From NCBI RefSeq assembly GCF_000374025.1, contig NZ_KB893177.1, positions 62,001-126,000 on the forward strand: a stretch of 64,000 nt of DNA. Direction: 5' to 3'. The notes beneath the pieces were generated by a model, which was not told where the DNA came from, searched no databases, and was given only the letters and a program-made list of their open reading frames with translations. The number at the start of each line of letters is the position of its first letter. Within the stretch, counting starts at the first letter, position 1. Shown here piece after piece: positions 1 to 64,000 of this stretch. A program made the translations under genes and the position numbers. The stretch is from Spirosoma panaciterrae DSM 21099. Lineage in GTDB: Bacteria > Bacteroidota > Bacteroidia > Cytophagales > Spirosomataceae.

Positions 1-903
1 TGCAAAAAATGCTTTGCCTTTATACTCGGTGGGGAAGCGAAGCGTAGGCGGGTTATACATGGCCATACCGGTTATGGCACAGCCGGTATTATGGTCATAC
101 ACCTGAAGCGGGTCGGCATAATTCTCAGGGGCATCCTGGTTGGTACGACGCCCTTCAATAAGCGGCCAGCCGTAGTTTTTACCAGCCCGAATCTCATTGA
201 TTTCTTCAAAACTGGCATCGCCTACATCGCCCACCAGAATCCGTCCGGATACTGGGTCAATATCCATACTGAATGGATTCCGTAAACCCAGCGCGTAAAT
301 AGCCTGGTATTTACCTTGTAGCTGACCGATAAACGGGTTATCGGCTGGAATACTGCCATCGTCATTTAGCCGCAAAACTTTTCCGAGCAGGCTATTAAGA
401 TTTTGGGCCGCCGACGCGTTGGTTCCTTCTCCGGTGGCAATATATAGCTTTCGATCAGGGCCAAACCGCATTACCCCAGCATTATGAACGGTGGCTAATA
501 GCGGGTCAAAATCGATCAATACAGTTTCGCTAGCCGGATCAGCCACACCATTAGGCGCCCGAAAACGGCTTAGTCGGTTATGATTCTGGCCGTTTACGGT
601 GTAATAAACGTAGAAATAGGGTGTTCGCGGAAAATCCGGGTGAAAACAAAGGCCAGACAGCCCCCGCTCATTGGTAACATCGATATTAGTAACCGTCATG
701 AACGGATCGGGCGAAAGCACATCCTTGACAACCTCCCGGATTTTCCCATCTTTTTCGATCACAAAAAGCCGCCCATCGGGCGCAAAGGCAAGACCTGTCG
801 GGTTCAGATTACGGGCAACCTGTTTCTCCACAAACCCACTCGGCAGTTGGGCAAACGCCGATTTCAGCAAACCAATCAGTAAGACCGTATAAATGAATCG
901 CAT
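1..903 (-). CDS. PQQ-dependent sugar dehydrogenase, C-terminus cut by window edge
   Basis: The reverse strand reads open for 301 codons from an ATG at 903 to the window edge, so the 3' end is missing. A signal peptide (MRFIYTVLLIGLLKSAFA, then Q) points to export. Blocks typical of the glucose/sorbosone dehydrogenase family (six-bladed propeller, soluble PQQ enzymes) follow in order: GLAFAPDGRLFVIEKDGKI, GLSGLCFHPDF, the HNAG motif that holds the catalytic histidine, LYIATGEG, LLGKVLRLNDDG and GLRNPFSMDIDP. The family oxidises aldoses to lactones in the periplasm, passing electrons to PQQ; the real substrate cannot be read from sequence. It lies 102 bp downstream of the Cys/Met enzyme on the same strand, but a functional link is doubtful. 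Confidence 0.85.
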   Translation of the reverse strand, partial: MRFIYTVLLIGLLKSAFAQLPSGFVEKQVARNLNPTGLAFAPDGRLFVIEKDGKIREVVKDVLSPDPFMTVTNIDVTNERGLSGLCFHPDFPRTPYFYVYYTVNGQNHNRLSRFRAPNGVADPASETVLIDFDPLLATVHNAGVMRFGPDRKLYIATGEGTNASAAQNLNSLLGKVLRLNDDGSIPADNPFIGQLQGKYQAIYALGLRNPFSMDIDPVSGRILVGDVGDASFEEINEIRAGKNYGWPLIEGRRTNQDAPENYADPLQVYDHNTGCAITGMAMYNPPTLRFPTEYKGKAFFA

Positions 904-1005
904 CAGACCAATATAAATAGACAGTTAAGTTAATGTTTTCTCATATTTCGTTCATGAGACCACATTAATATGACTAAATTCTAATTTTATGGTCACATCT
1001 AACGA

Positions 1006-2145
1006 TCAGCCGATTGCCCGCTCCAGGTCCTGAATCAGATCATCTACATCCTCAATCCCTACACTGAGTCGAATAAGCGTGTCTTTCAGACCGTTTCGCT
1101 CCCGCTCTTCTTTCGGAATACTGGCATGGGTCATACTAGCCGGATGCGTGCAGAGCGACTCGACACCACCCAGCGATTCGCCTAATGAAAACACCTCAAA
1201 ACTTTCCATGACCCGCACGGCTTCGGGCATCGAATCGCCTTTGAGTTCAAAAGACAACATACCCCCAAAATCACGCATCTGCGTTTTGGCCAGTTCATGG
1301 CCACCATGCGACTCCAGCCCCGGATAATGCACCTGACTCACTTTGGGGTGCTGTTGTAAATAACGGGCTACCTTCAGGGCATTTTCGCAGTGCCGTTGCA
1401 TCCGAACATGCAGCGTTTTGATTCCTCTCAGTACCAGAAAGCAGTCCTGTGGCCCCGGCACGGCTCCGCAGGCATTCTGAATAAAGGCCAGCCGCTGAGC
1501 CGTTTCGTCGTCGTTCAGGATGATAGCCCCCATCACCGTGTCGGAGTGTCCACCAAGGTATTTGGTCACGGAATGCATCACTATATCGGCCCCCAGATCG
1601 AGTGGATTTTGAAGATAGGGCGAGGCAAACGTGTTGTCGACGACCAATTGAATGTTGTGCTGTTGGGTAATGGCCGAAATAGCGGCAATATCCACTAAGC
1701 GTAGCAGTGGATTGGTTGGCGTTTCGATCCAGACCATTTTGGTAGCGGGTGTAATGGCCGCTTCCAGATTGGCCGGATTGTCTAGCCCGACAAACTTAAA
1801 CGTCAGGCCAAACTCCTGAAACACCCGAACCATAATCCGATAGGTACCGCCATAGAGGTCATTACTGGCAATAATCTCGTCGCCCGGTTTGAATAGTTTC
1901 AGAATGGCATCGGTAGCCCCTAACCCCGACGAAAAACAAATCCCATGTTTGCCATTTTCAAGCGCGGCCAGGTTGTTTTGCAGCACCGTTCGGGTAGGGT
2001 TTTGCGTACGCGCATATTCATACCCCTTATGTTTGCCTGGCGATTCCTGTACGTAAGTTGAGGTCTGGTAAATGGGCGTCATAATGGCCCCCGTTGTTGG
2101 GTCCGGCTCAATACCGGCATGGATGGCTTTGGTTCCGAATTTCAT
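1006..2145 (-). CDS. Cystathionine gamma-synthase/lyase family PLP enzyme
   Basis: This 379-residue protein belongs to the Cys/Met metabolism PLP family (fold type I). The Schiff-base lysine is K195 in HSVTKYLGGHSD, and the phosphate-binding YEYARTQNPTR segment and SSGLGA block are present. Length is normal for the family. Members make cystathionine from an activated homoserine ester (MetB) or cleave cystathionine to cysteine (CGL/MetC); sequence reading alone does not separate these roles, so no symbol is given. An in-frame TTG lies two codons upstream, but ATG at 2145 is the better start. The divergent neighbour begins about 85 bp away. A TACTTTTG box at 2149-2156 on this strand fits the Bacteroidota -7 element but would leave almost no leader. 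Confidence 0.9.
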   Translation of the reverse strand: MKFGTKAIHAGIEPDPTTGAIMTPIYQTSTYVQESPGKHKGYEYARTQNPTRTVLQNNLAALENGKHGICFSSGLGATDAILKLFKPGDEIIASNDLYGGTYRIMVRVFQEFGLTFKFVGLDNPANLEAAITPATKMVWIETPTNPLLRLVDIAAISAITQQHNIQLVVDNTFASPYLQNPLDLGADIVMHSVTKYLGGHSDTVMGAIILNDDETAQRLAFIQNACGAVPGPQDCFLVLRGIKTLHVRMQRHCENALKVARYLQQHPKVSQVHYPGLESHGGHELAKTQMRDFGGMLSFELKGDSMPEAVRVMESFEVFSLGESLGGVESLCTHPASMTHASIPKEERERNGLKDTLIRLSVGIEDVDDLIQDLERAIG

Positions 2146-2231
2146 ACTCAAAAGTAACGAAGTTTGTAACGTGATTGGACAACCTCAATGGTTACCAAAA
2201 CCACAGTGCCCGTCTTGTAGTTTGATACGAA

Positions 2232-2906
2232 GTGAAAACCACTATTCCTAAAAACATAACTGGCCCCGCCATTGCCGGACTTATCCTCTCGGTAACACCA
2301 ATTGTCTTTACTTCTGTACTGACCTACTATGCCATTGTCTATGAACCAGTCATCGCTGGCTTTTCGACCTGGCAATGGATAGGCATCACCCTAACCTGCG
2401 CTGTAACGTCGGCGGGACTTACCCCCCCGACGATGCTGGCGCTGATTTTCGGTTATTTTCTGGGCTGGAACGCCGTTCTACCGATGTTTGTCATCAACTT
2501 TGGAGGTATCTTGTTCATCAATCTGATCGTTCGCTGGCTCGACCACGACCGGGTTCTGGGCTTCATCCGACGAAATCCGAAAGCCCAATCGGTACTGGAT
2601 CGTATTCTGAATAATGAGCTGGAAGTTATCTTTTTCGCCAAGCTCTCCCCTATTCTCCCGTTTGGATTGACCAATCTAATGTTTGCTCTATCGGGAGCCC
2701 GGCTAAAAAATATTCTGCTGGGTGGGTTTCTGGGTATGACGCCCCGAACCATTCTGGCAGTCTGGTCGGGACACGAAGCTCATGCCATAAAAACCCTGCT
2801 CGACAACCCCAATCAAGGCTCCTGGACACAGATCATCGTCGTTGCCCTGATCATTGTTTCGATAGCTGGTCTGTGGCGCACCATTCAAAAATCACTCAAA
2901 AAATAA
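2232..2906 (+). CDS. TVP38/TMEM64 (VTT-domain) membrane protein
   Basis: A 224-residue polytopic inner-membrane protein starting at GTG 2232; no ATG lies near. The N-terminal helix (about 12-35) is followed by further hydrophobic stretches, and a VTT/DedA-like re-entrant region: FFAKLSPILPFGLTNLMF and FLGMTPRTILAVWSG, about residues 135-180, match the conserved F/G/P pattern of the family. VTT proteins are linked to lipid scrambling or membrane-potential and ion homeostasis in other organisms; the function here is unknown. A cationic tail (KSLKK) ends the protein. It diverges from the Cys/Met enzyme and converges on the hydrolase downstream, so it appears to be a single-gene unit. Confidence 0.75.
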   Translation: MKTTIPKNITGPAIAGLILSVTPIVFTSVLTYYAIVYEPVIAGFSTWQWIGITLTCAVTSAGLTPPTMLALIFGYFLGWNAVLPMFVINFGGILFINLIVRWLDHDRVLGFIRRNPKAQSVLDRILNNELEVIFFAKLSPILPFGLTNLMFALSGARLKNILLGGFLGMTPRTILAVWSGHEAHAIKTLLDNPNQGSWTQIIVVALIIVSIAGLWRTIQKSLKK

Positions 2907-2985
2907 CGCATGAATATACACCTGACAGGCAGTACTTTACTCTAAAAGCTATGGTCATTATATCCCCATAAAATAAAGCCTAACC

Positions 2986-3789
2986 TTATTCTCGCAATTG
3001 GTCGGCCACCAGTTCGATCAGTCGATTATGCCCTGTTCGTAAAACGGTCAGCTCATAATGCCGAAGTTGTTTGGTGAGCGGAAAGACGTACGAACCAGGA
3101 ACAATCCGGTCGAAAGCCCCCGTAAAAAAACGCACCCGGACCGGATGGGTATTTAACCATGCGGCAATGCGAATCAGATCGGGCGAAATGAGTCGAAACT
3201 GCGTCCAGCTTTGGTAAACCCGTTTGCGCTGTTCGGGCGTACCGAGCGACAATTCGGCAAATCGCATGGCGGTTCGATTAAGTAACCCCAGTCGGGTCAA
3301 TAGATGCCCGAACCGATTTAAAGCCGTTAAATGCCATAGAAAATACCGAAACAACCATCGACCTGCGCTTGAGCCCGTTGCCAGTTGATACCAACTACTG
3401 CGGGTAATACCATCGGGGGCTATTAAGATCAACTGATCTATCCGGTCGGCAAACGCTTCGACCGTGGCCAATGCGAAACGCCCTCCTAAACTGTACCCCA
3501 TCAACCCAAATCGTTCGATATTTTTTTCCTGTAAAAAAGCACCGATAAGCCCCTGCCAGACCGCTTTCGTCAAGAGATGGCTGCCTTGGTACTTACTTTC
3601 ACCATGAAAAAATAAATCCACCGCGAAAAGGGTATATTGGCCTCCCAGTGTACCCTCCAACCCCCTGAACACCTGACTGCTTTGTCCAAAACCGTGAAAA
3701 GCCAGTAGAATGGCCGGGCCATTTCCGATTGTCTGGTAGGCAAGCTGGTTGCCTTCTACCTCAATTTTTTGGACCTTGGCTTCGCTCAT
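2986..3789 (-). CDS. Alpha/beta hydrolase
   Basis: A 267-residue alpha/beta-hydrolase-fold protein. The oxyanion region is LLAFHGFGQSS, the nucleophile elbow is GYSLGG (serine), and the likely acid and base are the aspartate in FTGAFDRIVP and the histidine in LRTGHNRL near the C-terminus. No signal peptide is evident, so it is probably cytoplasmic. I prefer the start MSEAKVQKIEVEG at 3789; the longer reading to 3834 would overlap the divergent MaoC gene. The two genes share a 25-31 bp divergent promoter gap. The substrate is unknown; homologues include esterases and MenH-like enzymes, and nothing here supports a specific assignment. Confidence 0.8.
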   Translation of the reverse strand: MSEAKVQKIEVEGNQLAYQTIGNGPAILLAFHGFGQSSQVFRGLEGTLGGQYTLFAVDLFFHGESKYQGSHLLTKAVWQGLIGAFLQEKNIERFGLMGYSLGGRFALATVEAFADRIDQLILIAPDGITRSSWYQLATGSSAGRWLFRYFLWHLTALNRFGHLLTRLGLLNRTAMRFAELSLGTPEQRKRVYQSWTQFRLISPDLIRIAAWLNTHPVRVRFFTGAFDRIVPGSYVFPLTKQLRHYELTVLRTGHNRLIELVADQLRE

Positions 3790-3820
3790 ACCAACAAAGT
3801 TGCGAAAAACCCGAATGCCT

Positions 3821-4276
3821 ATGTTAACCGTCAAAAATCTTACTGAGCTGGCAACCCTTGCTGGCCAATCGCTGGGTACTACCGATTATATACCGATCAC
3901 GCAGGAAATGGTCGACCGATTTGCCGAAGCCACCGGCGATTACCAATGGATACACACCGACCCCAAACGAGCCGCCAATGAATCGCCTTATAAGACGACG
4001 ATTGCCCACGGTTTTCTTACCCTCTCGCTGGCTCCGCAACTTATGGCCCAGCTTTATCGGGTCGAGTCGGTACGAATGGGCATAAATTACGGAGCCAATA
4101 AAATCCGATTTACCAATGCCGTACCGGTTGGCAGCAAGCTACGAATGAATACCCGATTGATTAGCGTGGAGCCGCAGGCTATTGGGTACCGCGTTAGCAT
4201 GGAATGTATTTTTGAGATCGAGAACCAGCCCAAACCCGCCTGTATCGCTGAATTGATCACGTTGCTATTTGAGTGA
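3821..4276 (+). CDS. MaoC-like (R)-specific enoyl-CoA hydratase
   Basis: A 151-residue single hot-dog-fold MaoC protein. The hydratase-2 signature is clear: FAEATGDYQWIHTDPKRA carries the catalytic Asp and His, followed by TIAHGFLTLSL. Such enzymes hydrate trans-2-enoyl-CoA to (R)-3-hydroxyacyl-CoA or work in related beta-oxidation and side-chain pathways. Two ATGs, 3815 and 3821, are possible; an extension to 3749 is unlikely because it runs through the divergent hydrolase. The gene ends exactly where the palindrome at 4276 begins, and the acyl-CoA dehydrogenase follows on the same strand, so the pair probably works on acyl-CoA intermediates. Confidence 0.85.
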   Translation: MLTVKNLTELATLAGQSLGTTDYIPITQEMVDRFAEATGDYQWIHTDPKRAANESPYKTTIAHGFLTLSLAPQLMAQLYRVESVRMGINYGANKIRFTNAVPVGSKLRMNTRLISVEPQAIGYRVSMECIFEIENQPKPACIAELITLLFE

Positions 4277-4297
4277 TTAGTATGCTTGCATACTAAT
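4276..4297. promoter_or_regulatory. 22-bp palindrome, probable TetR-type operator of the acyl-CoA dehydrogenase gene
   Basis: Two perfect 10-bp arms, ATTAGTATGC and GCATACTAAT, are separated by TT. The first base is the last base of the maoC stop codon. There is no T-run after it, which argues against a terminator. It lies 16 bp before a TATCTTTA box (4314-4321) and so covers the expected -33 region. The size and symmetry are typical of TetR-family operators, many of which control acyl-CoA genes in other bacteria; no regulator gene lies next to it. Confidence 0.6.
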
Positions 4298-4313
4298 TTA
4301 AAGGGCAATTGCT

Positions 4314-4321
4314 TATCTTTA
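4314..4321 (+). promoter_or_regulatory. Candidate -7 promoter box of acyl-CoA dehydrogenase
   Basis: TATCTTTA matches the Bacteroidota -7 consensus TAnnTTTG at all but the last base. It lies 43 bp before the ATG at 4364. No clear -33 TTG is seen at the usual spacing; that region is occupied by the palindrome. Confidence 0.35.
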
Positions 4322-4363
4322 CCTTTCTCATTACACAGTCGCAAACTAAACCACGCAATTCAG

Positions 4364-5533
4364 ATGGCAACAGAATCGCTGGAATTACAGGGATTAAATT
4401 TTAATTTATCGGAAGAACACCTGGCGGTGAAGGAAGCCGCCCGAGATTTCGCTCAGAATGAACTGCTTCCCGGCATTGTTGAACGCGATAACGAAGCTCG
4501 TTTCCCTACCGAACAGGTCAGGCGAATGGGTGAACTTGGTTTTTTGGGCATGATGGTATCGCCTGACTATGGTGGAGGAGGTATGGATACGGTTTCGTAT
4601 GTACTGGCTATGGAAGAGATTTCGAAAATCGATGCATCCGCTTCCGTCATTATGTCGGTCAATAACTCGCTGGTATGCTACGGCCTGGAAGCGTATGGTA
4701 CCGAAGAGCAGAAGCAAAACTACCTCACCCGGCTGGCAACTGGCGAAATACTGGGTGCCTTCTGCCTGTCGGAGCCTGAAGCGGGTTCGGATGCTACCTC
4801 ACAAAGCACTACCGCCGAGGATAAAGGGGATTATTATGTAGTGAACGGGACAAAAAACTGGATTACCAATGGCAACTCTTCGGGTGTATGCCTGGTAATT
4901 GCGCAAACCGACCGTGAGAAGAAACACCGGGGCATCAATTGCCTCATCATTGAAAAGGGGACTCCCGGATTTGTGGTCGGTAAAAAAGAAGACAAAATGG
5001 GAATTCGAGCCTCAGATACCCACTCGTTGCTGTTTACGGATGTAAAAGTGCCTAAAGAAAATCGGATCGGGGAAGATGGCTTTGGGTTTAAATTCGCCAT
5101 GTCGACCTTAAACGGAGGCCGTATCGGTATTGCGGCACAGGCGTTGGGTATTGCTGCCGGAGCTTATGAACTTGCGTTAAAGTATAGTCAGGAACGCCGT
5201 TCGTTTGGCAAGCAAATCTTTGACCATCAGGCCATTCAGTTCAAACTGGCCGAAATGGCCACAAAAATTGAAGCAGCGCGACTCCTGGTCTATAAGGCAG
5301 CCCGACTGAAAGACGAACATAAAGACTACGTTCAGGCAGCCGCTATGGCCAAATTATTTGCTTCTGAGATAGCGATGTGGGCCACCACCGAAGCCGTACA
5401 GATCCATGGGGGATATGGCTATGTAAAAGAATTCCACGTGGAGCGCCTGATGCGGGATGCTAAAATTACTCAGATATATGAAGGTACATCCGAAATACAA
5501 AAATTAGTGATAGCCCGAGAGCTAATTCGATGA
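4364..5533 (+). CDS. Acyl-CoA dehydrogenase (short/butyryl-CoA type)
   Basis: A 389-residue FAD enzyme of normal family length that desaturates acyl-CoA to trans-2-enoyl-CoA and passes electrons to an electron-transfer flavoprotein. Signatures include GAFCLSEPEAGSDA (FAD and acyl-CoA binding), NGTKNWITNG, RRSFGKQIFDHQAIQFKLA and QIHGGYGYVKEFHVERLMRD. The catalytic base is the glutamate of YEGTSEIQ near residue 373, the position used by short-chain and butyryl-CoA dehydrogenases. The ATG at 4364 is chosen; the open frame upstream (from a TTG at 4286) runs through the palindrome and promoter. Likely partner of the MaoC hydratase upstream. A hairpin terminator follows. Confidence 0.92.
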   Translation: MATESLELQGLNFNLSEEHLAVKEAARDFAQNELLPGIVERDNEARFPTEQVRRMGELGFLGMMVSPDYGGGGMDTVSYVLAMEEISKIDASASVIMSVNNSLVCYGLEAYGTEEQKQNYLTRLATGEILGAFCLSEPEAGSDATSQSTTAEDKGDYYVVNGTKNWITNGNSSGVCLVIAQTDREKKHRGINCLIIEKGTPGFVVGKKEDKMGIRASDTHSLLFTDVKVPKENRIGEDGFGFKFAMSTLNGGRIGIAAQALGIAAGAYELALKYSQERRSFGKQIFDHQAIQFKLAEMATKIEAARLLVYKAARLKDEHKDYVQAAAMAKLFASEIAMWATTEAVQIHGGYGYVKEFHVERLMRDAKITQIYEGTSEIQKLVIARELIR

Positions 5534-5568
5534 AGTAATTACATCTAAAATTGAATTTTTATCATTCG

Positions 5569-5608
5569 ATAATGCGTGTTCTGCCTGAATACGCATTATT
5601 TTTTTTAT
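5569..5608 (+). terminator. Rho-independent terminator after acyl-CoA dehydrogenase
   Basis: A 9-bp stem (ATAATGCGT at 5569-5577 with ACGCATTAT at 5591-5599) and a 13-nt loop are followed by a run of T from 5600. Confidence 0.75.
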
Positions 5609-5630
5609 TTTTTGGAAACTTTTATACTTG

Positions 5631-5664
5631 TATTAGTTTTGTACAAATTATTAGTTTTGTGCAA
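5631..5664 (+). repeat. Tandem 16-bp direct repeat upstream of AraC regulator
   Basis: TATTAGTTTTGTACAA (5631-5646) and TATTAGTTTTGTGCAA (5649-5664) match at 15 of 16 bases with an 18-bp period. Both contain a TA-rich box close to the -7 consensus but with one extra T. They end 42 bp before the start of the AraC-type gene and may be its autoregulatory sites. Confidence 0.5.
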
Positions 5665-5706
5665 CTTTGAGCGCAATACAACTTCGGCAACACGCACCTT
5701 TCATCT

Positions 5707-6633
5707 ATGGAAGACTATAATAAAATAATCGAATCACTGGGCGTGAAGTTTATCAAGGCCCGCAACATTCGGATTCTGCAGCCTATCACCATCAGGAACT
5801 TCTATGATGTTGAGAACACGTTATTGATTTTATATAACGGTGAAGTATCGATTGGCGACGAAAAAATAAAGGTGGAAGTTGGCGATATGTTGTTCATACC
5901 GGGCGGTAAACACGTTACGGTTACGTATGGTGACCCCACAAACCCCAAAGTTGTCTCGAATGAAGAGTTCATGACCCATCGGGAGTCGTATTGGGAGGGC
6001 AATCATGATCCGAAGCTGATCGGTCATTTACCCAACTCATTCGGCTATGTGTCATTTGAAGCTAAAGTGTTCGATTCGGTGAATTTCTTTAACTCACTGG
6101 ACGTTCCGCCCTTCATTATCAAACGCGAAGATCACTTAGCCAATACCATCGATCAGATTCTGGCCGAAGAAATGACCGATCTGGCAGGTAAAGGCCGTAT
6201 TATCAAGATAAAAACGGAGGAAATCGTTATTGAAGTAGTTCGGTATATTCTGAAAAATCACCTGTTTGTTGAACAGTTGGTTACCAATAGCACCTACTTC
6301 AAAGACCCTCGTCTGATCGACATCTTTGCTTACATCAAAGAAAACCTGGGTGGTGATCTGTCAAACAAAGTATTGGCCAACGTGGCTAATGTTTCGGAAG
6401 ATTATGTCGGGCAGTACTTTAAAATGCTCACGGGCATCAACCCGCAGGATTACATCGAATACCAACGCATGGAAGCGGCTGTAGGGCTGTTGCGTACCAG
6501 TAAAAAGAGCATTCGCGCTATTGGATCGGAAGTGGGTTATAAAGATACCGCTTACTTCTGCCGCCGATTCAAGATGATGTTTGGCATTCCAGCCGGTAAA
6601 ATGCGCCGTCGGGAATCGCTGATGAATGTATAA
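5707..6633 (+). CDS. AraC-family transcriptional regulator
   Basis: A 308-residue cytoplasmic regulator. Residues about 1-100 form a cupin-like sensing domain, with the IGDEKIKVEVGDMLFIPGGKH strand pattern. The C-terminal 100 residues hold the two helix-turn-helix units of the AraC/XylS family: LSNKVLANVANVSEDYVGQY and IRAIGSEVGYKDTAYFCRRF, followed by FKMMFGIPAGKMRRR. The ligand and targets are unknown. The upstream tandem repeat (5631-5664), with one site per likely protomer, suggests autoregulation. No catabolic operon is adjacent on the same strand, so the regulon is probably elsewhere. A long perfect hairpin ends the transcript. Confidence 0.88.
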   Translation: MEDYNKIIESLGVKFIKARNIRILQPITIRNFYDVENTLLILYNGEVSIGDEKIKVEVGDMLFIPGGKHVTVTYGDPTNPKVVSNEEFMTHRESYWEGNHDPKLIGHLPNSFGYVSFEAKVFDSVNFFNSLDVPPFIIKREDHLANTIDQILAEEMTDLAGKGRIIKIKTEEIVIEVVRYILKNHLFVEQLVTNSTYFKDPRLIDIFAYIKENLGGDLSNKVLANVANVSEDYVGQYFKMLTGINPQDYIEYQRMEAAVGLLRTSKKSIRAIGSEVGYKDTAYFCRRFKMMFGIPAGKMRRRESLMNV

Positions 6634-6640
6634 ACAAGGC

Positions 6641-6702
6641 GAAAGGGACGAAAGGAGAAAGGTAAATGCTGTGGGCAAATCCTTTCTCCTTTCGTCCCTT
6701 TC
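6641..6702. terminator. 22-bp perfect purine/pyrimidine hairpin, bidirectional terminator
   Basis: Bases 6641-6662 (purine-only but for one C) are the exact reverse complement of 6681-6702, with an 18-nt loop. T-rich sequence follows on the + side. It separates the convergent AraC and TonB-C genes and can terminate both. The arms repeat GAAAGG-like units, akin to the octamer hairpins at 27.1 and 56.4 kb. Confidence 0.7.
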
Positions 6703-6715
6703 CTCCTTTTTCCTT

Positions 6716-7159
6716 TTATTGCATTGTTATCTCGATAGGGAGCGTGAAATAGACCGGAACAGGCCTACCGCCTACTTCGCCGGGTGTCCAGCGAGGCATT
6801 TTTTCGACAGCGGCAATAATATTAGCCATAAATGCTTCCATTCCTTTACGGCCTTTTTTGTCGAGCGGCTTCGTTTGCACCCGAATATCATGAATATAGC
6901 CTAGTTCATCGATGATGAATTTGGCCGCCACTGGTCCGGTATCGTACCGTTTCCGAACCAAAGCATTAGGAACCACGATGTTCTCAGCCAGGTAGCGGCT
7001 CAAGGCTGCTGTACCGCCCGGAAACTCTGGCTCCCGCTCAGCTACTGTATATACTTTATCAATCTTGGTCTGCGGTTGCGCCAATACGTCTGTTCCAGCG
7101 CATAAGCCCAGGTAAAAGGATGCGGTTAGGCAGAAAGTCAAAAAAGAAAACCGTTTCAT
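6716..7159 (-). CDS. TonB C-terminal domain protein, apparently periplasmic
   Basis: A 147-residue protein that is essentially a signal peptide plus one TonB C-terminal domain. The domain signature is complete: EPEFPGGTAALSRYLAENI, DELGYIHDIRV, MPRWTPGEVGGRPVPVYFTL and the final LPIEI. The N-terminal hydrophobic stretch (about residues 4-26, ending near DVLAQ) looks like a cleavable signal peptide rather than the anchor of a full TonB, and the proline-rich spacer is missing. It may bind TonB boxes or another periplasmic partner without energising transport. It starts 3 bp after the GGGP synthase stop, so the two are probably co-transcribed. Confidence 0.85.
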   Translation of the reverse strand: MKRFSFLTFCLTASFYLGLCAGTDVLAQPQTKIDKVYTVAEREPEFPGGTAALSRYLAENIVVPNALVRKRYDTGPVAAKFIIDELGYIHDIRVQTKPLDKKGRKGMEAFMANIIAAVEKMPRWTPGEVGGRPVPVYFTLPIEITMQ

Positions 7160-7162
7160 GAG

Positions 7163-7972
7163 TTAAGCGCGAACAACAGATTGATTAAATTCCTGAACGA
7201 CAGTCGACAATTGAGGTAGCAGATCAGGGTCCTGTTCGATACCATTTCCGATCACAATCAGATCAGCGCCCGCTTTCAAAGCTTCATACGCCCGTTCTCC
7301 CGAATTGATTCCTCCACCAACGATCACAGGCAGGTCAACAGCAGCCCGGACAGCCGCGATCATTTCAGGCGATACGGGCCGACGTGCACCGCTACCCGCA
7401 TCCAGGTACATTAACTGCAAACCCAGCATTTCGCCAGCCATAGCCGTACAGGCTGCCACTCCTGGTTTATCATGGGGCAATGGCATTGTGTTACTAACGT
7501 AGGAAACAGTGGTTTGCGTGCCACTATCGACCAGCATATAGCCCGTGGGCAAAATTTCCAGGCCACTCTTTTTCAGTAGCGGAGCGGCAATAACATGTTG
7601 ACCTATTAAAAACTCAGGATTGCGACCCGAAATCAGCGACAAAAATAAAATAGCGTCGGCCGATGGCTCAATATGGAGGGGATTGCCTGGAAAAAGAATG
7701 ATTGGTATGGACGTATGACGCCTGATGGTTTCGATGACCTCTTTATGTACATAATTGGTCACCAAACTTCCTCCTACCAGAAAAAAATCAATGGGATGCT
7801 CAACCGTACGGTTAAGTAAGTGAATCAGACCGTCCTGCTCGAGTTTATCAGGATCGAGCAGGACGGCAATAGCTTTCCGACCAGACAGCCGGTTATTACG
7901 GAGTATAGTCAACAGGCTGGGTTGATGCCTGTTCGTGATAGTCTGTTGGTTCGGCAGTTGGATTGATGGCAT
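7163..7972 (-). CDS. Geranylgeranylglyceryl phosphate synthase family protein (group II)
   Basis: A TIM-barrel prenyltransferase-like protein of up to 269 residues. It shows KAIAVLLDPDK, the DFFLVGGSLV block, IPIILFPGN, LMYLDAGSGA and VIVGGGINSGERAYEALKAGADLIVIGN, the phosphate-binding end of the barrel. The family joins geranylgeranyl diphosphate or similar to sn-glycerol-1-phosphate, the first step of archaeal-type ether lipids; group II members occur in Bacteroidota, where the product's fate is unclear. ATG at 7972 overlaps the upstream gene by 77 bp; TTG at 7912 would overlap by 17 bp and start nearer to where relatives begin, so the start is uncertain. It is followed immediately by the TonB-C gene. 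Confidence 0.87.
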   Translation of the reverse strand: MPSIQLPNQQTITNRHQPSLLTILRNNRLSGRKAIAVLLDPDKLEQDGLIHLLNRTVEHPIDFFLVGGSLVTNYVHKEVIETIRRHTSIPIILFPGNPLHIEPSADAILFLSLISGRNPEFLIGQHVIAAPLLKKSGLEILPTGYMLVDSGTQTTVSYVSNTMPLPHDKPGVAACTAMAGEMLGLQLMYLDAGSGARRPVSPEMIAAVRAAVDLPVIVGGGINSGERAYEALKAGADLIVIGNGIEQDPDLLPQLSTVVQEFNQSVVRA

Positions 7973-8414
7973 TATTTGAACGTATGCGGGCTAAAAATCC
8001 AGTTAGCTGCTCGCGAGCGATGTTTGTTAATACGGTGGTCAAAATACCACTGATTAAGCCACTCACGGCTGCCGTTTTTTCTACTGTTGGTGCCTGGCTT
8101 CTGACAACTCTATGCTTTGACGACACATCGTCCGATTCGTCATCATCATAATCGCTATCATACTCCTCCTCGTCGGGCTCGCCATATTTTTCGGCATAGC
8201 GATACTCCTCCGATTTGGGCAGAACGGCATTTACAACCAAATATACGGCTAAAGCAGCACCCGCGACAAACAAGGTTGTTTTGCCAAGCTCCGTAGCATC
8301 TTCTTTTATGGTTTCAACACCGTTTGAGATGGATGATTTCAGGCGTTCAGTAGCTGCCATCAGTTCGGCCCGCCGAGCTGTTGTATCCGCAAATGGTACT
8401 TTAGGGTCTTCCAT
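7896..8414 (-). CDS. Acidic membrane-anchored protein of unknown function
   Basis: I do not recognise a characterised family. From ATG 8414 the protein has 172 residues: a charged N-terminus, one hydrophobic segment (TTLFVAGAALAVYLVVNAVL, near residue 55), a very acidic linker rich in Asp, Glu and Tyr (EPDEEEYDSDYDDDESDD), and a second, weaker hydrophobic stretch (AAVSGLISGILTTVLTNIA). An upstream ATG at 8441 sits inside a 16-bp palindrome. It lies between the holin-like gene and GGGP synthase on the same strand, overlapping the latter, which suggests an envelope-related operon. Confidence 0.65.
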   Translation of the reverse strand: MEDPKVPFADTTARRAELMAATERLKSSISNGVETIKEDATELGKTTLFVAGAALAVYLVVNAVLPKSEEYRYAEKYGEPDEEEYDSDYDDDESDDVSSKHRVVRSQAPTVEKTAAVSGLISGILTTVLTNIAREQLTGFLARIRSNNAINPTAEPTDYHEQASTQPVDYTP

Positions 8415-8432
8415 TTTGTGTAGTAGAAAAAG

Positions 8433-8448
8433 CGTTTGCATGCAAACG
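8433..8448. promoter_or_regulatory. Perfect 16-bp palindrome
   Basis: CGTTTGCATGCAAACG is fully self-complementary without a spacer and lies 18 bp before the preferred start of the acidic membrane protein. It could be an operator; the alternative start codon at 8441 would lie within it. Confidence 0.35.
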
Positions 8449-8497
8449 ATAAAACGAGTAAGTAACTGTTTACCAGAGTTTCTGAAATAGTTATGCG

Positions 8498-8923
8498 TTA
8501 CTTCAATGGCGTACCTGAGTTGGTCATTGCCGAACGGGTCTGTGCCATCAGTTCTTCAACCGCTTCTGTTTTCTCTTCTATTTTTTTCTCCTGGCTCTTT
8601 TTAATAGCGCTATAGGCCATCACCCGAATTTTTGTCTTAAAAAAATCTTTGGCAAATAACCAGAGTAAGGTCAGCACCAGAAAAAAACCGGCCACGATCA
8701 AAAAGCCGAGGTATTGGCTATCGGTTACTTTATTTAAATAAGCAGCGAGCAGAATAAACAAAAAAAGAAGGGTCATGGTACTAAGTAGAGCGAGTACGAT
8801 GCCATGAATGCCGATCACAACTCCTTCTTCGAGTTTGCCCCGACTCTCCAGCGTAAACAGCTCAATACGGGCTTCCAGATAACGGAATATGTTCTCCCGG
8901 ATTTCTTCCAGATGTTCCAGCAT
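8498..8923 (-). CDS. Phage-holin-family-like membrane protein (putative holin superfamily III)
   Basis: A 141-residue protein with an amphipathic N-terminal helix (LEHLEEIRENIFRYLEARIE), two strong membrane helices (about residues 36-66 and 74-95), and a charged C-terminal tail with KKSQEKKIEEKTEA. This pattern matches the Phage_holin_3_6 family, which is common in chromosomes of Bacteroidota without any phage nearby. Its function is unknown; it is probably an envelope protein rather than a lysis holin. It is the first gene of a probable operon with the acidic protein, GGGP synthase and TonB-C protein. Confidence 0.75.
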   Translation of the reverse strand: MLEHLEEIRENIFRYLEARIELFTLESRGKLEEGVVIGIHGIVLALLSTMTLLFLFILLAAYLNKVTDSQYLGFLIVAGFFLVLTLLWLFAKDFFKTKIRVMAYSAIKKSQEKKIEEKTEAVEELMAQTRSAMTNSGTPLK

Positions 8924-8993
8924 GGTTTGTATAATTGATTTCCTTCTGCGGTATTTACAAATATTGGCTCAATTTGTTTTAAAAAAGTGAGGA

Positions 8994-9033
8994 AATAAAA
9001 AAACAGCTTCAACATGCAGGATGTGAAGCTGTT
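8994..9033 (-). terminator. Rho-independent terminator of the candidate RNA
   Basis: On the reverse strand an 11-bp stem (AAACAGCTTCA with its complement) is followed by a run of seven T. It lies about 170 bp past the DksA-like stop, which favours a separate transcript in between. Confidence 0.7.
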
Positions 9034-9178
9034 TGTAAATGATGTATCGTTGTTGATGAGCCATCGGCGACCTGCCCTCTATTCTCTTGGAGCCAGTAGT
9101 ACATGGGTACAGATCGCTGGTCAGACGACAGGCTCAGTCATAAAGGCGGGCAGAATACCCCGATTTTTTAGGTAAGAC
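9000..9178 (-). ncRNA. Candidate structured small RNA, 6S-like
   Basis: The 279-bp gap between the holin-like and DksA-like genes has no plausible ORF. Read on the reverse strand, 9178 to 9060 can fold as a rod: TCGG plus CTGCCC in the 5' arm pair with GGGCAG plus CCGA in the 3' arm, a bubble of about 12 nt on each side follows, then GAGCC pairs with GGCTC. It ends in a terminator hairpin (9001-9033) with a T-run. A closing stem, open bubble and apical stem within about 180 nt is the layout of 6S RNA, which mimics an open promoter and binds RNA polymerase. A second pairing (TATTCT with AGAATA) excludes the closing stem. This is fold reading only. Confidence 0.35.
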
Positions 9179-9202
9179 TAGAGGTTTTATCGGCTTATCG
9201 CA

Positions 9203-9589
9203 TTAACGCGATTGGCGCAATTTGGCCTCAATCGTTTGCTGCGTATGAGGAACTGCCCGAAGCCGCTCTTTCGGAATCAGTTTGCCTGTATCTTTACAAA
9301 TACCGTAGGTACCATTTTTGATACGGACCATAGCCGCGTCCAATTGCTGGATAAACTTTTGCAGACGAGCTGCCAGTTGACTTAAATTTTCACGTTCGCT
9401 AGTATCGGCACCATCTTCGAGCAGTTTTGAATTCCCCGATGTATTGTCCGTACCGCTATCGTTCCGTTTACTCAGTGTTTCTTTAATGTAGTTAAGTTCG
9501 CTGCGCGTCGCATCCAGTTTTTGCCCGATCAGCTCTTCAAACTCCTTAAGTTCTTCTTCTGAGTATCGCTTTTTTTCTTCCTGAACCAT
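9203..9589 (-). CDS. DksA/TraR-family protein with a degenerate zinc finger
   Basis: A 128-residue protein with a coiled-coil N-terminal part (about residues 8-95, with the acidic tip LLEDGADTSERENLSQ) and the C-terminal signature GTYGICKDTGKLIPKERL. DksA-type proteins enter the RNA polymerase secondary channel and tune initiation with ppGpp. Classical DksA has four zinc-binding cysteines; here only one remains and the chain ends soon after PHTQQTIEAK, so it cannot bind zinc in the usual way. This short, zinc-free form is frequent in Bacteroidota. A good promoter lies upstream (9643-9673). Confidence 0.85.
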   Translation of the reverse strand: MVQEEKKRYSEEELKEFEELIGQKLDATRSELNYIKETLSKRNDSGTDNTSGNSKLLEDGADTSERENLSQLAARLQKFIQQLDAAMVRIKNGTYGICKDTGKLIPKERLRAVPHTQQTIEAKLRQSR

Positions 9590-9642
9590 AGCTAATTCAA
9601 TGTTAAACTTTCGTTAGATGGTGTGCCTCATTTTTTCAGCCA

Positions 9643-9673
9643 CAAAATTAATGGTTTGTATCCGGTATTTCAA
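9643..9673 (-). promoter_or_regulatory. Promoter of the DksA-like gene
   Basis: On the reverse strand a TTG (9671-9673) is followed after 20 bp by TAATTTTG (9643-9650), a perfect match to the Bacteroidota -33 and -7 elements. The predicted start lies about 48 nt before the ATG. Confidence 0.6.
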
Positions 9674-9850
9674 CGATTCTTCGAACATAATCTAATTTTA
9701 GTGGAATTTTATCAAATTGAGAATTCTCATTTTTACAAATGAATATTCGGTTAATATACCCTTTGCTGGTAGCCTGTTTCGGCAAAAACAGCGAACGTAA
9801 ATAATTCTACGGCAGTTTTAATATTATATTAATTCTAGAAAAAATAGACC

Positions 9851-9883
9851 TTTCACAATATAACTAACGATTTATTAAGTTTG
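9851..9883 (+). promoter_or_regulatory. Promoter of glutamate dehydrogenase
   Basis: TAAGTTTG at 9876-9883 is a perfect -7 box; TTTC at 9851-9854 is a fair -33 element 21 bp before it. This lies in the 343-bp gap 9590-9932, which otherwise holds only the divergent DksA-like promoter and AT-rich sequence with no ORF. Confidence 0.55.
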
Positions 9884-9932
9884 TGGACCACTTCATTAGC
9901 ATATTTGTTTAAAAGGAAGCAAACACAAAGTC

Positions 9933-11207
9933 ATGGCCTACATTGAACCAGCTCCAATAAAAGATAAAGAGAATCCGCTTGAGTCGATGATGTCGCGTTT
10001 TGACGCTGCCGCCAAACTGGTGGGCATCTCCGACGAAATGTATGACATCCTGAAAGTACCCGCCCGTCAGGTCATTGTTGGCTTACCCGTTACCATGGAT
10101 AACGGCGCTATCAAAGTTTTCGAAGGATACCGGGTCATCCATTCCAACATTCTGGGCCCAGCCAAAGGCGGTATCCGACTCGATCCGGCCGTTCATCTGG
10201 ATGAAGTTCGTGCACTGGCTGCCTGGATGACCTGGAAGTGTGCCGTTGTCGATATTCCTTACGGTGGTGCCAAGGGGGGAATTGCCTGTAATCCCCGCGA
10301 AATGTCGGCGGGCGAGATTGAACGCTTAATCCGGCAATACACCGTTGCCATGCTCGATGTTATTGGCCCCGACCGCGACATTCCAGCGCCTGATATGGGC
10401 ACCGGCCCCCGCGAAATGGCCTGGATCGTGGATGAATATTCTAAGGCAAAAGGAATGACCGTCAACGGCGTCGTTACAGGCAAGCCGCTCGTTTTGGGTG
10501 GTTCACTTGGCCGAACCGAGGCCACTGGCCGGGGGGTAACTGTGGCTGCGCTGGCTGCGATGGATAAATTACGGATGAACCCCTACCGGGCTACGGCTGC
10601 CGTACAGGGATTTGGCAATGTCGGCTCTTTTGCCGCTGAGCTTCTTCACGAGCGGGGTGTTACTGTAGTAGCGGTCAGCGATATTTCGGGGGGGTACTAT
10701 AACAAAAACGGCATCGACATTACAGCAGCAGTCAATTACCGAAATACCAACAAAGGCACGCTCGAAGGGTTTACGGGAGCCGAAAAAATCACGAATGAAG
10801 AGTTGCTCTCGCTGGCCGTCGACGTACTGGTTCCTGCCGCCAAAGAAGATGTTATTACGGATGACAATGCCGGTTCGATTCAGGCTAAAATGATTGTGGA
10901 AGGCGCCAACGGTCCAACCTCAGCCAGCGCCGATGAAATCATCAATAGCAAAGGCATTCTGGTTGTACCGGACATTCTGGCCAACGCCGGTGGCGTAACC
11001 GTTTCGTATTTTGAATGGGTTCAAAACCGTATTGGGTATAAATGGACGCTCGATCGTATCAATCGCCGGGCCGACCGGGCCATGAAAGACGCCTTCGATC
11101 GGGTATTTGAAACCTCGCAAAAGTTCAAGGTGCCTATGCGTCTGGCTGCCTACATGGTAGCGATCGACAAAGTAGCCAGCACCTACAAATACCGGGGCGG
11201 ATATTAA
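9933..11207 (+). CDS. Glutamate dehydrogenase (Glu/Leu/Phe/Val family)
   Basis: A 424-residue enzyme that interconverts glutamate and 2-oxoglutarate plus ammonia with NAD(P). The substrate-site block KGGIRLDPAVHLDEVRALA, the lysine-containing MTWKCAVVDIPYGGAKGGI and the Rossmann fingerprint VQGFGNVGSFAAELL are present, then VEGANGPTSASAD. Length and motif order match the hexameric NAD-type family (GudB/RocG-like). It has its own promoter and is followed by an imperfect AT-rich hairpin and phosphatidylserine decarboxylase on the same strand. Coenzyme preference cannot be judged with confidence from reading. Confidence 0.93.
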   Translation: MAYIEPAPIKDKENPLESMMSRFDAAAKLVGISDEMYDILKVPARQVIVGLPVTMDNGAIKVFEGYRVIHSNILGPAKGGIRLDPAVHLDEVRALAAWMTWKCAVVDIPYGGAKGGIACNPREMSAGEIERLIRQYTVAMLDVIGPDRDIPAPDMGTGPREMAWIVDEYSKAKGMTVNGVVTGKPLVLGGSLGRTEATGRGVTVAALAAMDKLRMNPYRATAAVQGFGNVGSFAAELLHERGVTVVAVSDISGGYYNKNGIDITAAVNYRNTNKGTLEGFTGAEKITNEELLSLAVDVLVPAAKEDVITDDNAGSIQAKMIVEGANGPTSASADEIINSKGILVVPDILANAGGVTVSYFEWVQNRIGYKWTLDRINRRADRAMKDAFDRVFETSQKFKVPMRLAAYMVAIDKVASTYKYRGGY

Positions 11208-11214
11208 AAGTATG

Positions 11215-11276
11215 TATGATGTATGGTATATGATGGCTAATTTTGCTATTCAGGTGTTTATATATCATACATCATA
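11215..11276. repeat. Intergenic ATAC-type hairpin (family C, copy 1)
   Basis: A 17-bp stem (11215-11231 with 11260-11276, one G-T pair) built of ATGATGTATG-like units fills the gap between glutamate dehydrogenase and psd, ending 23 nt before the psd ATG. A similar unit lies at 55106-55182. Confidence 0.6.
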
Positions 11277-11299
11277 TAACTTAATAGTATAACAAATTC

Positions 11300-11962
11300 A
11301 TGCGCTTACACCGCGAAGGAACAACGATCATGATTACTACAGGGTTGGTCTTACTAGCCCTGAACCTACTCGCTTATTTCTACCTTTTCTCCGATAACTC
11401 AACGGCCATCCTCCTACTAGCTCTGGTTAGTTTGGTTCTGTTTATCCTGGTAGTACAGTTTTTCCGGGTCCCCAATCGGTTATTGACAGTAGGCGATACC
11501 CAAGTCATTGCACCAGCCGATGGCAAGGTCGTTGTGATCGAGGAGACAACCGAAAGTGAGTATTTTAACGACCGTCGACGTCAGGTATCCATATTTATGT
11601 CGCCCCTGAACGTTCACGTCAACCGAAACCCGGTGTCGGGCATTGTACGATACTTCAAATATTTTCCGGGAAAATACCTTGTAGCCTGGCATCCGAAGTC
11701 CAGTACGGAAAACGAACGCACCACCGTTGTGATCGAAACCGCCAACGGTGTTCAGGTCCTTTTGCGGCAAATTGCCGGTGCTGTTGCCCGCCGAATTATC
11801 TGGTACGTGAAAGAAGGCCAGCCCGTTAAACAGGGCGAAGAATTTGGCTTCATTAAATTTGGCTCCCGTGTCGACGTTTTTTTACCACTTGATGCAGACA
11901 TTAAAGTAGCCATCGGTGATGTAACCCGAGGGGGCGTCACGGTGCTGGCTGAATTGAAATAG
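11300..11962 (+). CDS. psd: Phosphatidylserine decarboxylase (short, archaeal-type)
   Basis: A 220-residue enzyme that converts phosphatidylserine to phosphatidylethanolamine. Two N-terminal membrane helices (about 12-30 and 35-53) precede the catalytic domain. Conserved stretches include VIAPADGKVVVIEE, VSIFMSPLNVHVNRNP and EEFGFIKFGSRVD; the serine of GSR is the self-cleavage site that yields the pyruvoyl group, so the protein is expected to be cut into beta and alpha chains there. The short length is typical of the Bacteroidota/archaeal subfamily. No phosphatidylserine synthase gene follows. A strong terminator lies downstream. Confidence 0.92.
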   Translation: MRLHREGTTIMITTGLVLLALNLLAYFYLFSDNSTAILLLALVSLVLFILVVQFFRVPNRLLTVGDTQVIAPADGKVVVIEETTESEYFNDRRRQVSIFMSPLNVHVNRNPVSGIVRYFKYFPGKYLVAWHPKSSTENERTTVVIETANGVQVLLRQIAGAVARRIIWYVKEGQPVKQGEEFGFIKFGSRVDVFLPLDADIKVAIGDVTRGGVTVLAELK

Positions 11963-11975
11963 CTCCGTATAACCC

Positions 11976-12040
11976 AAATGGGTTGGCGATGTAAACGTGC
12001 TGGTTTAACCTACCAATACCCTTACATCGTCAACCCATTT
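11976..12040. terminator. Hairpin between convergent psd and SMP-30 genes
   Basis: A 19-bp stem with a single mismatch (11976-11994 with 12022-12040) and a 27-nt loop, followed by TTTTC on the + side. It can stop both converging transcripts. Confidence 0.65.
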
Positions 12041-12055
12041 TCTGTATCTGCCCCT

Positions 12056-12859
12056 CTATCTAATACTCAACAATTGCCCATTTTCTGTTTCGGTCACGAT
12101 CAGGCCTAATTCCCCCGACGGGTCGTAAGCACAGTTGGACGGATTTTGGCCTGGTAGCTGAATATCACGAACGAAGGCTCCATCTGGCGAAAACACCCGT
12201 ATAATACCCGCGCCAAACACGGCTACATACAAATTGCCATCGGCCCCTATTGTCATCCCATCCGGTCCGGGAATGGCAGCACCGGGCGGAGCGTCGACAA
12301 CGGTAGCCCAAACGGTGATGTTCTCCCAACTTAAGTCAGCGATATCCCAATACCCACCCCAAATACGCTGCTGGTGCGTTTCCGCAATCAACAGCGTCTG
12401 GTTGTCAGGGTAGAAAACCAGGCCATTCGGATACAGCAATCCTTCTGCAATAACGTCGATCGAACCCGTTGATGAGTAAACCACGACATAGCCTTGCTGG
12501 CCTGGTTCTGACGGCCCCGGACAGGTAATAATCAGATTATTCTGATCATCAAAAATCAAGTCGTTAGGCATATTAAGCGGCTGCCCGCTTAGTTCTTTGA
12601 TCACCGTTTCGATCGCTCCGGTAGCGGTACGCAAACACCTGATTGAATTTTGGCCTGAATCACAGAACCAAAGGTCCCCCCGATTGCAAATCAGGGAATT
12701 CGGTTGTCCTCCCGTTTTAACCCGTTTGGTGTCACCATTCGTGTACCGACAAAATAGCCCCTCTCCTTTTTGCTCCACACACCACAGATTGCCCGCATCA
12801 TCGAAAGTAGGTCCTTCCGGAAAACGCAGGCCGTCTGCTAATACACGTATCTGATCCAT
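12056..12859 (-). CDS. SMP-30/gluconolactonase/LRE-family protein
   Basis: A 267-residue six-bladed beta-propeller with no signal peptide. It begins with the typical GLRFPEGPTFDDAGNLWCVE, where the glutamate is the expected metal ligand; NMPNDLIFDDQNNLIITCPG and YPNGLVFYPDNQTLLIAET supply the Asn and the second conserved blade, and PGPDGMTIGADGNLYVA the Asp ligand. The family hydrolyses sugar lactones with a divalent metal. A link to the sugar dehydrogenase at the window start, which would yield lactones, is possible but the genes are 11 kb apart. The substrate is unknown. Confidence 0.85.
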   Translation of the reverse strand: MDQIRVLADGLRFPEGPTFDDAGNLWCVEQKGEGLFCRYTNGDTKRVKTGGQPNSLICNRGDLWFCDSGQNSIRCLRTATGAIETVIKELSGQPLNMPNDLIFDDQNNLIITCPGPSEPGQQGYVVVYSSTGSIDVIAEGLLYPNGLVFYPDNQTLLIAETHQQRIWGGYWDIADLSWENITVWATVVDAPPGAAIPGPDGMTIGADGNLYVAVFGAGIIRVFSPDGAFVRDIQLPGQNPSNCAYDPSGELGLIVTETENGQLLSIR

Positions 12860-13083
12860 ACTTCATACCGTTGAGTCACTGAATTTTAGTCAAAATATAG
12901 GCCGCAAAGGCACTTGAGTAGTGTATGAATGCTGATCACTCAGTAGAATACGTGTCGGGCAATTTTTGTTTACAAAGCTTATTCTGCGCGTCGAAAATTG
13001 CCATCTTTTCATCCGCCATCTATCCACAATTTTTTAATTATTTTTAGAATTAATTTACCCATCTCTTTTTATTTCAAGCTGGT

Positions 13084-14721
13084 ATGACATACGATTACAT
13101 CATCATCGGTGCTGGTTCGGCAGGTTGCGTGCTAGCCAATCGCTTATCGGCCGATCCGTCCGTATCCGTGCTACTGCTGGAAGCGGGCGGGGCCGATACC
13201 AAACTAGAAATACATATTCCGGCAGCCTATACCAAACTTCATGGCTCATCCGTCGACTGGGGATTCTGGACCGAGCCTCAGAAAGCCTTGAATAACCGGC
13301 GCATGTATCAGCCCCGTGGCAAAACGCTCGGTGGTTGTTCATCGACCAATGCGATGGCGTATGTTCGCGGCAATCGGCTCGATTATGACGAATGGGCAGC
13401 CCTGGGTAATAAGGGGTGGGGCTACGACGATATTCTGCCCTACTTCATCCGTTCAGAACACAATGAACAGTATGACCAGCTCGATCCAACTTATCACGGC
13501 AACAGCGGTCCTCTAAACGTTACCTACGCTACCCGATTCCAGACACCACTGGCCAGTGCCTTTGTGGAAGCCTGCATGCAGACTGGCATCAAACGCAATT
13601 CAGACTATAATGGGTCTCAACAGGCAGGAACGGGTTTCTTCCAGTTTACAATCAGGAATGGGCAACGACATAGTACGGCTACGGCCTTTTTAAAGCCTGC
13701 CCTGAACCGACCTAATCTGACCGTAATTACCCATGCTCACACCCAACAGATTCTTTTAAGGAATGACCGAGCCATCGGTATCGAGTTTAAGACCGGAAAG
13801 GCTCAGACACAACAGGCCAATGCCCGAAAAGAGGTCATTCTCTCAGCAGGAGCTTTTCAATCACCCCAACTGCTGATGTTGTCGGGTATCGGTCAGGCCG
13901 ATACGCTGCGTTCGCTAGGAATTTCGATAAAAAAAGAACTTCCTGGCGTTGGCCAAAATTTACAGGATCACTTATTTACGGGGGTTAGCAGTTTATGCGG
14001 CCAGCGAGGGGCATCGGCCAATTTCCACCTGAAGCCTTTGAATCAATTGAAAGCACTGGCTCAGTTTTTTCTTACTCACAAAGGACCCATGACCAGCAGC
14101 CCACTCGAAGCGGTGGCTTTTCTGAAAACCGAATATCTGTCTGCCCAGTCACCCCCTGATGCTGTAGACCTGCAATTGCATTTCGCTCCTGTCCATTTTG
14201 GCAACGACGGTACTACAGACTTTTATGATTTGAGTACTTACCCGTTTACAGATGGGTATACGGTTCTGCCAACCCTATTGAAGCCTAAAAGTCGTGGGTA
14301 TGTCGGCCTGTCATCGAAGAATCCTCTCGCTGCCCCGATCATTCAACCCAACTATATGACCGAAGAAGCCGATCGGCTGGTGTTGATCAGCGGAATACGA
14401 AAAGCGATTGATGTAATGCAGGCTGATGCATTTGGCACCTATAGTAAGGGCATCAACATTCCGCTGGATTTCAGCTCTGACGATGCGCTATGGGCACACA
14501 TTCAAACGTTTATGGAGACGGTTTACCATCCGGTTGGTACCTGCAAAATGGGAACGGATGAGCTGGCTGTTGTCGATCCTACCCTACGTGTGCACGGATT
14601 GGAAGGCCTGCGCGTAGTTGATGCCTCGATCATGCCAACGATTGTGTCGGGCAACACCAATGCCCCCGTGATTATGATTGCCGAAAAAGCAGCCGATTTA
14701 ATGCTACATGACAAAACCTAA
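13084..14721 (+). CDS. GMC-family FAD oxidoreductase (choline dehydrogenase-like)
   Basis: A 545-residue flavoprotein. The dinucleotide site is YIIIGAGSAGCVLANRLS, GMC signature 1 is GKTLGGCSSTNAMAYVRGN, and signature 2 is SAGAFQSPQLLMLSGIG. The catalytic pair is the histidine in VYHPVGTCKMG (about residue 482) and the asparagine in SGNTNAPVIMIAEKAADL. The family oxidises primary alcohols to aldehydes; choline dehydrogenase is the nearest named type, but no betaine aldehyde dehydrogenase lies nearby, so substrate is left open. No export signal. A near-perfect 22-bp terminator hairpin starts one base after the stop. Confidence 0.9.
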   Translation: MTYDYIIIGAGSAGCVLANRLSADPSVSVLLLEAGGADTKLEIHIPAAYTKLHGSSVDWGFWTEPQKALNNRRMYQPRGKTLGGCSSTNAMAYVRGNRLDYDEWAALGNKGWGYDDILPYFIRSEHNEQYDQLDPTYHGNSGPLNVTYATRFQTPLASAFVEACMQTGIKRNSDYNGSQQAGTGFFQFTIRNGQRHSTATAFLKPALNRPNLTVITHAHTQQILLRNDRAIGIEFKTGKAQTQQANARKEVILSAGAFQSPQLLMLSGIGQADTLRSLGISIKKELPGVGQNLQDHLFTGVSSLCGQRGASANFHLKPLNQLKALAQFFLTHKGPMTSSPLEAVAFLKTEYLSAQSPPDAVDLQLHFAPVHFGNDGTTDFYDLSTYPFTDGYTVLPTLLKPKSRGYVGLSSKNPLAAPIIQPNYMTEEADRLVLISGIRKAIDVMQADAFGTYSKGINIPLDFSSDDALWAHIQTFMETVYHPVGTCKMGTDELAVVDPTLRVHGLEGLRVVDASIMPTIVSGNTNAPVIMIAEKAADLMLHDKT

Positions 14722-14769
14722 AACGCTGCTGATTGACAATACAACGATGTATTGTCGATCAGCAGCGTT
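14722..14769 (+). terminator. Terminator hairpin after GMC oxidoreductase
   Basis: A 22-bp stem with one mismatch (14722-14743 with 14748-14769) and a 4-nt loop, starting right after the stop codon. No clear T-run follows on the + strand. Confidence 0.65.
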
Positions 14770-14800
14770 CAAAATCTCAGGATTTCCTCTGGTTTGCCCT

Positions 14801-15433
14801 TTAAAAGAACGAGAGCCGTAGTACAAAGGGACTACCGTAAATGGTCCGGGCTAATGAGTTATCGTTGTAATTAAGATTATACAACGCCGTCAGATTAACC
14901 CCAAATCGACGGGAAATGGGCTGCGAATAAGTAACCCCAACCAGCGGTGCGGTCAGCGCTGCACTTGATTTGGCCCCCGTCTGGTTTTCGGTTTGCTGGA
15001 TGGTGGTACTTTCAATTTCTCCATGCAAGTATAAATTCGGTAAAATTGACGGGATAAACTCATACATCACAAAGCCCCGCCCCCCGTATTGGTTGTAGGT
15101 CAGATAAGGCACCGTTTGACCCGTGTTTGTATAAGCCTTGTAGCGTGTGTAGGTATAGCTTCCACCAATACCGATCAGCATGCGCTCGGTGGCCTGATAG
15201 GCAACAACGGGCGAAACACCCAGGCTAAACGGATTCCCAAAACGAAACCCATTGATTCCTCCCCCAAACCGAAGCCGTTGGCCAAATGGCAAAGGGCGTC
15301 CCTCAGGCGTTTGGGTCCGCAATGGGTCACGGCCCTGGTCACGCCGATCTTCAGGATCCTCGGTAAGCTGTCCGAAGGCCAGACTGCTACTCAGTAAAGC
15401 TGTGATAAACAGTAGCTTTCTAATATGATTCAT
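14801..15433 (-). CDS. Outer-membrane beta-barrel protein
   Basis: A 210-residue exported protein. The signal peptide (KLLFITALLSSSLAFGQ) is followed by a short charged linker and then alternating strands rich in Gly, Tyr and Thr (LRFGGGINGFRFGNP, RMLIGIGGSYTYTRYKAY, RFGVNLTALYNLNY). The chain ends in Phe-Phe, the C-terminal aromatic needed for insertion by the Bam complex. Size suggests about eight strands. No specific function can be given. The next gene on this strand, mgtC-like, lies upstream by 40 bp, so co-transcription is possible. Confidence 0.75.
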   Translation of the reverse strand: MNHIRKLLFITALLSSSLAFGQLTEDPEDRRDQGRDPLRTQTPEGRPLPFGQRLRFGGGINGFRFGNPFSLGVSPVVAYQATERMLIGIGGSYTYTRYKAYTNTGQTVPYLTYNQYGGRGFVMYEFIPSILPNLYLHGEIESTTIQQTENQTGAKSSAALTAPLVGVTYSQPISRRFGVNLTALYNLNYNDNSLARTIYGSPFVLRLSFF

Positions 15434-15473
15434 AGTATTTTGTACAAGAAAGAAAATTATACTAACAACGAAA

Positions 15474-16103
15474 TTAGAAGGTAAATTCTTTTACTTCCGG
15501 GTCATTCAACAACCGATTTATACATTTTTCATGGTTACTTTCAGAGCCATACACACGCCAGTGACCAATAATTTCAGTACCAATCCGTTGTTGTTGCCCC
15601 CGTTTAGGTGATAGACCACATTCTTCGAAGAAGCGTTCGTATTGGTTTAAGGTTTTATTGTGAAAAGCCGTTACGATCTTGTAATCCCGGAACTGATTCA
15701 TGCGCTGAACCCGCTCTGCAAAACCAACCAGCAACAGTAACGAACTCAAAATGAACACAAACCCCACCAGGGCAATATCGTAATGCCCGGCCCCTATCGA
15801 CATTCCTAACGCAGAAACGGCCCAAACCGTTGCAGCCGTTGTAAGCCCTTTTATCCGATTCTCTTCTCTGAAAATTATACCTGCCCCCAAAAAGCCAATG
15901 CCATTCACAATATTAGCCGCAATGCGGTCGCCGGTATTGCCAATGCGGGCCGAAATAATCGTGAACAACGTTGATCCAACGCAAATCATAATCATCGTTC
16001 GTAATCCAGCAGCCTTCCCGTGATACTCCCGTTCAATACCGATTAAGCCGCCGACAATCAGGGCAACGCCCAGTCGAATCAGATCTTCTTCTGCAAAGTT
16101 CAT
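15474..16103 (-). CDS. MgtC/SapB-family membrane protein
   Basis: A 209-residue inner-membrane protein with four or five helices in the first 125 residues. The family core is well kept: LGVALIVGGLIGIEREYHGK, GLRTMIMICVGSTLFT, RIAANIVNGIGFLGAGIIFR and IKGLTTAATVWAVSALGMSIG. The C-terminal 80 residues form a soluble domain with the ACT-like look of the longer family members. MgtC proteins affect magnesium homeostasis, F-ATPase activity and virulence in pathogens; in environmental bacteria the role is unclear. It is upstream of the beta-barrel gene on the same strand. Confidence 0.88.
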   Translation of the reverse strand: MNFAEEDLIRLGVALIVGGLIGIEREYHGKAAGLRTMIMICVGSTLFTIISARIGNTGDRIAANIVNGIGFLGAGIIFREENRIKGLTTAATVWAVSALGMSIGAGHYDIALVGFVFILSSLLLLVGFAERVQRMNQFRDYKIVTAFHNKTLNQYERFFEECGLSPKRGQQQRIGTEIIGHWRVYGSESNHEKCINRLLNDPEVKEFTF

Positions 16104-16290
16104 TCGTTTTATTCGTCAATCAAATTGTTTAGGAAACCTCTCGGATTAAACTGCCAGGAAAGGCAATTCTGAGAAACCATATTTTCAAATAAACCGTTAA
16201 AAATAGATAGCGTTTCACAGAATTTAGCCAGGACCCGAACGCGATTTGATCGGACGGACACCAGCCCATGTTCTACCTCATAAGCTTAGG

Positions 16291-19254
16291 ATGACTCAAA
16301 CTCCGGAAACCGGACGCTTACGCTCCGTTGACCAGCTCGACCCCAAACAGTTTATTATCATTAAAGGGGCGAAAGTACATAATCTAAAAGGAATTGACGT
16401 TGCCATACCGCGCAACAAACTAGTGGTGCTAACGGGCCTGTCGGGTTCGGGCAAATCATCGCTGGCATTCGATACCCTCTTTGCCGAAGGGCAGCGAATG
16501 TATGTCGAAAGCCTGAGCAGCTATGCCCGGCAATTTCTGGGTCGGATGGAAAAACCCGAGGTCGAATACATCAAGGGTGTATCGCCAGCTATTGCCATCG
16601 AGCAAAAAGTATCGACCCGTAACCCCCGTTCTACGGTAGGCACCTCCACCGAAATATACGATTATCTCAAACTACTGTTTGCCCGGGCGGGTATTACGTA
16701 TTCGCCCGTATCGGGCCATGAAGTACGGAAAGATACCGTTACGGATGTCGTTAACTACATCCATAGCTTCGAAGAAGGACAGCGCATCATGATCATGGCT
16801 CCCCTACGCATACGCGAAGGGCGCACGCTAGCCTATGAACTGAATATCCTGCTTCAGAAAGGCTATACCCGGATCGTTGCCGACGGCCAGGTGTTGCAGA
16901 TTGAAGATGTTTTGGAGAATAGTGCTGAGCAAGGAGCCAGCCAGGTTAGCGTTCGCAGCGACCATACGACTTCCTCCTCACTACTCACTCCTGATACGGG
17001 TTTGGAAATTCTCGTTGACCGGGGTACGGTGCTGTACGATGCGGATGGCAAACCCGACGAAGATAACCTGTATCGTTTCTCCGATTCGGTACAAACGGCT
17101 TTTAATGAAGGGGAAGGCACCTGTCGGGTGGATATTGTCGGGCAGGAATCGCGTACCTTTTCCGATAAATTTGAGCTGGATGGCCTTGCGTTCGAGGAGC
17201 CTAGTGTCAACCTGTTCACCTTCAATAACCCTTACGGCGCCTGCCGACGGTGCGATGGATTCGGGAAAGTACTAGGCATCGACCCTGACCTGGTTATTCC
17301 GGATAAAAACCTGTCTGTCTTTGAAGGCGCCATTGCCCCCTGGCGGAGCGAAAAAATGAGCGAGGAGTTTTTGCGACCCCTCCTCAAAAATGGTATTCGC
17401 TTCGACTTTCCGATCCACCGCCCGTATAAAGACCTGACACCTGCCGAACAGGAACTTCTCTGGACGGGCAACAACTACTTCGATGGGTTGAATGCCTTTT
17501 TCAATTATGTCGAAAGCCAGACCTTCAAAGTGCAGTATCGGGTCATGCTGTCGCGTTATCGGGGTAAAACAAACTGTCCTGAATGTCGGGGATCGCGGTT
17601 ACGGAAAGATGCAAGCTATGTAAAAGTAGGCGGCAAGTCGATCACCGATCTTGTCCTGATGTCGATTACACAGGTTACCGAATTTTTCCACAACCTTGAG
17701 CTACCGGCTCAACAGCAACAGGTGGCCAACCGGATTCTGATCGAGATTCGAAACCGACTGGACTACATGGAGCGGGTCGGCCTGGGGTATCTAACCCTGA
17801 ATCGCCTGACGAATACACTGTCGGGCGGTGAATATCAGCGCATTAAACTGGCTACATCGCTCGGATCAGCCCTGGTCGGGTCGATGTATATTCTGGACGA
17901 ACCCAGTATCGGGCTTCACCCCCGCGATACCAAACGACTGGTTAGTGTGCTGGAGTCGCTGCGGGATATGGGGAATACAGTAATCGTGGTAGAGCACGAA
18001 GAAGAAGTCATGCGAGCCGCCGACCAACTTATCGACATTGGCCCCGATGCTGGTTCGCTGGGTGGGCATCTGGTATTTCAGGGAACCTGGGATGAAATTA
18101 AGGAGCATGGAGCCGAGGGCAAAGGGCATGGGGCTAGTGAACCAACACCTCCTAACCCCTATGCCTCATCCCCTATGCCCTCCCACACGATCGACTTTCT
18201 GACCGGGCTGGAAACTGTGCCCGTGCCTCCCTTTCGCCGGAAAGCCACCAACTTTATTGAACTGAAAGGTGCCCGCGAAAACAATCTTAAAAATGTGGAT
18301 GTGCGTTTTCCGCTAAATACACTGACGGTGGTAACGGGGGTATCGGGTTCTGGCAAGAGTACACTGATCCGAAAAGTGCTTTACCCGGCCCTGATGCGTG
18401 AAAAAGGCGAAGCCGCCGAAGAAGCGGGCAAATACGAATCGCTGACAGGCTCATTGAACCGGATTACATCCATTGAAATGATCGACCAGAATCCAATCGG
18501 TAAGTCGAGTCGATCTAACCCCGTCACGTACATCAAAGCCTACGATTACCTGCGGACCGTAATGGCCGATCAGCCCGTATCAAAATCGCGGGGTTACAAG
18601 CCCAGCCACTTCTCTTTCAACGTCGATGGCGGGCGCTGCGAAGTTTGTCAGGGCGAAGGAGAGGTAAAAATCGAGATGCAGTTCATGGCCGATATTTATC
18701 TCAAATGCGAAGGCTGTGGTGGTAAGCGGTTCAAGCAGGAAGTATTGGAAGTGACGCTGCGCGACAAAAACGTATCGGACATTCTGGATATGACTGTCGA
18801 CGAAGCCGTTGCGTTCTTCCGGGAGGTTGACCCCAAAATGGCCGATAAATTGCAGCCGTTGCAGGATGTGGGCCTGGGCTACATTGGGCTTGGACAGTCG
18901 GCCAATACCCTGTCGGGTGGCGAAGCTCAACGGGTGAAACTGGCATCGTTTTTGGGGAAGGGAAATCCGAACAAAGGCGGCACCCTTTTCATCTTCGATG
19001 AGCCGACTACAGGGCTGCATTTTCATGATATTCGCAAATTACTTTCGGCGATCAATGCACTGGTCGATCAGGGTGATTCGGTTATTATCATCGAGCATAA
19101 CATGGAAGTCATCAAAAATGCCGACCATATCATTGATTTAGGGCCCGAAGGGGGCGAAACGGGCGGCTATGTGACTTTTACCGGAACTCCCGAAGAGATG
19201 GTAAAGCTCACGGACGGTAATTATACGGCAGAGTATTTGCGGGGAAAAGTATAA
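16291..19254 (+). CDS. uvrA: Excinuclease ABC subunit A
   Basis: A 987-residue damage-recognition ATPase of nucleotide excision repair, which loads UvrB onto damaged DNA. Two ABC modules are seen: Walker [17 protein letters not shown] with signature [12 protein letters not shown], then [17 protein letters not shown] with [12 protein letters not shown] and [13 protein letters not shown]. Zinc-binding cysteine pairs occur at CRRC, CPEC, CEVC and CEGC. Start ATG 16291 is chosen over an in-frame TTG at 16246. Between the two modules (residues about 608-631) lies a 25-30-residue insertion rich in Gly, Pro and Ser, encoded by a palindromic repeat (18115-18182), absent from usual UvrA proteins. Confidence 0.96.
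18115..18182. repeat. Palindromic GC-rich repeat in frame within uvrA
   Basis: GAGGGCA (18115-18121) pairs with TGCCCTC (18176-18182), and inside it GGGCAT plus GGGG pairs with CCCC plus ATGCC with one bulged base. It has the same build as the intergenic hairpins of this window, but here it is translated as a flexible linker of uvrA. Confidence 0.55.
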
Positions 19255-19324
19255 CGGCGTATTCGACAGCGGTGAATTACTGATTATAGCGGTATGAATA
19301 ACTAACGATAAGCCGACTTGTCTG

Positions 19325-19332
19325 TATCTTTG
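19325..19332 (+). promoter_or_regulatory. Candidate -7 box of the SGNH esterase gene
   Basis: TATCTTTG is a perfect TAnnTTTG match, 23 bp before the ATG at 19356. No good -33 element is seen at standard spacing. Confidence 0.45.
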
Positions 19333-19355
19333 CCAGATTATCGGATCAATCGTTC

Positions 19356-21746
19356 ATGTTATCATTTATAAAATGGTTTCTTTTCCTCGCGTTTTGTCCA
19401 TTGCTGGCTCTTGCCCAACTCCAGATTTCGCATCCTATGGCGCGATTTGTAGTACAACGAGGGCTGGATGGCAATGGGCGACTGTATATAGCGGGTCGAT
19501 TTACAGGCACAGTTGATCGGGTGGAGGCCCAGCTCACCCCCGTGGTGACTGGACAGGGAACCGCAACAGGCTGGCAAACGATACAAACCAGCCCAACCAA
19601 TAATATTTTCTTAGGCTACATCACAGGTGCGGGCGGTTGGTACAACCTAACCGTCCGCACTATTGTGAATAATGCGGTTATCAATCAAACCAGTATACAA
19701 CCTGTAGGCATCGGTGAGATTTTTGTTTCGGCAGGGCAGTCTAATTCGCGCGGACTAGGCATCGGCGATAATGATCTAGGCTCGTTTACCGACCGGGTAA
19801 GCACCATCGATTCCATCAACCATTACTATCCGCCGGGTGCGCAGGCGCTGTATTCGTCGGGCGATCCCCTTCCCGTACCTGTCTACAAACCACTCACGGC
19901 CGGAAGGCGCATCTTTCCAATGGCCGAAAGTTCGTGGTGCTGGGGCGAACTGGGCGACTACATCGTGAATCGATACAACGTGCCAGTAGCCTTCTACATA
20001 ACGGGCTGGGATAGCTCCACCGTCGAAAACTGGATCAATAGTGCCAATGGCATTCCGGCCTGTAATCGGTACTGGTGCGTCGAAAACTGGCCCAATCTGC
20101 AACCGTACACCAATCTGAAGAACGTGATGAACTATTACCTGTCGATGGCGGGTGTACGGGCCATCCTCTGGCATCAGGGCGAAGCCGAATACGGTGATGC
20201 CAACACGGGTAGTATTCCAGCTTATGCTACCAACCTGACCAACCTGATTCAGAAATCACGACAGGATTTCGCCAATCGTAATATTGCCTGGATGGTAGCC
20301 CGGGTTTCGTTCGATGGTGATCCCGTCAACCCCGTTCGTCAGCCGGTTATCGACAAACAACTACAGGTCATCAATACCCCCGGCCTGAATATATTTCAGG
20401 GCCCACTTACCGATACCATTCCGCTACGAAATGCCGGGGAAAATGGCGGCCATTTTCGGAATATCCAGCGCCCCTCTCCCAATCCTCAGTACTACCTGAA
20501 TACGGGATCGATCCCGACCAACATGGGTCTGTCGCACCTGGCGCGGAACTGGAATAATAGTCTGAGCAATTCTTTTTTCCAGAATGCACAGCCCATTACC
20601 CCTACTCAGTTTGCCGCAACGGGTAATCTGGCCAGCACCGTGTTACCGGGCGCGAGTATCAGTGTATCGTTTGCCACATTAGGTACTTTTAATAATGGCA
20701 ATCAATGGCAGGTACAACTTCTTGATTCGCTGGGGCAGTATAAAAGCGCCCTGGGCAGCGGAACCACCAGTCCAATACAGGTCACCTTACCCAGTTCACT
20801 GACAAGCGGTTATTACCGGATTCGGGTAGTGGCCACCTCACCTGGCATCCCGGCAGTGCCTTCCAATGTTTTTCAAATTACAACCCAAACGCAGGCTGAT
20901 GTCAGTCTGAGTATGGCCCTTAGCTCCCGAACCCCGGCACTTAGCAGCCCTGTCACCTTCAGCCTGACGGTTCGTAATGATGGACCGGGGCAGGCTACCA
21001 ATATTGTGGTCAGGAACCGGCTTCCTACCAATCTGGCATTTGTTTCGTCTGCCGATTTTTCTGTTAGTAGTGGCATCCTGACCAGTTCAGCCATTAATCT
21101 GGCAACGGGGTCAACCCAGACCATGCGTTTTGTTGCACAGCCAACCGCCCTGGGAAGCTACCAGAATGCAGCCGAGATCGCTCAGGCAACCAGCTCTGAC
21201 CCAGACAGTCAGCCCAACTCGGGCACGGGCGATGGACAGGACGACGCGGCTCTGGTAGATTTCCGAACGGCTCAATCAGGGGCAGGCTTTTTTACCTCAC
21301 CCAATCCAAACCAGGTTCCACTACCACCCGTTGTTAGTAACCAGCCCGCGCCCGATCCCAATAAAGCCGATATTAGTATTCGACTAGTCACCAATACCCG
21401 AACCCCCTCTATCAATGATATTATCAGTTATTCACTGACTATTTCCAATGCAGGTGGCTTATCGGCTACAGGCCTAAGTGTAGCGGCTACGCTGCCAACC
21501 GGTCAGGCGTTTATTTCAGGCGATGACTTTGGCGCGTCGGGTGGTAATCTGGTTAGTGGTGTAAGCAGTCTGGCGGCTGGCAGTAGTGTTACGCTTATCT
21601 TCCGGTCACGAGCCACCGCTTCAGGAATCGGCACTTGCAAAGCTCAACTGACCGCATCCAGCGTTGCCGATCCCGACTCAACCTCCAACAATGGCACAGC
21701 CAACGGCGAAGACGATACAGCGCAAGTCGATATACGAGTCCGGTAA
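19356..21746 (+). CDS. Secreted SGNH-type esterase (sialate O-acetylesterase-like) with two DUF11 domains
   Basis: A 796-residue exported protein with a signal peptide (FLFLAFCPLLALAQ). Residues about 115-410 form an SGNH-hydrolase domain like the sialate O-acetylesterase group: the nucleophile serine is in IFVSAGQSNSRG, and LWHQGEAEYGDAN is the family HQGE block. Two DUF11-type beta-sandwich repeats follow, one near 515-620 (ADVSLSMALSSRTP) and one near 670-796 (ADISIRLVTNTRTP), the second ending with NGTANGEDDTAQVDI. These repeats usually serve adhesion or spacing on the cell surface. The chain stops at the end of the second repeat, and no C-terminal sorting domain is obvious. Substrate: probably acylated glycans. 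Confidence 0.78.
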   Translation: MLSFIKWFLFLAFCPLLALAQLQISHPMARFVVQRGLDGNGRLYIAGRFTGTVDRVEAQLTPVVTGQGTATGWQTIQTSPTNNIFLGYITGAGGWYNLTVRTIVNNAVINQTSIQPVGIGEIFVSAGQSNSRGLGIGDNDLGSFTDRVSTIDSINHYYPPGAQALYSSGDPLPVPVYKPLTAGRRIFPMAESSWCWGELGDYIVNRYNVPVAFYITGWDSSTVENWINSANGIPACNRYWCVENWPNLQPYTNLKNVMNYYLSMAGVRAILWHQGEAEYGDANTGSIPAYATNLTNLIQKSRQDFANRNIAWMVARVSFDGDPVNPVRQPVIDKQLQVINTPGLNIFQGPLTDTIPLRNAGENGGHFRNIQRPSPNPQYYLNTGSIPTNMGLSHLARNWNNSLSNSFFQNAQPITPTQFAATGNLASTVLPGASISVSFATLGTFNNGNQWQVQLLDSLGQYKSALGSGTTSPIQVTLPSSLTSGYYRIRVVATSPGIPAVPSNVFQITTQTQADVSLSMALSSRTPALSSPVTFSLTVRNDGPGQATNIVVRNRLPTNLAFVSSADFSVSSGILTSSAINLATGSTQTMRFVAQPTALGSYQNAAEIAQATSSDPDSQPNSGTGDGQDDAALVDFRTAQSGAGFFTSPNPNQVPLPPVVSNQPAPDPNKADISIRLVTNTRTPSINDIISYSLTISNAGGLSATGLSVAATLPTGQAFISGDDFGASGGNLVSGVSSLAAGSSVTLIFRSRATASGIGTCKAQLTASSVADPDSTSNNGTANGEDDTAQVDIRVR

Positions 21747-21748
21747 TG

Positions 21749-21818
21749 TTCGGCAGGCTTTACAAGACAAATAGGCTGTATTCGTAGCAGTCATGTTCGT
21801 CTGGTGAAGCCTGCCGAA
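21749..21818 (+). terminator. Terminator hairpin after the SGNH esterase
   Basis: A perfect 12-bp stem (TTCGGCAGGCTT at 21749-21760 with 21807-21818) with a 46-nt loop that contains smaller pairs, followed by AACTTTTC. Confidence 0.5.
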
Positions 21819-21928
21819 AACTTTTCTATCACTCTTCTACGTTAAAATTATAGCAATCAGCGATTTTCATAGTACAAATAGCGAATCACTTGCTTTTAGG
21901 ATGAAGTGATGTTTGTCCGTATCGATTT

Positions 21929-24718
21929 ATGAAAACGCAATGGATACTTGTTAGCTTGGTAGGAACTGGATTAGCCTTCACGCTATCGTCATTTCTGGGC
22001 ATTTTTGAGAAACGGGTCGACTATAACACGCAGGTTAAACCCTTGCTCAATAAAAACTGCATTGCCTGCCACGGTGGTGTCAAAAAAGCGTCGGGCTTTT
22101 CTCTTCTGTTCAAGCAGGAAGCGCTGGCCCCGGCCAAATCGGGCAAACCCGCTATTATTCCGGGCGATGCCGATGCCAGTGAAATGATTCGGCGGCTTAC
22201 CCTAACCGATCCCGATGAGCGAATGCCGCTCGACCATCCCGCTCTGAAACCTGATGAAATCGAATTGCTTCGTAACTGGATCGATCAGGGTGCCGAATGG
22301 GGCGACCACTGGGCCTATCAGCCTGTTCAGAAACCCGACGTACCCCAAATTGGCACCTTCCTGAGTCGACTGGGTATTACCGCCAACGATGAAACCGATT
22401 GGGCCAAAAACGAAATTGACCACTTTGTTCTCGCCAAACTAAATGAGAACGAGCTAAAGCCCTCTCCTGAAGCCGACCGACCTACGCTTATCCGGCGGGT
22501 ATCACTTGACCTGACGGGTTTACCACCAACCGAGAAAGAAGTAGCGGACTTTGTGAATGACCCATCGTCCAATGCGTTTGAAAAAGTGGTAGACCGACTG
22601 CTGAAATCACCTGCCTATGGCGAACGCTGGACGGGTATGTGGCTCGATCTGGCCCGTTATGCCGATACAAAAGGGTATGAGCGTGACCCCGGTCGAAAAA
22701 TCTGGCGATACCGGGACTGGCTCATCAAAGCATTTAATGCCGATAAGCCCTTCGACCAGTTCACGGTTGAACAACTCGCGGGCGATTTACTGCCGAATCG
22801 CAACGGCGATCCTGCCAACGACGATAAATTTGTAGCCACTGGTTTCCATCGGAATACGATGACCAACGACGAGGGGGGCACGCAGGATGAGGAATTTCGG
22901 ACGGCCGCGGTCATTGACCGGGTCAACACCACCTGGGATGTATTTCAGGGAACCACCTTTGGCTGCGTACAATGCCATAGCCACCCTTACGACCCATTTA
23001 CGAATGAGGAGTACTACAAATACCTGGCTTTCTTCAACAATACCCGCGACGAAGACGTAACCAGCGACACGCCTACGCTTCGCTTTCTTAAACCCGCCGA
23101 TTCGACCAAACTTGTCACACTCCAGCAATTCATTCGGCGCTCGGTAGCCAATCCACGTCAGGCGCAGGCTACAGTCGAGCAGGTCACGCATCTGATTCGG
23201 ACCATTGAACCGAAAATCAATTCACACGATTTCGACCAATACGTCAATGCGTCCTTATTGGATGCCAAGTATTTTGGATTTCAGGATAAAGGCTCCTGCC
23301 GCATCAAAAATGTTACGCTCACCGGCCGACCACGAATGCTGATTCGCTGGGGTACGAAGGCCGAAAATGCGACGGTTACTGTTCATCAGGACCGACTGGA
23401 TGGCCCCGTTCTGGCAACGATTCCAACCCCGAAACCGGGTAAAGACACGGTGCAGATGATTCCGCTCCCCGCTATTCAGGGACGCCACAACTTGTACCTG
23501 TCATTAAACAGCACCAAAAAGCCGAAGGAGTGGGTACAGATAAAATGGGTTGCCTTTGCGCCTGTTCTGCCCGGTCAGCCTCAAAATGCAACGGGTGACC
23601 AGGATAAACTCCTGACCGACCTGCTAAATGCGGATGCTGAACAGACACCAATTATGCTCGACGGCTCTGGTGACCTGTTCCGCGAAACGCATGTATTTGA
23701 ACGGGGAAACTGGCTGGTGAAAGGAAAGCTGGTAACACCCGACGTTCCGAAATCGTTGCCCAATATGGCCGATAGCCTGCCCAAAAATCGGCTGGGACTA
23801 GCTCGCTGGATGGTTAGTCGTGAGCAGCCACTGACGGCCCGAGTCGCCGTCAATCGGTTTTGGGAACAACTATTCGGTACGGGAATCGTAGAAACCGTTG
23901 AGGATATGGGTACGCAGGGCATTCCGCCTACGCACCGCGAACTGCTCGATTATCTGGCAGCCGAGTTCATGGATACCGACCATTGGAGCGTCAAGAAGTT
24001 GCTCAAAAAAATGGTAATGTCCGCTACGTATCGGCAACAATCTACAGCCTCACCCGAACTGCTGGCAAAAGATCCATACAATAAACTTCTGGCTCGCGGG
24101 CCACGGGTCAGGCTTTCTGCGGAAGCGGTACACGATCAAGCCTTAGCGGTTAGTGGCTTACTTAGTCACAAATTATATGGTCCCAGCGTGATGCCCGTTC
24201 AACCCGATGGCATCTGGCAATCACCTTACGACGGCGATACCTGGAAACAAAGTACGGGCGAAGACCTGCACCGCCGGGCCTTGTATACCTATTGGAAACG
24301 AACAGCGCCGTATCCATCGATGGTCACGTTCGACAGCCCCAGCCGCGAATTCTGCCAGCTTCGTCGCCTTCGCACCAACACGCCCCTACAGGCTTTGGTA
24401 ACCCTGAACGACCCGGTTTATATAGAGGCTGCCCAGCACTTAGCCGATTATATGCGTCAGCACGGCTCGTCGCCGAGCCAGCAGATTCAGGCGGGTTTCC
24501 GGCGGGTTATGCTCCGTGATTTGTCGCCTAAAAAACTGGCGGTTCTGGTCAATCTGTATACAACCACAGAACACTATTACCAAAAACAGCCCGGTCAGGC
24601 CGAAAACTTACTGGATCGTCCCGGCCTGGACTGCTCGACCGTCTCACCGCAATTGGCGGCCTTGACGGTTACGGCCAATACCTTACTGAATCTGGATGAG
24701 GTGATTACAAAAGAATAG
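21929..24718 (+). CDS. PSD1 and cytochrome c domain protein (DUF1549/DUF1553)
   Basis: A 929-residue exported protein. After an N-terminal hydrophobic helix comes a cytochrome c-type PSCyt1 domain with one haem site, NCIACHGG (about residue 45). The DUF1549 domain (about 140-350) holds LIRRVSLDLTGLPP and YGERWTGMWLDLARYADT; a middle linker domain follows, and DUF1553 spans about 610-880 (NRFWEQLFGTGIVETVED, LRRLRTNTPLQALVTLND). Such proteins are known from Planctomycetes and Bacteroidota and are nearly always next to a DUF1501 gene; function is unproven, perhaps redox steps in glycan breakdown. Here that partner is separated by the DUF559 element. Confidence 0.9.
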   Translation: MKTQWILVSLVGTGLAFTLSSFLGIFEKRVDYNTQVKPLLNKNCIACHGGVKKASGFSLLFKQEALAPAKSGKPAIIPGDADASEMIRRLTLTDPDERMPLDHPALKPDEIELLRNWIDQGAEWGDHWAYQPVQKPDVPQIGTFLSRLGITANDETDWAKNEIDHFVLAKLNENELKPSPEADRPTLIRRVSLDLTGLPPTEKEVADFVNDPSSNAFEKVVDRLLKSPAYGERWTGMWLDLARYADTKGYERDPGRKIWRYRDWLIKAFNADKPFDQFTVEQLAGDLLPNRNGDPANDDKFVATGFHRNTMTNDEGGTQDEEFRTAAVIDRVNTTWDVFQGTTFGCVQCHSHPYDPFTNEEYYKYLAFFNNTRDEDVTSDTPTLRFLKPADSTKLVTLQQFIRRSVANPRQAQATVEQVTHLIRTIEPKINSHDFDQYVNASLLDAKYFGFQDKGSCRIKNVTLTGRPRMLIRWGTKAENATVTVHQDRLDGPVLATIPTPKPGKDTVQMIPLPAIQGRHNLYLSLNSTKKPKEWVQIKWVAFAPVLPGQPQNATGDQDKLLTDLLNADAEQTPIMLDGSGDLFRETHVFERGNWLVKGKLVTPDVPKSLPNMADSLPKNRLGLARWMVSREQPLTARVAVNRFWEQLFGTGIVETVEDMGTQGIPPTHRELLDYLAAEFMDTDHWSVKKLLKKMVMSATYRQQSTASPELLAKDPYNKLLARGPRVRLSAEAVHDQALAVSGLLSHKLYGPSVMPVQPDGIWQSPYDGDTWKQSTGEDLHRRALYTYWKRTAPYPSMVTFDSPSREFCQLRRLRTNTPLQALVTLNDPVYIEAAQHLADYMRQHGSSPSQQIQAGFRRVMLRDLSPKKLAVLVNLYTTTEHYYQKQPGQAENLLDRPGLDCSTVSPQLAALTVTANTLLNLDEVITKE

Positions 24719-24723
24719 CATAA

Positions 24724-24761
24724 ACCCCACCCCAACCCCTCCCCTGATTTCAGGGGAGGGG
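24724..24761 (+). repeat. Left terminal repeat of the DUF559 element
   Basis: ACCCCACCCC, two bases, then a perfect 12-bp stem (CCCCTCCCCTGA with its complement) around a TT loop at 24736-24761. Being an inverted repeat without a T-run, it would form a stable RNA hairpin just after the DUF1553 stop. Confidence 0.8.
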
Positions 24762-24783
24762 CTAATTTCTACTGGTGTTTATA

Positions 24784-25146
24784 ATGAGCCAATTCATTCA
24801 TAATCGAAAAGTGATGGAGGAATTTCGGCGCGAGCTGCGCAAAAGTCCTACATCATCCGAAACATTACTCTGGGAAAGGCTACGCGGGAGTCAATTAGAA
24901 GGACGAAAATTTCGTCGTCAGCATAGCATAGGTGCGTATATACTCGATTTCTATTGTCCTGCTGAGCGATTAGCAATTGAAGTCGATGGAAGTATTCATA
25001 ACACTCCTGAAAACATAATTAATGATCAGGAACGAGATCGCACGTTAGCTCATTTACGAATCACAACTCTTCGGATTAGCAACGAAGAAATTGAGACAGA
25101 TGTAGAATCTGTACTCATTAAAATCAAGTCTTATTTTAGCAACTGA
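24784..25146 (+). CDS. DUF559 endonuclease-domain protein (Vsr-like fold)
   Basis: A 120-residue protein from ATG 24784 (an in-frame GTG lies at 24775). The DUF559 pattern is complete: SETLLWERLRGSQLEGRKF, FRRQHSIGAYILDFYCPAER, then LAIEVDGSIH, with the Asp of LDFYCP and the Glu of AIEVDG as likely catalytic residues of a PD-(D/E)XK-type fold. The C-terminus (LRISNEEIETDVESVLIKI) also fits. The family is named after resemblance to very-short-patch repair nucleases; its activity is unproven. AT-rich codon choice differs from the flanking genes, and both sides carry inverted palindromes, which suggests an acquired unit rather than a member of the surrounding operon. Confidence 0.9.
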   Translation: MSQFIHNRKVMEEFRRELRKSPTSSETLLWERLRGSQLEGRKFRRQHSIGAYILDFYCPAERLAIEVDGSIHNTPENIINDQERDRTLAHLRITTLRISNEEIETDVESVLIKIKSYFSN

Positions 25147-25161
25147 AGTACTCTTCCAATC

Positions 25162-25200
25162 CCCCTCCCCTGAAATCAGGGGAGGGGCCAGGGGTGGGGT
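25162..25200 (-). repeat. Right terminal repeat of the DUF559 element
   Basis: The same 12-bp stem palindrome (25162-25187, AA loop) followed by CCAGGGGTGGGGT, the inverted counterpart of the left end. It ends 8 bp before the DUF1501 start codon. Confidence 0.8.
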
Positions 25201-25208
25201 CAACCGAT

Positions 25209-26711
25209 ATGAACAAGCTACGAAACGAACTCCAACAGGCAGCTGCCGAAAGTGAAACCCGACGGCACTTTTTACATACCTGCTCTACAGGGCTTGGTGC
25301 GATGGCCCTAAGTTCCATTTTGGGTAGTTGCGGCTTTTTCAGTAAAGAGTCGTCGAAGAATAACGACGTTGGCGCAGCCTCGCTAAGTTCGGAACCAACC
25401 GCACCGCATCCCTCTCAGTATTTGCCTAAGGCCCAACGGGTCATTTATATCCACATGGCGGGTTCACCGAGCCAACTGGAGCTATTCGACTACAAGCCAG
25501 AACTTGCCAAATACAATGGGAAGGACTGTCCTCAGGCATTACTCGAAGGCAAGAAATTTGCCTTTATCCGGGGAACACCGAAAATGCTAGGGCCACAGGG
25601 AAAATTTGCGCAATATGGTCAGTCGGGAGCGTGGCTATCGGATTATCTACCCCATTTGCAGGGGGTTGTCGATGAGGTTTCGTTTCTGAAAGCCATGTAT
25701 ACCGATCAGTTCAACCATGCTCCTGCCCAACTGCTCATGCATACAGGCAGTGCCCGGCTGGGTCGTCCGAGCCTGGGTTCGTGGGTGACCTACGGATTAG
25801 GTACGGAGAATGATAATCTACCGGGATATATCGTACTGGCATCTGGTGGCAAACAACCCGACGCGGGTAAATCGGTCTGGGGGAGCGGCTTCCTGCCAAC
25901 GGTTTATCAGGGTGTTCAGTGCCGAACCGATGGCGACCCGGTACTCTATGCGTCGAACCCCAATGGCATGGATCGGAACATCCGCAAGCAAACCATCGAC
26001 GCCATCAGCCAGATCAATCAGCAACAGTATAATGACGTAAAAGACCCTGAAATCCTGACTCGCATTGCGCAGTACGAACTCGCTTTCCGTATGCAGATGT
26101 CGGTTCCCGATGCGATGGATATTAAAAGCGAGCCCCAGTACATTCTGGACAGCTACGGCGTCGATCCAGCCAAAGGTTCATTTGCCCGCAACTGCCTGCT
26201 GGCCCGTCGGCTTGCCGAACGAGGGGTACGGTTTATTCAGTTATTCGACTGGGGCTGGGATACGCATGGCACCAGTGCCGACGGAGCCATCGAAATCGGA
26301 CTTCGAAACAAATGCAAGGAATCGGACCAGGCAGTAGCTGCCCTTCTGAAAGACCTTAAACAGCGTGGGCTGTTAGACGATACCCTGGTGGTTTGGGGCG
26401 GAGAATTTGGCCGAACACCCATGCAGGAAAACCGGGATGGACAAACGCTACCGTTTATGGGCCGCGACCATCACCTCGAAGCGTTTACGGTCTGGATGGC
26501 CGGGGGTGGCGTAAAACAAGGATTTTCGTACGGCGAAACTGACGACATTGGCTATTATGGCGTGAAAGATAAAACTCACATTCACGACCTTCAGGCTACG
26601 ATCCTACACCTGCTTGGTTTCGATCACACCAAATTAACCTATCAGTTTCAGGGCCGCCCCTTCCGCCTGACCGATGTAGCCGGGAAAGTAATTAAACCAG
26701 TACTAGCCTGA
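25209..26711 (+). CDS. DUF1501 family protein (sulfatase-like fold, probable Tat substrate)
   Basis: A 500-residue protein starting at ATG 25209 (an earlier GTG would lie inside the palindrome). The N-terminus has a twin-arginine-like signal, ETRRHFLHTCSTGLGAMALS, with a following Cys (GSCGF) that could be lipidated. The DUF1501 body carries RVIYIHMAGSPSQLELFDYKP, FNHAPAQLLMHTG, FDWGWDTHG and VVWGGEFGRTPMQEN, the conserved alkaline-phosphatase-like positions. DUF1501 proteins are encoded next to PSD1/DUF1553 proteins; the pair probably forms one extracytoplasmic system of unknown role. A family-B hairpin begins 3 bp after the stop. Confidence 0.9.
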   Translation: MNKLRNELQQAAAESETRRHFLHTCSTGLGAMALSSILGSCGFFSKESSKNNDVGAASLSSEPTAPHPSQYLPKAQRVIYIHMAGSPSQLELFDYKPELAKYNGKDCPQALLEGKKFAFIRGTPKMLGPQGKFAQYGQSGAWLSDYLPHLQGVVDEVSFLKAMYTDQFNHAPAQLLMHTGSARLGRPSLGSWVTYGLGTENDNLPGYIVLASGGKQPDAGKSVWGSGFLPTVYQGVQCRTDGDPVLYASNPNGMDRNIRKQTIDAISQINQQQYNDVKDPEILTRIAQYELAFRMQMSVPDAMDIKSEPQYILDSYGVDPAKGSFARNCLLARRLAERGVRFIQLFDWGWDTHGTSADGAIEIGLRNKCKESDQAVAALLKDLKQRGLLDDTLVVWGGEFGRTPMQENRDGQTLPFMGRDHHLEAFTVWMAGGGVKQGFSYGETDDIGYYGVKDKTHIHDLQATILHLLGFDHTKLTYQFQGRPFRLTDVAGKVIKPVLA

Positions 26712-26713
26712 TT

Positions 26714-26827
26714 CTGAACCAGGATTTTTATGATTTAACTGACTGACTTTGATTTTGCATTTCGTTTCTTCGAAACGCGTGAATAAAATCATAGTCGGTC
26801 AATCAAATCATAAAAATCCCGGTTCAG
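26714..26827. repeat. Family-B intergenic hairpin, copy 1
   Basis: A 114-bp inverted repeat opening with CTGAACCAGGATTTT and closing with the near complement, with inner GATTTAACTGACTGAC units. It lies between the convergent DUF1501 and gatC genes, and its last bases supply the gatC stop codon. A second copy in the same orientation lies at 27927-28032. Confidence 0.75.
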
Positions 26828-27108
26828 AGCACTTTCGGTACTTCGAAGAATTGCTCGTCGTGCTGAGGGGCGTTGGCGAGAGCCTGTTCGCGGGGGAGGT
26901 GATTACCCACTACGTCGTCGCGGAGAACATTGGTTTCATCCGAAATATGCGTTAGGGGTTCCACACCCGTCGTGTCAACTTCATTCAGTTGCTCCATCCA
27001 GGTCAATACGCCATTCAGGCTGTTCAATAACTCCGCTTCCTCCTCTGGCCGAACTTCCAGACGCGCCAGATGAGCTATTTTGTAGAGTGTTTCCTGATCT
27101 ACTTTCAT
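26824..27108 (-). CDS. gatC: Asp/Glu-tRNA amidotransferase subunit C
   Basis: A 94-residue protein of the heterotrimeric GatCAB amidotransferase, which converts misacylated Glu-tRNA(Gln) and Asp-tRNA(Asn) to the correct Gln and Asn forms; GatC is the belt that links A and B. The family signature is clear: IAHLARLEVRPEEEAELLNSL, LTWMEQLNEVDTTGVEP and DETNVLRDDVV. ATG 27108 is preferred over the TTG at 27114. gatA and gatB are not in this window. The gene lies downstream of plsC on the same strand, with an octamer hairpin array ending 4 nt before the start codon. The stop codon is contributed by the family-B repeat. Confidence 0.92.
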   Translation of the reverse strand: MKVDQETLYKIAHLARLEVRPEEEAELLNSLNGVLTWMEQLNEVDTTGVEPLTHISDETNVLRDDVVGNHLPREQALANAPQHDEQFFEVPKVL

Positions 27109-27112
27109 AATC

Positions 27113-27211
27113 AAAGAGTGAACGAGTGAAAGAGCGAAAGAGCGAAAGAGCGAAAGAGTGAGTCAGGCTGGTCAGTTCTCACTCTTTCACTCTTTCGCTC
27201 TTTCGCTCTTT
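27113..27211. repeat. Octamer-array hairpin (family A, copy 1)
   Basis: Tandem GAGYGAAA octamers on one arm (27113-27162) face their complement on the other (27178-27211), giving a 34-bp stem (27129-27162 with 27178-27211) with one mismatch and a 15-nt loop. The arm starting at 27179 also encodes the C-terminus of plsC. Confidence 0.85.
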
Positions 27212-27919
27212 ATTTAATTCTGCGTCAATAATTTTATACGTTTCTTCTTTGAGCCGCTCCAGGTCGTCCTGAGTCATGCCTTTTGTTTCGATGGGCGGAT
27301 GGATGACAGCCCGTAAGGGATGCCAATGAAAGCGAATTGGGCTTCTATCGGGCAAAATCTGATCATTATTCAACAGGGTCACCGGCACAATAGGCACCTG
27401 CTGCTGAATCGCCATTGTAAACGCACCATCCCGAAAGGGCACCATTTGCGGTGGCTCAGTGGCCTTGATCCCCCCTTCCGGAAAAATCATAATACTTCGC
27501 CCTGACGCCAGCGTTCGTATCGACTTTGCCAGCGAGTAGGCCCGGCTATTCGGCTGACTGCGATCGACTTGTACGTGCAGTTTGGCAAACATATAGCCCA
27601 GCAACGGAATATGTTTCACCTCGCTTTTACCTACAAAGGCGTAGTAGTTTCTGACAATCACGCCCATTGCCGCAATGTCGAGGTACGAAAAATGGTTCGC
27701 ACAAAACACATAGACCTTTTTAGGGTCGGGCCGAAACCGCCTTTCGACACGCACAGGCATACCAGCCCCGATGAAAAACAACATGCCCCAGACATAATTG
27801 ACTTTATGAGCAAGTGGCTTCCAGTTTTCCCGTTGCAGAAACACAAACTGAAACGGAAACAGTACGAGGTACAATGCCACGAACCAAATAGCGCACCAGA
27901 TTGTGTAAAGTAGTCGCAT
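27179..27919 (-). CDS. plsC: 1-acyl-sn-glycerol-3-phosphate acyltransferase family protein
   Basis: A 246-residue membrane-bound acyltransferase that would acylate lysophosphatidic acid to phosphatidic acid. Start ATG 27919 is followed by two N-terminal hydrophobic stretches. The catalytic HX4D motif is NHFSYLD, the acceptor-binding motif is FPEGGIKATEP, and PFRDGAFTMA and VPIVPVTLLN complete the family set. The last ten residues (KERKSERVKE) are encoded by the octamer array, so the reading frame has run into the repeat and stops inside it. It lies between purH and gatC, all on one strand, with repeats on both sides. Confidence 0.85.
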   Translation of the reverse strand: MRLLYTIWCAIWFVALYLVLFPFQFVFLQRENWKPLAHKVNYVWGMLFFIGAGMPVRVERRFRPDPKKVYVFCANHFSYLDIAAMGVIVRNYYAFVGKSEVKHIPLLGYMFAKLHVQVDRSQPNSRAYSLAKSIRTLASGRSIMIFPEGGIKATEPPQMVPFRDGAFTMAIQQQVPIVPVTLLNNDQILPDRSPIRFHWHPLRAVIHPPIETKGMTQDDLERLKEETYKIIDAELNKERKSERVKE

Positions 27920-27926
27920 AGTTTCT

Positions 27927-28032
27927 GAACCGGGATTTATTTGATTTAACTGACTGACTTTGATTTGCAATTGCCAGCTTTCTTTGAAAGCCTAATAGAA
28001 GTCGGTCAGTTAAATCAAATAAATCCCGGTTC
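27927..28032. repeat. Family-B intergenic hairpin, copy 2
   Basis: A 34-bp stem (27927-27960 with 27999-28032) has a single mismatch and a 38-nt loop. The arm begins GAACCGGGATTTATTT and contains GATTTAACTGACTGACTT, shared exactly with copy 1. It fills the gap between purH and plsC and ends 7 nt before the plsC start codon. Confidence 0.85.
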
Positions 28033-28036
28033 TGAT

Positions 28037-29587
28037 TTAGTGTTTAAAATGGCGCACACCCGTCGTGACCATCGCCAGACCGTGCTGATTACAATAATCG
28101 ATTGAATCCTGATCCCGAATAGAACCTCCGGGCTGTACAACGGCAGTCACTCCAGCCTTGCTGGCAATTTCTACGCAGTCGGGGAATGGGAAAAAGGCAT
28201 CCGAAGCCATTACAGACCCGTTCAGGTCGAAGCCAAACGAATGTGCTTTTTCAATAGCTTGCCGAAGCGCGTCTACCCGCGAGGTTTGCCCTACACCACT
28301 TGCCAGCAATTGGCCTTCCTTCGCCAGCACAATTGTGTTCGACTTGGTATGTTTACACACTTTCAGGGCAAACTCCAGCGCACGAACTTCGCTTTCGGTA
28401 GGAGCCTTTTCCGTAACGGTCTTAAACTGGCTGGCGGTTTCAGCTACATTATCTTTATCCTGTTCCAGCACCCCGTTCAGAATGGTTTTGAACATCACCG
28501 GCGGCAGTTCAACTGCATTCCGCTTCAGCAGAATACGGTTCTTCTTCGATTTCAACAGTTGTAAGGCTTCGGGTGCATAGTCGGGCGCGATCAAAATCTC
28601 CATGAAGAGCTTATTCAACTCCTCGGCCGTAGCCAGATCGACGGGAACGTTTGTAATCACAACACCCCCGAAGGCCGATACCGGGTCACAAGCCAGCGCG
28701 TTCAGATACGCTTCTTTAGCTGTAGGTGCCGTAGCAATCCCACAGGCGTTGGTATGCTTGATAATGGCAAAAGCCGCTGAACTGTCGGTCGCCGGAAATT
28801 CGTCGATCAGGCCAACGCAGGCATCTACATCGACCAGGTTGTTGTACGACAATTCCTTACCATGCAGCTTATCGAACATAGCGTCCAGATCACCATAGAA
28901 ACTGGCCTGCTGATGCGGGTTTTCGCCATAGCGAAGGTGATTGGCAGGCAATGCCTTGAAGTCATAAATAGCCCCTTCGTAACCCGTTCCCTGCGGCTGT
29001 TCACCGGCAAAATACGCCTGGATGGCCGTATCATAATGCGACGTAACGGCAAAGGCTTCGCCCGCATACCGACGCCGATCTGTTAACGCAGTAGTTCCCG
29101 ATTTTTCGGTCAGCAGTTCAACCACTCCGGCATACTGGCTCCGCGACGACACGATCAGTACATCGTTGTAATTTTTAGCGGCCGCCCGAATCAGCGAGAT
29201 ACCACCAATATCTATTTTCTCGATGATGTCTTCATCCGATGCTCCCGAAGCCACGGTTTCTTCAAACGGATACAGGTCTACGACAACCAGATCAATCGGC
29301 GGAATCCGGTGCCGTTCGGCCTGGGCCAGATCTTCGGGCACGTCGCGCCGGTACAGAATGCCTCCCATTACGGCAGGATGCAATGTTTTTACCCGACCGC
29401 CAAAAATAGATGGATAACCTGTAAGGTCTTCAACGGCCGTAACCGGAATTCCCAGTTGTTCAATGAATGCCTGTGTACCACCCGTCGAATACAGTTTGAC
29501 GTTTTGCTGGTGCAATAACCGAACTAAAGGCTCTAAACCGTCTTTATAATAAACGGAGATTAAAGCAGAGGAGATTTTCAGAGACAT
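28037..29587 (-). CDS. purH: Bifunctional AICAR transformylase/IMP cyclohydrolase
   Basis: A 516-residue enzyme for the last two steps of IMP synthesis. The N-terminal IMP cyclohydrolase (MGS-like) domain covers about residues 1-190 with YSTGGTQAF and GGRVKTLHPAVMGGIL; the AICAR formyltransferase domain follows, with LRYGENPHQQASFYG, AFAIIKHTNACGIA and SVMASDAFFPFPD. Length is standard. The start codon lies 5 nt after a 74-nt hairpin that appears to begin the mRNA (29593-29666), and a -7 box sits just upstream of that (29674-29681). Regulation through this leader is possible. Downstream on the same strand are plsC and gatC. Confidence 0.96.
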   Translation of the reverse strand: MSLKISSALISVYYKDGLEPLVRLLHQQNVKLYSTGGTQAFIEQLGIPVTAVEDLTGYPSIFGGRVKTLHPAVMGGILYRRDVPEDLAQAERHRIPPIDLVVVDLYPFEETVASGASDEDIIEKIDIGGISLIRAAAKNYNDVLIVSSRSQYAGVVELLTEKSGTTALTDRRRYAGEAFAVTSHYDTAIQAYFAGEQPQGTGYEGAIYDFKALPANHLRYGENPHQQASFYGDLDAMFDKLHGKELSYNNLVDVDACVGLIDEFPATDSSAAFAIIKHTNACGIATAPTAKEAYLNALACDPVSAFGGVVITNVPVDLATAEELNKLFMEILIAPDYAPEALQLLKSKKNRILLKRNAVELPPVMFKTILNGVLEQDKDNVAETASQFKTVTEKAPTESEVRALEFALKVCKHTKSNTIVLAKEGQLLASGVGQTSRVDALRQAIEKAHSFGFDLNGSVMASDAFFPFPDCVEIASKAGVTAVVQPGGSIRDQDSIDYCNQHGLAMVTTGVRHFKH

Positions 29588-29592
29588 GAATA

Positions 29593-29666
29593 TGGCCGAA
29601 ACAGGCTCCGGCTGTTTCAGTAGCTAAATGGCAAGTAATCCGAAACAGCCGGGAGCCTGTTTCGGC
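29593..29666 (-). promoter_or_regulatory. Hairpin 5' leader of purH
   Basis: 29641-29666 pairs with 29593-29617 over 25 bp with one bulged base and a 23-nt loop; the outer bases are GGCCGAAACAGG. It ends 5 nt before the purH ATG, and its far end is where transcription from the box at 29674-29681 should begin, so the whole leader would be this hairpin. Confidence 0.55.
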
Positions 29667-29673
29667 CTGAGCC

Positions 29674-29681
29674 ACAAAGAT
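29674..29681 (-). promoter_or_regulatory. -7 box of purH
   Basis: On the reverse strand TATCTTTG is a perfect TAnnTTTG match; a -33 element is not convincing. Predicted start near 29667. Confidence 0.5.
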
Positions 29682-29692
29682 AACCAAAGCTC

Positions 29693-29700
29693 TTAACTTT
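29693..29700 (+). promoter_or_regulatory. -7 box of the flippase gene
   Basis: TAACTTTG, a perfect match, 70 bp before the ATG at 29770 and back to back with the purH box. Confidence 0.45.
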
Positions 29701-29769
29701 GCAGTCGGCAAGGCAAACTCTGGAGTAGGTTGGCGACTAAGTCCACACATTCCAGCGTTCTTTCGATAC

Positions 29770-31356
29770 ATGAGCACATTTAAAAAATTAGCGAGCGATA
29801 CGGCACTTTATGGTGTTAGTACTATTCTAGGGCGACTAATCTATTTTGCTTTAGTTCCTTTACACACCTATGTATTCAAGAAGCCAGGTGAATTATCATC
29901 TAACGTCGAATTGTACAGCTATGTAGCCGTCCTACTTACCTTATACACATTAGGCCTAGAAACTGCTTTTTTTCGTTTTGCTGCCCGTGCTAAAGATAAT
30001 CAAGCAGAACGCCAGCGAATTTTTAATGACACCCTTAGCATTGTTGTCATTATTAGCACGCTTGCATCTGCATTAATTATAGGTTTAACTCCTCAATTGG
30101 TCGTTTGGCTGAATTATCCAGGCCAACAGTCATCTATCATATGGGTAGCCTTACTGATTGCTATTGATGCTATAGTCGCTATCCCATTTGCCCGGCTACG
30201 GGTAGAGAACAAAGCTCGTCACTTTGTACTAGCCAAACTTATCAACATAGGGCTTGTCGTTCTCCTTAATGTTTTCTTTTTGATTGTTTGCAGAGACATT
30301 TCGGCTGGTAAATATGCCCAGTTTCTACAACCAGCCGTTAGACTCATTTACAATCCAGCCATTGGCCCTGGTTATATCTTTCTAGCAAATTTGCTAGCTA
30401 ATGCTTCTTATTTTGTACTTATTCGAAATACGTTCAGAGACTTTCAATTTCGAATTAACCAACAGGAGATTAAAGCCTTGTTGGTGTATGCATTTCCATT
30501 AATGCTCACCAATTTGGCAGGTTTGATCAATAACACAACCGACCGAATTTTTCTACGACATTTTTTACCAGAAGGGTTCTATACCAGCCTAAGCTCTGCT
30601 GATGTGCTAGGGATATACGGTAATTGTTATAAACTATCTGTATTTATGGCGCTGGCTATAAATTCGTTTAAGTTCGCAGCCGACCCATTTTTCTTTTCAA
30701 AAGCAGAAGATAAAAATGCACCTGATCTGTTAGCTATAGCAACCAAATGGTTTCTAATTGTATGTGTTTTGATCTGGGTAGGTGTAAGTCTAAATCTTGA
30801 TCTACTAGGGTTATTAGTTTCCAAGCGATATCGCGTCGGTCTGGATATTGTGCCTATATTATTACTCGCCTATTTATTTATGGGTGTCTATTATAATATA
30901 TCTTTCTGGTTTAAGCTCAGCGATAAAACAAAGTTTGGTACCATTATTACTATTACGGGCGCTGCCATAACAATCCTGGGCAATATTCTTCTAATTCCCG
31001 TGATGGGGTATATGGGTTGTGCGGTAGCCTTTCTGGTTTCCAGCTTCGTCATGATGGCGATCTGCTACTTGCTGGGCGAGAAGTATTACCCTGTTCCCTA
31101 TCAGGTAGGCTCTGCGTTGGGCTATATAGTGGGGGCCGGTCTATTGATTTACCTGTCCTGGCAATTTCCAATTGCTAATTTATGGGTATCGGTGCCTGTC
31201 CATATTGGACTGTTTGGGCTGTTTTTAGGAGTAATTGCGGTGATTGAGCGCGATACCTTTCAACCGGTACTGGCCCGTATTAGAAAGCAAACGCCTAAGA
31301 CACCCAAATTACCCAGCGAATCTGAACAGGTATTTCCAGGAGAAGAGCAACTCTGA
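29770..31356 (+). CDS. Oligosaccharide flippase (MOP superfamily, Wzx-like)
   Basis: A 528-residue polytopic membrane protein with 12-14 hydrophobic helices and a soluble tail (RKQTPKTPKLPSESEQV). The N-terminus LASDTALYGVSTILGRLIYFA resembles polysaccharide flippases, and the repeated two-half arrangement supports the MOP superfamily. It would move a lipid-linked glycan across the inner membrane. No glycosyltransferase cluster is adjacent, so the glycan is unknown. Base composition changes inside the gene: up to about 30,990 the DNA is clearly richer in A and T than its surroundings, and after that it matches the rest of the window. Confidence 0.82.
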   Translation: MSTFKKLASDTALYGVSTILGRLIYFALVPLHTYVFKKPGELSSNVELYSYVAVLLTLYTLGLETAFFRFAARAKDNQAERQRIFNDTLSIVVIISTLASALIIGLTPQLVVWLNYPGQQSSIIWVALLIAIDAIVAIPFARLRVENKARHFVLAKLINIGLVVLLNVFFLIVCRDISAGKYAQFLQPAVRLIYNPAIGPGYIFLANLLANASYFVLIRNTFRDFQFRINQQEIKALLVYAFPLMLTNLAGLINNTTDRIFLRHFLPEGFYTSLSSADVLGIYGNCYKLSVFMALAINSFKFAADPFFFSKAEDKNAPDLLAIATKWFLIVCVLIWVGVSLNLDLLGLLVSKRYRVGLDIVPILLLAYLFMGVYYNISFWFKLSDKTKFGTIITITGAAITILGNILLIPVMGYMGCAVAFLVSSFVMMAICYLLGEKYYPVPYQVGSALGYIVGAGLLIYLSWQFPIANLWVSVPVHIGLFGLFLGVIAVIERDTFQPVLARIRKQTPKTPKLPSESEQVFPGEEQL

Positions 31357-31513
31357 CCCAAATGGCAGAAAATAGGTTTTAAAAATTGTCCAAGATTCTA
31401 TAAAGAAGTATAAATGGAGCCTTTTTGTCATTCCAACTAAATTCTAAAGTTTTAGTAAGTCGTTAAATTTTCAGTAAAAATCCCTATAGTGTACTAATCG
31501 GTGCTTTTATAGG

Positions 31514-31521
31514 TAAATTTG
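31514..31521 (+). promoter_or_regulatory. Candidate -7 box of the VCBS lipoprotein gene
   Basis: TAAATTTG matches TAnnTTTG exactly, 46 bp before the ATG at 31568. No clear -33 element. Confidence 0.4.
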
Positions 31522-31567
31522 AAGATAATTTGTTTCCTCTGCCACCCAAAACGGCGTGTACTTATCC

Positions 31568-34500
31568 ATGAAATTCTGTTTTTTCCGTGGGGCCTGGTTA
31601 CTGCCCGTAATCTGTCTGTTCGCTCTTTGTTCCTGCCGTGAAAAACCCTTGTTTGAGCGGCTCGACTCATCCGATACCGGCATCTCATTTGCCAACACGA
31701 TTACCGATAGCGATACACTCAACATCCTCAATTATCAATATATCTACAATGGCGGGGGCGTAGGGGTCGGTGATTTCAACGGCGACCAGAAGCCTGATGT
31801 TTTCTTCGCCGGGAATCAGGTATCCAACCGACTGTATATCAACGAAACCGAAACGGGTGGCGGTAACCTTCATTTCAAAGACGCAACGGAATCGGCAGGA
31901 GTAAGTGGTGGCGGCCGCTGGTGCTCGGGGGTGTCGGTAGTCGATATAAACGCCGATGGTAAACTCGACGTATACGTATCCAATACACTCCATAAGAAAG
32001 GCGCTCAACGGGCCAATCTGCTGTATGTCAATCAGGGGAACGACACCGATGGCAACCCAAAATTTCGGGAAATGGCCGTTGATTATGGGATTGCTGATAC
32101 GACCTACTCAACTCACTCGGCCTTTTTCGATTATGACAACGATGGCGATTTAGACCTGTTTGTACTGGTCGATCAGATTGCCGACCCCAAAAATCCGGGT
32201 TATCTGAAAGTCCGCATCGACGACGGAACCTCGCCCAATACGGACCGACTGTACCGCAATGATTTCGACGCGAAGCGGGGCCATGCCTACTTTACCGACG
32301 TTACCAAACAAGCGGGCGTTGTCGCTGAAGGCTTTGGTCTGGGGCTAAATATATGTGATATTAACCGCGATGGCTGGAAAGATATTTACGTTACCAACGA
32401 CTTCGCGAGCAACGATGTCCTCTACATCAACAACCATGATGGTACGTTTACGAATCGCTCCCACGACTCGTTTAAGCATACCAGTTCATCAGCAATGGGC
32501 AATGATGTGGCCGACATCAATGGCGACGGTCTGGCCGACATTATATGCATGGATATGCTACCCGAAGATAACCTTCGCAAAAAGAGCCTGATGGGTCCCA
32601 GCAGTTATTTTGCTTATCAGGAGTGGGACCGCCTGGGGTATGAGCACCAATACGCTCGTAATACGCTTCAGCTCAATCAGGGCGTTCGGCCTACAGATAC
32701 TTCAAAAACTCATGCCAACATGCCGGTTTTCAGCGAGATCAGTATGCTGGCGGGGGTGGCCGAAACCGAGTGGAGCTGGTCGCCCCTACTGGTCGATCTG
32801 GACCACGACGGCTACCGTGATCTGCTCGTTACCAACGGATTTCCCCGCGACGTTACCGACCGCGACTTTACCGTTTATTATAGCTCCGTCAATACCTACC
32901 TGAGTGATGCATTACGGAAAGAATTAACCGATAAAATTCCCCAGGTAAAGGTGAGCAACTATGCGTTTCGCAATCGGGGCAGCTCAGGAACGCCCGCTTT
33001 CGAGAACGTGACCAACCTCTGGGGCATGGCCGAACCCAGTTTCTCGAACGGAGCAGCTTATGCCGATTTCGACGGCGATGGCGACCTCGATTACGTAATC
33101 AATAATATCAACGACGAAGCTTTTGTTTATCGCAATAACCTGAACGACCGTAAGCCCGAAAATGCCCATTATCTCCGCATTCAGTTTGAGGGCGATGGTG
33201 CCAATCGTATGGGCTTGGGTGCTCTGGTCGAGTACGACCTTCCCGATGGTCGAAAAGAGTTTTATGAGCATACGCTGTATCGCGGTTTCCTGTCGAGTGT
33301 AGATCCGATTGCTCATTTTGGTTTGGGGAAGGAGAAAACCATCAAAAACCTGAAAGTGACCTGGCCGGGTGGCCGAGTGCAGATTATCCCATCCGTAAAT
33401 GCTGACCAGACATTGGTCCTGAAAGCAGCTAACGCCCAACCTGGCCCCTCAGTTACGGAGCCAAAGTCTGTGGTAAACCCATTGATGACCGATGTAACGT
33501 CTTCACTCGGCATTACCTATCGGCATGAAGAAACCGACATTATCGACTTCAACCTCCAGAAAACCCTGCTGCATAAACTGACCGAGTATGGCCCGGCGTT
33601 GGCCGTTGGCGATGTAAATGGCGACGGGTTTATGGATATGGTAGTGGGCGGCAGCTCCAAATTTTCGACCGACTTACTGCTTCAGCAGGCCAATGGTCAT
33701 TTCACACGCAAATCGTTTCCAACCAAATTATCGGAGGATGCCGGTATACTCCTCTTCGACGCGGATGCAGATGGTGACCTCGATCTGTACGCAGCCAGTG
33801 GAAGCCCGGAGGTTGGTCAAAATCAGTTGGAAGAAGCGCTTCACCATCACCTCTATGTTAATGATGGCAAAGGCAATTTCACGTTGGATGCCAATGCATT
33901 ACCTAATTTCTGGCTGAACAGTTCGTGCGTTAAAGCCGCTGATTTTGACCGCGATGGCGACCTCGATCTGTTTGTAGGGGGCCGTGTGGAGCCTTACAAA
34001 TACCCAATGGGCGTACGTAGTTACCTACTCCGAAACGATGGCAGTACAAAAGACAAACCGCATTTTACGGATGCGACAGCCCAGATTGCCCCGGTACTCA
34101 CGAAGCAAAGCCTGACCTGCGATGCGCTCTGGACCGATTATGACAAGGATGGCTATGTCGATTTGCTGTTGGCCAGTGAGTGGGCTCCCCTTACCATGCT
34201 GCACAATGAAAAAGGGATGCTTAAGCCCCTAGACAACAGCGGGTTAAGCGATAAGTCAGGCTTCTGGAACTCGTTAACGCCTGGCGATTTCGACAACGAT
34301 GGCGACATCGATTATCTGGCCGGGAACCTGGGGTTGAACAACCTGCTCCGCGCCACACCCGATCGACCTACTCGGATTTATGCGGGCGACTTCGATAACA
34401 ATGGTTTTTACGACGCTTTTCCAACCGTGTACTTCAAAAATGCCAAAGGTCAGTATGAAGAATACCCCTATTTTGGCTGGGACGATATGGTGAAGCAGAT

Positions 34501-35143
34501 GATCGGTATCAAAAAACGCTACATCAAATACGCCCCCTTTGGCGAAGCAACCATTAATCAGATTCTGACCGACGAAGAACGCAATCAGGCCTTAAAGCTT
34601 TCGGCAAACTACCTGTCAACCAGCTATATCGAAAATAAAGGCAACGGAAAGTTTGAGGTTAGGCCCTTACCCGTTATGGCTCAGGCAGCTCCTGTTTTCG
34701 GTATGCTGGCTCAGGATGTCGATGGTGATGGCAATCTGGATGCCGTATTGGTCGGGAATGAACACGGTAGCGATCTGGTAGCTGGTCGGATGGACGCTTT
34801 TAATGGGCTTGTCCTGAAAGGTGATGGAAAGGGCGGTTTCCAACCGGTCACTATTGCTCAAAGCGGCTTCTACGTTCCGGGCAATGCCAGAGCGTTGGTG
34901 AACCTACCTGATGCACAGGGACATTGCCGGATTGCCATTACAGAGAATCGGGGGCCATTACGGCTATTTTCCATTCAGCAGCCCCAAACATTTACGCCCG
35001 TCGATGCCAAAACCACAGCGGTATCGCTTCGGCTGAAAAATGGCAAAACGCGCCGGCAGGAAATTCCATTCGGCACTACTTTCTATGGGCAATCGGCTCG
35101 GGGGGTCTGGCTACTCCCCGGCGAACAGATCGAAAAAAAGTAG
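31568..35143 (+). CDS. VCBS/FG-GAP repeat lipoprotein with ASPIC/UnbV domain (CRTAC1-like)
   Basis: A 1191-residue surface or periplasmic protein. The signal ends in a lipobox, LFALCSC, so the mature protein is probably lipid-anchored. I count 14 calcium-type loops of the form DxDxDGxxD (for example DYDNDGDLD, DFDGDGDLD, DFDRDGDLD), expected to form two beta-propellers. An ASPIC/UnbV domain lies between them near residues 540-620 (GLGALVEYDLPDGRKEFYE, VTWPGGRVQ). Such proteins are common in Bacteroidota near glycan-uptake genes; a binding role is likely, but the ligand is unknown. ATG 31568 is preferred to a GTG four codons earlier. It is a single-gene unit with a terminator. Confidence 0.88.
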   Translation: MKFCFFRGAWLLPVICLFALCSCREKPLFERLDSSDTGISFANTITDSDTLNILNYQYIYNGGGVGVGDFNGDQKPDVFFAGNQVSNRLYINETETGGGNLHFKDATESAGVSGGGRWCSGVSVVDINADGKLDVYVSNTLHKKGAQRANLLYVNQGNDTDGNPKFREMAVDYGIADTTYSTHSAFFDYDNDGDLDLFVLVDQIADPKNPGYLKVRIDDGTSPNTDRLYRNDFDAKRGHAYFTDVTKQAGVVAEGFGLGLNICDINRDGWKDIYVTNDFASNDVLYINNHDGTFTNRSHDSFKHTSSSAMGNDVADINGDGLADIICMDMLPEDNLRKKSLMGPSSYFAYQEWDRLGYEHQYARNTLQLNQGVRPTDTSKTHANMPVFSEISMLAGVAETEWSWSPLLVDLDHDGYRDLLVTNGFPRDVTDRDFTVYYSSVNTYLSDALRKELTDKIPQVKVSNYAFRNRGSSGTPAFENVTNLWGMAEPSFSNGAAYADFDGDGDLDYVINNINDEAFVYRNNLNDRKPENAHYLRIQFEGDGANRMGLGALVEYDLPDGRKEFYEHTLYRGFLSSVDPIAHFGLGKEKTIKNLKVTWPGGRVQIIPSVNADQTLVLKAANAQPGPSVTEPKSVVNPLMTDVTSSLGITYRHEETDIIDFNLQKTLLHKLTEYGPALAVGDVNGDGFMDMVVGGSSKFSTDLLLQQANGHFTRKSFPTKLSEDAGILLFDADADGDLDLYAASGSPEVGQNQLEEALHHHLYVNDGKGNFTLDANALPNFWLNSSCVKAADFDRDGDLDLFVGGRVEPYKYPMGVRSYLLRNDGSTKDKPHFTDATAQIAPVLTKQSLTCDALWTDYDKDGYVDLLLASEWAPLTMLHNEKGMLKPLDNSGLSDKSGFWNSLTPGDFDNDGDIDYLAGNLGLNNLLRATPDRPTRIYAGDFDNNGFYDAFPTVYFKNAKGQYEEYPYFGWDDMVKQMIGIKKRYIKYAPFGEATINQILTDEERNQALKLSANYLSTSYIENKGNGKFEVRPLPVMAQAAPVFGMLAQDVDGDGNLDAVLVGNEHGSDLVAGRMDAFNGLVLKGDGKGGFQPVTIAQSGFYVPGNARALVNLPDAQGHCRIAITENRGPLRLFSIQQPQTFTPVDAKTTAVSLRLKNGKTRRQEIPFGTTFYGQSARGVWLLPGEQIEKK

Positions 35144-35164
35144 AGACAAAAAAATAGCTTCTCC

Positions 35165-35192
35165 GTGGCCTGTGACTTCACAGGCCACTTTT
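35165..35192 (+). terminator. Rho-independent terminator after the VCBS lipoprotein
   Basis: A perfect 11-bp stem, GTGGCCTGTGA (35165-35175) with its complement (35178-35188), then TTTTG. Confidence 0.8.
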
Positions 35193-35277
35193 GTGTTTGC
35201 CGCCCCATTTCCCCCAAAGAAAGCGTAAGCAGCTTATCTTATGGCGGAATAGTTCACGGAGAGAAAGCATCAGATAC

Positions 35278-35306
35278 GAAAAACCCCGCCCCATTGAGGA
35301 GCGGGA
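35278..35306 (-). terminator. Terminator of the DUF4249/TonB receptor operon
   Basis: On the reverse strand a short GC stem (CCCGC with GCGGG) with an 11-nt loop is followed by a T-run. It lies about 40 bp past the DUF4249 stop. Confidence 0.55.
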
Positions 35307-35344
35307 TTGAGACGGTCGGCCGTTGCCGTCAGAGTGACCTGGAA

Positions 35345-36247
35345 TCAATCCTCCCGAACCCGGATATTGGTTTGATTTACTGTAGCTGTCCGGCTCCGAA
35401 CGGCCGATGTGATAAAAAACCCCACAGCTCCTCGTCCCGATGGGTTGGTGTTGCTGATGTTGGTAGGAATATTGGCTGGTGGCGTCGCAAACAAGCCCCC
35501 ATTGGTAATCTGTGTTCGAAATTGCTGCCAGAAGTCGAAAGCCTCCGATGTAAGCGATTGCAACTCCACTTTCACCACATCGTTCATCGCATACAAACTA
35601 TCGACATTGATGGACCGCCGGATGGGCACAATAAACATCAGTCCGTCGGTGACGGAAGTACCACTACGAAATCCTCCATCCTGCGACGTAACAATGTTGT
35701 TGGGCTTGTTCTGCAACTCGCCATTTCGGAAAAAACGTACCCGATAGTAATCCGTCTGGTTAGGAATATCCACGGCGTAAAATTCGGCCCGATACCCTTC
35801 ATTTTTCGAAAAAGGATTTAGTTTTCGTTTCACAAAAATGAGTGAATCAATGGGTGGCACCCGGTTCATCTTTGACACAGCCCGATAGGTTTCACCCTGA
35901 AATCCAATGCTAAGCTGATAGGTTCGTCCAATATGCCCCAGGGTATCATTGCCTGTCGGCTGCCAAACATAGTAGCCGTCATTATCAGGGTCCAAAAACG
36001 TATAACTCTTTCCGGCATTGTCCGTAACCGTAACGGTAGCACTGGTCGCGGCTGGTGGTGTACTGTTATTAAAATACGCGGCTGTCTGCGTAAGTCGAAT
36101 GGTTTGAGCCCCTGGCTGATCGGTCAGTACAGCATCGACCGAAAGCTGCGTTGGCCCCGTATCCAGTTTAGCATCAATGACCGTTGTGCAACTGTCAAGC
36201 AGCACAACAGTACCCAGTAAAGCGAATAAAATTGAAAGTCGTTTCAT
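35345..36247 (-). CDS. DUF4249 lipoprotein
   Basis: A 300-residue exported lipoprotein: signal LFALLGTVVLLDSC with the lipidated cysteine near residue 20. The body has the beta-rich DUF4249 pattern, with TQLSVDAVLTDQPGAQTIRL, an Ig-like segment VTVTDNAGKSYTF, and GETYRAVSKMNRVPPIDS. DUF4249 proteins are encoded directly after TonB-dependent receptors in Bacteroidota and are thought to be their outer-membrane partner, loosely comparable to SusD. Here it follows the receptor by 48 bp on the same strand, which supports one operon. The substrate is unknown; no degradative enzymes lie next to it. Confidence 0.88.
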   Translation of the reverse strand: MKRLSILFALLGTVVLLDSCTTVIDAKLDTGPTQLSVDAVLTDQPGAQTIRLTQTAAYFNNSTPPAATSATVTVTDNAGKSYTFLDPDNDGYYVWQPTGNDTLGHIGRTYQLSIGFQGETYRAVSKMNRVPPIDSLIFVKRKLNPFSKNEGYRAEFYAVDIPNQTDYYRVRFFRNGELQNKPNNIVTSQDGGFRSGTSVTDGLMFIVPIRRSINVDSLYAMNDVVKVELQSLTSEAFDFWQQFRTQITNGGLFATPPANIPTNISNTNPSGRGAVGFFITSAVRSRTATVNQTNIRVRED

Positions 36248-36295
36248 TGTAGTAATGGCCCTTTTGAGATGGCGTTTGGCTACAGCTTTGTTGTT

Positions 36296-38728
36296 TTAGA
36301 ACTTGAAATTGTAGGTTACCGATGGGATAATGGTCGCAAAAACCGAATACTTAATGGCTTCGGTCACACGCGGATTATCGGCGTTGGGCTGGAAGTACAC
36401 CGAAAACGGATTTTTACGGGCATATACGTTGTATACAGAGAACACCCAGTTGTCTTCCTTGCGTTTACCCGGCCGTTTACGTCCCTGTAGGGTAGCAGCC
36501 AGATCAAGCCGATGATAGGCCGGAATCCGGTAATTATTGCGCCCATTGATGATCGGCGCTACGAACCCTTCATATTCGAAGCGATTTGTTGGAAAGGTAC
36601 CGGGTGTACCACTAGCCAGCGTAAACGTAGCTGAGAAATTCCAACGCTTGGCTTGTGGCGGATCGAAAAGCAGTACCGACGTCAGTGTATGGCGTTTATC
36701 GAAACGGGTTGGGTACCAATCGCCGTTGTTAATGCCAGCTACCTGCCGTTCAGTTTTAGCCAGTGTATAACTGATCCAGCCATTCACCACCCCCGTGTTT
36801 CGTTTTACGAAAAATTCGGCTCCATATGCCCGCCCTTTTCCATTGAGCAAATCGCCTTCGAGGTACTTGTTCAAAATCAGGCTGGCTCCGTCGATATAAT
36901 CGATCTGATTCTGCAACCATTTGTAATACACCTCTACCGATGCTTCGAACTCCCGGCCACTACGACCGAAATTCTTGAAATAGCCCGCTGCAACCTGATC
37001 GGCAATCTGCGGTTTTATGTTATTGGTCGATGGTGTCCAGATGTCGAGCGGAGTAGAAGCTGTTGTGTTCGAAATCAGGTGAATATACTGCGCCAGCCGA
37101 TTGTAACTAAGTTTGAGAGAGCTATTGCCCGACAGTTCATACTTAGCTGCCAAACGGGGTTCCCAGTTGCCATAGGTTTGAATCGTACTCCCCCCTTTAT
37201 AGGCTACGGTTGTGAGCACTTCCCGTCGGGTACCCAGCGGCACGTCGGTCTGGAATGTATACGCTTCACCCGGCCCGGTATAGTTGAATAGGGAGTAACG
37301 AAGACCATACTGTAACTGAAGCTGAGGAGTAACCTGTTGCTCGTTCCCAATATATACTGCCGTTTCGAGCGCATGTTTATTCTCTATACCGAACGAGCGG
37401 ACAGCCCCGGCGCTGGCAGCCGTAGCCGTACCCGGCTGAAAATCATGCACAATGGCTTGCCCACCAAACGTAATCAGATTTTTGCCCAGCGCCAGCGAAA
37501 AATCGGGTTTAATGCTATAATCGACAATGCGCGAATCGGTACGGAAGAAATCATTGGGATTCTTCTGCTTTAAGTCGGTATTCAGCGAATAATCGTAATT
37601 GCTATAATAGGCTGTCGTATTCAGGAATAACCGTTCACTAAAAATATGGTTCCAGCGGGCCGATACCGTGGCATTCCCCCAGTTGAACCCAAAATCCGAC
37701 CCAAACACATCCCGTCCTAAATAGCCCGACAGGAATACGGTATTTTTGTCGTTGATCCGATAATTCCCTTTCGCCGTCAGATCGTAAAAGTAGAACTTGG
37801 CTCCTTTCAGATCACTGTTTAGGAAGGGCTGAGCCAGAATATCGGCATACGAACGACGAGCCGCCACAATGAACGATCCTTTGCCTTTAAATAAAGGCCG
37901 CTCGTACGACAGGCGACTGAATATCAGCCCAATGCCCCCATTCAGTTCAGGCTTTTTGGCATTACCTTCTTTTAATCGAACATCCAGAATCGACGCGATC
38001 CGCCCGCCGTAGTTGGAAGGAATACCGCCTTTGATGAGCTTTACATCCTTGACGGCATCGGGATTGAATACCGAAAAGAAGCCAAACAGGTGAGAGGAGT
38101 TATAAACGGGTGCTTCGTCGAGCAGTACCAGATTCTGGTCGATACTCCCCCCCCGAACGTTGAAGCCCGTTGCGCCTTCGCCAACGGTTGTCACCCCTGG
38201 TAGCAATTGAATGCTCCGAATCACATCGACCTCACCAAGTAGTGCGGGAATACGCTGCAAGGTTTTCACATCGATCCGGTTGACACTCATCTCGATGTTT
38301 TTGACGTTGTCATCTTCCCGATTGGCCGAAACGACCACTTCCTGAAGGTCTTTGCCTTCCTGTTTTAGTTCGAGGTCGAGCCGTACGTTTTTATCCGTAA
38401 GCTCAACCGTTCGGGTCTGCTTGGCGTATCCAATGTAGCTGATCACCAAATTATAACCACCAGGTGGCAGAGTAATGGCATAGAAGCCATAACTGTTCGT
38501 TACGGCCCCCGTACTGGTTTCTTTCACATACACGGATACCCCAATAAGACCTTCGCCATTGGCAGCATCTTTTATATACCCACTGATGGTTAAGCCTGCC
38601 GTTCGAGCTGGCTTTTCGGAGGCATTTCCAAGATTATTTATTGTGGATGGGGCCTGGGCCTTACTGAATTGCTCGGGAAGCAACCAGAGAAGAAGGCAGC
38701 ATAGCCAAACGGGTAAGCTGTGTTTCAT
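36296..38728 (-). CDS. TonB-dependent receptor with carboxypeptidase-like N-terminal domain
   Basis: An 810-residue outer-membrane transporter. After the signal peptide (start ATG 38728, LPVWLCCLLLWLLPEQF) comes a CarboxypepD-regulatory-like beta-sandwich (ISGYIKDAANGEGLIGVSVY), then the plug, with EVVVSANREDDNVKNIE, LLPGVTTVGEGATGFNVRGG and PVYNSSHLFGFFSVFNPDAV, and a C-terminal beta-barrel ending in Phe. The family imports ligands using TonB energy. A frame extension to 38791 is unlikely, because it would pass through the -7 box at 38789-38796. It pairs with the downstream DUF4249 protein. Confidence 0.93.
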   Translation of the reverse strand: MKHSLPVWLCCLLLWLLPEQFSKAQAPSTINNLGNASEKPARTAGLTISGYIKDAANGEGLIGVSVYVKETSTGAVTNSYGFYAITLPPGGYNLVISYIGYAKQTRTVELTDKNVRLDLELKQEGKDLQEVVVSANREDDNVKNIEMSVNRIDVKTLQRIPALLGEVDVIRSIQLLPGVTTVGEGATGFNVRGGSIDQNLVLLDEAPVYNSSHLFGFFSVFNPDAVKDVKLIKGGIPSNYGGRIASILDVRLKEGNAKKPELNGGIGLIFSRLSYERPLFKGKGSFIVAARRSYADILAQPFLNSDLKGAKFYFYDLTAKGNYRINDKNTVFLSGYLGRDVFGSDFGFNWGNATVSARWNHIFSERLFLNTTAYYSNYDYSLNTDLKQKNPNDFFRTDSRIVDYSIKPDFSLALGKNLITFGGQAIVHDFQPGTATAASAGAVRSFGIENKHALETAVYIGNEQQVTPQLQLQYGLRYSLFNYTGPGEAYTFQTDVPLGTRREVLTTVAYKGGSTIQTYGNWEPRLAAKYELSGNSSLKLSYNRLAQYIHLISNTTASTPLDIWTPSTNNIKPQIADQVAAGYFKNFGRSGREFEASVEVYYKWLQNQIDYIDGASLILNKYLEGDLLNGKGRAYGAEFFVKRNTGVVNGWISYTLAKTERQVAGINNGDWYPTRFDKRHTLTSVLLFDPPQAKRWNFSATFTLASGTPGTFPTNRFEYEGFVAPIINGRNNYRIPAYHRLDLAATLQGRKRPGKRKEDNWVFSVYNVYARKNPFSVYFQPNADNPRVTEAIKYSVFATIIPSVTYNFKF

Positions 38729-38788
38729 TGCGTTATCGATAATGGGTATCCGATGGGATGGATACGTCAGGTTGTTCGAATCAGAACG

Positions 38789-38796
38789 CAAAGGTA
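38789..38796 (-). promoter_or_regulatory. -7 box of the TonB receptor operon
   Basis: On the reverse strand TACCTTTG matches TAnnTTTG exactly and is followed by GC, a frequent extension in this phylum. It gives a leader of about 55 nt. Confidence 0.5.
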
Positions 38797-38920
38797 TCGC
38801 TCCTAACCTAGAGCTCAGCTAAAATTAGATAAACCTGCTAAAAACGAGGCTGAACGGCCTTCCACACAGGACAAAACCAATAAACAGCCATACAGTAACC
38901 GGAAAAACCAGAATGGAGCC

Positions 38921-38961
38921 AACTGCTCGGGGGCCAATCTGCCAACTGGCCCCCGGCAGTT
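38921..38961 (-). terminator. GC-rich hairpin at the end of the PPK2 gene
   Basis: AACTGC plus CGGGGGCCA (with one unpaired T) pairs with TGGCCCCCG plus GCAGTT; the stem overlaps the stop codon. No strong T-run follows, so termination may be weak. Confidence 0.5.
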
Positions 38962-39841
38962 ACTGAGCCTTAATCACAGAAATCAGCTTCTGTAATTCCT
39001 TAAATCGCTTTTCGTCAGGTTCAGGGTTTTCAATGGGCAACTTTTTCAACTCGTCGATAATAATTCGGCCGACCAGTAGCCTCATATTTTTCTTGTCATC
39101 GGCCGGAATCACGTACCAGGGCGCTTTGTCGGTAGCCGTTTCGTTGATACAGGTTTCGTAGGCCTCCTGATAGTCGTCCCAGAAATCCCTTTCTTTTACA
39201 TCGCCCTCCTCGAATTTCCAGTTTTTTTCGACATCCTCAATCCGGGCAATCAACCGATCGGCCTGCTCCTGCTTAGAAACGTGCAGGTAGAATTTAACAG
39301 TCGGAAAACCATTACGGTGCAGGAATGTTTCCATATCCCGAATGGCTTCATAACGATGTTTAAATAGCTTATCCAGATCTTCTGTTGTTTTTTCGGGAAG
39401 GCGCTGGCTTTGGGTAAGAATCTCTGGATGGACTTTCACGACCAAGACCTCTTCGTAGTATGAACGATTAAATATACCGATCGTACCCCGTTCGGGGAGT
39501 TCGCGCCAGCTTCGCCACAGAAAATCATGATCCAATTCCTGGTCCGTCGGGCGTTTGAAAGAGTACACCCGTACCCCTGCCGGATTGGTTCCGGTAAATA
39601 CATGTTGAATGGTACCGTCTTTTCCGGCGGCATCCAATGCCTGAAACACCGTCAGCAACCCGTATCGGTTATGCGCAAACATCCGCTCCTGCCACTTGTC
39701 GATTTCTGCCGCCTGCTGCCGAAGTATAGCTTCGTAATGGGCATCATCTTCATAAAGATCATCAACTTTGGTAGGTGCTTTTTTAATTTTTAAGGACTTC
39801 TCTCCGTCGTAACGGAAGCGGTCAGTGTTGAAATCAGTCAC
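38960..39841 (-). CDS. Polyphosphate kinase 2 family (polyphosphate:nucleotide phosphotransferase)
   Basis: A 293-residue cytoplasmic kinase that moves phosphate between polyphosphate and nucleotides. The Walker A block is FQALDAAGKDGTIQHV, the Walker B region is GTIGIFNRSYYEEVLVVKVH, and a lid with arginines follows (KFYLHVSKQEQADRLIARI). The length and the HVFTGTNPAGVRVYSFKRP segment match single-domain PPK2 proteins. Whether AMP, ADP or GDP is preferred cannot be decided by reading. It is a monocistronic gene, upstream of the TonB receptor on the same strand but separated by about 230 bp and a hairpin. Confidence 0.9.
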   Translation of the reverse strand: MTDFNTDRFRYDGEKSLKIKKAPTKVDDLYEDDAHYEAILRQQAAEIDKWQERMFAHNRYGLLTVFQALDAAGKDGTIQHVFTGTNPAGVRVYSFKRPTDQELDHDFLWRSWRELPERGTIGIFNRSYYEEVLVVKVHPEILTQSQRLPEKTTEDLDKLFKHRYEAIRDMETFLHRNGFPTVKFYLHVSKQEQADRLIARIEDVEKNWKFEEGDVKERDFWDDYQEAYETCINETATDKAPWYVIPADDKKNMRLLVGRIIIDELKKLPIENPEPDEKRFKELQKLISVIKAQ

Positions 39842-39953
39842 GGTAATGAAGGGTAAACTTTACGTTGCGAAGTTCTGTTAAGTCATTAGGCAAATTAACC
39901 GAATAAAACCTATAAGGTTTCAGGAACTCAACAGGTTTGTCGAAACAAATTAT

Positions 39954-40523
39954 ATGGCAACAAATGAATCAGGCGCTTTGGCAAAAGCGACCTTTGGCAC
40001 GGGCTGTTTCTGGTGTACCGAAGCCGTTTACGAATCACTTAGAGGAGTTATTTCGGCTGTATCGGGTTACGAAGGTGGCCACAAGGAGAACCCGACCTAT
40101 AAAGAGGTTTGTACGGGTACAACTGGTCATGCTGAATGTGTAGAGGTGACGTATGACCCTACACAAATTACGTATCAGGAATTGCTGGAAGCCTTTTTCC
40201 GGAGCCACGACCCAACATCGCTGAATCGACAGGGTAATGACATCGGTACGCAATACCGATCGGTCATTTTCTACCACAACGATGAACAGAAACAACTCGC
40301 CGAAACGGCCAAAGCCGAGCTGGATAAGTCGGGAGCCTATGATAGTCCCATTGTTACGGAAATCAGCCCGGTCAGCACCTTTTATGAAGCCGAAGCGTAT
40401 CACCAAAGCTATTTTGCCAATAATCCAAATCAGGGTTACTGCGCTTTTGTGGTAGCTCCGAAAGTAGATAAATTCAGGAAAGTTTTTAAAGAAAAATTAA
40501 AACCTGATTTAAATCATTCGTAG
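39954..40523 (+). CDS. msrA: Peptide-methionine (S)-S-oxide reductase
   Basis: A 189-residue enzyme that repairs oxidised methionine. The active site TFGTGCFWCTEAVYE contains the nucleophilic cysteine (first Cys of GCFWC). GYEGGHKENPTYKEVCTGTT, ECVEVTYDP and SLNRQGNDIGTQYRSVIF follow in the usual order, and the YHQSYFANNPNQGYC segment provides the further cysteine that may resolve the sulfenic acid. There is no signal peptide, so it acts in the cytoplasm. A terminator follows at once, so it is a single-gene unit. Confidence 0.95.
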   Translation: MATNESGALAKATFGTGCFWCTEAVYESLRGVISAVSGYEGGHKENPTYKEVCTGTTGHAECVEVTYDPTQITYQELLEAFFRSHDPTSLNRQGNDIGTQYRSVIFYHNDEQKQLAETAKAELDKSGAYDSPIVTEISPVSTFYEAEAYHQSYFANNPNQGYCAFVVAPKVDKFRKVFKEKLKPDLNHS

Positions 40524-40549
40524 TAGGCACCATTAAAATTTTATTAGTT

Positions 40550-40580
40550 AAGCTCCTCAATTTGAGGAGCTTTTTATTTA
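40550..40580 (+). terminator. Rho-independent terminator after msrA
   Basis: AAGCTCCTC pairs with GAGGAGCTT around a 5-nt AT loop, followed by TTTATTTATT. Confidence 0.8.
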
Positions 40581-40683
40581 TTCAGCGTACTAGACTTAGA
40601 CTTACTTAAGAGCAACCTATTGAAGGCTAGGTATTTAAACAATTTATTTCACAAATCGCTATAGGTTATAAATCCTTGTTTGC

Positions 40684-40691
40684 TATGTTTG
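40684..40691 (+). promoter_or_regulatory. Candidate -7 box upstream of the small beta-barrel gene
   Basis: TATGTTTG matches TAnnTTTG exactly. It would give a leader of about 100 nt. The 277-bp gap 40524-40800 otherwise holds only the msrA terminator. Confidence 0.3.
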
Positions 40692-40800
40692 TCACAAAGT
40701 CAATATTGACCGAATAATAAGTGGTCTGTTTTGGCGTTTGTGAGGCCCACAGATTCGCTTTTACTTTGTCTAAAATTTTAACACAAATCAGTTTCGTCAA

Positions 40801-41328
40801 ATGAAAAAAATCCACTTTTCTATTTTACTGGTTCTTGGTCTGTTAGTCGGCACCCAATCATTTGCTCAATATAAAATTGACAAAGGAACCAAATTGATTA
40901 ACCTTGGCATTGGTGTAGGTGGCTATGCTAGCGTAGGTGGTATCGCTTTTGGTGCCTCTGCCGACTTCGGTGTTGCGCCAAACATCACGGTTGGTGGCCA
41001 AGTAGCTTATCGTAGCTTTAACTATGGTTACCTCGGTTACAACGATAAAATCAACTACCTATATTTTGCAGCTCGGGGCTCGTATCACTTCAACGAATTG
41101 CTGAACTTAAGTACAGACAAAGCTGATCTGTATGCAGGTATCGGTTTAGGTTATGAGAGCGTAACTTATAGCTCAAGTTTCGGTAGCGGCTTTAACACAT
41201 TTGGTAGTGGTATTTATCTGCCAATTCACCTGGGTGGCCGTTACTTCTTCAGCGAGAAAGTAGGTGCATTCGGTGAATTAGGAACAGGTATTGCCCCGCT
41301 TATGCTGGGTATCACCTTCGGCCTGTAA
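40801..41328 (+). CDS. Small outer-membrane beta-barrel protein
   Basis: A 175-residue exported protein with signal MKKIHFSILLVLGLLVGTQSFA. The mature part is a run of amphipathic Gly- and Tyr-rich strands (LINLGIGVGGYASVGGIAF, PNITVGGQVAYRSFNYGY, LGGRYFFSEKVGAFGELG) and resembles OmpA/OmpW-sized eight-stranded barrels. There is no SH3 or OmpA periplasmic domain. Function is unknown. Codon usage is even and rich in common codons, as expected for a well-expressed protein. It has an isolated transcription unit with a strong terminator. Confidence 0.78.
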   Translation: MKKIHFSILLVLGLLVGTQSFAQYKIDKGTKLINLGIGVGGYASVGGIAFGASADFGVAPNITVGGQVAYRSFNYGYLGYNDKINYLYFAARGSYHFNELLNLSTDKADLYAGIGLGYESVTYSSSFGSGFNTFGSGIYLPIHLGGRYFFSEKVGAFGELGTGIAPLMLGITFGL

Positions 41329-41341
41329 ACCAATTTTTCAC

Positions 41342-41375
41342 AAAAAAAGGCAACCGAATACGGTTGCCTTTTTTT
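41342..41375. terminator. Bidirectional terminator after the beta-barrel gene
   Basis: A 15-bp perfect stem with a 4-nt loop, flanked by seven A and seven T, so it can act in both directions. Confidence 0.85.
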
Positions 41376-41396
41376 GTGCCTTTCTGTTTTCAAATA

Positions 41397-41510
41397 CTAT
41401 TTACCAGCCACTTCTTTGAGGCTGGCAATACCCATATTCCAGAGAATAAAGGAATAAATGTCGGCCGTCATTTCGATGTTCTTTTTCGTATTACTCGCTC
41501 CGTAACCTGA
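41397..41510 (-). pseudogene. Remnant of a second prolyl oligopeptidase gene (last 37 codons)
   Basis: Read on the reverse strand this encodes SGYGASNTKKNIEMTADI and continues to LKEVAGK plus stop. It matches the end of the intact prolyl oligopeptidase (42789 onward) in 35 of 37 residues. The catalytic histidine (SGHGASN in the intact gene) is tyrosine here. At DNA level a central stretch of about 40 bp is identical while the outer part has about ten differences. The homology stops at 41510, where the last codons of the ATPase gene begin. Confidence 0.85.
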
Positions 41511-41511
41511 G

Positions 41512-42696
41512 CTAATATAGGTTTCCTCCCCATATAAACTCTCTAAAACCTGACGCAGGTATATATCGGCCAATCAGCGAAGTTGTCGGTACGTTTGCCA
41601 GTTGAGCCCGGTATTGTAATGCTAGCAAATCCTGTTCTGTTGGTGTCTCCTTTACTTCCAAAGCCTGATTCCCATTTAGAATAAAATCTATTTCAGAACC
41701 TGACCGACCGGTCTGGTAATATTGTAGGGAGCCCAATTGACCTAACTGCACGGCTATTGTGTTTTCGAAGAGTGTACCGCTACTTACCTGGGCCAGTCGA
41801 TTCAGTAAACCACTGTCACTGATATATAATTTAGGCTGATGAGCAATAGCACGATCTGGATTGCTCGTGTATGATTCAACAATACGAACAAAATAGGTGT
41901 ATTGTAACAGCGAGATATAATCTTTTACCTTAAACCGACTTATCCCGAGTAGGGAGCTGATCTTACTGTAATCAAGCTTACTCCCTACACGATTTGCCAG
42001 TAGCCTCATCAATTTGAACAGGTCATCGCTCACTGAAAAGTCTGATAGCAACCGAATATCCAATTCGATATGCGCATTAACGATATCGTCAAGGTATCGC
42101 TGCTTCTCTTTTTCAGTATCCGTCAATACTACTTCCGGAAACCCACCATACCGAATGTATTGCTCGTATAGGGCATGGTATCTGTCGTAAAATGCGGGTT
42201 GATAAAGCTTACGTGCGAACGGACTGACTCGGCTCGAATCGATTTCATGGAATTGAAGAAATTCAGCAAATGACAATGGAGCCATTTCAAAAATAGTCTT
42301 TCGCCCCGCCAGGCTCTCCGTAAAATGATTTCGTAGATAAAACGAGCTGGAACCCGTTACAATAAATTTAACAGCATACGTATCATATAGATATTTTATA
42401 ACACTGGTGCTATTAGGCACTAACTGAATCTCATCTAAAACAATAACCGAAGGTTTTGTAAAGTCAATGCCTTCTACCTGAAGGTTGATTTCAATATCCG
42501 TATATGACGACTGATTAAAAATGAATCGATTGTTTGCCTTCTCAAAGTCGAGATATACTTTGTTTTCATGATTCACCTGCGCCATCAGATACTTGGCCGC
42601 CGTTGATTTACCAACCCGGCGCATGCCCGTAATAACCGTCACCTGTTTGCGTGTAAGATGCTCTTCCAGCTCATCATAAATAGCTCGCCTATACAT
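41512..42696 (-). CDS. AAA ATPase with DUF4143 domain
   Basis: A 394-residue protein (start ATG 42696; the longer frame to 42753 runs through an inverted repeat). The N-terminal AAA_14-type ATPase has Walker A VITGMRRVGKSTAAKYL and Walker B PSVIVLDEIQLV, then KFIVTGSSSFYLRN; the C-terminal DUF4143 part ends with SEIDFILNGNQALEVKETP, a nuclease-like block with a D...ExK arrangement. This family is common and mobile in bacteria and archaea; its role is unproven, with links to toxin-like or defence functions proposed. It lies between an intact prolyl oligopeptidase and a relic of one, and is more AT-rich than both. Confidence 0.85.
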   Translation of the reverse strand: MYRRAIYDELEEHLTRKQVTVITGMRRVGKSTAAKYLMAQVNHENKVYLDFEKANNRFIFNQSSYTDIEINLQVEGIDFTKPSVIVLDEIQLVPNSTSVIKYLYDTYAVKFIVTGSSSFYLRNHFTESLAGRKTIFEMAPLSFAEFLQFHEIDSSRVSPFARKLYQPAFYDRYHALYEQYIRYGGFPEVVLTDTEKEKQRYLDDIVNAHIELDIRLLSDFSVSDDLFKLMRLLANRVGSKLDYSKISSLLGISRFKVKDYISLLQYTYFVRIVESYTSNPDRAIAHQPKLYISDSGLLNRLAQVSSGTLFENTIAVQLGQLGSLQYYQTGRSGSEIDFILNGNQALEVKETPTEQDLLALQYRAQLANVPTTSLIGRYIPASGFREFIWGGNLY

Positions 42697-42720
42697 ACGT
42701 ATTTGATATATTTTGAAACA

Positions 42721-42767
42721 AAAATGAGATATTTTTGATAAAAAAATCATCAAAAATATCTCATTTT
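42721..42767. repeat. AT-rich perfect inverted repeat upstream of the ATPase gene
   Basis: Two perfect 19-bp arms (42721-42739 and 42749-42767, AAAATGAGATATTTTTGAT and its complement) with a 9-nt centre, 24 bp before the ATPase start and 21 bp after the prolyl oligopeptidase stop. It may end the peptidase transcript, serve as an operator, or mark the insertion edge. Confidence 0.6.
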
Positions 42768-42788
42768 CTACAAAAGGCTATATAAAAC

Positions 42789-44927
42789 CTACTTACCAGC
42801 AACTTCTTTCAGGCTGGCGATCCCCATATTCCAGAAAATAAACGAGTAGATATCAGCCGTCATTTCGATGTTCTTTTTCGTATTACTCGCTCCGTGACCT
42901 GAGTTCGTGTCGATCCGAATCAAAACAGGATTGTTTCCTTTATACACCTCCTGAAGCGTAGCCGCATACTTGAACGAATGCGCGGGTACAACCCGGTCGT
43001 CGTGATCGGCTGTTGTGATCAGCGTGGCGGGATAATTCAGGCCGGGCTTGATGTTCTGAATGGGCGAATAGGCATACAAAGCCTTAAACTCGTCGGGATT
43101 ATCGCTGCTGCCATAGTCGGCAATCCAGTTCCAGCCGATGGTGAATTTATGGAACCGTAGCATGTCCATCACCCCTACCTGCGGAATGGCAACCCGAAAC
43201 AGTTCGGGACGTTGATTCATAACGGCCCCCACCAGCAAGCCCCCATTCGAACCACCCTGAATAGCCAGCTTAGCCGGGCTGGTGTATTTCTGGGCAATGA
43301 GGTATTCGGCTGCAGCAATAAAATCGTCGAACACATTCTGCTTTTTCAGCTTCATTCCCTGCTCATGCCATTTTTCGCCATATTCGCTGCCCCCACGCAG
43401 GTTGGCCTGAGCATATACTCCACCCTGTTCGAGAAAGGGAATCCGAAATGGACTGAAGGAAGGTGGTAAGCTGACATTAAACCCGCCATATCCGTAAAGC
43501 AGGGTTGGGTTTGTGCCGTCCAGTTTCAGCCCCTTCCGATAGGTAAGGAACATGGGCACTTTGGTACCATCTTTACTGGTGTAAAACACCTGTTTTGTTT
43601 CGTAAGCATCGGGTTTAAAATCAACTTCGGGCGCTCTGAAAACGGTACTTTTCCGTGTGGCAATGTCGTACCGATAAATGGTAGGTGGGAATGTGAACGA
43701 GGTGAAGGTGTAGAATACGAATTTGTCGTCTTTCTCACCCCCAAATCCACCTGCCGACCCTAAAGCCGGTAACTTTACTTCGCTTTCCCATTTGCCAGCA
43801 TAATCGTATACGTCAATTTTTGAGACAACGTCTTTACTGTATTCTACAAACAGTTTGCCACCAGCGGCCTGTACACTTCCTTCGGCAATCGGTTCGGGCT
43901 TTTCGGGGATAAGGTCAGCAAGCGTTTTTTTCCTGGTATCGAAGGCAACGACTTTGCTGTTTGGGGCTTTATCGTTGGTCAGGATCAACAACCGATCGCC
44001 ATCATTATCCACCACATCATAACTAAAATCGGTAATATCGGCCACTACAGGTGCGAAAGTCTTACTCCCGGCTTTAGCATCCAGAAAAAAGAGCGCATTC
44101 CCGTCTTTCCCTTTGCCCCGGTCGCTTACCGATAATAGGGCAAATCGTTCATCATCCGTAGTCCGCAGAATGTGGAACCGTTGCGGATTTTTGGCATCTT
44201 CATATACCAGCTTGTCGGCCGACTGTGGGGTATTGAGTTTATGATAAAATACCTGATGGTTTTCGTTTTTAGCAGCCAACGCGCTCCCTTCGGGTTTAGG
44301 GTATCGACTATAGTAAAACCCGTCACCCTGCCAGGCCGCTCCTGATACCTTCACCCATTCAATTTTTTCGGGTAAGTATTGCTTTGTAGCGAGGTCCATA
44401 ATCTGGTACTCCTGCCAGTCGGAACCGCCTTTCGACAGGCCGACTACGGCGTACTTACCATCTTTTGATAACGAGAAAGCGCCCAGCCGGGTAGTCCCAT
44501 CGGTCGACAGTTTGTTCGGGTCCAGGACCAGTTCGGGTTTACCATCGAGCCCTTTTTGACGATACAGAACCGCCTGGTTTTGCAGTCCATCATTTTTCGA
44601 GAAATAGAACCACTCACCTTTCCGGCTCGGTGCCGAATACTTCGGGTAATTATAGACCTGTTCCAGCCGATTCTGGAGCTGTTTGCGATAGGGTATCTGC
44701 GCCAGATAATCGAATGTAACCTTATTTTCGGCTTTGACCCATTCGGCCGTTTCAGCCGAGCGGTCGTCTTCGAGCCAACGGTACGGATCGGCTACCTGTG
44801 TACCATGATACGAATCGACCTGATCGGTCTTACGGGCGTGCGGATAGGTAAGCGGCTGCGTGGCCTGCCCCTGTACTCCCAGTGAACTTAGCATAAAACA
44901 TACATGAATAACCCCCAAATAACGCAT
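42789..44927 (-). CDS. Prolyl oligopeptidase (S9A)
   Basis: A 712-residue serine peptidase that cuts after proline in peptides. ATG 44927 is chosen because a signal peptide follows (YLGVIHVCFMLSSLGVQG), so the enzyme is probably exported. The N-terminal part has the S9A pattern (DPYRWLEDDRSAETAEWV), then a seven-bladed propeller. The catalytic triad is Ser in AIQGGSNGGLLVGAV, Asp in TADHDDRVVPAHSFK, and His in SGHGASNTKKN. Also seen are YGYGGFNVSLPP and YAQANLRGGSEYGEKWHEQG. The final 37 codons are duplicated at 41397-41510. No promoter was recognised with confidence. Confidence 0.94.
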   Translation of the reverse strand: MRYLGVIHVCFMLSSLGVQGQATQPLTYPHARKTDQVDSYHGTQVADPYRWLEDDRSAETAEWVKAENKVTFDYLAQIPYRKQLQNRLEQVYNYPKYSAPSRKGEWFYFSKNDGLQNQAVLYRQKGLDGKPELVLDPNKLSTDGTTRLGAFSLSKDGKYAVVGLSKGGSDWQEYQIMDLATKQYLPEKIEWVKVSGAAWQGDGFYYSRYPKPEGSALAAKNENHQVFYHKLNTPQSADKLVYEDAKNPQRFHILRTTDDERFALLSVSDRGKGKDGNALFFLDAKAGSKTFAPVVADITDFSYDVVDNDGDRLLILTNDKAPNSKVVAFDTRKKTLADLIPEKPEPIAEGSVQAAGGKLFVEYSKDVVSKIDVYDYAGKWESEVKLPALGSAGGFGGEKDDKFVFYTFTSFTFPPTIYRYDIATRKSTVFRAPEVDFKPDAYETKQVFYTSKDGTKVPMFLTYRKGLKLDGTNPTLLYGYGGFNVSLPPSFSPFRIPFLEQGGVYAQANLRGGSEYGEKWHEQGMKLKKQNVFDDFIAAAEYLIAQKYTSPAKLAIQGGSNGGLLVGAVMNQRPELFRVAIPQVGVMDMLRFHKFTIGWNWIADYGSSDNPDEFKALYAYSPIQNIKPGLNYPATLITTADHDDRVVPAHSFKYAATLQEVYKGNNPVLIRIDTNSGHGASNTKKNIEMTADIYSFIFWNMGIASLKEVAGK

Positions 44928-45156
44928 GGTTTGGCTGATGATAAGTGGTAAGAATCGTAATAGGCTACGAATTTCGACTTGAAATCGCAGAAACACCAAT
45001 TGTTTGGTATTTACTCTGTTTTACAAAAGGTTTCCTATTTATAGCTTATGTCAACATTAGTGCACCTCAACTGTATTTATTAGCTCATAAACTTGGATAT
45101 TTACCAAATAAATAGCTCATTTACAAAGGCTTCCTCAACCACCATTCTTTGTCTCG

Positions 45157-48100
45157 ATGATACGCTCTGGCTATCTGTACATAGTTGTGCTTTTCTGGAG
45201 CGTGTGGTTTCGGCCTGCTTGGGCGCAATTGACAGGTACACCTGTTTTTCGGGTCGATCATATTGGCGTTAGTGACGGACTTACCCAGGGTTCAGTTTAT
45301 TACCTGCACAAAGACAGCCGCGGCTTTCTGTGGTTCGGCACCCAGGATGGGTTGAACCGCTACGATGGCCATCATTTTCAAACCTATCGGCCTGCCCTGA
45401 CAAAAGATGGTATCGTACAGCCGGGCACCATTCGGGGAATTAACATATTTGGCATTGTAGAAGATACCGATGGGAACCTATGGATAGGTACAGAAGTAGG
45501 GCTGAACCGCTACGACCGCCGGCATGACCGTTTCGATTGCTTTTTTGTAAACGGCTCAAAGCCAGGGCGTTCTCGACTCACAAGCCGCACCATGCCTTTT
45601 GCTATTGACCAGACCAATCTAATTTATCTGAGCGATGCAGAAGGACTGGTACAGTTTAATTACCGGACGTTGCGCAAAACCATATTAGCGGCCAATCTGC
45701 ACCCGACCCACGAGTACGATCTGCAAAGCTCTGCGGTTAAGACGCCTGCGGGCGACATCTGGCTGCATGGCTCTACGGGCATTCAACGCTATGATCCCCA
45801 AACGCATAAACTATCCCGTTATTTTAGCAACCATCCCCACAATCTGGCAGGATCAGCCCAGGCGGTTTCGTCCTTTTTTATTGAAGATAGCATCGCCTGG
45901 CTTGGTACCCCAAAAGGCCTGATTCGGTTCAATTACCGGAAAGGCACTTTTCAAACGTATGATGTGGTCGGCAATCATCCGATTAGTTCAATCCATAGTC
46001 TGGCCGCCGACGACCGTGGCCGCCTTTGGCTCGGCACACAGCAGGATGGTGTTTTGTATTTTGATAAGCGTTCCCGCTTGTTTGGACAGGTAACCGATTT
46101 TCTGAAAGCAACCCGTCAGTTGAGCGAGTTTAGAATCAGCAAGGTATACGTAGATAACACGGGGATCGTTTGGGCCAATACAGACCCCGACGGTGTGGCC
46201 CGCATTGTGCCCGACGCTTTTTTGTTTGGCGGTTTTGTGAAGAGCCCGGCCAATGATGGGTTGCCTGCCAGTCAGAAACTGACCAATTATACCATTCGGG
46301 GCTTTCTGGAGGAACGTTTCGATCGGCTATGGGTACTCACCCAGGCAGGCATCAACGTACTCGACCCACGTACCAACCAAATAACCGAACGCTATTTTAC
46401 GTCACCGTCAGCCCAGGATGGGCGCCCTCCGATTGTCCCTAAAAGTTTATACCGTGATCCACAACGCCGTATCTGGGTAGGGCATGTTGGTGGCGTACTG
46501 GCATTTGACTCGAAAGCCAGAACGTTTACATCAATTCCTTTTTCGAACTCGACCCACCTTGTTGGCAGTAATTATGTGCGCAATATGGTCAGTATCAGCG
46601 ATAGCTTGCTACTGGCAGGTACAGAAGATGGCCTCTATTTGCTGAACACCATAACACACAACTGGTCAAAAGCCCCCGTACTGGATGGCCAGAATATATT
46701 CAGTATCTGGTACGATACCCAAGCGCATCAACTCTGGGTCGGTACCTATCTAAACGGCTATTACTGCTATCAACTCGATCAGCCAGCGGGCCACAAACCC
46801 CTCAACTGGCACTTCCTTCGCTCTGGTCTGAAAGGGTTTATGGTTCTACATATTCGACCCGATGCCAGCCTGCAAACAATCTGGCTTTCGTGCGACCGGG
46901 GGTTAGTAGCCCTGAAGGCTAATACCAGTCTATTTCGACTTTATACCGAACAACAGGGCTTGGCCAACTCATTTGTCTATGGCACAATTAGCGATGTTCA
47001 GCACAACCTCTGGATGAGCACGAACCGAGGCATTTCAAGGCTGGCCCCCGAAACGCAGGTTATCAAAAACTTTACCCCGAAAGATGGGCTCCAGGGATAT
47101 GAGTTCAATGGCAATGCTTTTATGCGGGCGGCCAATGGTGAGCTTTATTTTGGGGGTGTCAATGGGTTCAACCGTTTCCGGCCCGATGCTTTTCGAAGCA
47201 GTACCTTCAATCCATTCGTATATATCTACTCGCTTAGTATCAACGAACAACCGTATCGGTCCGAGACCTATGTTGGCGAAACGAAAGAAATCCATCTGGA
47301 TCACTCCCAGAATACATTAGCCCTTGAATTTGCGGCTCTTGACTTTTTTAGCAACGGTCATAATACGTACCAGTACCAACTTACAGGCTACGACGATCAC
47401 TGGGTTATGGCCGGAGAGCGGAACTACGTACGTTATGCCAACTTACCCCCTGGCAATTATACCTTTCAGGTTAAGGCAGCCAATCAGGATGGACACTGGA
47501 GCCATCGGATTCGGAAATTAGTTATCTACATCGAGCCCCCCTTCTGGAAAACAATCCCATTTGTACTAAGTGTCGTTTTATTATTGGTGGTTGTGGTTTG
47601 GTTCTGGATACGCCGTCGGGAGAACAGTATCCGCCAACAGCAGATTGATCGACTGCGGCTAGCCTACGATATTCAGGAGCAGGTTAAAAAAGACATTGCC
47701 CGTGACTTACACGATGAGATCGGCACACGCCTGGCAACCATCAAACTGTATACCAATCAACTTACCCAGCAGGCCGGTGAAACCCCAAAAATAGTTTCCC
47801 TCAAATCGACGGTGAACCAGTTAATTAACGATACGATCAGTGATGTACGGAATCTGCTCCGAAAGTTGAACCCACAGACACTGGAACGACATGGCTACGT
47901 GGCGGCTGTCGATGAGTTGTTCTCCCGAATTGGTGCCAGTGGCGGTATCATTGCTCAATTCGATGGGGGCGAAACCCTGGAAAACAATAATCGGCTCCCT
48001 GCCGAAACCGAAGTAATGCTTTACCGAATCACGCAGGAACTGGTTAGCAATTCGCTTAAGCATGCTAGTCCCCGACGCATCGGTTTACACCTAGAACCTC

Positions 48101-48345
48101 AACAAGATCAGCTAAACCTGGTTTATCAGGACGACGGCTTGGGCTTTAACTACGATCAGATACGCGGCAAAGCATCTGGCCTGGGCATGGGAAATATCGA
48201 ATCGCGGGTGGCTTTACTTGGAGGACGCATTACCTGGGAAAGCAAGCCAGGTTTTGGTGTAAAAGTTACTATCGAAATTCCGACCGACCCGTTCGGCCAT
48301 CAGCCTATTTACAAAGTGCTGATGAAACAGCCCCATGCCAATTAG
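45157..48345 (+). CDS. Propeller-type sensor histidine kinase (Reg_prop, Y_Y_Y, HisKA_3)
   Basis: A 1062-residue membrane kinase. Signal VVLFWSVWFRPAWAQ; about residues 25-700 contain two-component-regulator propeller repeats (GFLWFGTQDGLNRYDG, GNLWIGTEVGLNRYD, RLWLGTQQDGVLYF); a Y_Y_Y domain follows (YQYQLTGYDDHW, NLPPGNYTFQVKAANQDG). One transmembrane helix (TIPFVLSVVLLLVVVVWFWI) leads to HisKA_3 with phospho-acceptor His in DIARDLHDEIGTRLATIK, and HATPase_c (ITQELVSNSLKHA, DDGLGF, SGLGMGNIESRV). It ends there, without receiver or DNA-binding domains, so it needs a separate LuxR/NarL-type regulator, none of which lies nearby. It overlaps the exonuclease stop by 4 bp. Confidence 0.9.
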   Translation: MIRSGYLYIVVLFWSVWFRPAWAQLTGTPVFRVDHIGVSDGLTQGSVYYLHKDSRGFLWFGTQDGLNRYDGHHFQTYRPALTKDGIVQPGTIRGINIFGIVEDTDGNLWIGTEVGLNRYDRRHDRFDCFFVNGSKPGRSRLTSRTMPFAIDQTNLIYLSDAEGLVQFNYRTLRKTILAANLHPTHEYDLQSSAVKTPAGDIWLHGSTGIQRYDPQTHKLSRYFSNHPHNLAGSAQAVSSFFIEDSIAWLGTPKGLIRFNYRKGTFQTYDVVGNHPISSIHSLAADDRGRLWLGTQQDGVLYFDKRSRLFGQVTDFLKATRQLSEFRISKVYVDNTGIVWANTDPDGVARIVPDAFLFGGFVKSPANDGLPASQKLTNYTIRGFLEERFDRLWVLTQAGINVLDPRTNQITERYFTSPSAQDGRPPIVPKSLYRDPQRRIWVGHVGGVLAFDSKARTFTSIPFSNSTHLVGSNYVRNMVSISDSLLLAGTEDGLYLLNTITHNWSKAPVLDGQNIFSIWYDTQAHQLWVGTYLNGYYCYQLDQPAGHKPLNWHFLRSGLKGFMVLHIRPDASLQTIWLSCDRGLVALKANTSLFRLYTEQQGLANSFVYGTISDVQHNLWMSTNRGISRLAPETQVIKNFTPKDGLQGYEFNGNAFMRAANGELYFGGVNGFNRFRPDAFRSSTFNPFVYIYSLSINEQPYRSETYVGETKEIHLDHSQNTLALEFAALDFFSNGHNTYQYQLTGYDDHWVMAGERNYVRYANLPPGNYTFQVKAANQDGHWSHRIRKLVIYIEPPFWKTIPFVLSVVLLLVVVVWFWIRRRENSIRQQQIDRLRLAYDIQEQVKKDIARDLHDEIGTRLATIKLYTNQLTQQAGETPKIVSLKSTVNQLINDTISDVRNLLRKLNPQTLERHGYVAAVDELFSRIGASGGIIAQFDGGETLENNNRLPAETEVMLYRITQELVSNSLKHASPRRIGLHLEPQQDQLNLVYQDDGLGFNYDQIRGKASGLGMGNIESRVALLGGRITWESKPGFGVKVTIEIPTDPFGHQPIYKVLMKQPHAN

Positions 48346-48884
48346 TTAGGAAACTCCATAGGGGGTGCTACACGGGGAATCACTCCACGCGAATCATACT
48401 GAAGCAGCATCTCGAATAAAAGAACGGTAGCCGCGGCATCGCCTTGTGCCCGGTGCCGTCCATGCAACGGAATACCCAGCGACTTACAGAGCTTTCCGAG
48501 ACTATAGGAAGGATAGCCGGGAATCACTTTCCGACTGGTACGGACCGTACAGAGTGTACGCCGATAGTAATCGTACCCCAGCCAGTTTAACTCTTTTTTG
48601 ACGAAGTTAAAGTCGAAACTAACGTTGTGAGCCACAAAAATGGCGTCCTCGGTAATTCGCAATACCGACTCAGCAATATCGGCAAACGTTGGGGCCTCCT
48701 GAACCATTTCATCTGAAATACCCGTCAGATACTGAATAAATGGCGGAATGGGGCAACCCGGATTCAGAAGTGAATGAAACGAATCAACAACCTGCTGGCC
48801 GTCGTGACGAAAGATGGCAATTTCAGTAAGACGAGTAGGGCCATTTATACCCCCAGTTGTTTCAACGTCGACGATACAATACAC
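48342..48884 (-). CDS. DnaQ-like 3'-5' exonuclease (DEDDh)
   Basis: A 180-residue single-domain exonuclease of the DnaQ/epsilon superfamily. All three Exo motifs are visible: DVETTG at residues 6-11 (Exo I), HNVSFDF (Exo II), and HRAQGDAAATVLLF (Exo III with the histidine of the DEDDh subgroup). There is no GIY-YIG or polymerase part, so it resembles the stand-alone proofreading-like proteins or the N-terminal part of DinG-like fusions. The substrate is probably DNA or RNA 3' ends. It converges on the histidine kinase gene with a 4-bp stop overlap. Confidence 0.9.
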   Translation of the reverse strand: MYCIVDVETTGGINGPTRLTEIAIFRHDGQQVVDSFHSLLNPGCPIPPFIQYLTGISDEMVQEAPTFADIAESVLRITEDAIFVAHNVSFDFNFVKKELNWLGYDYYRRTLCTVRTSRKVIPGYPSYSLGKLCKSLGIPLHGRHRAQGDAAATVLLFEMLLQYDSRGVIPRVAPPMEFPN

Positions 48885-48959
48885 AGAACATTCGTTATCA
48901 GTTACCCCGTCAACAGCGAATAGCCAATAATCAGTTCGCCATTGACTTCGTGAAATCCA

Positions 48960-50465
48960 TTATTCCTGCAATGCTGACACTTGGAGCGGCTGCGTTTGAA
49001 CGGGTCTACGCGCCACTACGCCCTGTCGAATCAGTTGGAGGGTATAGTCCAGAATATAATCCCGGTTGTTCATTAAATCGTTGTAACTGCGCGAAACCGT
49101 GAAGTCGGGCTCTACCGTAAACCCGTTTGATCGGTCGGCATTCACAGCATGGGTTAGCTTTTTGAGTGGAATACGAACCTGAATCCGTGAATTGGGCAGT
49201 ACAATCGTTTTAAAATGCCCGGCAAAATCGCCCCAGTACGCGCTCCCGCTGGGTTCGCCAACAAACGTACCCATACCCGCATCGAGCGTTTTGGCCAGTA
49301 CAGTAGTTGTGGCGGAAAAAGAGGCCCCGTTCAACAGAAAATACAAATTCCCCGTAAACGCATCTTTATGCCGTGGGCGGTATTTATGCCGGAACGAGCG
49401 ACTCGTAAATCCCCCCCCTTTTTCTGATCTGTATTGTAAACTGAAATTAAGGGCCGAAAAAGGGTTCCAGGGGGTTACCAGTTCGGCTCTGACAGCCCGT
49501 TTCATATCCTCGTGTTCCATCATTCGGAACGATTTAGGCATCCAGTAGCGTAGCAATCGGGCTGAGTTAAGTACGATGCCGCCACCGTTGCCCTGCATAT
49601 CCACAACCAGGTTTTTGATATTCTCTTCCTTAATCTGTTTGAAAGCTCGCTTCAGTCGTCGCTTGAATGCCAATTGAAACGGATCTTTCTTCTTTAACCC
49701 CATGAATGAGGAAACGCGCAATACAGCCGTACGGGTGAGGGTATCCACAACGTTGACGGAAAGATTCGGGCGTCGATCAATATCGACACCATACCGGCGC
49801 TGGATCGTCCGCCGAAAATCCTGCAGCGACAAACAGGCGATTCGCTCCTCTCGAGTCAACGTATCCGTAGCCAGCCGATAGGTAATCCGAACCGAATCGG
49901 CCGAGCCAAACCAGGCTGCATAGTAATCGGCAAACTGCACTGTGCTCCAGAATCGGCGTCCCGTCAGATTATCGCCATCAGAGCCCGAGCGATCGGCCTC
50001 CATCAGTTCATGATGCAGATCAGCCACTGCCCGTCCATTGATCATCAGCAATTCGGTTCCCCGCTGAAGCGACGTATCCGAGGAGACATTATGACTGATA
50101 AAATACCGATTATCGACGGGCCGAATGTAAAATGGTAAATAGCGGGTTTGCTTACCAATGTAGTTCCGACGGTGATTCAGATTGGTATGCCCATCTTTCA
50201 GAGCAGCGACTAACGGGCTTACGTGATGATAAAACGACAGATAACTCATCGGGGCCGTCAGCCTATTGTACAACGAGTCGTAGAGTTGCTCCATCCGGGT
50301 CTGCGATGTGTAAAACCCCATTCCCGGATGCAGGCCGTCGAGTTTATGTTTTAAATACGAAATATCAGCCCGGGCCTGAGCAGGGGTAAGCTCCTGAGCG
50401 GTGGCTACGTGATTACAAAAGTGGAGTAAAATGCTCGCTGCAAGCAGAATTCGGCCAATCCTCAT
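48960..50465 (-). CDS. S41-family (C-terminal processing-like) peptidase
   Basis: A 501-residue exported protein (signal ILLAASILLHFCNHVATAQ). An all-helical N-terminal region (ARADISYLKHKLDGLHPGM) precedes the catalytic part: IKNLVVDMQGNGGGIVLNSARLL, then GNLYFLLNGASFSATTTVLA with the likely nucleophile serine, and GTFVGEPSGSAYWGDFAG. This matches S41 proteases, although a canonical PDZ domain is hard to see (TELLMINGRAVADL may be its remnant). The catalytic lysine position is uncertain, so activity is not guaranteed. It lies on the same strand as, and upstream of, the exonuclease by 75 bp. Confidence 0.82.
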   Translation of the reverse strand: MRIGRILLAASILLHFCNHVATAQELTPAQARADISYLKHKLDGLHPGMGFYTSQTRMEQLYDSLYNRLTAPMSYLSFYHHVSPLVAALKDGHTNLNHRRNYIGKQTRYLPFYIRPVDNRYFISHNVSSDTSLQRGTELLMINGRAVADLHHELMEADRSGSDGDNLTGRRFWSTVQFADYYAAWFGSADSVRITYRLATDTLTREERIACLSLQDFRRTIQRRYGVDIDRRPNLSVNVVDTLTRTAVLRVSSFMGLKKKDPFQLAFKRRLKRAFKQIKEENIKNLVVDMQGNGGGIVLNSARLLRYWMPKSFRMMEHEDMKRAVRAELVTPWNPFSALNFSLQYRSEKGGGFTSRSFRHKYRPRHKDAFTGNLYFLLNGASFSATTTVLAKTLDAGMGTFVGEPSGSAYWGDFAGHFKTIVLPNSRIQVRIPLKKLTHAVNADRSNGFTVEPDFTVSRSYNDLMNNRDYILDYTLQLIRQGVVARRPVQTQPLQVSALQE

Positions 50466-50629
50466 CGATCCAAGTTACGGTAGACGACGGCCTACTTCTG
50501 ACCGTATCATTCGTTAAGTGAAGATACGATCAGACGTAACTAGAATCAATGAAATTTGTTTAAAACTTCTTTAAAATTTTGCCTATGCCCCTTTAAACAG
50601 CATAATTCATCGATTTAGTTACTAATTTA

Positions 50630-50923
50630 TTAACTATCCTTTCGGTGAGGGATTACTGCCCAGTGCTTCACACCTGGCATATGTTCGCTGACAATAGCTG
50701 CTGCTACTTCTTCCAGATTTTCTTCGTTTGTGGTAAAGAACAAGCTTTTAGGCTCATTATCGGTTTGGGTCGGACGAACCTCATAGTATTCGTTGTGATG
50801 CTCGATAGCGTGTTTTTCAACAAGTTGGTAGTGTGCCATAGGTAGTTCATACAGTTTAGTAACGTTAACCTGGTTTAAGGTAGGATGTTTAACCGCTCCT
50901 GGGCTGTCGCAGTCCAATACCAT
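50630..50923 (-). CDS. Small protein of unknown function
   Basis: I do not recognise this 97-residue protein. It has no membrane segment or signal. The central part (LVEKHAIEHHNEYYEVRPTQTD) is polar, followed by LFFTTNEENLEEVAAAIVSEHMPG and a basic end. ATG 50923 lies 14 bp after the stop of the EamA transporter gene on the same strand; an internal ATG at 50839 (MAHYQLVEKH) is an equally possible start. Codon usage matches its neighbours, which supports a real gene. Confidence 0.5.
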   Translation of the reverse strand: MVLDCDSPGAVKHPTLNQVNVTKLYELPMAHYQLVEKHAIEHHNEYYEVRPTQTDNEPKSLFFTTNEENLEEVAAAIVSEHMPGVKHWAVIPHRKDS

Positions 50924-50936
50924 GACCAATCAAGTA

Positions 50937-51818
50937 TTATCCTAGAATGGTAATCAATATAGCCCCTGTTACCATAACTCCGGCTCCGATCAGTTTACGA
51001 GCAATCCCCTGCTCGCGAAAAAACTGGTAGCCGAACAACACGCTTAACAGGGCCGACGTTTGAAACAGGGCTAATGCATAGCCCACAGGCATGCTAGCCA
51101 GCGCTATATTACTCGCAACCTGGGTAAGCCCAACCGAAAGGCATAGCGCCATAAAAATAAACCGTTGATTCGCCAGCAGCTTCACCTGCTCCTGCCACTG
51201 CTTTCGCATGGTTAGCACAATCCAGACCAACGTACAGCCAAAGCCTAACAGGCACCAGTAAAAAAACGCGATGGTAGGCGTTGATACTAAAATAGCTCTC
51301 TTTAAAAATACGCCATCGATAGCGGAAAAAACCAGTGCCGCGAGTCGTAATTTCACTTCAGGACGTTGAAACATCTGCCACGAAAACCCTCTACGCTCCT
51401 GTTTGTCAGCCAGTACGATATAACTCCCGGTAATGATGAGTACGATGCCTGCCAATCCCCACCAACCTGGAATTTCCTGCAATAAAAATACGCCTGCTAT
51501 CAACCCAACCACCGATTTATAGGCATTGATCGGCCCCAGAACAGACAAGTCGCCAATTTGCAGGGCCTTTACCAGAAACACATTGCCAAACACAGCCAAT
51601 ACGCTGGTGAACAACATATTCAACCAAAACTCAGAAGATAGACCCTGAAAGCGTAGCTGAGACCAGAAACACAGGCAAACTAACGACAGGAAGCCATACG
51701 TAGCCGAGATAACGAACAAAGGGTCGGTGGCACGTTGTGTCAACTGCTTTTGAAACACGTTCGAAAGTGGATTGGCAAGTATACGCACCAGAACGGCCAG
51801 AGAAGTAATCGTAACCAT
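50937..51818 (-). CDS. EamA/DMT-family transporter
   Basis: A 293-residue membrane protein with about ten hydrophobic helices arranged as two EamA repeats: first half with AVFGNVFLVKALQIGDLSVLGPINAYKS and LLQEIPGWWGLAGIVLIITG, second half with LCLSVGLTQVASNIALASMPVGYALALF and FFREQGIARKLIGAGVMVTGA. The family exports or imports small metabolites; no substrate can be named. The unknown 97-residue protein follows 14 bp downstream and may be co-transcribed. Confidence 0.88.
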   Translation of the reverse strand: MVTITSLAVLVRILANPLSNVFQKQLTQRATDPLFVISATYGFLSLVCLCFWSQLRFQGLSSEFWLNMLFTSVLAVFGNVFLVKALQIGDLSVLGPINAYKSVVGLIAGVFLLQEIPGWWGLAGIVLIITGSYIVLADKQERRGFSWQMFQRPEVKLRLAALVFSAIDGVFLKRAILVSTPTIAFFYWCLLGFGCTLVWIVLTMRKQWQEQVKLLANQRFIFMALCLSVGLTQVASNIALASMPVGYALALFQTSALLSVLFGYQFFREQGIARKLIGAGVMVTGAILITILG

Positions 51819-51956
51819 GAGTAGCAGCCGAGTTCATTAACACAAACGAAACACAGATCATCGTAGCCATTCGTCTTTTCGCTTCCTTGCTGTAGCGCAT
51901 TCTGTTACGAACCCACCCGCAAGTCGATTGTCTCACAGCTTTTTTTCGCTATTCAC

Positions 51957-51987
51957 TTTCCTGATTCACAAATATTTCGTACCTTTG
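51957..51987 (+). promoter_or_regulatory. Promoter of the DUF177-rpmF-lipid operon
   Basis: TACCTTTG (51980-51987), with GC following, is a perfect -7 box; TTTC (51957-51960) sits 19 bp upstream as a fair -33 element. The leader is about 26 nt and holds GGAGAGGAG, unusually close to a Shine-Dalgarno sequence, before the GTG start. Confidence 0.65.
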
Positions 51988-52018
51988 CGCTCCTATTTTT
52001 GGAGAGGAGACACGAAAG

Positions 52019-52564
52019 GTGAACGCATTACGCGCATACGACATTCATATTGTCGGTCTGGACAACAAACGACACGAATACGACTTCACGTCGGACGATG
52101 CGTTTTTTGCTGCGCTGGATCAGGATTTGATCGAGAAAGGAAATGTACATACGCATTTGCTGCTGGACAAATCGGAAACCATGATTCGGCTCGATTTTCA
52201 GATCAAAGGCACCGTCGGGCAAGTCTGCGACCGCTGCCTCGACGACTATGATGAGCCAGTGGACATACGGCATACCATGCTGCTGAAATTTGGTGATCAT
52301 AACGAAGAGCTGACCGACGAGATTGAACTTATTGAGCGACATACGGCCACAATTAACGTAGCCCGTTACATCTTTGAGTTCATTAGCCTGTCTCTTCCTA
52401 TGAAACGCCTGCATCCGCGTTTCCGGACCGAAGAGGATTCAGACGATGACGATCAGAATGGTAAAGTAATTTACCGCACGGATGCCGAAGCTGACGACGT
52501 AGATGAACAACAGCAGGATATTGACCCTCGCTGGGCAGCTCTACGAAAATTAAACGATAACTAA
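52019..52564 (+). CDS. DUF177 (YceD-like) protein
   Basis: A 181-residue protein encoded just before rpmF, the usual place for DUF177 (YceD), a protein linked to 23S rRNA processing or ribosome assembly in other bacteria. The family signature is the cysteine pair region GTVGQVCDRCLDDYDEPV, and IELIERHTATINVARYIFEF and SLPMKRLHP follow; the C-terminus is acidic (EEDSDDDDQ). It starts with GTG at 52019, since no ATG is near and a purine-rich site precedes it. First gene of the operon that continues through rpmF, plsX and fabH. Confidence 0.85.
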   Translation: MNALRAYDIHIVGLDNKRHEYDFTSDDAFFAALDQDLIEKGNVHTHLLLDKSETMIRLDFQIKGTVGQVCDRCLDDYDEPVDIRHTMLLKFGDHNEELTDEIELIERHTATINVARYIFEFISLSLPMKRLHPRFRTEEDSDDDDQNGKVIYRTDAEADDVDEQQQDIDPRWAALRKLNDN

Positions 52565-52646
52565 ACTGGTACCAGGTGAGTAGTTTTTAAGGTATCCTCT
52601 GAACTACGAGCCTCAAACTGCGAACTTCAAACTGTAAAACAAGACA

Positions 52647-52841
52647 ATGGCACACCCCAAACGACGCCACTCAAGCACCCGACGCGATAAGCGCAGAACA
52701 CACTACGTTGCCACGCCAGTAGCGCTCTCGACCGACGCTCAAACTGGCGAAGTGCATCAGCGCCACCACGCTCACGTTTTTGAAGGCAATCTGTTCTATA
52801 AAGGACAAATGATTGTCGAGAATTACGCCAAAACGGCTTAA
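52647..52841 (+). CDS. rpmF: Ribosomal protein bL32, cysteine-free form
   Basis: A 64-residue protein of the large ribosomal subunit. The N-terminus AHPKRRHSSTRRDKRRTHY is the family hallmark, and the second half (TGEVHQRHHAHVFEGNLFYK) replaces the usual zinc ribbon: none of the four cysteines is present. Such Cys-less forms do not need zinc. It lies between DUF177 and plsX, the classic arrangement. A hairpin and T-run after the stop (52861-52908) can separate its level from the lipid genes. Confidence 0.95.
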   Translation: MAHPKRRHSSTRRDKRRTHYVATPVALSTDAQTGEVHQRHHAHVFEGNLFYKGQMIVENYAKTA

Positions 52842-52860
52842 ATCTTGACCATTTATGAAG

Positions 52861-52908
52861 AGTATTTCGCCGACGTCTTTCCGAAGATGAACGCGAAATA
52901 CTTTTTTA
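52861..52908 (+). terminator. Terminator or attenuator between rpmF and plsX
   Basis: AGTATTTCGC (52861-52870) pairs with 52893-52902, loop 22 nt, followed by a T-run. A second hairpin pair (CCTGCCTA at 52919-52926 with 52945-52952) follows before plsX. Confidence 0.65.
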
Positions 52909-53082
52909 TTGCCTGTCACCTGCCTATTTTTACGCATAGATAAGTAGGCAGGCAATTTGTGTCAGGCATTGCCAGGAAGCGCTAGTCGTTTACTATCAAT
53001 TGATTATAGGCTATAATTGCCTACTGACAGGCCCTTAATTTACAACCCCGACGAACAGGGAAGTATTGAACAAACCGAGTCA

Positions 53083-54024
53083 ATGAAAATTGCAGTGGAC
53101 GCAATGGGTGGCGATTTTGCCCCCGAAGCAATTGTGGAAGGAGTAATTCAGGCCGCTGCTGAATTGCCGGAGGATGTGGCTATTGTGTTGATCGGGAAGC
53201 AGACCATTGTAGAGTCACTGCTTGAAAAACACAACGCCCGCGCACTTACCAGTATTGAGTTGGTAAATGCCGACGATGTAATTGACATGAGTGAGCACCC
53301 TACCAAGGCGCTCTCCCAAAAGCCCAATTCCAGCATCGGAATTGGGTTTAAGCTTTTGAAAGACAAACAGGTTGATGCCTTTTGTAGTGCTGGCAATACA
53401 GGTGCCATGCACGTCGGGGCCCTGTTTAGCATAAAAGCGATCGAAGGCATTATACGACCCTGTATTGCTGGCTTTGTGCCACAGGTTACGGGAGGGCATG
53501 CCGTAATGCTCGACATTGGCGCCAACGCCGATTGTAAGCCCGAAATGCTGGCCCAGTTTGGCGAAATAGGCTCGATTTATGCGCAATATACGTTTGCCAT
53601 AGACCAGCCTCGCGTGGCCCTGATGAACATTGGTTCTGAAGAACAGAAGGGATCATTGATTGCTCAGGCCGCCCACCAACTTCTTAAAGACAATCGTCGG
53701 ATTAATTTTGTCGGTAATATTGAAGGGGGAGACTTCTTCGATGGCAAAGCGGACGTCATCATAACCGATGGCTTCACCGGAAATGCCATGTTTAAACTCG
53801 GCGAATCTTTTTATGATATCGCCAGCCGACGGGGTATTCGTGATGAGTTTCTGGATAAAACGAACTACGAGTCTGTAGGCGGTAGTCCGATATTGGGTGT
53901 CAATGGCAATGTCATTATTGCGCATGGTATCTCATCCCCTTTAGCGATTAAAAACATGATTGGCCTGGCCATTCGACAGGTTGAGTCCAACGCCTATATA
54001 AAAATTGCACAAGCATTGAGTTAG
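53083..54024 (+). CDS. plsX: Phosphate acyltransferase PlsX
   Basis: A 313-residue enzyme that makes acyl-phosphate from acyl-ACP, feeding phospholipid synthesis. The N-terminus [20 protein letters not shown] is diagnostic and fixes the start at 53083, not the in-frame TTG at 53017. Further blocks are [26 protein letters not shown] in outline, [40 protein letters not shown] and [10 protein letters not shown]. It is peripheral to the membrane. It is followed by fabH with a long hairpin in between, starting at the stop codon. Confidence 0.95.
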
Positions 54025-54099
54025 TTTTCTGTTTGCCGCTTTCCTTGACTGGCATGCTCATTTTCATGGACTGGTCAAAGGAAGCGACAAACAGAAAAC
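54024..54099. repeat. plsX-fabH intergenic hairpin
   Basis: A 26-bp stem with three mismatches (left arm within 54024-54049, right arm 54074-54099) begins in the plsX stop codon and ends 16 nt before fabH. Outer bases are GTTTTCTGTTTG and the complement. Confidence 0.65.
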
Positions 54100-54115
54100 G
54101 TTGTAAATACCACTT

Positions 54116-55099
54116 ATGAGTAAAGCTGCCATAACAGGAGTCCACGGCTACGTTCCCGACTATGTGCTGACCAATGCTGAATTGGAGCGTATGGTGGATA
54201 CAAATGATGAATGGATTACAAGCCGTACAGGCATTAAGGAACGGCACATTCTCAAGGGTGAAGGTATGGGGTCGTCGCACATGGGAGCTAAAGCCGTAAC
54301 CGGCCTGCTGGAAAAGACCAATACCAGACCCGAAGAAGTCGATTTACTTATTTGTGCGACAACAACCCCCGACTATGTGTTTCCATGCACCGCCAATCTC
54401 ATCTGCGACATGGTTGGCATCCGTAACGTCGGAAGCTTCGATATTCAGGCTGCCTGCTCCGGTTTTGTGTATGCCCTTACAGTAGGCTCTCAATTTATCG
54501 AGACCGGCAAATACAAAAAAGTCGTTATTGTAGGGGCAGACAAAATGTCGGCAATCGTTGATTACACGGACCGTACCACTTGTGTGCTTTTCGGGGATGG
54601 AGCTGGCGCCGTACTCCTTGAACCTAATGACGAAGGCAATGGGGTTCTGGATTCGATTATAAAATCGGATGGGGTCGGACAAAATCACCTGTTTCAGAAA
54701 GCAGGGGGAAGCCGCTATCCACCTACTCACGAAACCGTCGAAAAACGCTGGCATTACGTTTATCAGGATGGCCCTTCGGTATTTAAGTTTGCCGTCAAAA
54801 ATATGGCCGATGTATCTGCCGAAATTATGGAGCGGAATCACCTGACAGGCGCTGATGTTGCCTGGCTGGTTCCACACCAGGCTAACAAACGCATCATCGA
54901 CGCAACAGCCCATCGGATGGGTATCCAATCCGATAAGGTCATGATGAACATTTACAGATACGGCAATACAACTGCTGCAACTATCCCACTCTGCTTATTC
55001 GATTATGAATCGCAGTTGAAAAAAGGCGATAATCTGGTACTAGCCGCTTTTGGTGGTGGCTTTACCTGGGGAGCCGCCTACGTAAAGTGGGCCTATTAA
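54116..55099 (+). CDS. fabH: Beta-ketoacyl-ACP synthase III
   Basis: A 327-residue condensing enzyme that starts fatty-acid chains from an acyl-CoA primer and malonyl-ACP. The catalytic cysteine is in [18 protein letters not shown], the histidine in [13 protein letters not shown] and the asparagine in [33 protein letters not shown] near the N-terminus and [11 protein letters not shown] are standard. It is placed between plsX and efp, with accB and accC further on, so chain initiation, elongation supply and acyl-phosphate formation are in one cluster. Confidence 0.96.
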
Positions 55100-55105
55100 T
55101 TTTTC

Positions 55106-55182
55106 ATATATGGTATGTGATATAGAATGTACGCTTTTGAACATTCTTTTATATCATACATCATACACCTTATATCATACAT
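55106..55182. repeat. ATAC-type hairpin between fabH and efp (family C, copy 2)
   Basis: TATGGTATGTGATATA-like units on the left face TATATCATACATCATAC units on the right, with GAATGT pairing ACATTC near the loop. It ends 10 nt before the efp ATG and resembles the unit at 11215-11276. Confidence 0.55.
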
Positions 55183-55192
55183 TAAAAAAACG

Positions 55193-55756
55193 ATGGCAAC
55201 GACCGCAGACATCCGCAACGGACTGGTCTTAAACTTCAACAACGACCTTTTTCAAATTACTGAATTTCAACATGTAAAGCCAGGAAAAGGCGCTGCATTT
55301 GTTCGTACGAAGCTGAAAAGCCTGACTACAGGCCGCGTGATTGACAACACCTTCAACTCAGGAGTTACGATCTATCCTGTACGGGTTGAGCGCCGGAAAT
55401 TCCAATTCCTGTATAAGGACGAAGCCGGTTACAACTTCATGGATCAGGAAACGTTCGACCAGATTAACCTCGACGAGAAAATAGTTGATAGCGCCGATCT
55501 GATGAAAGAAGGCCAGGAGGTGGAAATGCTGATCAATGCCGAAAACGAAACCCCACTTTCGTGCGAACTCCCTCCGTTTGTGGAACTGGAAGTGACCTAC
55601 GCAGAGCCAGGGATCAAAGGCGACACGGCCAACAGCCCCAAAAAGCGGGTTGAAGTGGAATCGGGTGCTAAAATTATGGTACCGCTTTTTATCGATTCCG
55701 GCGAAAAAATCCGTGTCGATACCCGTACTCGCGAGTACGTTGAACGAGTGAAATAG
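55193..55756 (+). CDS. efp: Elongation factor P
   Basis: A 187-residue translation factor that rescues ribosomes stalled at polyproline. ATG 55193 is the start; the open frame from 55127 lies within the hairpin. Domain I carries the tip loop HVKPGKGAAFVRTKL with the lysine that is modified in many bacteria; domain II and III follow (GKAL-type OB folds: MLINAENETPLSCELPPFVELEVTY in part, ANSPKKRVEVESGAKIMVPL). No EpmA or EarP gene is in the window, so the modification type is unknown. It sits between fabH and accB. Confidence 0.96.
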   Translation: MATTADIRNGLVLNFNNDLFQITEFQHVKPGKGAAFVRTKLKSLTTGRVIDNTFNSGVTIYPVRVERRKFQFLYKDEAGYNFMDQETFDQINLDEKIVDSADLMKEGQEVEMLINAENETPLSCELPPFVELEVTYAEPGIKGDTANSPKKRVEVESGAKIMVPLFIDSGEKIRVDTRTREYVERVK

Positions 55757-55848
55757 CTATCATTAAACAGTTAGTCTTTAATCCAGTTAGAAAGTAAATT
55801 TCTTTCCTAAACTACCAATCACTCATTCAACTGTGTGACTACCAAACT

Positions 55849-56346
55849 ATGACAACCAAAGACATACAGCAACTTATTGACTTCATTTCTCAATCGGGTC
55901 TGGACGAAGTCAACATCGAAACAAACGATCTCAAAATCAGTGTCAAGCGATATGGTTCGGGCGCTCCGGCAGTTGCACCCGTAGCAGCGGCACCAGCCAT
56001 AGCTCCTGCCGCAGTGCAGGCTCCTGTAGCACCTCCTCAGGCAGTAGCCCCAACCGCCATATCGACTCCTGCGCCAGTAGCTACGCCTAAGGCCGACACC
56101 TCAAACTATGTTACCATCAAATCGCCAATGATCGGTACGTTCTATCGGTCATCTAATCCCGAAACACCTTCATTTGTTGAGGTAGGCGACAGCGTAACCG
56201 CAGGTAAAGTGGTGTGCATTATCGAGGCCATGAAGCTCTTCAACGAAATTGAATCAGAAGTGTCGGGCCGTATTGTTAAAGTGCTTGTTGAAAATGCGAC
56301 CCCTGTCGAGTACGACCAGCCGCTGTTCCTGGTAGAACCCATCTAA
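55849..56346 (+). CDS. accB: Acetyl-CoA carboxylase biotin carboxyl carrier protein
   Basis: A 165-residue carrier subunit. The N-terminal part (KDIQQLIDFISQSGLDEVNI) is followed by a long Ala/Pro-rich linker (residues about 45-85), and the biotinyl domain ends the chain: IKSPMIGTFYRSSNPETPSF, then IIEAMKLFNEIESEVSG, where the lysine of EAMK is biotinylated. It carries CO2 from the AccC carboxylase to the carboxyltransferase. Directly followed by accC with an octamer hairpin between. The 92-bp gap before it has no strong structure. Confidence 0.96.
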   Translation: MTTKDIQQLIDFISQSGLDEVNIETNDLKISVKRYGSGAPAVAPVAAAPAIAPAAVQAPVAPPQAVAPTAISTPAPVATPKADTSNYVTIKSPMIGTFYRSSNPETPSFVEVGDSVTAGKVVCIIEAMKLFNEIESEVSGRIVKVLVENATPVEYDQPLFLVEPI

Positions 56347-56349
56347 AAC

Positions 56350-56433
56350 AAAGAGTGAAAGAGCGAAAGAGTGAATGAGCGTTTATTCGGCGCCCAATTG
56401 TCACTCTTTCGCTCTTTCACTCTTTCGCTCTTT
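56350..56433. repeat. Octamer-array hairpin (family A, copy 2) between accB and accC
   Basis: A perfect 25-bp stem (56350-56374 with 56401-56425, GAGYGAAA octamers and their complement), 26-nt loop, plus one more octamer up to 56433, which is 5 nt before the accC ATG. Confidence 0.85.
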
Positions 56434-56438
56434 ACATT

Positions 56439-57782
56439 ATGTTCAAGAAAATTCTTATCGCCAACCGGGGGGAAATCGCTCTGCGAATTATCCGTACCTG
56501 CCGCGAAATGGGCATTAAAACGGTGGCCGTCTTTTCAACGGCCGACCGCGATAGTTTACACGTACGTTTTGCCGATGAGGCTGTCTGTATTGGTCCGCCA
56601 GTAAGCAAACAGTCGTATCTCAGCATTCCTAATATTATTTCAGCAGCCGAAGTAACTGGGGCCGATGCCATCCATCCAGGCTACGGCTTTTTGTCGGAAA
56701 ACGCCGAATTCTCACAAATCTGCGCCGATTATGGCATTAAGTTTATCGGTGCCACTGCTGATCAGATCAACAGCATGGGCGATAAAGCCACGGCCAAAGC
56801 GACCATGAGAGCGGCTGGTGTTCCGGTGATTCCCGGTTCAGAAGGTCTGCTCGACTCCATCGAACAAGGCAAAAAACTGTCGGCCGAAATGGGTTATCCG
56901 GTTATTGTCAAAGCTACGGCTGGTGGCGGTGGTCGTGGTATGCGAATTATCCGATCAGAAGCCGATTTTGAAAAAGCCTGGCATGATGCCCGTACTGAAG
57001 CGGGAGCCGCTTTTGGTAATGACGGTCTGTATCTGGAAAAATTCGTTGAAGAGCCGCGCCACATCGAAATTCAGATTGTGGGCGATCAATACGGAAAAGT
57101 CTGTCATCTTTCGGAACGCGATTGCTCCATTCAGCGTCGTCACCAAAAGCTGGTCGAAGAAACCCCCTCCCCTATCGTTTCCGACGAACTCCGGCAACAA
57201 ATGGGTGAAGCCGCCATTAAGGGTGCACAGGCCATTGGCTACGAAGGAGCTGGAACCATCGAGTTTCTGGTCGATAAACACGGGAAGTTTTATTTCATGG
57301 AAATGAACACCCGAATTCAGGTGGAACACCCAATTACGGAAGAGGTAACCGACTTCGACCTGATCAAAGAGCAGATCAAGGTGGCTGCCGGTACTGAAAT
57401 TTCAGGCCGGAACTATACGCCGAAGCTGTATGCGATGGAATGCCGTATCAATGCGGAAGACCCTGCCAATGGTTTCCGCCCTTCGCCTGGTAAGATCACG
57501 AACCTGCATTTCCCAGGTGGGCACGGTGTCCGAATCGACAGCCACGTGTACAGTGGCTACACCATTCCGCCCAACTACGACTCGATGATTGCAAAACTGA
57601 TCGTTTCAGGCCAGTCGCGGGAAGAAGTGATTACCCGGATGAAACGGGCCTTGCAGGAGTTTGTGATCGAAGGTATCAAAACAACGATTCCGTTCCATAT
57701 CAAGCTGATGGACGACCCCGGATTCCAGTCGGGTAAATTCACGACGGCTTTCCTCGAAACATTTGATTTCAGTAAGCTGTAA
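56439..57782 (+). CDS. accC: Acetyl-CoA carboxylase, biotin carboxylase subunit
   Basis: A 447-residue ATP-grasp enzyme that carboxylates the biotin of AccB. The N-terminal domain starts [37 protein letters not shown] and [15 protein letters not shown] follow; the ATP lid is [35 protein letters not shown] holds the catalytic Glu and Arg; the C-terminal domain is [15 protein letters not shown]. Length matches the family. It is the last gene of the operon and ends in a strong terminator. Confidence 0.97.
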
Positions 57783-57860
57783 CGTTATGCGGCTGGCTAT
57801 CCGCAACGACACAGTAAAGAATGAGGAAACACTATCGCGGGTTTCTACCTGCGTAACATT

Positions 57861-57906
57861 AAAAAACCGAGGTGTCTTGCTTTAGTGCAAGACACCTCGG
57901 TTTTTT
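57861..57906 (+). terminator. Strong terminator at the end of the lipid operon
   Basis: A 20-bp perfect stem (57861-57880 with 57887-57906), loop 6 nt, flanked by six A and six T, so it works on both strands. Confidence 0.88.
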
Positions 57907-57923
57907 AATACCCACTGCACTAC

Positions 57924-59561
57924 ATGAATCACCTCGCTACGGCCGATTACATCGTTTTTCTTGTTTATTTTATTGTTGTTGTCGGATACGGCTACTGGGT
58001 TTACCAGCGGAAACGATCGGCCCAAATGAATACTACCGATTTTTTTCTGGCCGAAGGATCGCTAACCTGGTGGGCTATTGGGGCTTCGCTGATTGCATCA
58101 AATATTTCGGCCGAACACTTCATCGGCATGGCCGGTTCGGGCTTTGCCATGGGGCTGGCCATTTCTTCTTACGAGTGGTTTGCTGCTGCCGTACTGATCA
58201 TCGTTGCCGTTTTTTTCATCCCGATCTACCTGCGCAATCATATCTATACGATGCCTCAGTTTCTGGCGCAGCGGTATAGCGACACTGTAAGTACCATTCT
58301 AGCCATATTCTGGTTGGTGGTTTATGTACTGGTCAACCTCACATCAATCCTGTATCTGGGTGCCATTGCCATCGAATCGCTGGTTGGTATTTCCTTTACG
58401 GCCTGTACGATCGGGTTAGCCGTGTTTGCCATTTTTATCACCCTGGGAGGGATGAAAGTGATTGGCTATACCGACGTTATCCAGGTCATTGTCCTGATTT
58501 TCGGTGGCTTAGTAATCACGTACCTGGCTCTCGAACTAGTGGGAAAAGAAACCGGAACAACATCAATCTGGGGTAGCTTGGTCTCGCTTCGGACGCAGGC
58601 CGACAGTCATTTTCACATGTTTCTTCCCAAAGGTCACCCCTATTACGACGCACTGCCCGGTATGGCCCTGGTGACGGGGGGCATGTGGCTGAACAATCTC
58701 TACTATTGGGGATGTAATCAGTACATTGTTCAGCGCGCCCTGGGAGCCGACCTCAAAACGGCACGAAGTGGGATTCTATTTGCGGCTTTGCTAAAACTAA
58801 TGATTCCACTCATTGTGGTTATTCCGGGGATCGCGGCTTTTGTTCTCTTTCAGACGGGCTCTTTCCGTGAAGCGATGACCGATGCGTCGGGGGTTCTAAA
58901 GCCCGATCATGCTTACCCCGTACTCATGAATTTGTTGCCAATCGGCATGAAAGGGCTGGCTTTTGCGGCACTAACAGCGGCTATTGTGGCGTCACTGGCA
59001 GGCAAATGCAACTCCATTTCAACCATTTTTACCCTCGACCTCTACAAAAAGTACGTGGATAAAAACGCGTCGGAGCAAAAACTGGTCAATGTAGGCCGCT
59101 GGGCGGTTATTGTCTCATTCATCATTGCCATTGCGCTGGCCCCCATGCTCCGCTCGCTCGATCAGGTGTATCAGTACATTCAGGAATATACCAACTTCAT
59201 TACACCGGGCATCTTCGCGATTTTTCTACTGGGTTTTTTCTGGAAACGAGCCACCAACCGGGCCGCCCTGACGGTTGCCATCCTGACGCTACCTTTCTCT
59301 ACACTACTAAAATTCTGGTCCGAATTCATGAATCTCTTTGGGGTTCAGGCCGAATCGATTCCGTTTTTGCACCGCACTACCTGGGTTTTCTGCATCGATA
59401 TTGTCTTGATGGTGCTTGTATCCCTCACCGACCCAGCCAGTCATCGAACAGGCGATGAAATCATCGTTGATCGCAGTATGTTCCGGGTAACGCCTTCGTT
59501 CGTGATTGGCTCGGTCGGAATTTTTGGTATTTTGGCTGTATTGTATACGGTCTTCTGGTAG
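57924..59561 (+). CDS. Sodium:solute symporter (SSS/SGLT-like)
   Basis: A 545-residue transporter with about 14 helices of the LeuT fold. Signatures: DFFLAEGSLTWWAIGASLIASNISAEH in outline, GSGFAMGLAISSYEW, NNLYYWGCNQYIVQRALGA, and AALTAAIVASLAGKCNSISTIFTLD, which resemble the sodium/glucose or inositol group (SLC5-like). The sodium site residues are in the Ser/Thr-rich TM9 (AIVASLAGKCNSIST). It starts 17 bp after the terminator; 6 bp separate it from the serine hydrolase. Sugar or inositol is a likely substrate, given the downstream inositol oxygenase, but this is inference. Confidence 0.88.
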   Translation: MNHLATADYIVFLVYFIVVVGYGYWVYQRKRSAQMNTTDFFLAEGSLTWWAIGASLIASNISAEHFIGMAGSGFAMGLAISSYEWFAAAVLIIVAVFFIPIYLRNHIYTMPQFLAQRYSDTVSTILAIFWLVVYVLVNLTSILYLGAIAIESLVGISFTACTIGLAVFAIFITLGGMKVIGYTDVIQVIVLIFGGLVITYLALELVGKETGTTSIWGSLVSLRTQADSHFHMFLPKGHPYYDALPGMALVTGGMWLNNLYYWGCNQYIVQRALGADLKTARSGILFAALLKLMIPLIVVIPGIAAFVLFQTGSFREAMTDASGVLKPDHAYPVLMNLLPIGMKGLAFAALTAAIVASLAGKCNSISTIFTLDLYKKYVDKNASEQKLVNVGRWAVIVSFIIAIALAPMLRSLDQVYQYIQEYTNFITPGIFAIFLLGFFWKRATNRAALTVAILTLPFSTLLKFWSEFMNLFGVQAESIPFLHRTTWVFCIDIVLMVLVSLTDPASHRTGDEIIVDRSMFRVTPSFVIGSVGIFGILAVLYTVFW

Positions 59562-59567
59562 AAATAC

Positions 59568-60656
59568 ATGCTAAAATTCCTGACGACGGGTCTTCTGCTA
59601 TTGTCCACAGCGGCTTTGGCACAACTGCCCAAACGGCTCGACTCGCTGATGCGGTCAACCATTCAATCAGGCCAGCCAGGTGCTGCACTATTGGTCGAAA
59701 TCGACGGGAAAGGCATTTATCAGTCAGGTAAAGGTTCAGCCAACGTAGCTCTCAAAACACCGATTACGGCCGAAACGAACTTCCGAATGGCATCTGTTTC
59801 CAAGCAGTTTACCGCTATGGGCATTCTACTACTGGAGAAAGACGGTAAACTTTCATTGGCTGACCCGATTGTTCGATTTTTTCCAGAGTTCAACGGTCAG
59901 GTTGGCCGGAAAGTACAAGTTCGAAATCTTCTAACCCACTCATCGGGCCTACTGGATTACGAAGCTGTGATGAACCCAAACCAGCACGAGCAACTCCTGG
60001 ATGCCGACGTACTTACGCTGCTTAAAGACCGAGATTCACTGTATTTCGAACCAGGAAGTGCGTTTCGGTACAGCAACTCAGGCTATTGCCTGCTCGCTCT
60101 GATCGTTGAGCGCGTATCGGGGCAACCGTTTTCGACCTTTATTCGGGAACGCATTTTTAAACCACTGCACATGACACAATCGGTCATTTACGAAGCAAGA
60201 AAACCGATTGCCAATCGAGCGATGGGTTACCGCAAAAAAGGAACAAACTACCTGTTTTCGGATCAGAGTGTAACCAGTGCTACGAAAGGAGACGGCGGAG
60301 TGTATACGTCGCTAACCGATTACAAAAAATGGATCGATGCCTTACGCAATCATACGCTTATCAACCTCCAGGCTACGCTGATCCGTACGGGCCAGGCCAT
60401 TCGCTCTAATCCAGGTAGCTATTATGGCGCAGGCTGGTTTTTCCAACAGCCCAACAGCCTGGTATTATTCCACTCAGGCAGTACCTGCGGCTTCAATAAT
60501 TTTGTAGTATCTATCCCGGATAAAAACTTCCTGATGGCTTACTTTTCCAACAAGGCCGACAATAAAGCGAACGCGTCTGCCGTACTAAAGATTCTAGCCC
60601 GTGCATACCCCACTGAGCTGGCCAATATTCTGGCATTGGATGAGCTAACTCAATAA
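59568..60656 (+). CDS. Exported serine hydrolase (beta-lactamase class C-like)
   Basis: A 362-residue protein with signal peptide (KFLTTGLLLLSTAALAQ). The penicillin-recognising fold has the SxxK motif in MASVSKQFTAMGILLLEKD (nucleophile Ser), the YxN motif in FRYSNSGYCLLALIVE, and an HSGST block in place of KTG near residue 300. Such proteins hydrolyse D-amino peptides, esters or related bonds; true beta-lactam resistance is not implied. It is 6 bp after the symporter, so probably in the same operon. Confidence 0.87.
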   Translation: MLKFLTTGLLLLSTAALAQLPKRLDSLMRSTIQSGQPGAALLVEIDGKGIYQSGKGSANVALKTPITAETNFRMASVSKQFTAMGILLLEKDGKLSLADPIVRFFPEFNGQVGRKVQVRNLLTHSSGLLDYEAVMNPNQHEQLLDADVLTLLKDRDSLYFEPGSAFRYSNSGYCLLALIVERVSGQPFSTFIRERIFKPLHMTQSVIYEARKPIANRAMGYRKKGTNYLFSDQSVTSATKGDGGVYTSLTDYKKWIDALRNHTLINLQATLIRTGQAIRSNPGSYYGAGWFFQQPNSLVLFHSGSTCGFNNFVVSIPDKNFLMAYFSNKADNKANASAVLKILARAYPTELANILALDELTQ

Positions 60657-60740
60657 TACGTTCTGGCTCAACCTTTGCTCTATCGTATTGGTTTACAGGA
60701 ATAAATTTTCGAGATTTGTTAGTTAAATTTTTTATCGATC

Positions 60741-61595
60741 ATGATTAGCGAAACAGCCCCCCTTGCCAGCCTGGATGTATGGGAAGACGACGTACTGAGT
60801 CGTTACCCCCAGCCCGAACACAAATCGAAAGACGACTATCGCAACTACGACACGCCCGAGCGTGATACCGTTCGGGAGTTCTATCGACTGAATCATACCT
60901 ACCAGACCTATGATTTCGTGCTGGAAAAAGAGCGGGAATTCCTGAAATTCGATAAAAAAGAATTACCTGTTTGGGGCGTTGCAGAATTCCTGAACACATT
61001 GGTCGATGATTCGGACCCCGATACCGACCTGGATCAGCTTCAGCACCTGCTACAAACATCCGAAGCCATCCGGGCCGATGGCCATCCAGATTGGTTCGTG
61101 CTGACGGGTTTCCTGCACGATATGGGCAAAGTACTTTGCCTGTTTGGCGAACCGCAATGGGCAGTGGTTGGCGATACATTCCCCGTTGGCTGCAAGCATT
61201 CGGACAAAATTGTTTATCCTGAGTTTTTCGCTAATAACCCCGACAGTCAGGATGATCGGTACAATACCAAGTACGGTGTTTACGAGCCAAATTGTGGGCT
61301 TCGCAACGTGCATATGTCGTGGGGGCACGACGAGTATCTGTATCAGATGATGAAAAACTACATGCCCGAACCGGCACTGTACATGATGCGGTATCACTCA
61401 TTTTACTCTCAGCACCGGGAGGAATCGTACAACCACCTGATGGACGAGCATGATCATGAGATGTTCAAATGGGTTCGGAAGTTCAATCCGTATGACTTGT
61501 ATTCGAAAAGTCCCAAGCCACCCGTTGTGAGTGAGCTGAAGCCTTACTACGAAGACCTGATTGCGAAGTATTTGCCATCCACGTTGAAGCTGTAA
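60741..61595 (+). CDS. Myo-inositol oxygenase
   Basis: A 284-residue diiron enzyme that cleaves myo-inositol with O2 to D-glucuronate. The family is rare in bacteria but known in Bacteroidota. Matches include LNHTYQTYDFVLEKEREFLKF, EAIRADGHPDWFVLTGFLHDMGK in outline (the HD metal site), GDTFPVGC, VYEPNCGLRNVHMSWGHDEYLY and ALYMMRYHSFY, which carry the remaining histidines, then the KFNPYDLYSK end. Length is normal. Genes for glucuronate use are not in the window. It lies between two sodium symporters; inositol uptake is a likely link. Confidence 0.92.
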   Translation: MISETAPLASLDVWEDDVLSRYPQPEHKSKDDYRNYDTPERDTVREFYRLNHTYQTYDFVLEKEREFLKFDKKELPVWGVAEFLNTLVDDSDPDTDLDQLQHLLQTSEAIRADGHPDWFVLTGFLHDMGKVLCLFGEPQWAVVGDTFPVGCKHSDKIVYPEFFANNPDSQDDRYNTKYGVYEPNCGLRNVHMSWGHDEYLYQMMKNYMPEPALYMMRYHSFYSQHREESYNHLMDEHDHEMFKWVRKFNPYDLYSKSPKPPVVSELKPYYEDLIAKYLPSTLKL

Positions 61596-61621
61596 TCGAT
61601 TGGTACATAGTAGCATTACCG

Positions 61622-61667
61622 TTCCGTAAGCCGTTGATTCCTTTCGACTGCTTACGGAATTTTTATT
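61622..61667 (+). terminator. Terminator after the inositol oxygenase gene
   Basis: TTCCGTAAGC (61622-61631) pairs with GCTTACGGAA (61650-61659) over 10 bp; TTTTTATTT follows. Confidence 0.8.
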
Positions 61668-61678
61668 TGCTGATTATG

Positions 61679-61686
61679 TAGTTTTG
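61679..61686 (+). promoter_or_regulatory. Candidate -7 box of the second symporter gene
   Basis: TAGTTTTG matches TAnnTTTG exactly, 20 bp before the ATG at 61707; the leader would be short. Confidence 0.4.
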
Positions 61687-61706
61687 GCGATTGCTACTGT
61701 TCTGAT

Positions 61707-63110
61707 ATGCTCCTCTTTTTCATAGCGCTCTATCTTCTCTCTAATGTGGCAGTTGGTGCCTGGGCGGCCCGGCGCGTCACTACTTCGCAGGATTTCATTC
61801 TGGCTGGTCGGGGATTACCCTTATTTTTAGCAGCGTCCGTAACATTTGCGACTTGGTTTGGTTCAGAAACCATCATGGGCGCACCAGCCATGTTTGTTGA
61901 AGGTGGTTTTCTGGCTGTCATCGAAGAACCTTTTGGTTCGGCACTATGCCTGTTTTTGGTGGGTGCTTTTTTCGCTCGACCTTTGTATCGGCTCAACATT
62001 ACGACTTTCTGCGATTATTTCCGCATTCGGTATGGGCGCGCTGCCGAGCTGCTATCAGCCGTTATGGTGATTCCATCCTATTTTAGCTGGATTGCCGCCC
62101 AGTTGATTGCTATCGGCATTGTCCTGAGCGTTGTGACCGACATACCGCGCGAATACTGCATCATGGCCAGTGCGGCTATCGTCATGATTTATACGCTATT
62201 GGGCGGTATGTGGTCGATTTCCGTGACAGATTTCTTTCATAATTTAATTATCATTCTGGCTCTGGCAGTTCTGGCAGTATTACTCTGGAACGAAGTAGGT
62301 GGTTGGGAAACCATTCGACAGCGCACTTCGGCTGGATTCTTTCGCTTAGTACCCGACAATACTGGCAAGGATTGGTTAGCGTACCTAGCTGCCTGGATAA
62401 CTATCGGTCTGGGTTCTATCCCACAGCAGGACGTATTTCAGCGGGTTATGTCGGCCAAATCGGAAACGATTTCAGTGCGGGCATCCTACCTGGCTTCGGG
62501 CATGTATCTAACCATTGCCATGCTGCCGCTTTTTATTGCCTTGAGTGCCAAGATCCTTCATCCCGATTTGCCCAAAGATAATCAGCTCATTATTCCAAAT
62601 ATGGTGATGCGGCATGGGAGTTTACCTCTACAGATCCTGTTTTTTGGCGCTGTTACCTCAGCCATTCTGAGTGTATCGAGCGGGGCCATTCTGGCCCCAT
62701 CAACCGTTTTTGGCGAGAACGTTGTCAAATTCTTCCGGCCTGATATCAGCGATGCCAATCTGTTGAAAACCATCCGTTGGGCAGTAGTTGTAATTACTGT
62801 GATTTGCGTACTGATGAGCACAACCCGCGATACCAATATTTTCGACTTAGTTGGCGAATCTTCAGCTTTCAGTCTGGTATCGCTATTTGTGCCCTTAGCG
62901 GCCGGAATTTACTGGAAACGGGCCACCCTGATCGGCTGTCTTTGCTCCATGGCGATTGGCTTTGTGGTCTGGCTACTCTGTCTGTGGCAACAAAGCGAAC
63001 ATCCACCCCTGCTTTGGGGATTGCTGGCCAGCACCCTCGGCATGGTTGCTGGCAGTTTATTGAGTGCAACACCCCCGATTACGAATCAAGCAAACGGCGA
63101 TGGTAATTGA
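61707..63110 (+). CDS. Sodium:solute symporter (SSS family), second copy
   Basis: A 467-residue transporter with about 13 helices. The core is RRVTTSQDFILAGRGLPLFLAAS in outline, then FGSETIMGAPAMFVEGG, GSIPQQDVFQRVMSAKSE, and VTSAILSVSSGAILAPSTVFGENV, which holds the Ser/Ala sodium-site positions of TM9. It is shorter than and not closely similar to the symporter at 57924; it looks like the proline/pantothenate branch, but substrate cannot be assigned. Its last 32 bp overlap the end of the convergent DinB-like gene. Confidence 0.88.
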   Translation: MLLFFIALYLLSNVAVGAWAARRVTTSQDFILAGRGLPLFLAASVTFATWFGSETIMGAPAMFVEGGFLAVIEEPFGSALCLFLVGAFFARPLYRLNITTFCDYFRIRYGRAAELLSAVMVIPSYFSWIAAQLIAIGIVLSVVTDIPREYCIMASAAIVMIYTLLGGMWSISVTDFFHNLIIILALAVLAVLLWNEVGGWETIRQRTSAGFFRLVPDNTGKDWLAYLAAWITIGLGSIPQQDVFQRVMSAKSETISVRASYLASGMYLTIAMLPLFIALSAKILHPDLPKDNQLIIPNMVMRHGSLPLQILFFGAVTSAILSVSSGAILAPSTVFGENVVKFFRPDISDANLLKTIRWAVVVITVICVLMSTTRDTNIFDLVGESSAFSLVSLFVPLAAGIYWKRATLIGCLCSMAIGFVVWLLCLWQQSEHPPLLWGLLASTLGMVAGSLLSATPPITNQANGDGN

Positions 63111-63528
63111 TCTGGCCGAGATGGTATGTAAGGTGCGTCGTTAAATGAACCAGAAAGTATTCCGTTGAAGTGGGCCTCTCGAAAACCAGCATCGGGTATT
63201 CTTCGGCAAGTTGTGCTTCCGTCACATTCGAAAGTCCCTTTTCAACAACAGCCATCGTCTCATCAATTTTCGCCAGCAGTTCAGTCCGGGGGATATCTTT
63301 GAGTGAAAATTCGAGATCCCGGTGACGAACGTATCCCGTTTTACCGAATTCGGCTCCAATGTAGGTATTCAGATTACCGATCAGGTGCAGGCACAGATTA
63401 CCTGCCGAATTGGCAATATGTTCCTCCACAAGCCAAAGGTTTCGCTCGTCTTTATATAGACTGATTTCCTGCCTTAGTTTAGCAAGATCACGCTGAAACA
63501 GCGTATTCAGAACTTCCAGAAGCATCAT
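63079..63528 (-). CDS. DinB-family protein
   Basis: A 149-residue four-helix-bundle protein of the DinB/YfiT type. The metal-binding histidines are expected at NLCLHLIGNLNTYIG (His near 48) and STEYFLVHLTTHLTYHLGQINYHR near the C-terminus (HLxxHxxxH pattern). Functions in the family range from thiol transferases to stress-related proteins; no role can be given here. No signal peptide. It is 14 bp from the NUDIX gene on the same strand, so the two are probably co-transcribed. Confidence 0.82.
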   Translation of the reverse strand: MMLLEVLNTLFQRDLAKLRQEISLYKDERNLWLVEEHIANSAGNLCLHLIGNLNTYIGAEFGKTGYVRHRDLEFSLKDIPRTELLAKIDETMAVVEKGLSNVTEAQLAEEYPMLVFERPTSTEYFLVHLTTHLTYHLGQINYHRRLLDS

Positions 63529-63542
63529 TTAAACTTATTATA

Positions 63543-63995
63543 TCAACCAAAATACTGTTGCTCTATACGGCCTACGTAGCCTAAATCTACAGCGCTCTCA
63601 AACCATGCCTGAAGCTGCTTCCCTACGTTTGGGTATAAATTGAGGCCATGTAGTTCAGAAACTGGTTTCCAAACCAATTCAAGCGCCGTAGTTTCGATCG
63701 GGTTTAATACGGGAATGCCCTGAAGATTCCGCCCGGCAAAGACCACGTGCAATACATCGTCGTTCCGTTGCGAAAGGAGCATTTCACCCGCCAGAATCAT
63801 TTCGCCAACGTCGACCGAAACTCCTAGCTCTTCCTGAACTTCCCGAACAATCGTTTCGGGTAAGGTTTCATTCCGGTCGGGGCTACCACCTGGCAACGCA
63901 AATACATCATGCCCACCGTAAGAATAACGCATGAATAATACTTCAACATTGCTGGCTGTTTGCTGCCAGATTAGGGCACATGGACGAACTTTCAT
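63543..63995 (-). CDS. NUDIX hydrolase
   Basis: A 150-residue hydrolase with a complete Nudix box: GGSPDRNETLPETIVREV followed by QEELGV, fitting GX5EX7REUXEEXGU, where the Glu residues bind the metal. It opens with VRPCALIWQQTASNVEVLF and has a strand pattern typical of the fold. Substrates of such proteins (nucleoside diphosphates linked to other groups) cannot be deduced. It precedes the DinB gene on the same strand. The ATG at 63995 lies five bases from the window edge, so the upstream region is not visible. Confidence 0.88.
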   Translation of the reverse strand: MKVRPCALIWQQTASNVEVLFMRYSYGGHDVFALPGGSPDRNETLPETIVREVQEELGVSVDVGEMILAGEMLLSQRNDDVLHVVFAGRNLQGIPVLNPIETTALELVWKPVSELHGLNLYPNVGKQLQAWFESAVDLGYVGRIEQQYFG

Positions 63996-64000
63996 GCTGC

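Follow-up and report, generated by a model that had tools for sequence, protein, structure and literature searches.

Background

The repeats known as BoxC, PIT or TM were noted in Escherichia coli in the 1990s, and the G/C-rich form of this triplex repeat has been recorded in more than 260 genomes (PMC4666352). The E. coli motif folds as a triplex in vitro; in the sections of the survey by Holder et al. (2015; PMC4666352) used here, a stable triplex in vivo is reported as unsupported, mobility genes are reported as absent beside the E. coli copies, and no settled function is given. Class II intrastrand-triplex motifs are defined there by the order pyrimidine arm, purine arm and third strand, by G.GC and A/T.AT triplets, and by a stem of 6-15 nt. 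The repeats described below share with them, as far as that part of the source goes, the class II order, the A and B linker types and the occurrence as inverted pairs; unlike them, these repeats enclose a nuclease gene, can occur in frame within proteins and vary by nuclease clade. In REP/RAYT systems, described in part in PMC3733652, a resident nuclease gene is likewise found between inverted palindromes and related gene-less copies are dispersed, but the enzyme is an HUH tyrosine nuclease rather than a DUF559 protein of the EDxHD/PD-(D/E)XK type, and the palindrome carries a GTAG/CGTC tag rather than a mirror third strand.

Free-standing homing genes offer a third comparison. I-Bth0305I is a multi-domain protein in the portion of PMC3943268 cited here, whereas the DUF559 protein has a single domain of about 120 aa; the two match in profile and fold. 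As with homing genes, the DUF559 cassette is site-conserved, sporadic and, consistent with a paralogue pattern described below, copied into the homologous site; in contrast to them, it has palindromic ends and many unrelated sites, and no intron or intein was found. Rickettsia palindromic elements, like the DUF559 cassettes, are selfish palindromic sequences translated in frame as part of host proteins, but they are not known to carry a nuclease gene. Among open-access papers, the 14 that mention DUF559 and the 19 that mention intrastrand triplexes do not overlap, and none of those judged by title and the beginning of the abstract linked DUF559 to intrastrand triplex repeats or described embedded cassettes.

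Here we analyse a locus in 64,000 nucleotides of Spirosoma panaciterrae DSM 21099 (contig NZ_KB893177.1, positions 62,001 to 126,000), a stretch referred to as the window, to which all coordinates below refer unless another genome is named. We consider it quite likely that the locus represents a widespread, nuclease-driven mobile element, in which a DUF559 nuclease of the EDxHD/PD-(D/E)XK type is bounded by its cognate triplex repeat.

Organization of the unit

The unit occupies positions 24724-25200 and consists of a DUF559 gene between two inverted repeats of 38 and 39 nt. The gene (24775..25146, forward strand) matches PF04480 at 8e-28; its open frame starts with GTG at 24775, an in-frame ATG at 24784 is the likelier start, and the stop codon ends at 25146. 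The left end (24724..24761, reverse strand) comprises the tail ACCCCACCCC at 24724-24733, a linker at 24734-24735 and a stem-loop at 24736-24761. The right end (25162..25200, forward strand) is the same motif inverted, with the stem-loop at 25162-25187, the linker at 25188-25190 and the tail GGGGTGGGGT at 25191-25200. On the G strand both repeats therefore read CCCCTCCCCTGAAATCAGGGGAGGGG, then a linker, which is TT on the left (type A) and CCA on the right (type B), and then GGGGTGGGGT. The inverted arms (24725-24761 against 25162-25198) are 86% complementary, and each contains a perfect 12-bp palindrome. When up to three mismatches were allowed, the palindrome pattern occurred twice in the 64-kb window and in none of 100 shuffled sequences.

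The unit lies between the genes of a host pair, both on the forward strand: one for a DUF1549/DUF1553 protein to the left and outside the unit (21929..24718) and one for a DUF1501 protein to the right (25209..26711). The mechanical open reading frame of the latter opens at 25194, inside the repeat tail; ATG 25209, which matches the starts of the orthologues, is its likely start. The G+C content of the DUF559 gene is 40%, against 53% in both neighbours. The initial annotation, which described an AT-rich nuclease gene bounded by inverted palindromes, was accurate on these points. No gene other than DUF559 lies between the ends. A search of the open reading frames together with a domain scan found no known transposase gene in the unit, and no gene for an HUH tyrosine (Y1) transposase, the one gene present matching PF04480 and, below its cut-off, MTES_1575. 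Among the immediate neighbours, which encode the DUF1553 and DUF1501 proteins, there is no cytosine methylase. Rfam gave nothing significant near the unit, its single match having an E-value of 0.83 and 15.2 bits against a gathering score of 65. The comparative data given below support the view of a discrete one-gene unit.

Structure of the ends

In both repeats the tail mirrors the stem arm at 10 of 10 positions, with G opposite G and A opposite T. By arm order and triplets both ends belong to class II, with 10/10 triplets each, and judged from their letters they are perfect 10-triplet intrastrand-triplex motifs of the BoxC/PIT/TM repeat class. The initial annotation had recognized a GC-rich palindrome with a ACCCCACCCC "tip"; the palindrome is indeed present, and the supposed tip corresponds to the third strand of this known motif. 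A strict class II triplex finder reported exactly these two motifs in the 64 kb; 10 first-order Markov sequences yielded none. Another CCCCTCCCC occurs in the window at 57164 and was unreported by the finder. Folded as single strands, with only the hairpin considered, the left-end DNA gave -13.7 kcal/mol (z -4.8) and the right-end DNA -14.3 kcal/mol (z -3.3), and both hairpins were better than at least 199 of 200 shuffles. The foot of the window palindrome is ACCCC, and no tag of the GTAG/CGTC kind, as given in part of PMC3733652, was found.

The mirror rule extends to other copies. From 102 hairpins, 57 distinct motifs remained when at least five G in the first 14 tail bases were required and near-duplicates were dropped; for these the mean mirror score of arm against tail was 6.32, compared with 4.83 (sd 0.136) when the tails were swapped (z 11). 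A plain direct repeat in place of the mirror performed less well on the same motif set (z 3.5). A G-quadruplex was set aside by eye as the fold shared by the ends: several families, among them L016, P4 and those of Flavobacterium, are poor in G tracts yet obey the mirror rule. Dispersed repeats (L004-L008) have the arm GGGGAGAGG and the tail GGGGTGAGG, and the window has the arm GGGGAGGGG and the tail GGGGTGGGG; arm and tail thus change together, and the dispersed repeats retain the mirror.

A variant architecture was seen at alphaproteobacterial ends (L050, L054, L055, L060, L077, L078), where a small hairpin stands between the stem arm and the third strand; in most of these copies the third strand is directed toward the gene.

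The encoded nuclease

Six residues of catalytic type (E29, D58, E69, D71, H75 and D84) are conserved in 140-141 of 141 sequences, and each of the 51 embedded copies has all six, so the DUF559 domain is, as far as residue conservation can tell, very likely an active enzyme. The AlphaFold (AF2) model of the window protein has a pLDDT of 87.5. A Foldseek search with this model placed the gonococcal DUF559 structure 3hrl at rank 1, as the sole match below an E-value of 0.001, followed by the homing endonuclease I-Bth0305I (3r3p; E 0.002, probability 1.00, TM 0.61 by query); Vsr, whose fold is related, appeared at rank 13 (E 0.2, TM 0.52 by query). The DUF559 sequence profile also matches 3r3p at 1e-6, and the solved I-Bth0305I chain differs at several of the six conserved DUF559 columns. 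By profile and predicted fold, I-Bth0305I is the nearest characterised relative that we found.

PADLOC gave weak matches to DpdF, to a methyl-directed restriction enzyme and to a homing endonuclease. The Caulobacter DUF559 protein VsrA has been proposed as a VSP repair enzyme in the part of PMC12907096 cited here. The window gene differs from Vsr in having no methylase beside it. A Vsr-like gene of Spirosoma genome G007 (L168) was seen by eye to lie near a methylase-like gene, and it has no flanking repeat above controls.

The junction in other Spirosoma genomes

Searching for the DUF1553/DUF1501 junction gave matches in 35 of 36 genomes of the genus, and 30 orthologous loci were read. Nine junctions are occupied by the unit and 21 are without it, which bears out the assumption of the initial annotation that the two host genes are normally adjacent and supplies the empty sites in relatives that it had proposed to look for. 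In the unoccupied junctions the intergenic gap ranges from -1 to 177 bp; it is at most 24 bp in 14 of them and 41-177 bp in the other seven, some of which have other short inserts. Possible relics were noted at two empty junctions: that of G007 starts with TACCCC and that of G019 has degenerate repeats. No target-site duplication was evident by eye at the 30 junctions.

The nine junction DUF559 proteins form one clade (support 97/89), no member of which is found at another site in the genus; the window copy therefore behaves like a resident, site-conserved lineage. Mapping occupation on the tree of the flanks requires five changes, three of them forced by well-supported branches, so an ancestral insertion followed by losses is possible. 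The junction lineage is either old, with several losses, or was gained repeatedly at one site.

At five junctions without the DUF559 unit (L133, L139, L142, L144 and L146), another short palindrome-like insert was seen by eye between the DUF1553 and DUF1501 genes, and the spacer therefore seems to receive repeats often.

Association of DUF559 genes with flanking repeats

The genus and class genome sets are samples, and the 68 cross-phylum loci or contigs were chosen by likeness to the window protein. In 53 of these 68 the inverted-repeat score exceeded the 99th percentile of 2447 offset controls, and in 35 it exceeded every control; the other 15 had no flanking repeat above the 99th percentile. 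DUF559 genes elsewhere are flanked by matching inverted repeats far more often than chance, a check that had been suggested from the window alone. Among the class loci, 22 of 30 reached or exceeded the 99th percentile in a comparison with 530 controls. Strict triplex motifs lie within 250 bp of the gene at 28/30 class, 21/26 genus and 23/68 cross-phylum loci (21/68 in a slightly stricter first count of the last set). Motif density near the gene is 3.73 per kb in the class, 3.46 in the genus and 2.03 in the cross-phylum set, and far from it 0.185, 0 and 0.115, respectively. One broad repeat pattern was present in 38 of 396 class genomes, and DUF559 was found in 29 of these 38 against 163 of the 358 without the pattern (p = 0.0003, a value uncorrected for relatedness).

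Within the genus, 29 DUF559 loci were fetched and, one being cut by a contig end, 28 were scored. Flanking inverted repeats exceeded all 224 controls at 21 of the 28, including one (L089) whose repeat is not of the C-tract kind. The seven loci below controls include the Vsr-like gene of G007, a weak unrelated match (L109), a stop-bearing copy (L100) and a fragment (L108). The flanking repeat differs by DUF559 clade. Four genomes (G003, G012, G015 and G021) contain scored genes from two clades, and each of these genes has the repeat of its own clade. With flank copies counted, each of the nine genomes that have the junction gene contains 3-18 window-type palindrome sites, and the remaining 27 contain 0-2. 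Counts that leave out the flank copies are based on listed places, which for G021 and G032 comprise only part of the sites. The window's own genome has 11 such sites, mostly variants. In phylogenetically independent pairs, the window-type repeat (at least three copies) and the junction gene agree in 3 of 3, a number too small for significance; if a single copy is made the threshold, agreement falls to 1 or 2 of the 3 pairs.

Other repeat families follow their genes less closely. P4 repeats are numerous in three genomes that have no PF04480 match (75 in G013, 41 in G016 and 21 in G035); they form inverted pairs there with no gene between them, and other insertions are nested inside some of these pairs. 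P3 repeats are abundant without the matching DUF559 clade in G008 (26) and G012 (22). A strict dependence of every repeat family on its nuclease was rejected on these counts. The initial annotation had held that palindromes equally common without a DUF559 gene, together with a lack of empty sites in close relatives, would speak against a mobile unit; window-type repeats are commoner in genomes with the junction gene, and P4 and some P3 repeats are abundant in genomes without the matching clade.

The nested insertions seen in P4 pairs of G013 (L159-L163) have ends like CAGGGCTGTTAAGTTCT and include a further G/C-rich repeat pair, as though one element were targeting the other.

Insertions in housekeeping proteins

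Many DUF559 domains lie within longer open frames. Among the matches listed in the class sample (150), 84 are in open frames of at least 300 aa and 72 in frames of at least 600 aa, and 22 of the 66 stop-free cross-phylum loci are in such open frames. A Pfam scan of 47 open frames (two loci being represented twice; cut-off 1e-5) identified as in-frame hosts leucyl-tRNA synthetase (LeuRS, in two places), MetH (in several), an IleRS-type synthetase, methylmalonyl-CoA mutase (MCM), RecG, RecJ and MutS, as well as a UvrD-type helicase, an HrpA-type helicase (three Gallionellaceae contigs), HsdR, a SpoIIE phosphatase and a CoA-transferase. No intein (Hint) self-splicing domain was found in the 47 frames at the same cut-off. 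The cassettes are in frame with their repeats included, and translation of the palindromes gives peptides such as PTPGPSPLGRG and TPLPNGEGLGVG. In a few proteins the domain stands near one end of the frame rather than inside it: a GATase_5 protein (L254/L287), a LeuRS-type protein (L266), a pseudouridine synthase (L285) and an SpvB/FG-GAP protein (L271). In Sphingobacteria-type contigs the DUF559 frame is continuous with histidine biosynthesis proteins (L023, L026, L030) and a class-I glutamine amidotransferase (L042), near one end, and since it runs into these proteins the cassette seems to sit at the start of the genes.

Comparison with uninterrupted orthologues delimits the insertions. One MetH loop has 202 aa with the cassette in G012 and 36-57 aa in 29 of 29 other genomes read. 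The MCM linker of G012 is 212 aa long; in the 12 further genomes where motifs allowed a measurement it spans 56-85 aa (17 loci being unmeasurable). One of these 12, G006 (L223), has a gene-less inverted repeat pair in frame in the MCM linker where G012 has the full cassette. Most embedded copies fall in one clade of 50 rows (SH-aLRT 99), the exceptions being the HrpA, HisF/HisH, HsdR and L271 copies. On the DUF559 tree, which has 141 rows, few columns and many unresolved forks, the site labels require 16 changes, where shuffled labels take 41 and the minimum is 10.

Gain, loss and copying

In Flavobacterium, MetH has two alternative sites, one in the activation domain and one in the B12 domain. 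The activation-domain site is occupied and the B12 site empty in L033, L035, L049, L056, L057 and L058, and the reverse holds in L043. Both sites are occupied in L037, and L061 has inserts at both, one of them out of frame. In L046, L052 and L053 the B12 site, the only one measured, is occupied; in L063 it is occupied too, and the other site has only the left repeat, the nuclease and the right end being absent. One clade of 12 contains closely related Flavobacterium copies from the two sites, intermingled. Uninterrupted orthologues, alternative sites in one gene and a single-repeat site together lead to the conclusion that gain and loss affect the cassette as a whole, which we regard as well supported. 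The discrete one-gene unit postulated by the initial annotation is supported by the empty sites, the uninterrupted orthologues and the matching repeats elsewhere. The simplest version of its mobile-unit reading has against it the single-site lineage of the window copy and the P3 and P4 repeats that abound without the matching clade, and the reading as a whole is supported in part. Its REP/RAYT analogy fits, since window-type repeats are dispersed in genomes with the gene; the unit has neither an HUH transposase nor a GTAG/CGTC tag.

In genome G042, two diverged SpoIIE-type genes have cassettes at the same site, 97% identical in amino acids. At the DNA level the two cassettes show 18 differences in 409 positions. 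The stretch of 62 host bases that follows the repeat shows 12, and BLAST aligns nothing beyond it; for one copy, the contig end truncates the host sequence on the left. Other copies compared within genomes (6 of 10 in G042, 6 of 11 in G089, 4 of 11 in G125 and 4 of 7 in G091) are 38-57% identical, except for two neighbouring pairs.

These pairs are DUF559 cassettes lying side by side, with protein identities of 95% (L276, in G089) and 85% (L284, in G091), and are local duplications. The B12-site cassette of L061 (Flavobacterium covae) has lost its reading frame, which may be a matter of unstable C/G runs or of sequencing.

Proposed mechanism and alternatives

We propose, as the likely driving force, that the nuclease brings about gain and loss by cutting the triplex ends. 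The binding, cutting and insertion chemistry that we infer would begin with recognition by the nuclease of its own repeat, probably with the G-rich strand single-stranded and folded as a hairpin plus third strand. Cutting would take place at the foot of the repeat, at the ACCCC/GGGGT ends, and repair of the break would copy or join the cassette, or a gene-less end pair, into a new or homologous site. Nuclease-bearing copies would then behave in a homing-like manner, with the same site used in alleles and paralogues, frequent loss and an occasional new site, and gene-less repeats would spread in a REP-like manner; ends that can be read through in frame would permit residence in housekeeping proteins. 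This is apparently a large, undescribed kind of element, part REP-like and part homing-like. On a broader scale the balance tips slightly toward DUF559 being, across bacteria in general, the nuclease dedicated to mobilising the BoxC/PIT triplex repeats, and the elements an undescribed selfish class that inserts into essential proteins in frame without splicing and leaves a repeat-coded peptide scar on loss.

The nuclease might instead be cargo, with another enzyme, such as an HUH RAYT or an IS transposase, mobilising the repeats. Paired gene-less copies exist, and P4 and some P3 repeats abound without the matching clade or any DUF559 match, as cargo status would allow; we nevertheless judge this unlikely, given that the same gene family, with its catalytic residues conserved, lies between such ends in many phyla, that genus repeats differ by DUF559 clade, and that no other gene lies between the window ends. 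The relation to I-Bth0305I raises another reading, namely that DUF559 is a homing gene cutting the empty host gene, with the palindromes serving only as ordinary, translation-friendly linkers or as terminators, and their dispersal unrelated. The recurrence of cassettes at the same MetH and LeuRS sites, the copying between paralogues and the site-specific junction lineage of the genus all suit this reading, but it does not account for the similar ends of intergenic copies in many phyla, for the co-occurrence of window-type repeats with the gene or for the presence of closely related Flavobacterium copies at two MetH sites, and it appears quite unlikely.

A role of DUF559 as a host repair or defence nuclease of the VSP type, the repeats being incidental regulatory hairpins, finds some encouragement in the VsrA proposal for Caulobacter (the cited part of PMC12907096) and in the weak PADLOC matches. 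It is very improbable in view of the presence and absence of the unit at the junction, the in-frame residence in unrelated enzymes and a motif density about 18-fold or more above background. Hairpins are common between bacterial genes, and two GC-rich ones might flank a gene by chance or mere inheritance; this is effectively refuted by the controls, as the window's only two motifs in 64 kb are both here, shuffled and Markov sequences gave none, and the association of motif and DUF559 recurs in many lineages. On the preferred reading of a nuclease-driven cassette, the BoxC/PIT/TM repeats, which were without a known enzyme, are now linked to a specific, testable nuclease family, and triplex recognition by a nuclease becomes directly testable. 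LeuRS, IleRS, MutS and MetH of many Bacteroidota contain nuclease cassettes in frame, which bears on annotation, protein evolution and genome instability.

The ycjD locus of Escherichia coli

Motif no. 9 of the E. coli survey by Holder et al. (1,351,204-1,351,239; listed in the part of PMC4666352 used here) is the repeat adjoining ycjD, which is annotated as DUF559. The ycjD region, at a coverage of at least 80%, is present in 3362 of 5426 E. coli genomes; as a clean empty site within the species it was rejected, since both gene-less strains examined have an efflux gene cluster beside fabI. In the K-12 locus (L154), a type A BoxC copy at 2705-2740 and a truncated, type B-like copy at about 2896-2919 both lie 3' of ycjD, and the end of the YcjD protein (RRSPSP, then the stop) is encoded by the repeat.
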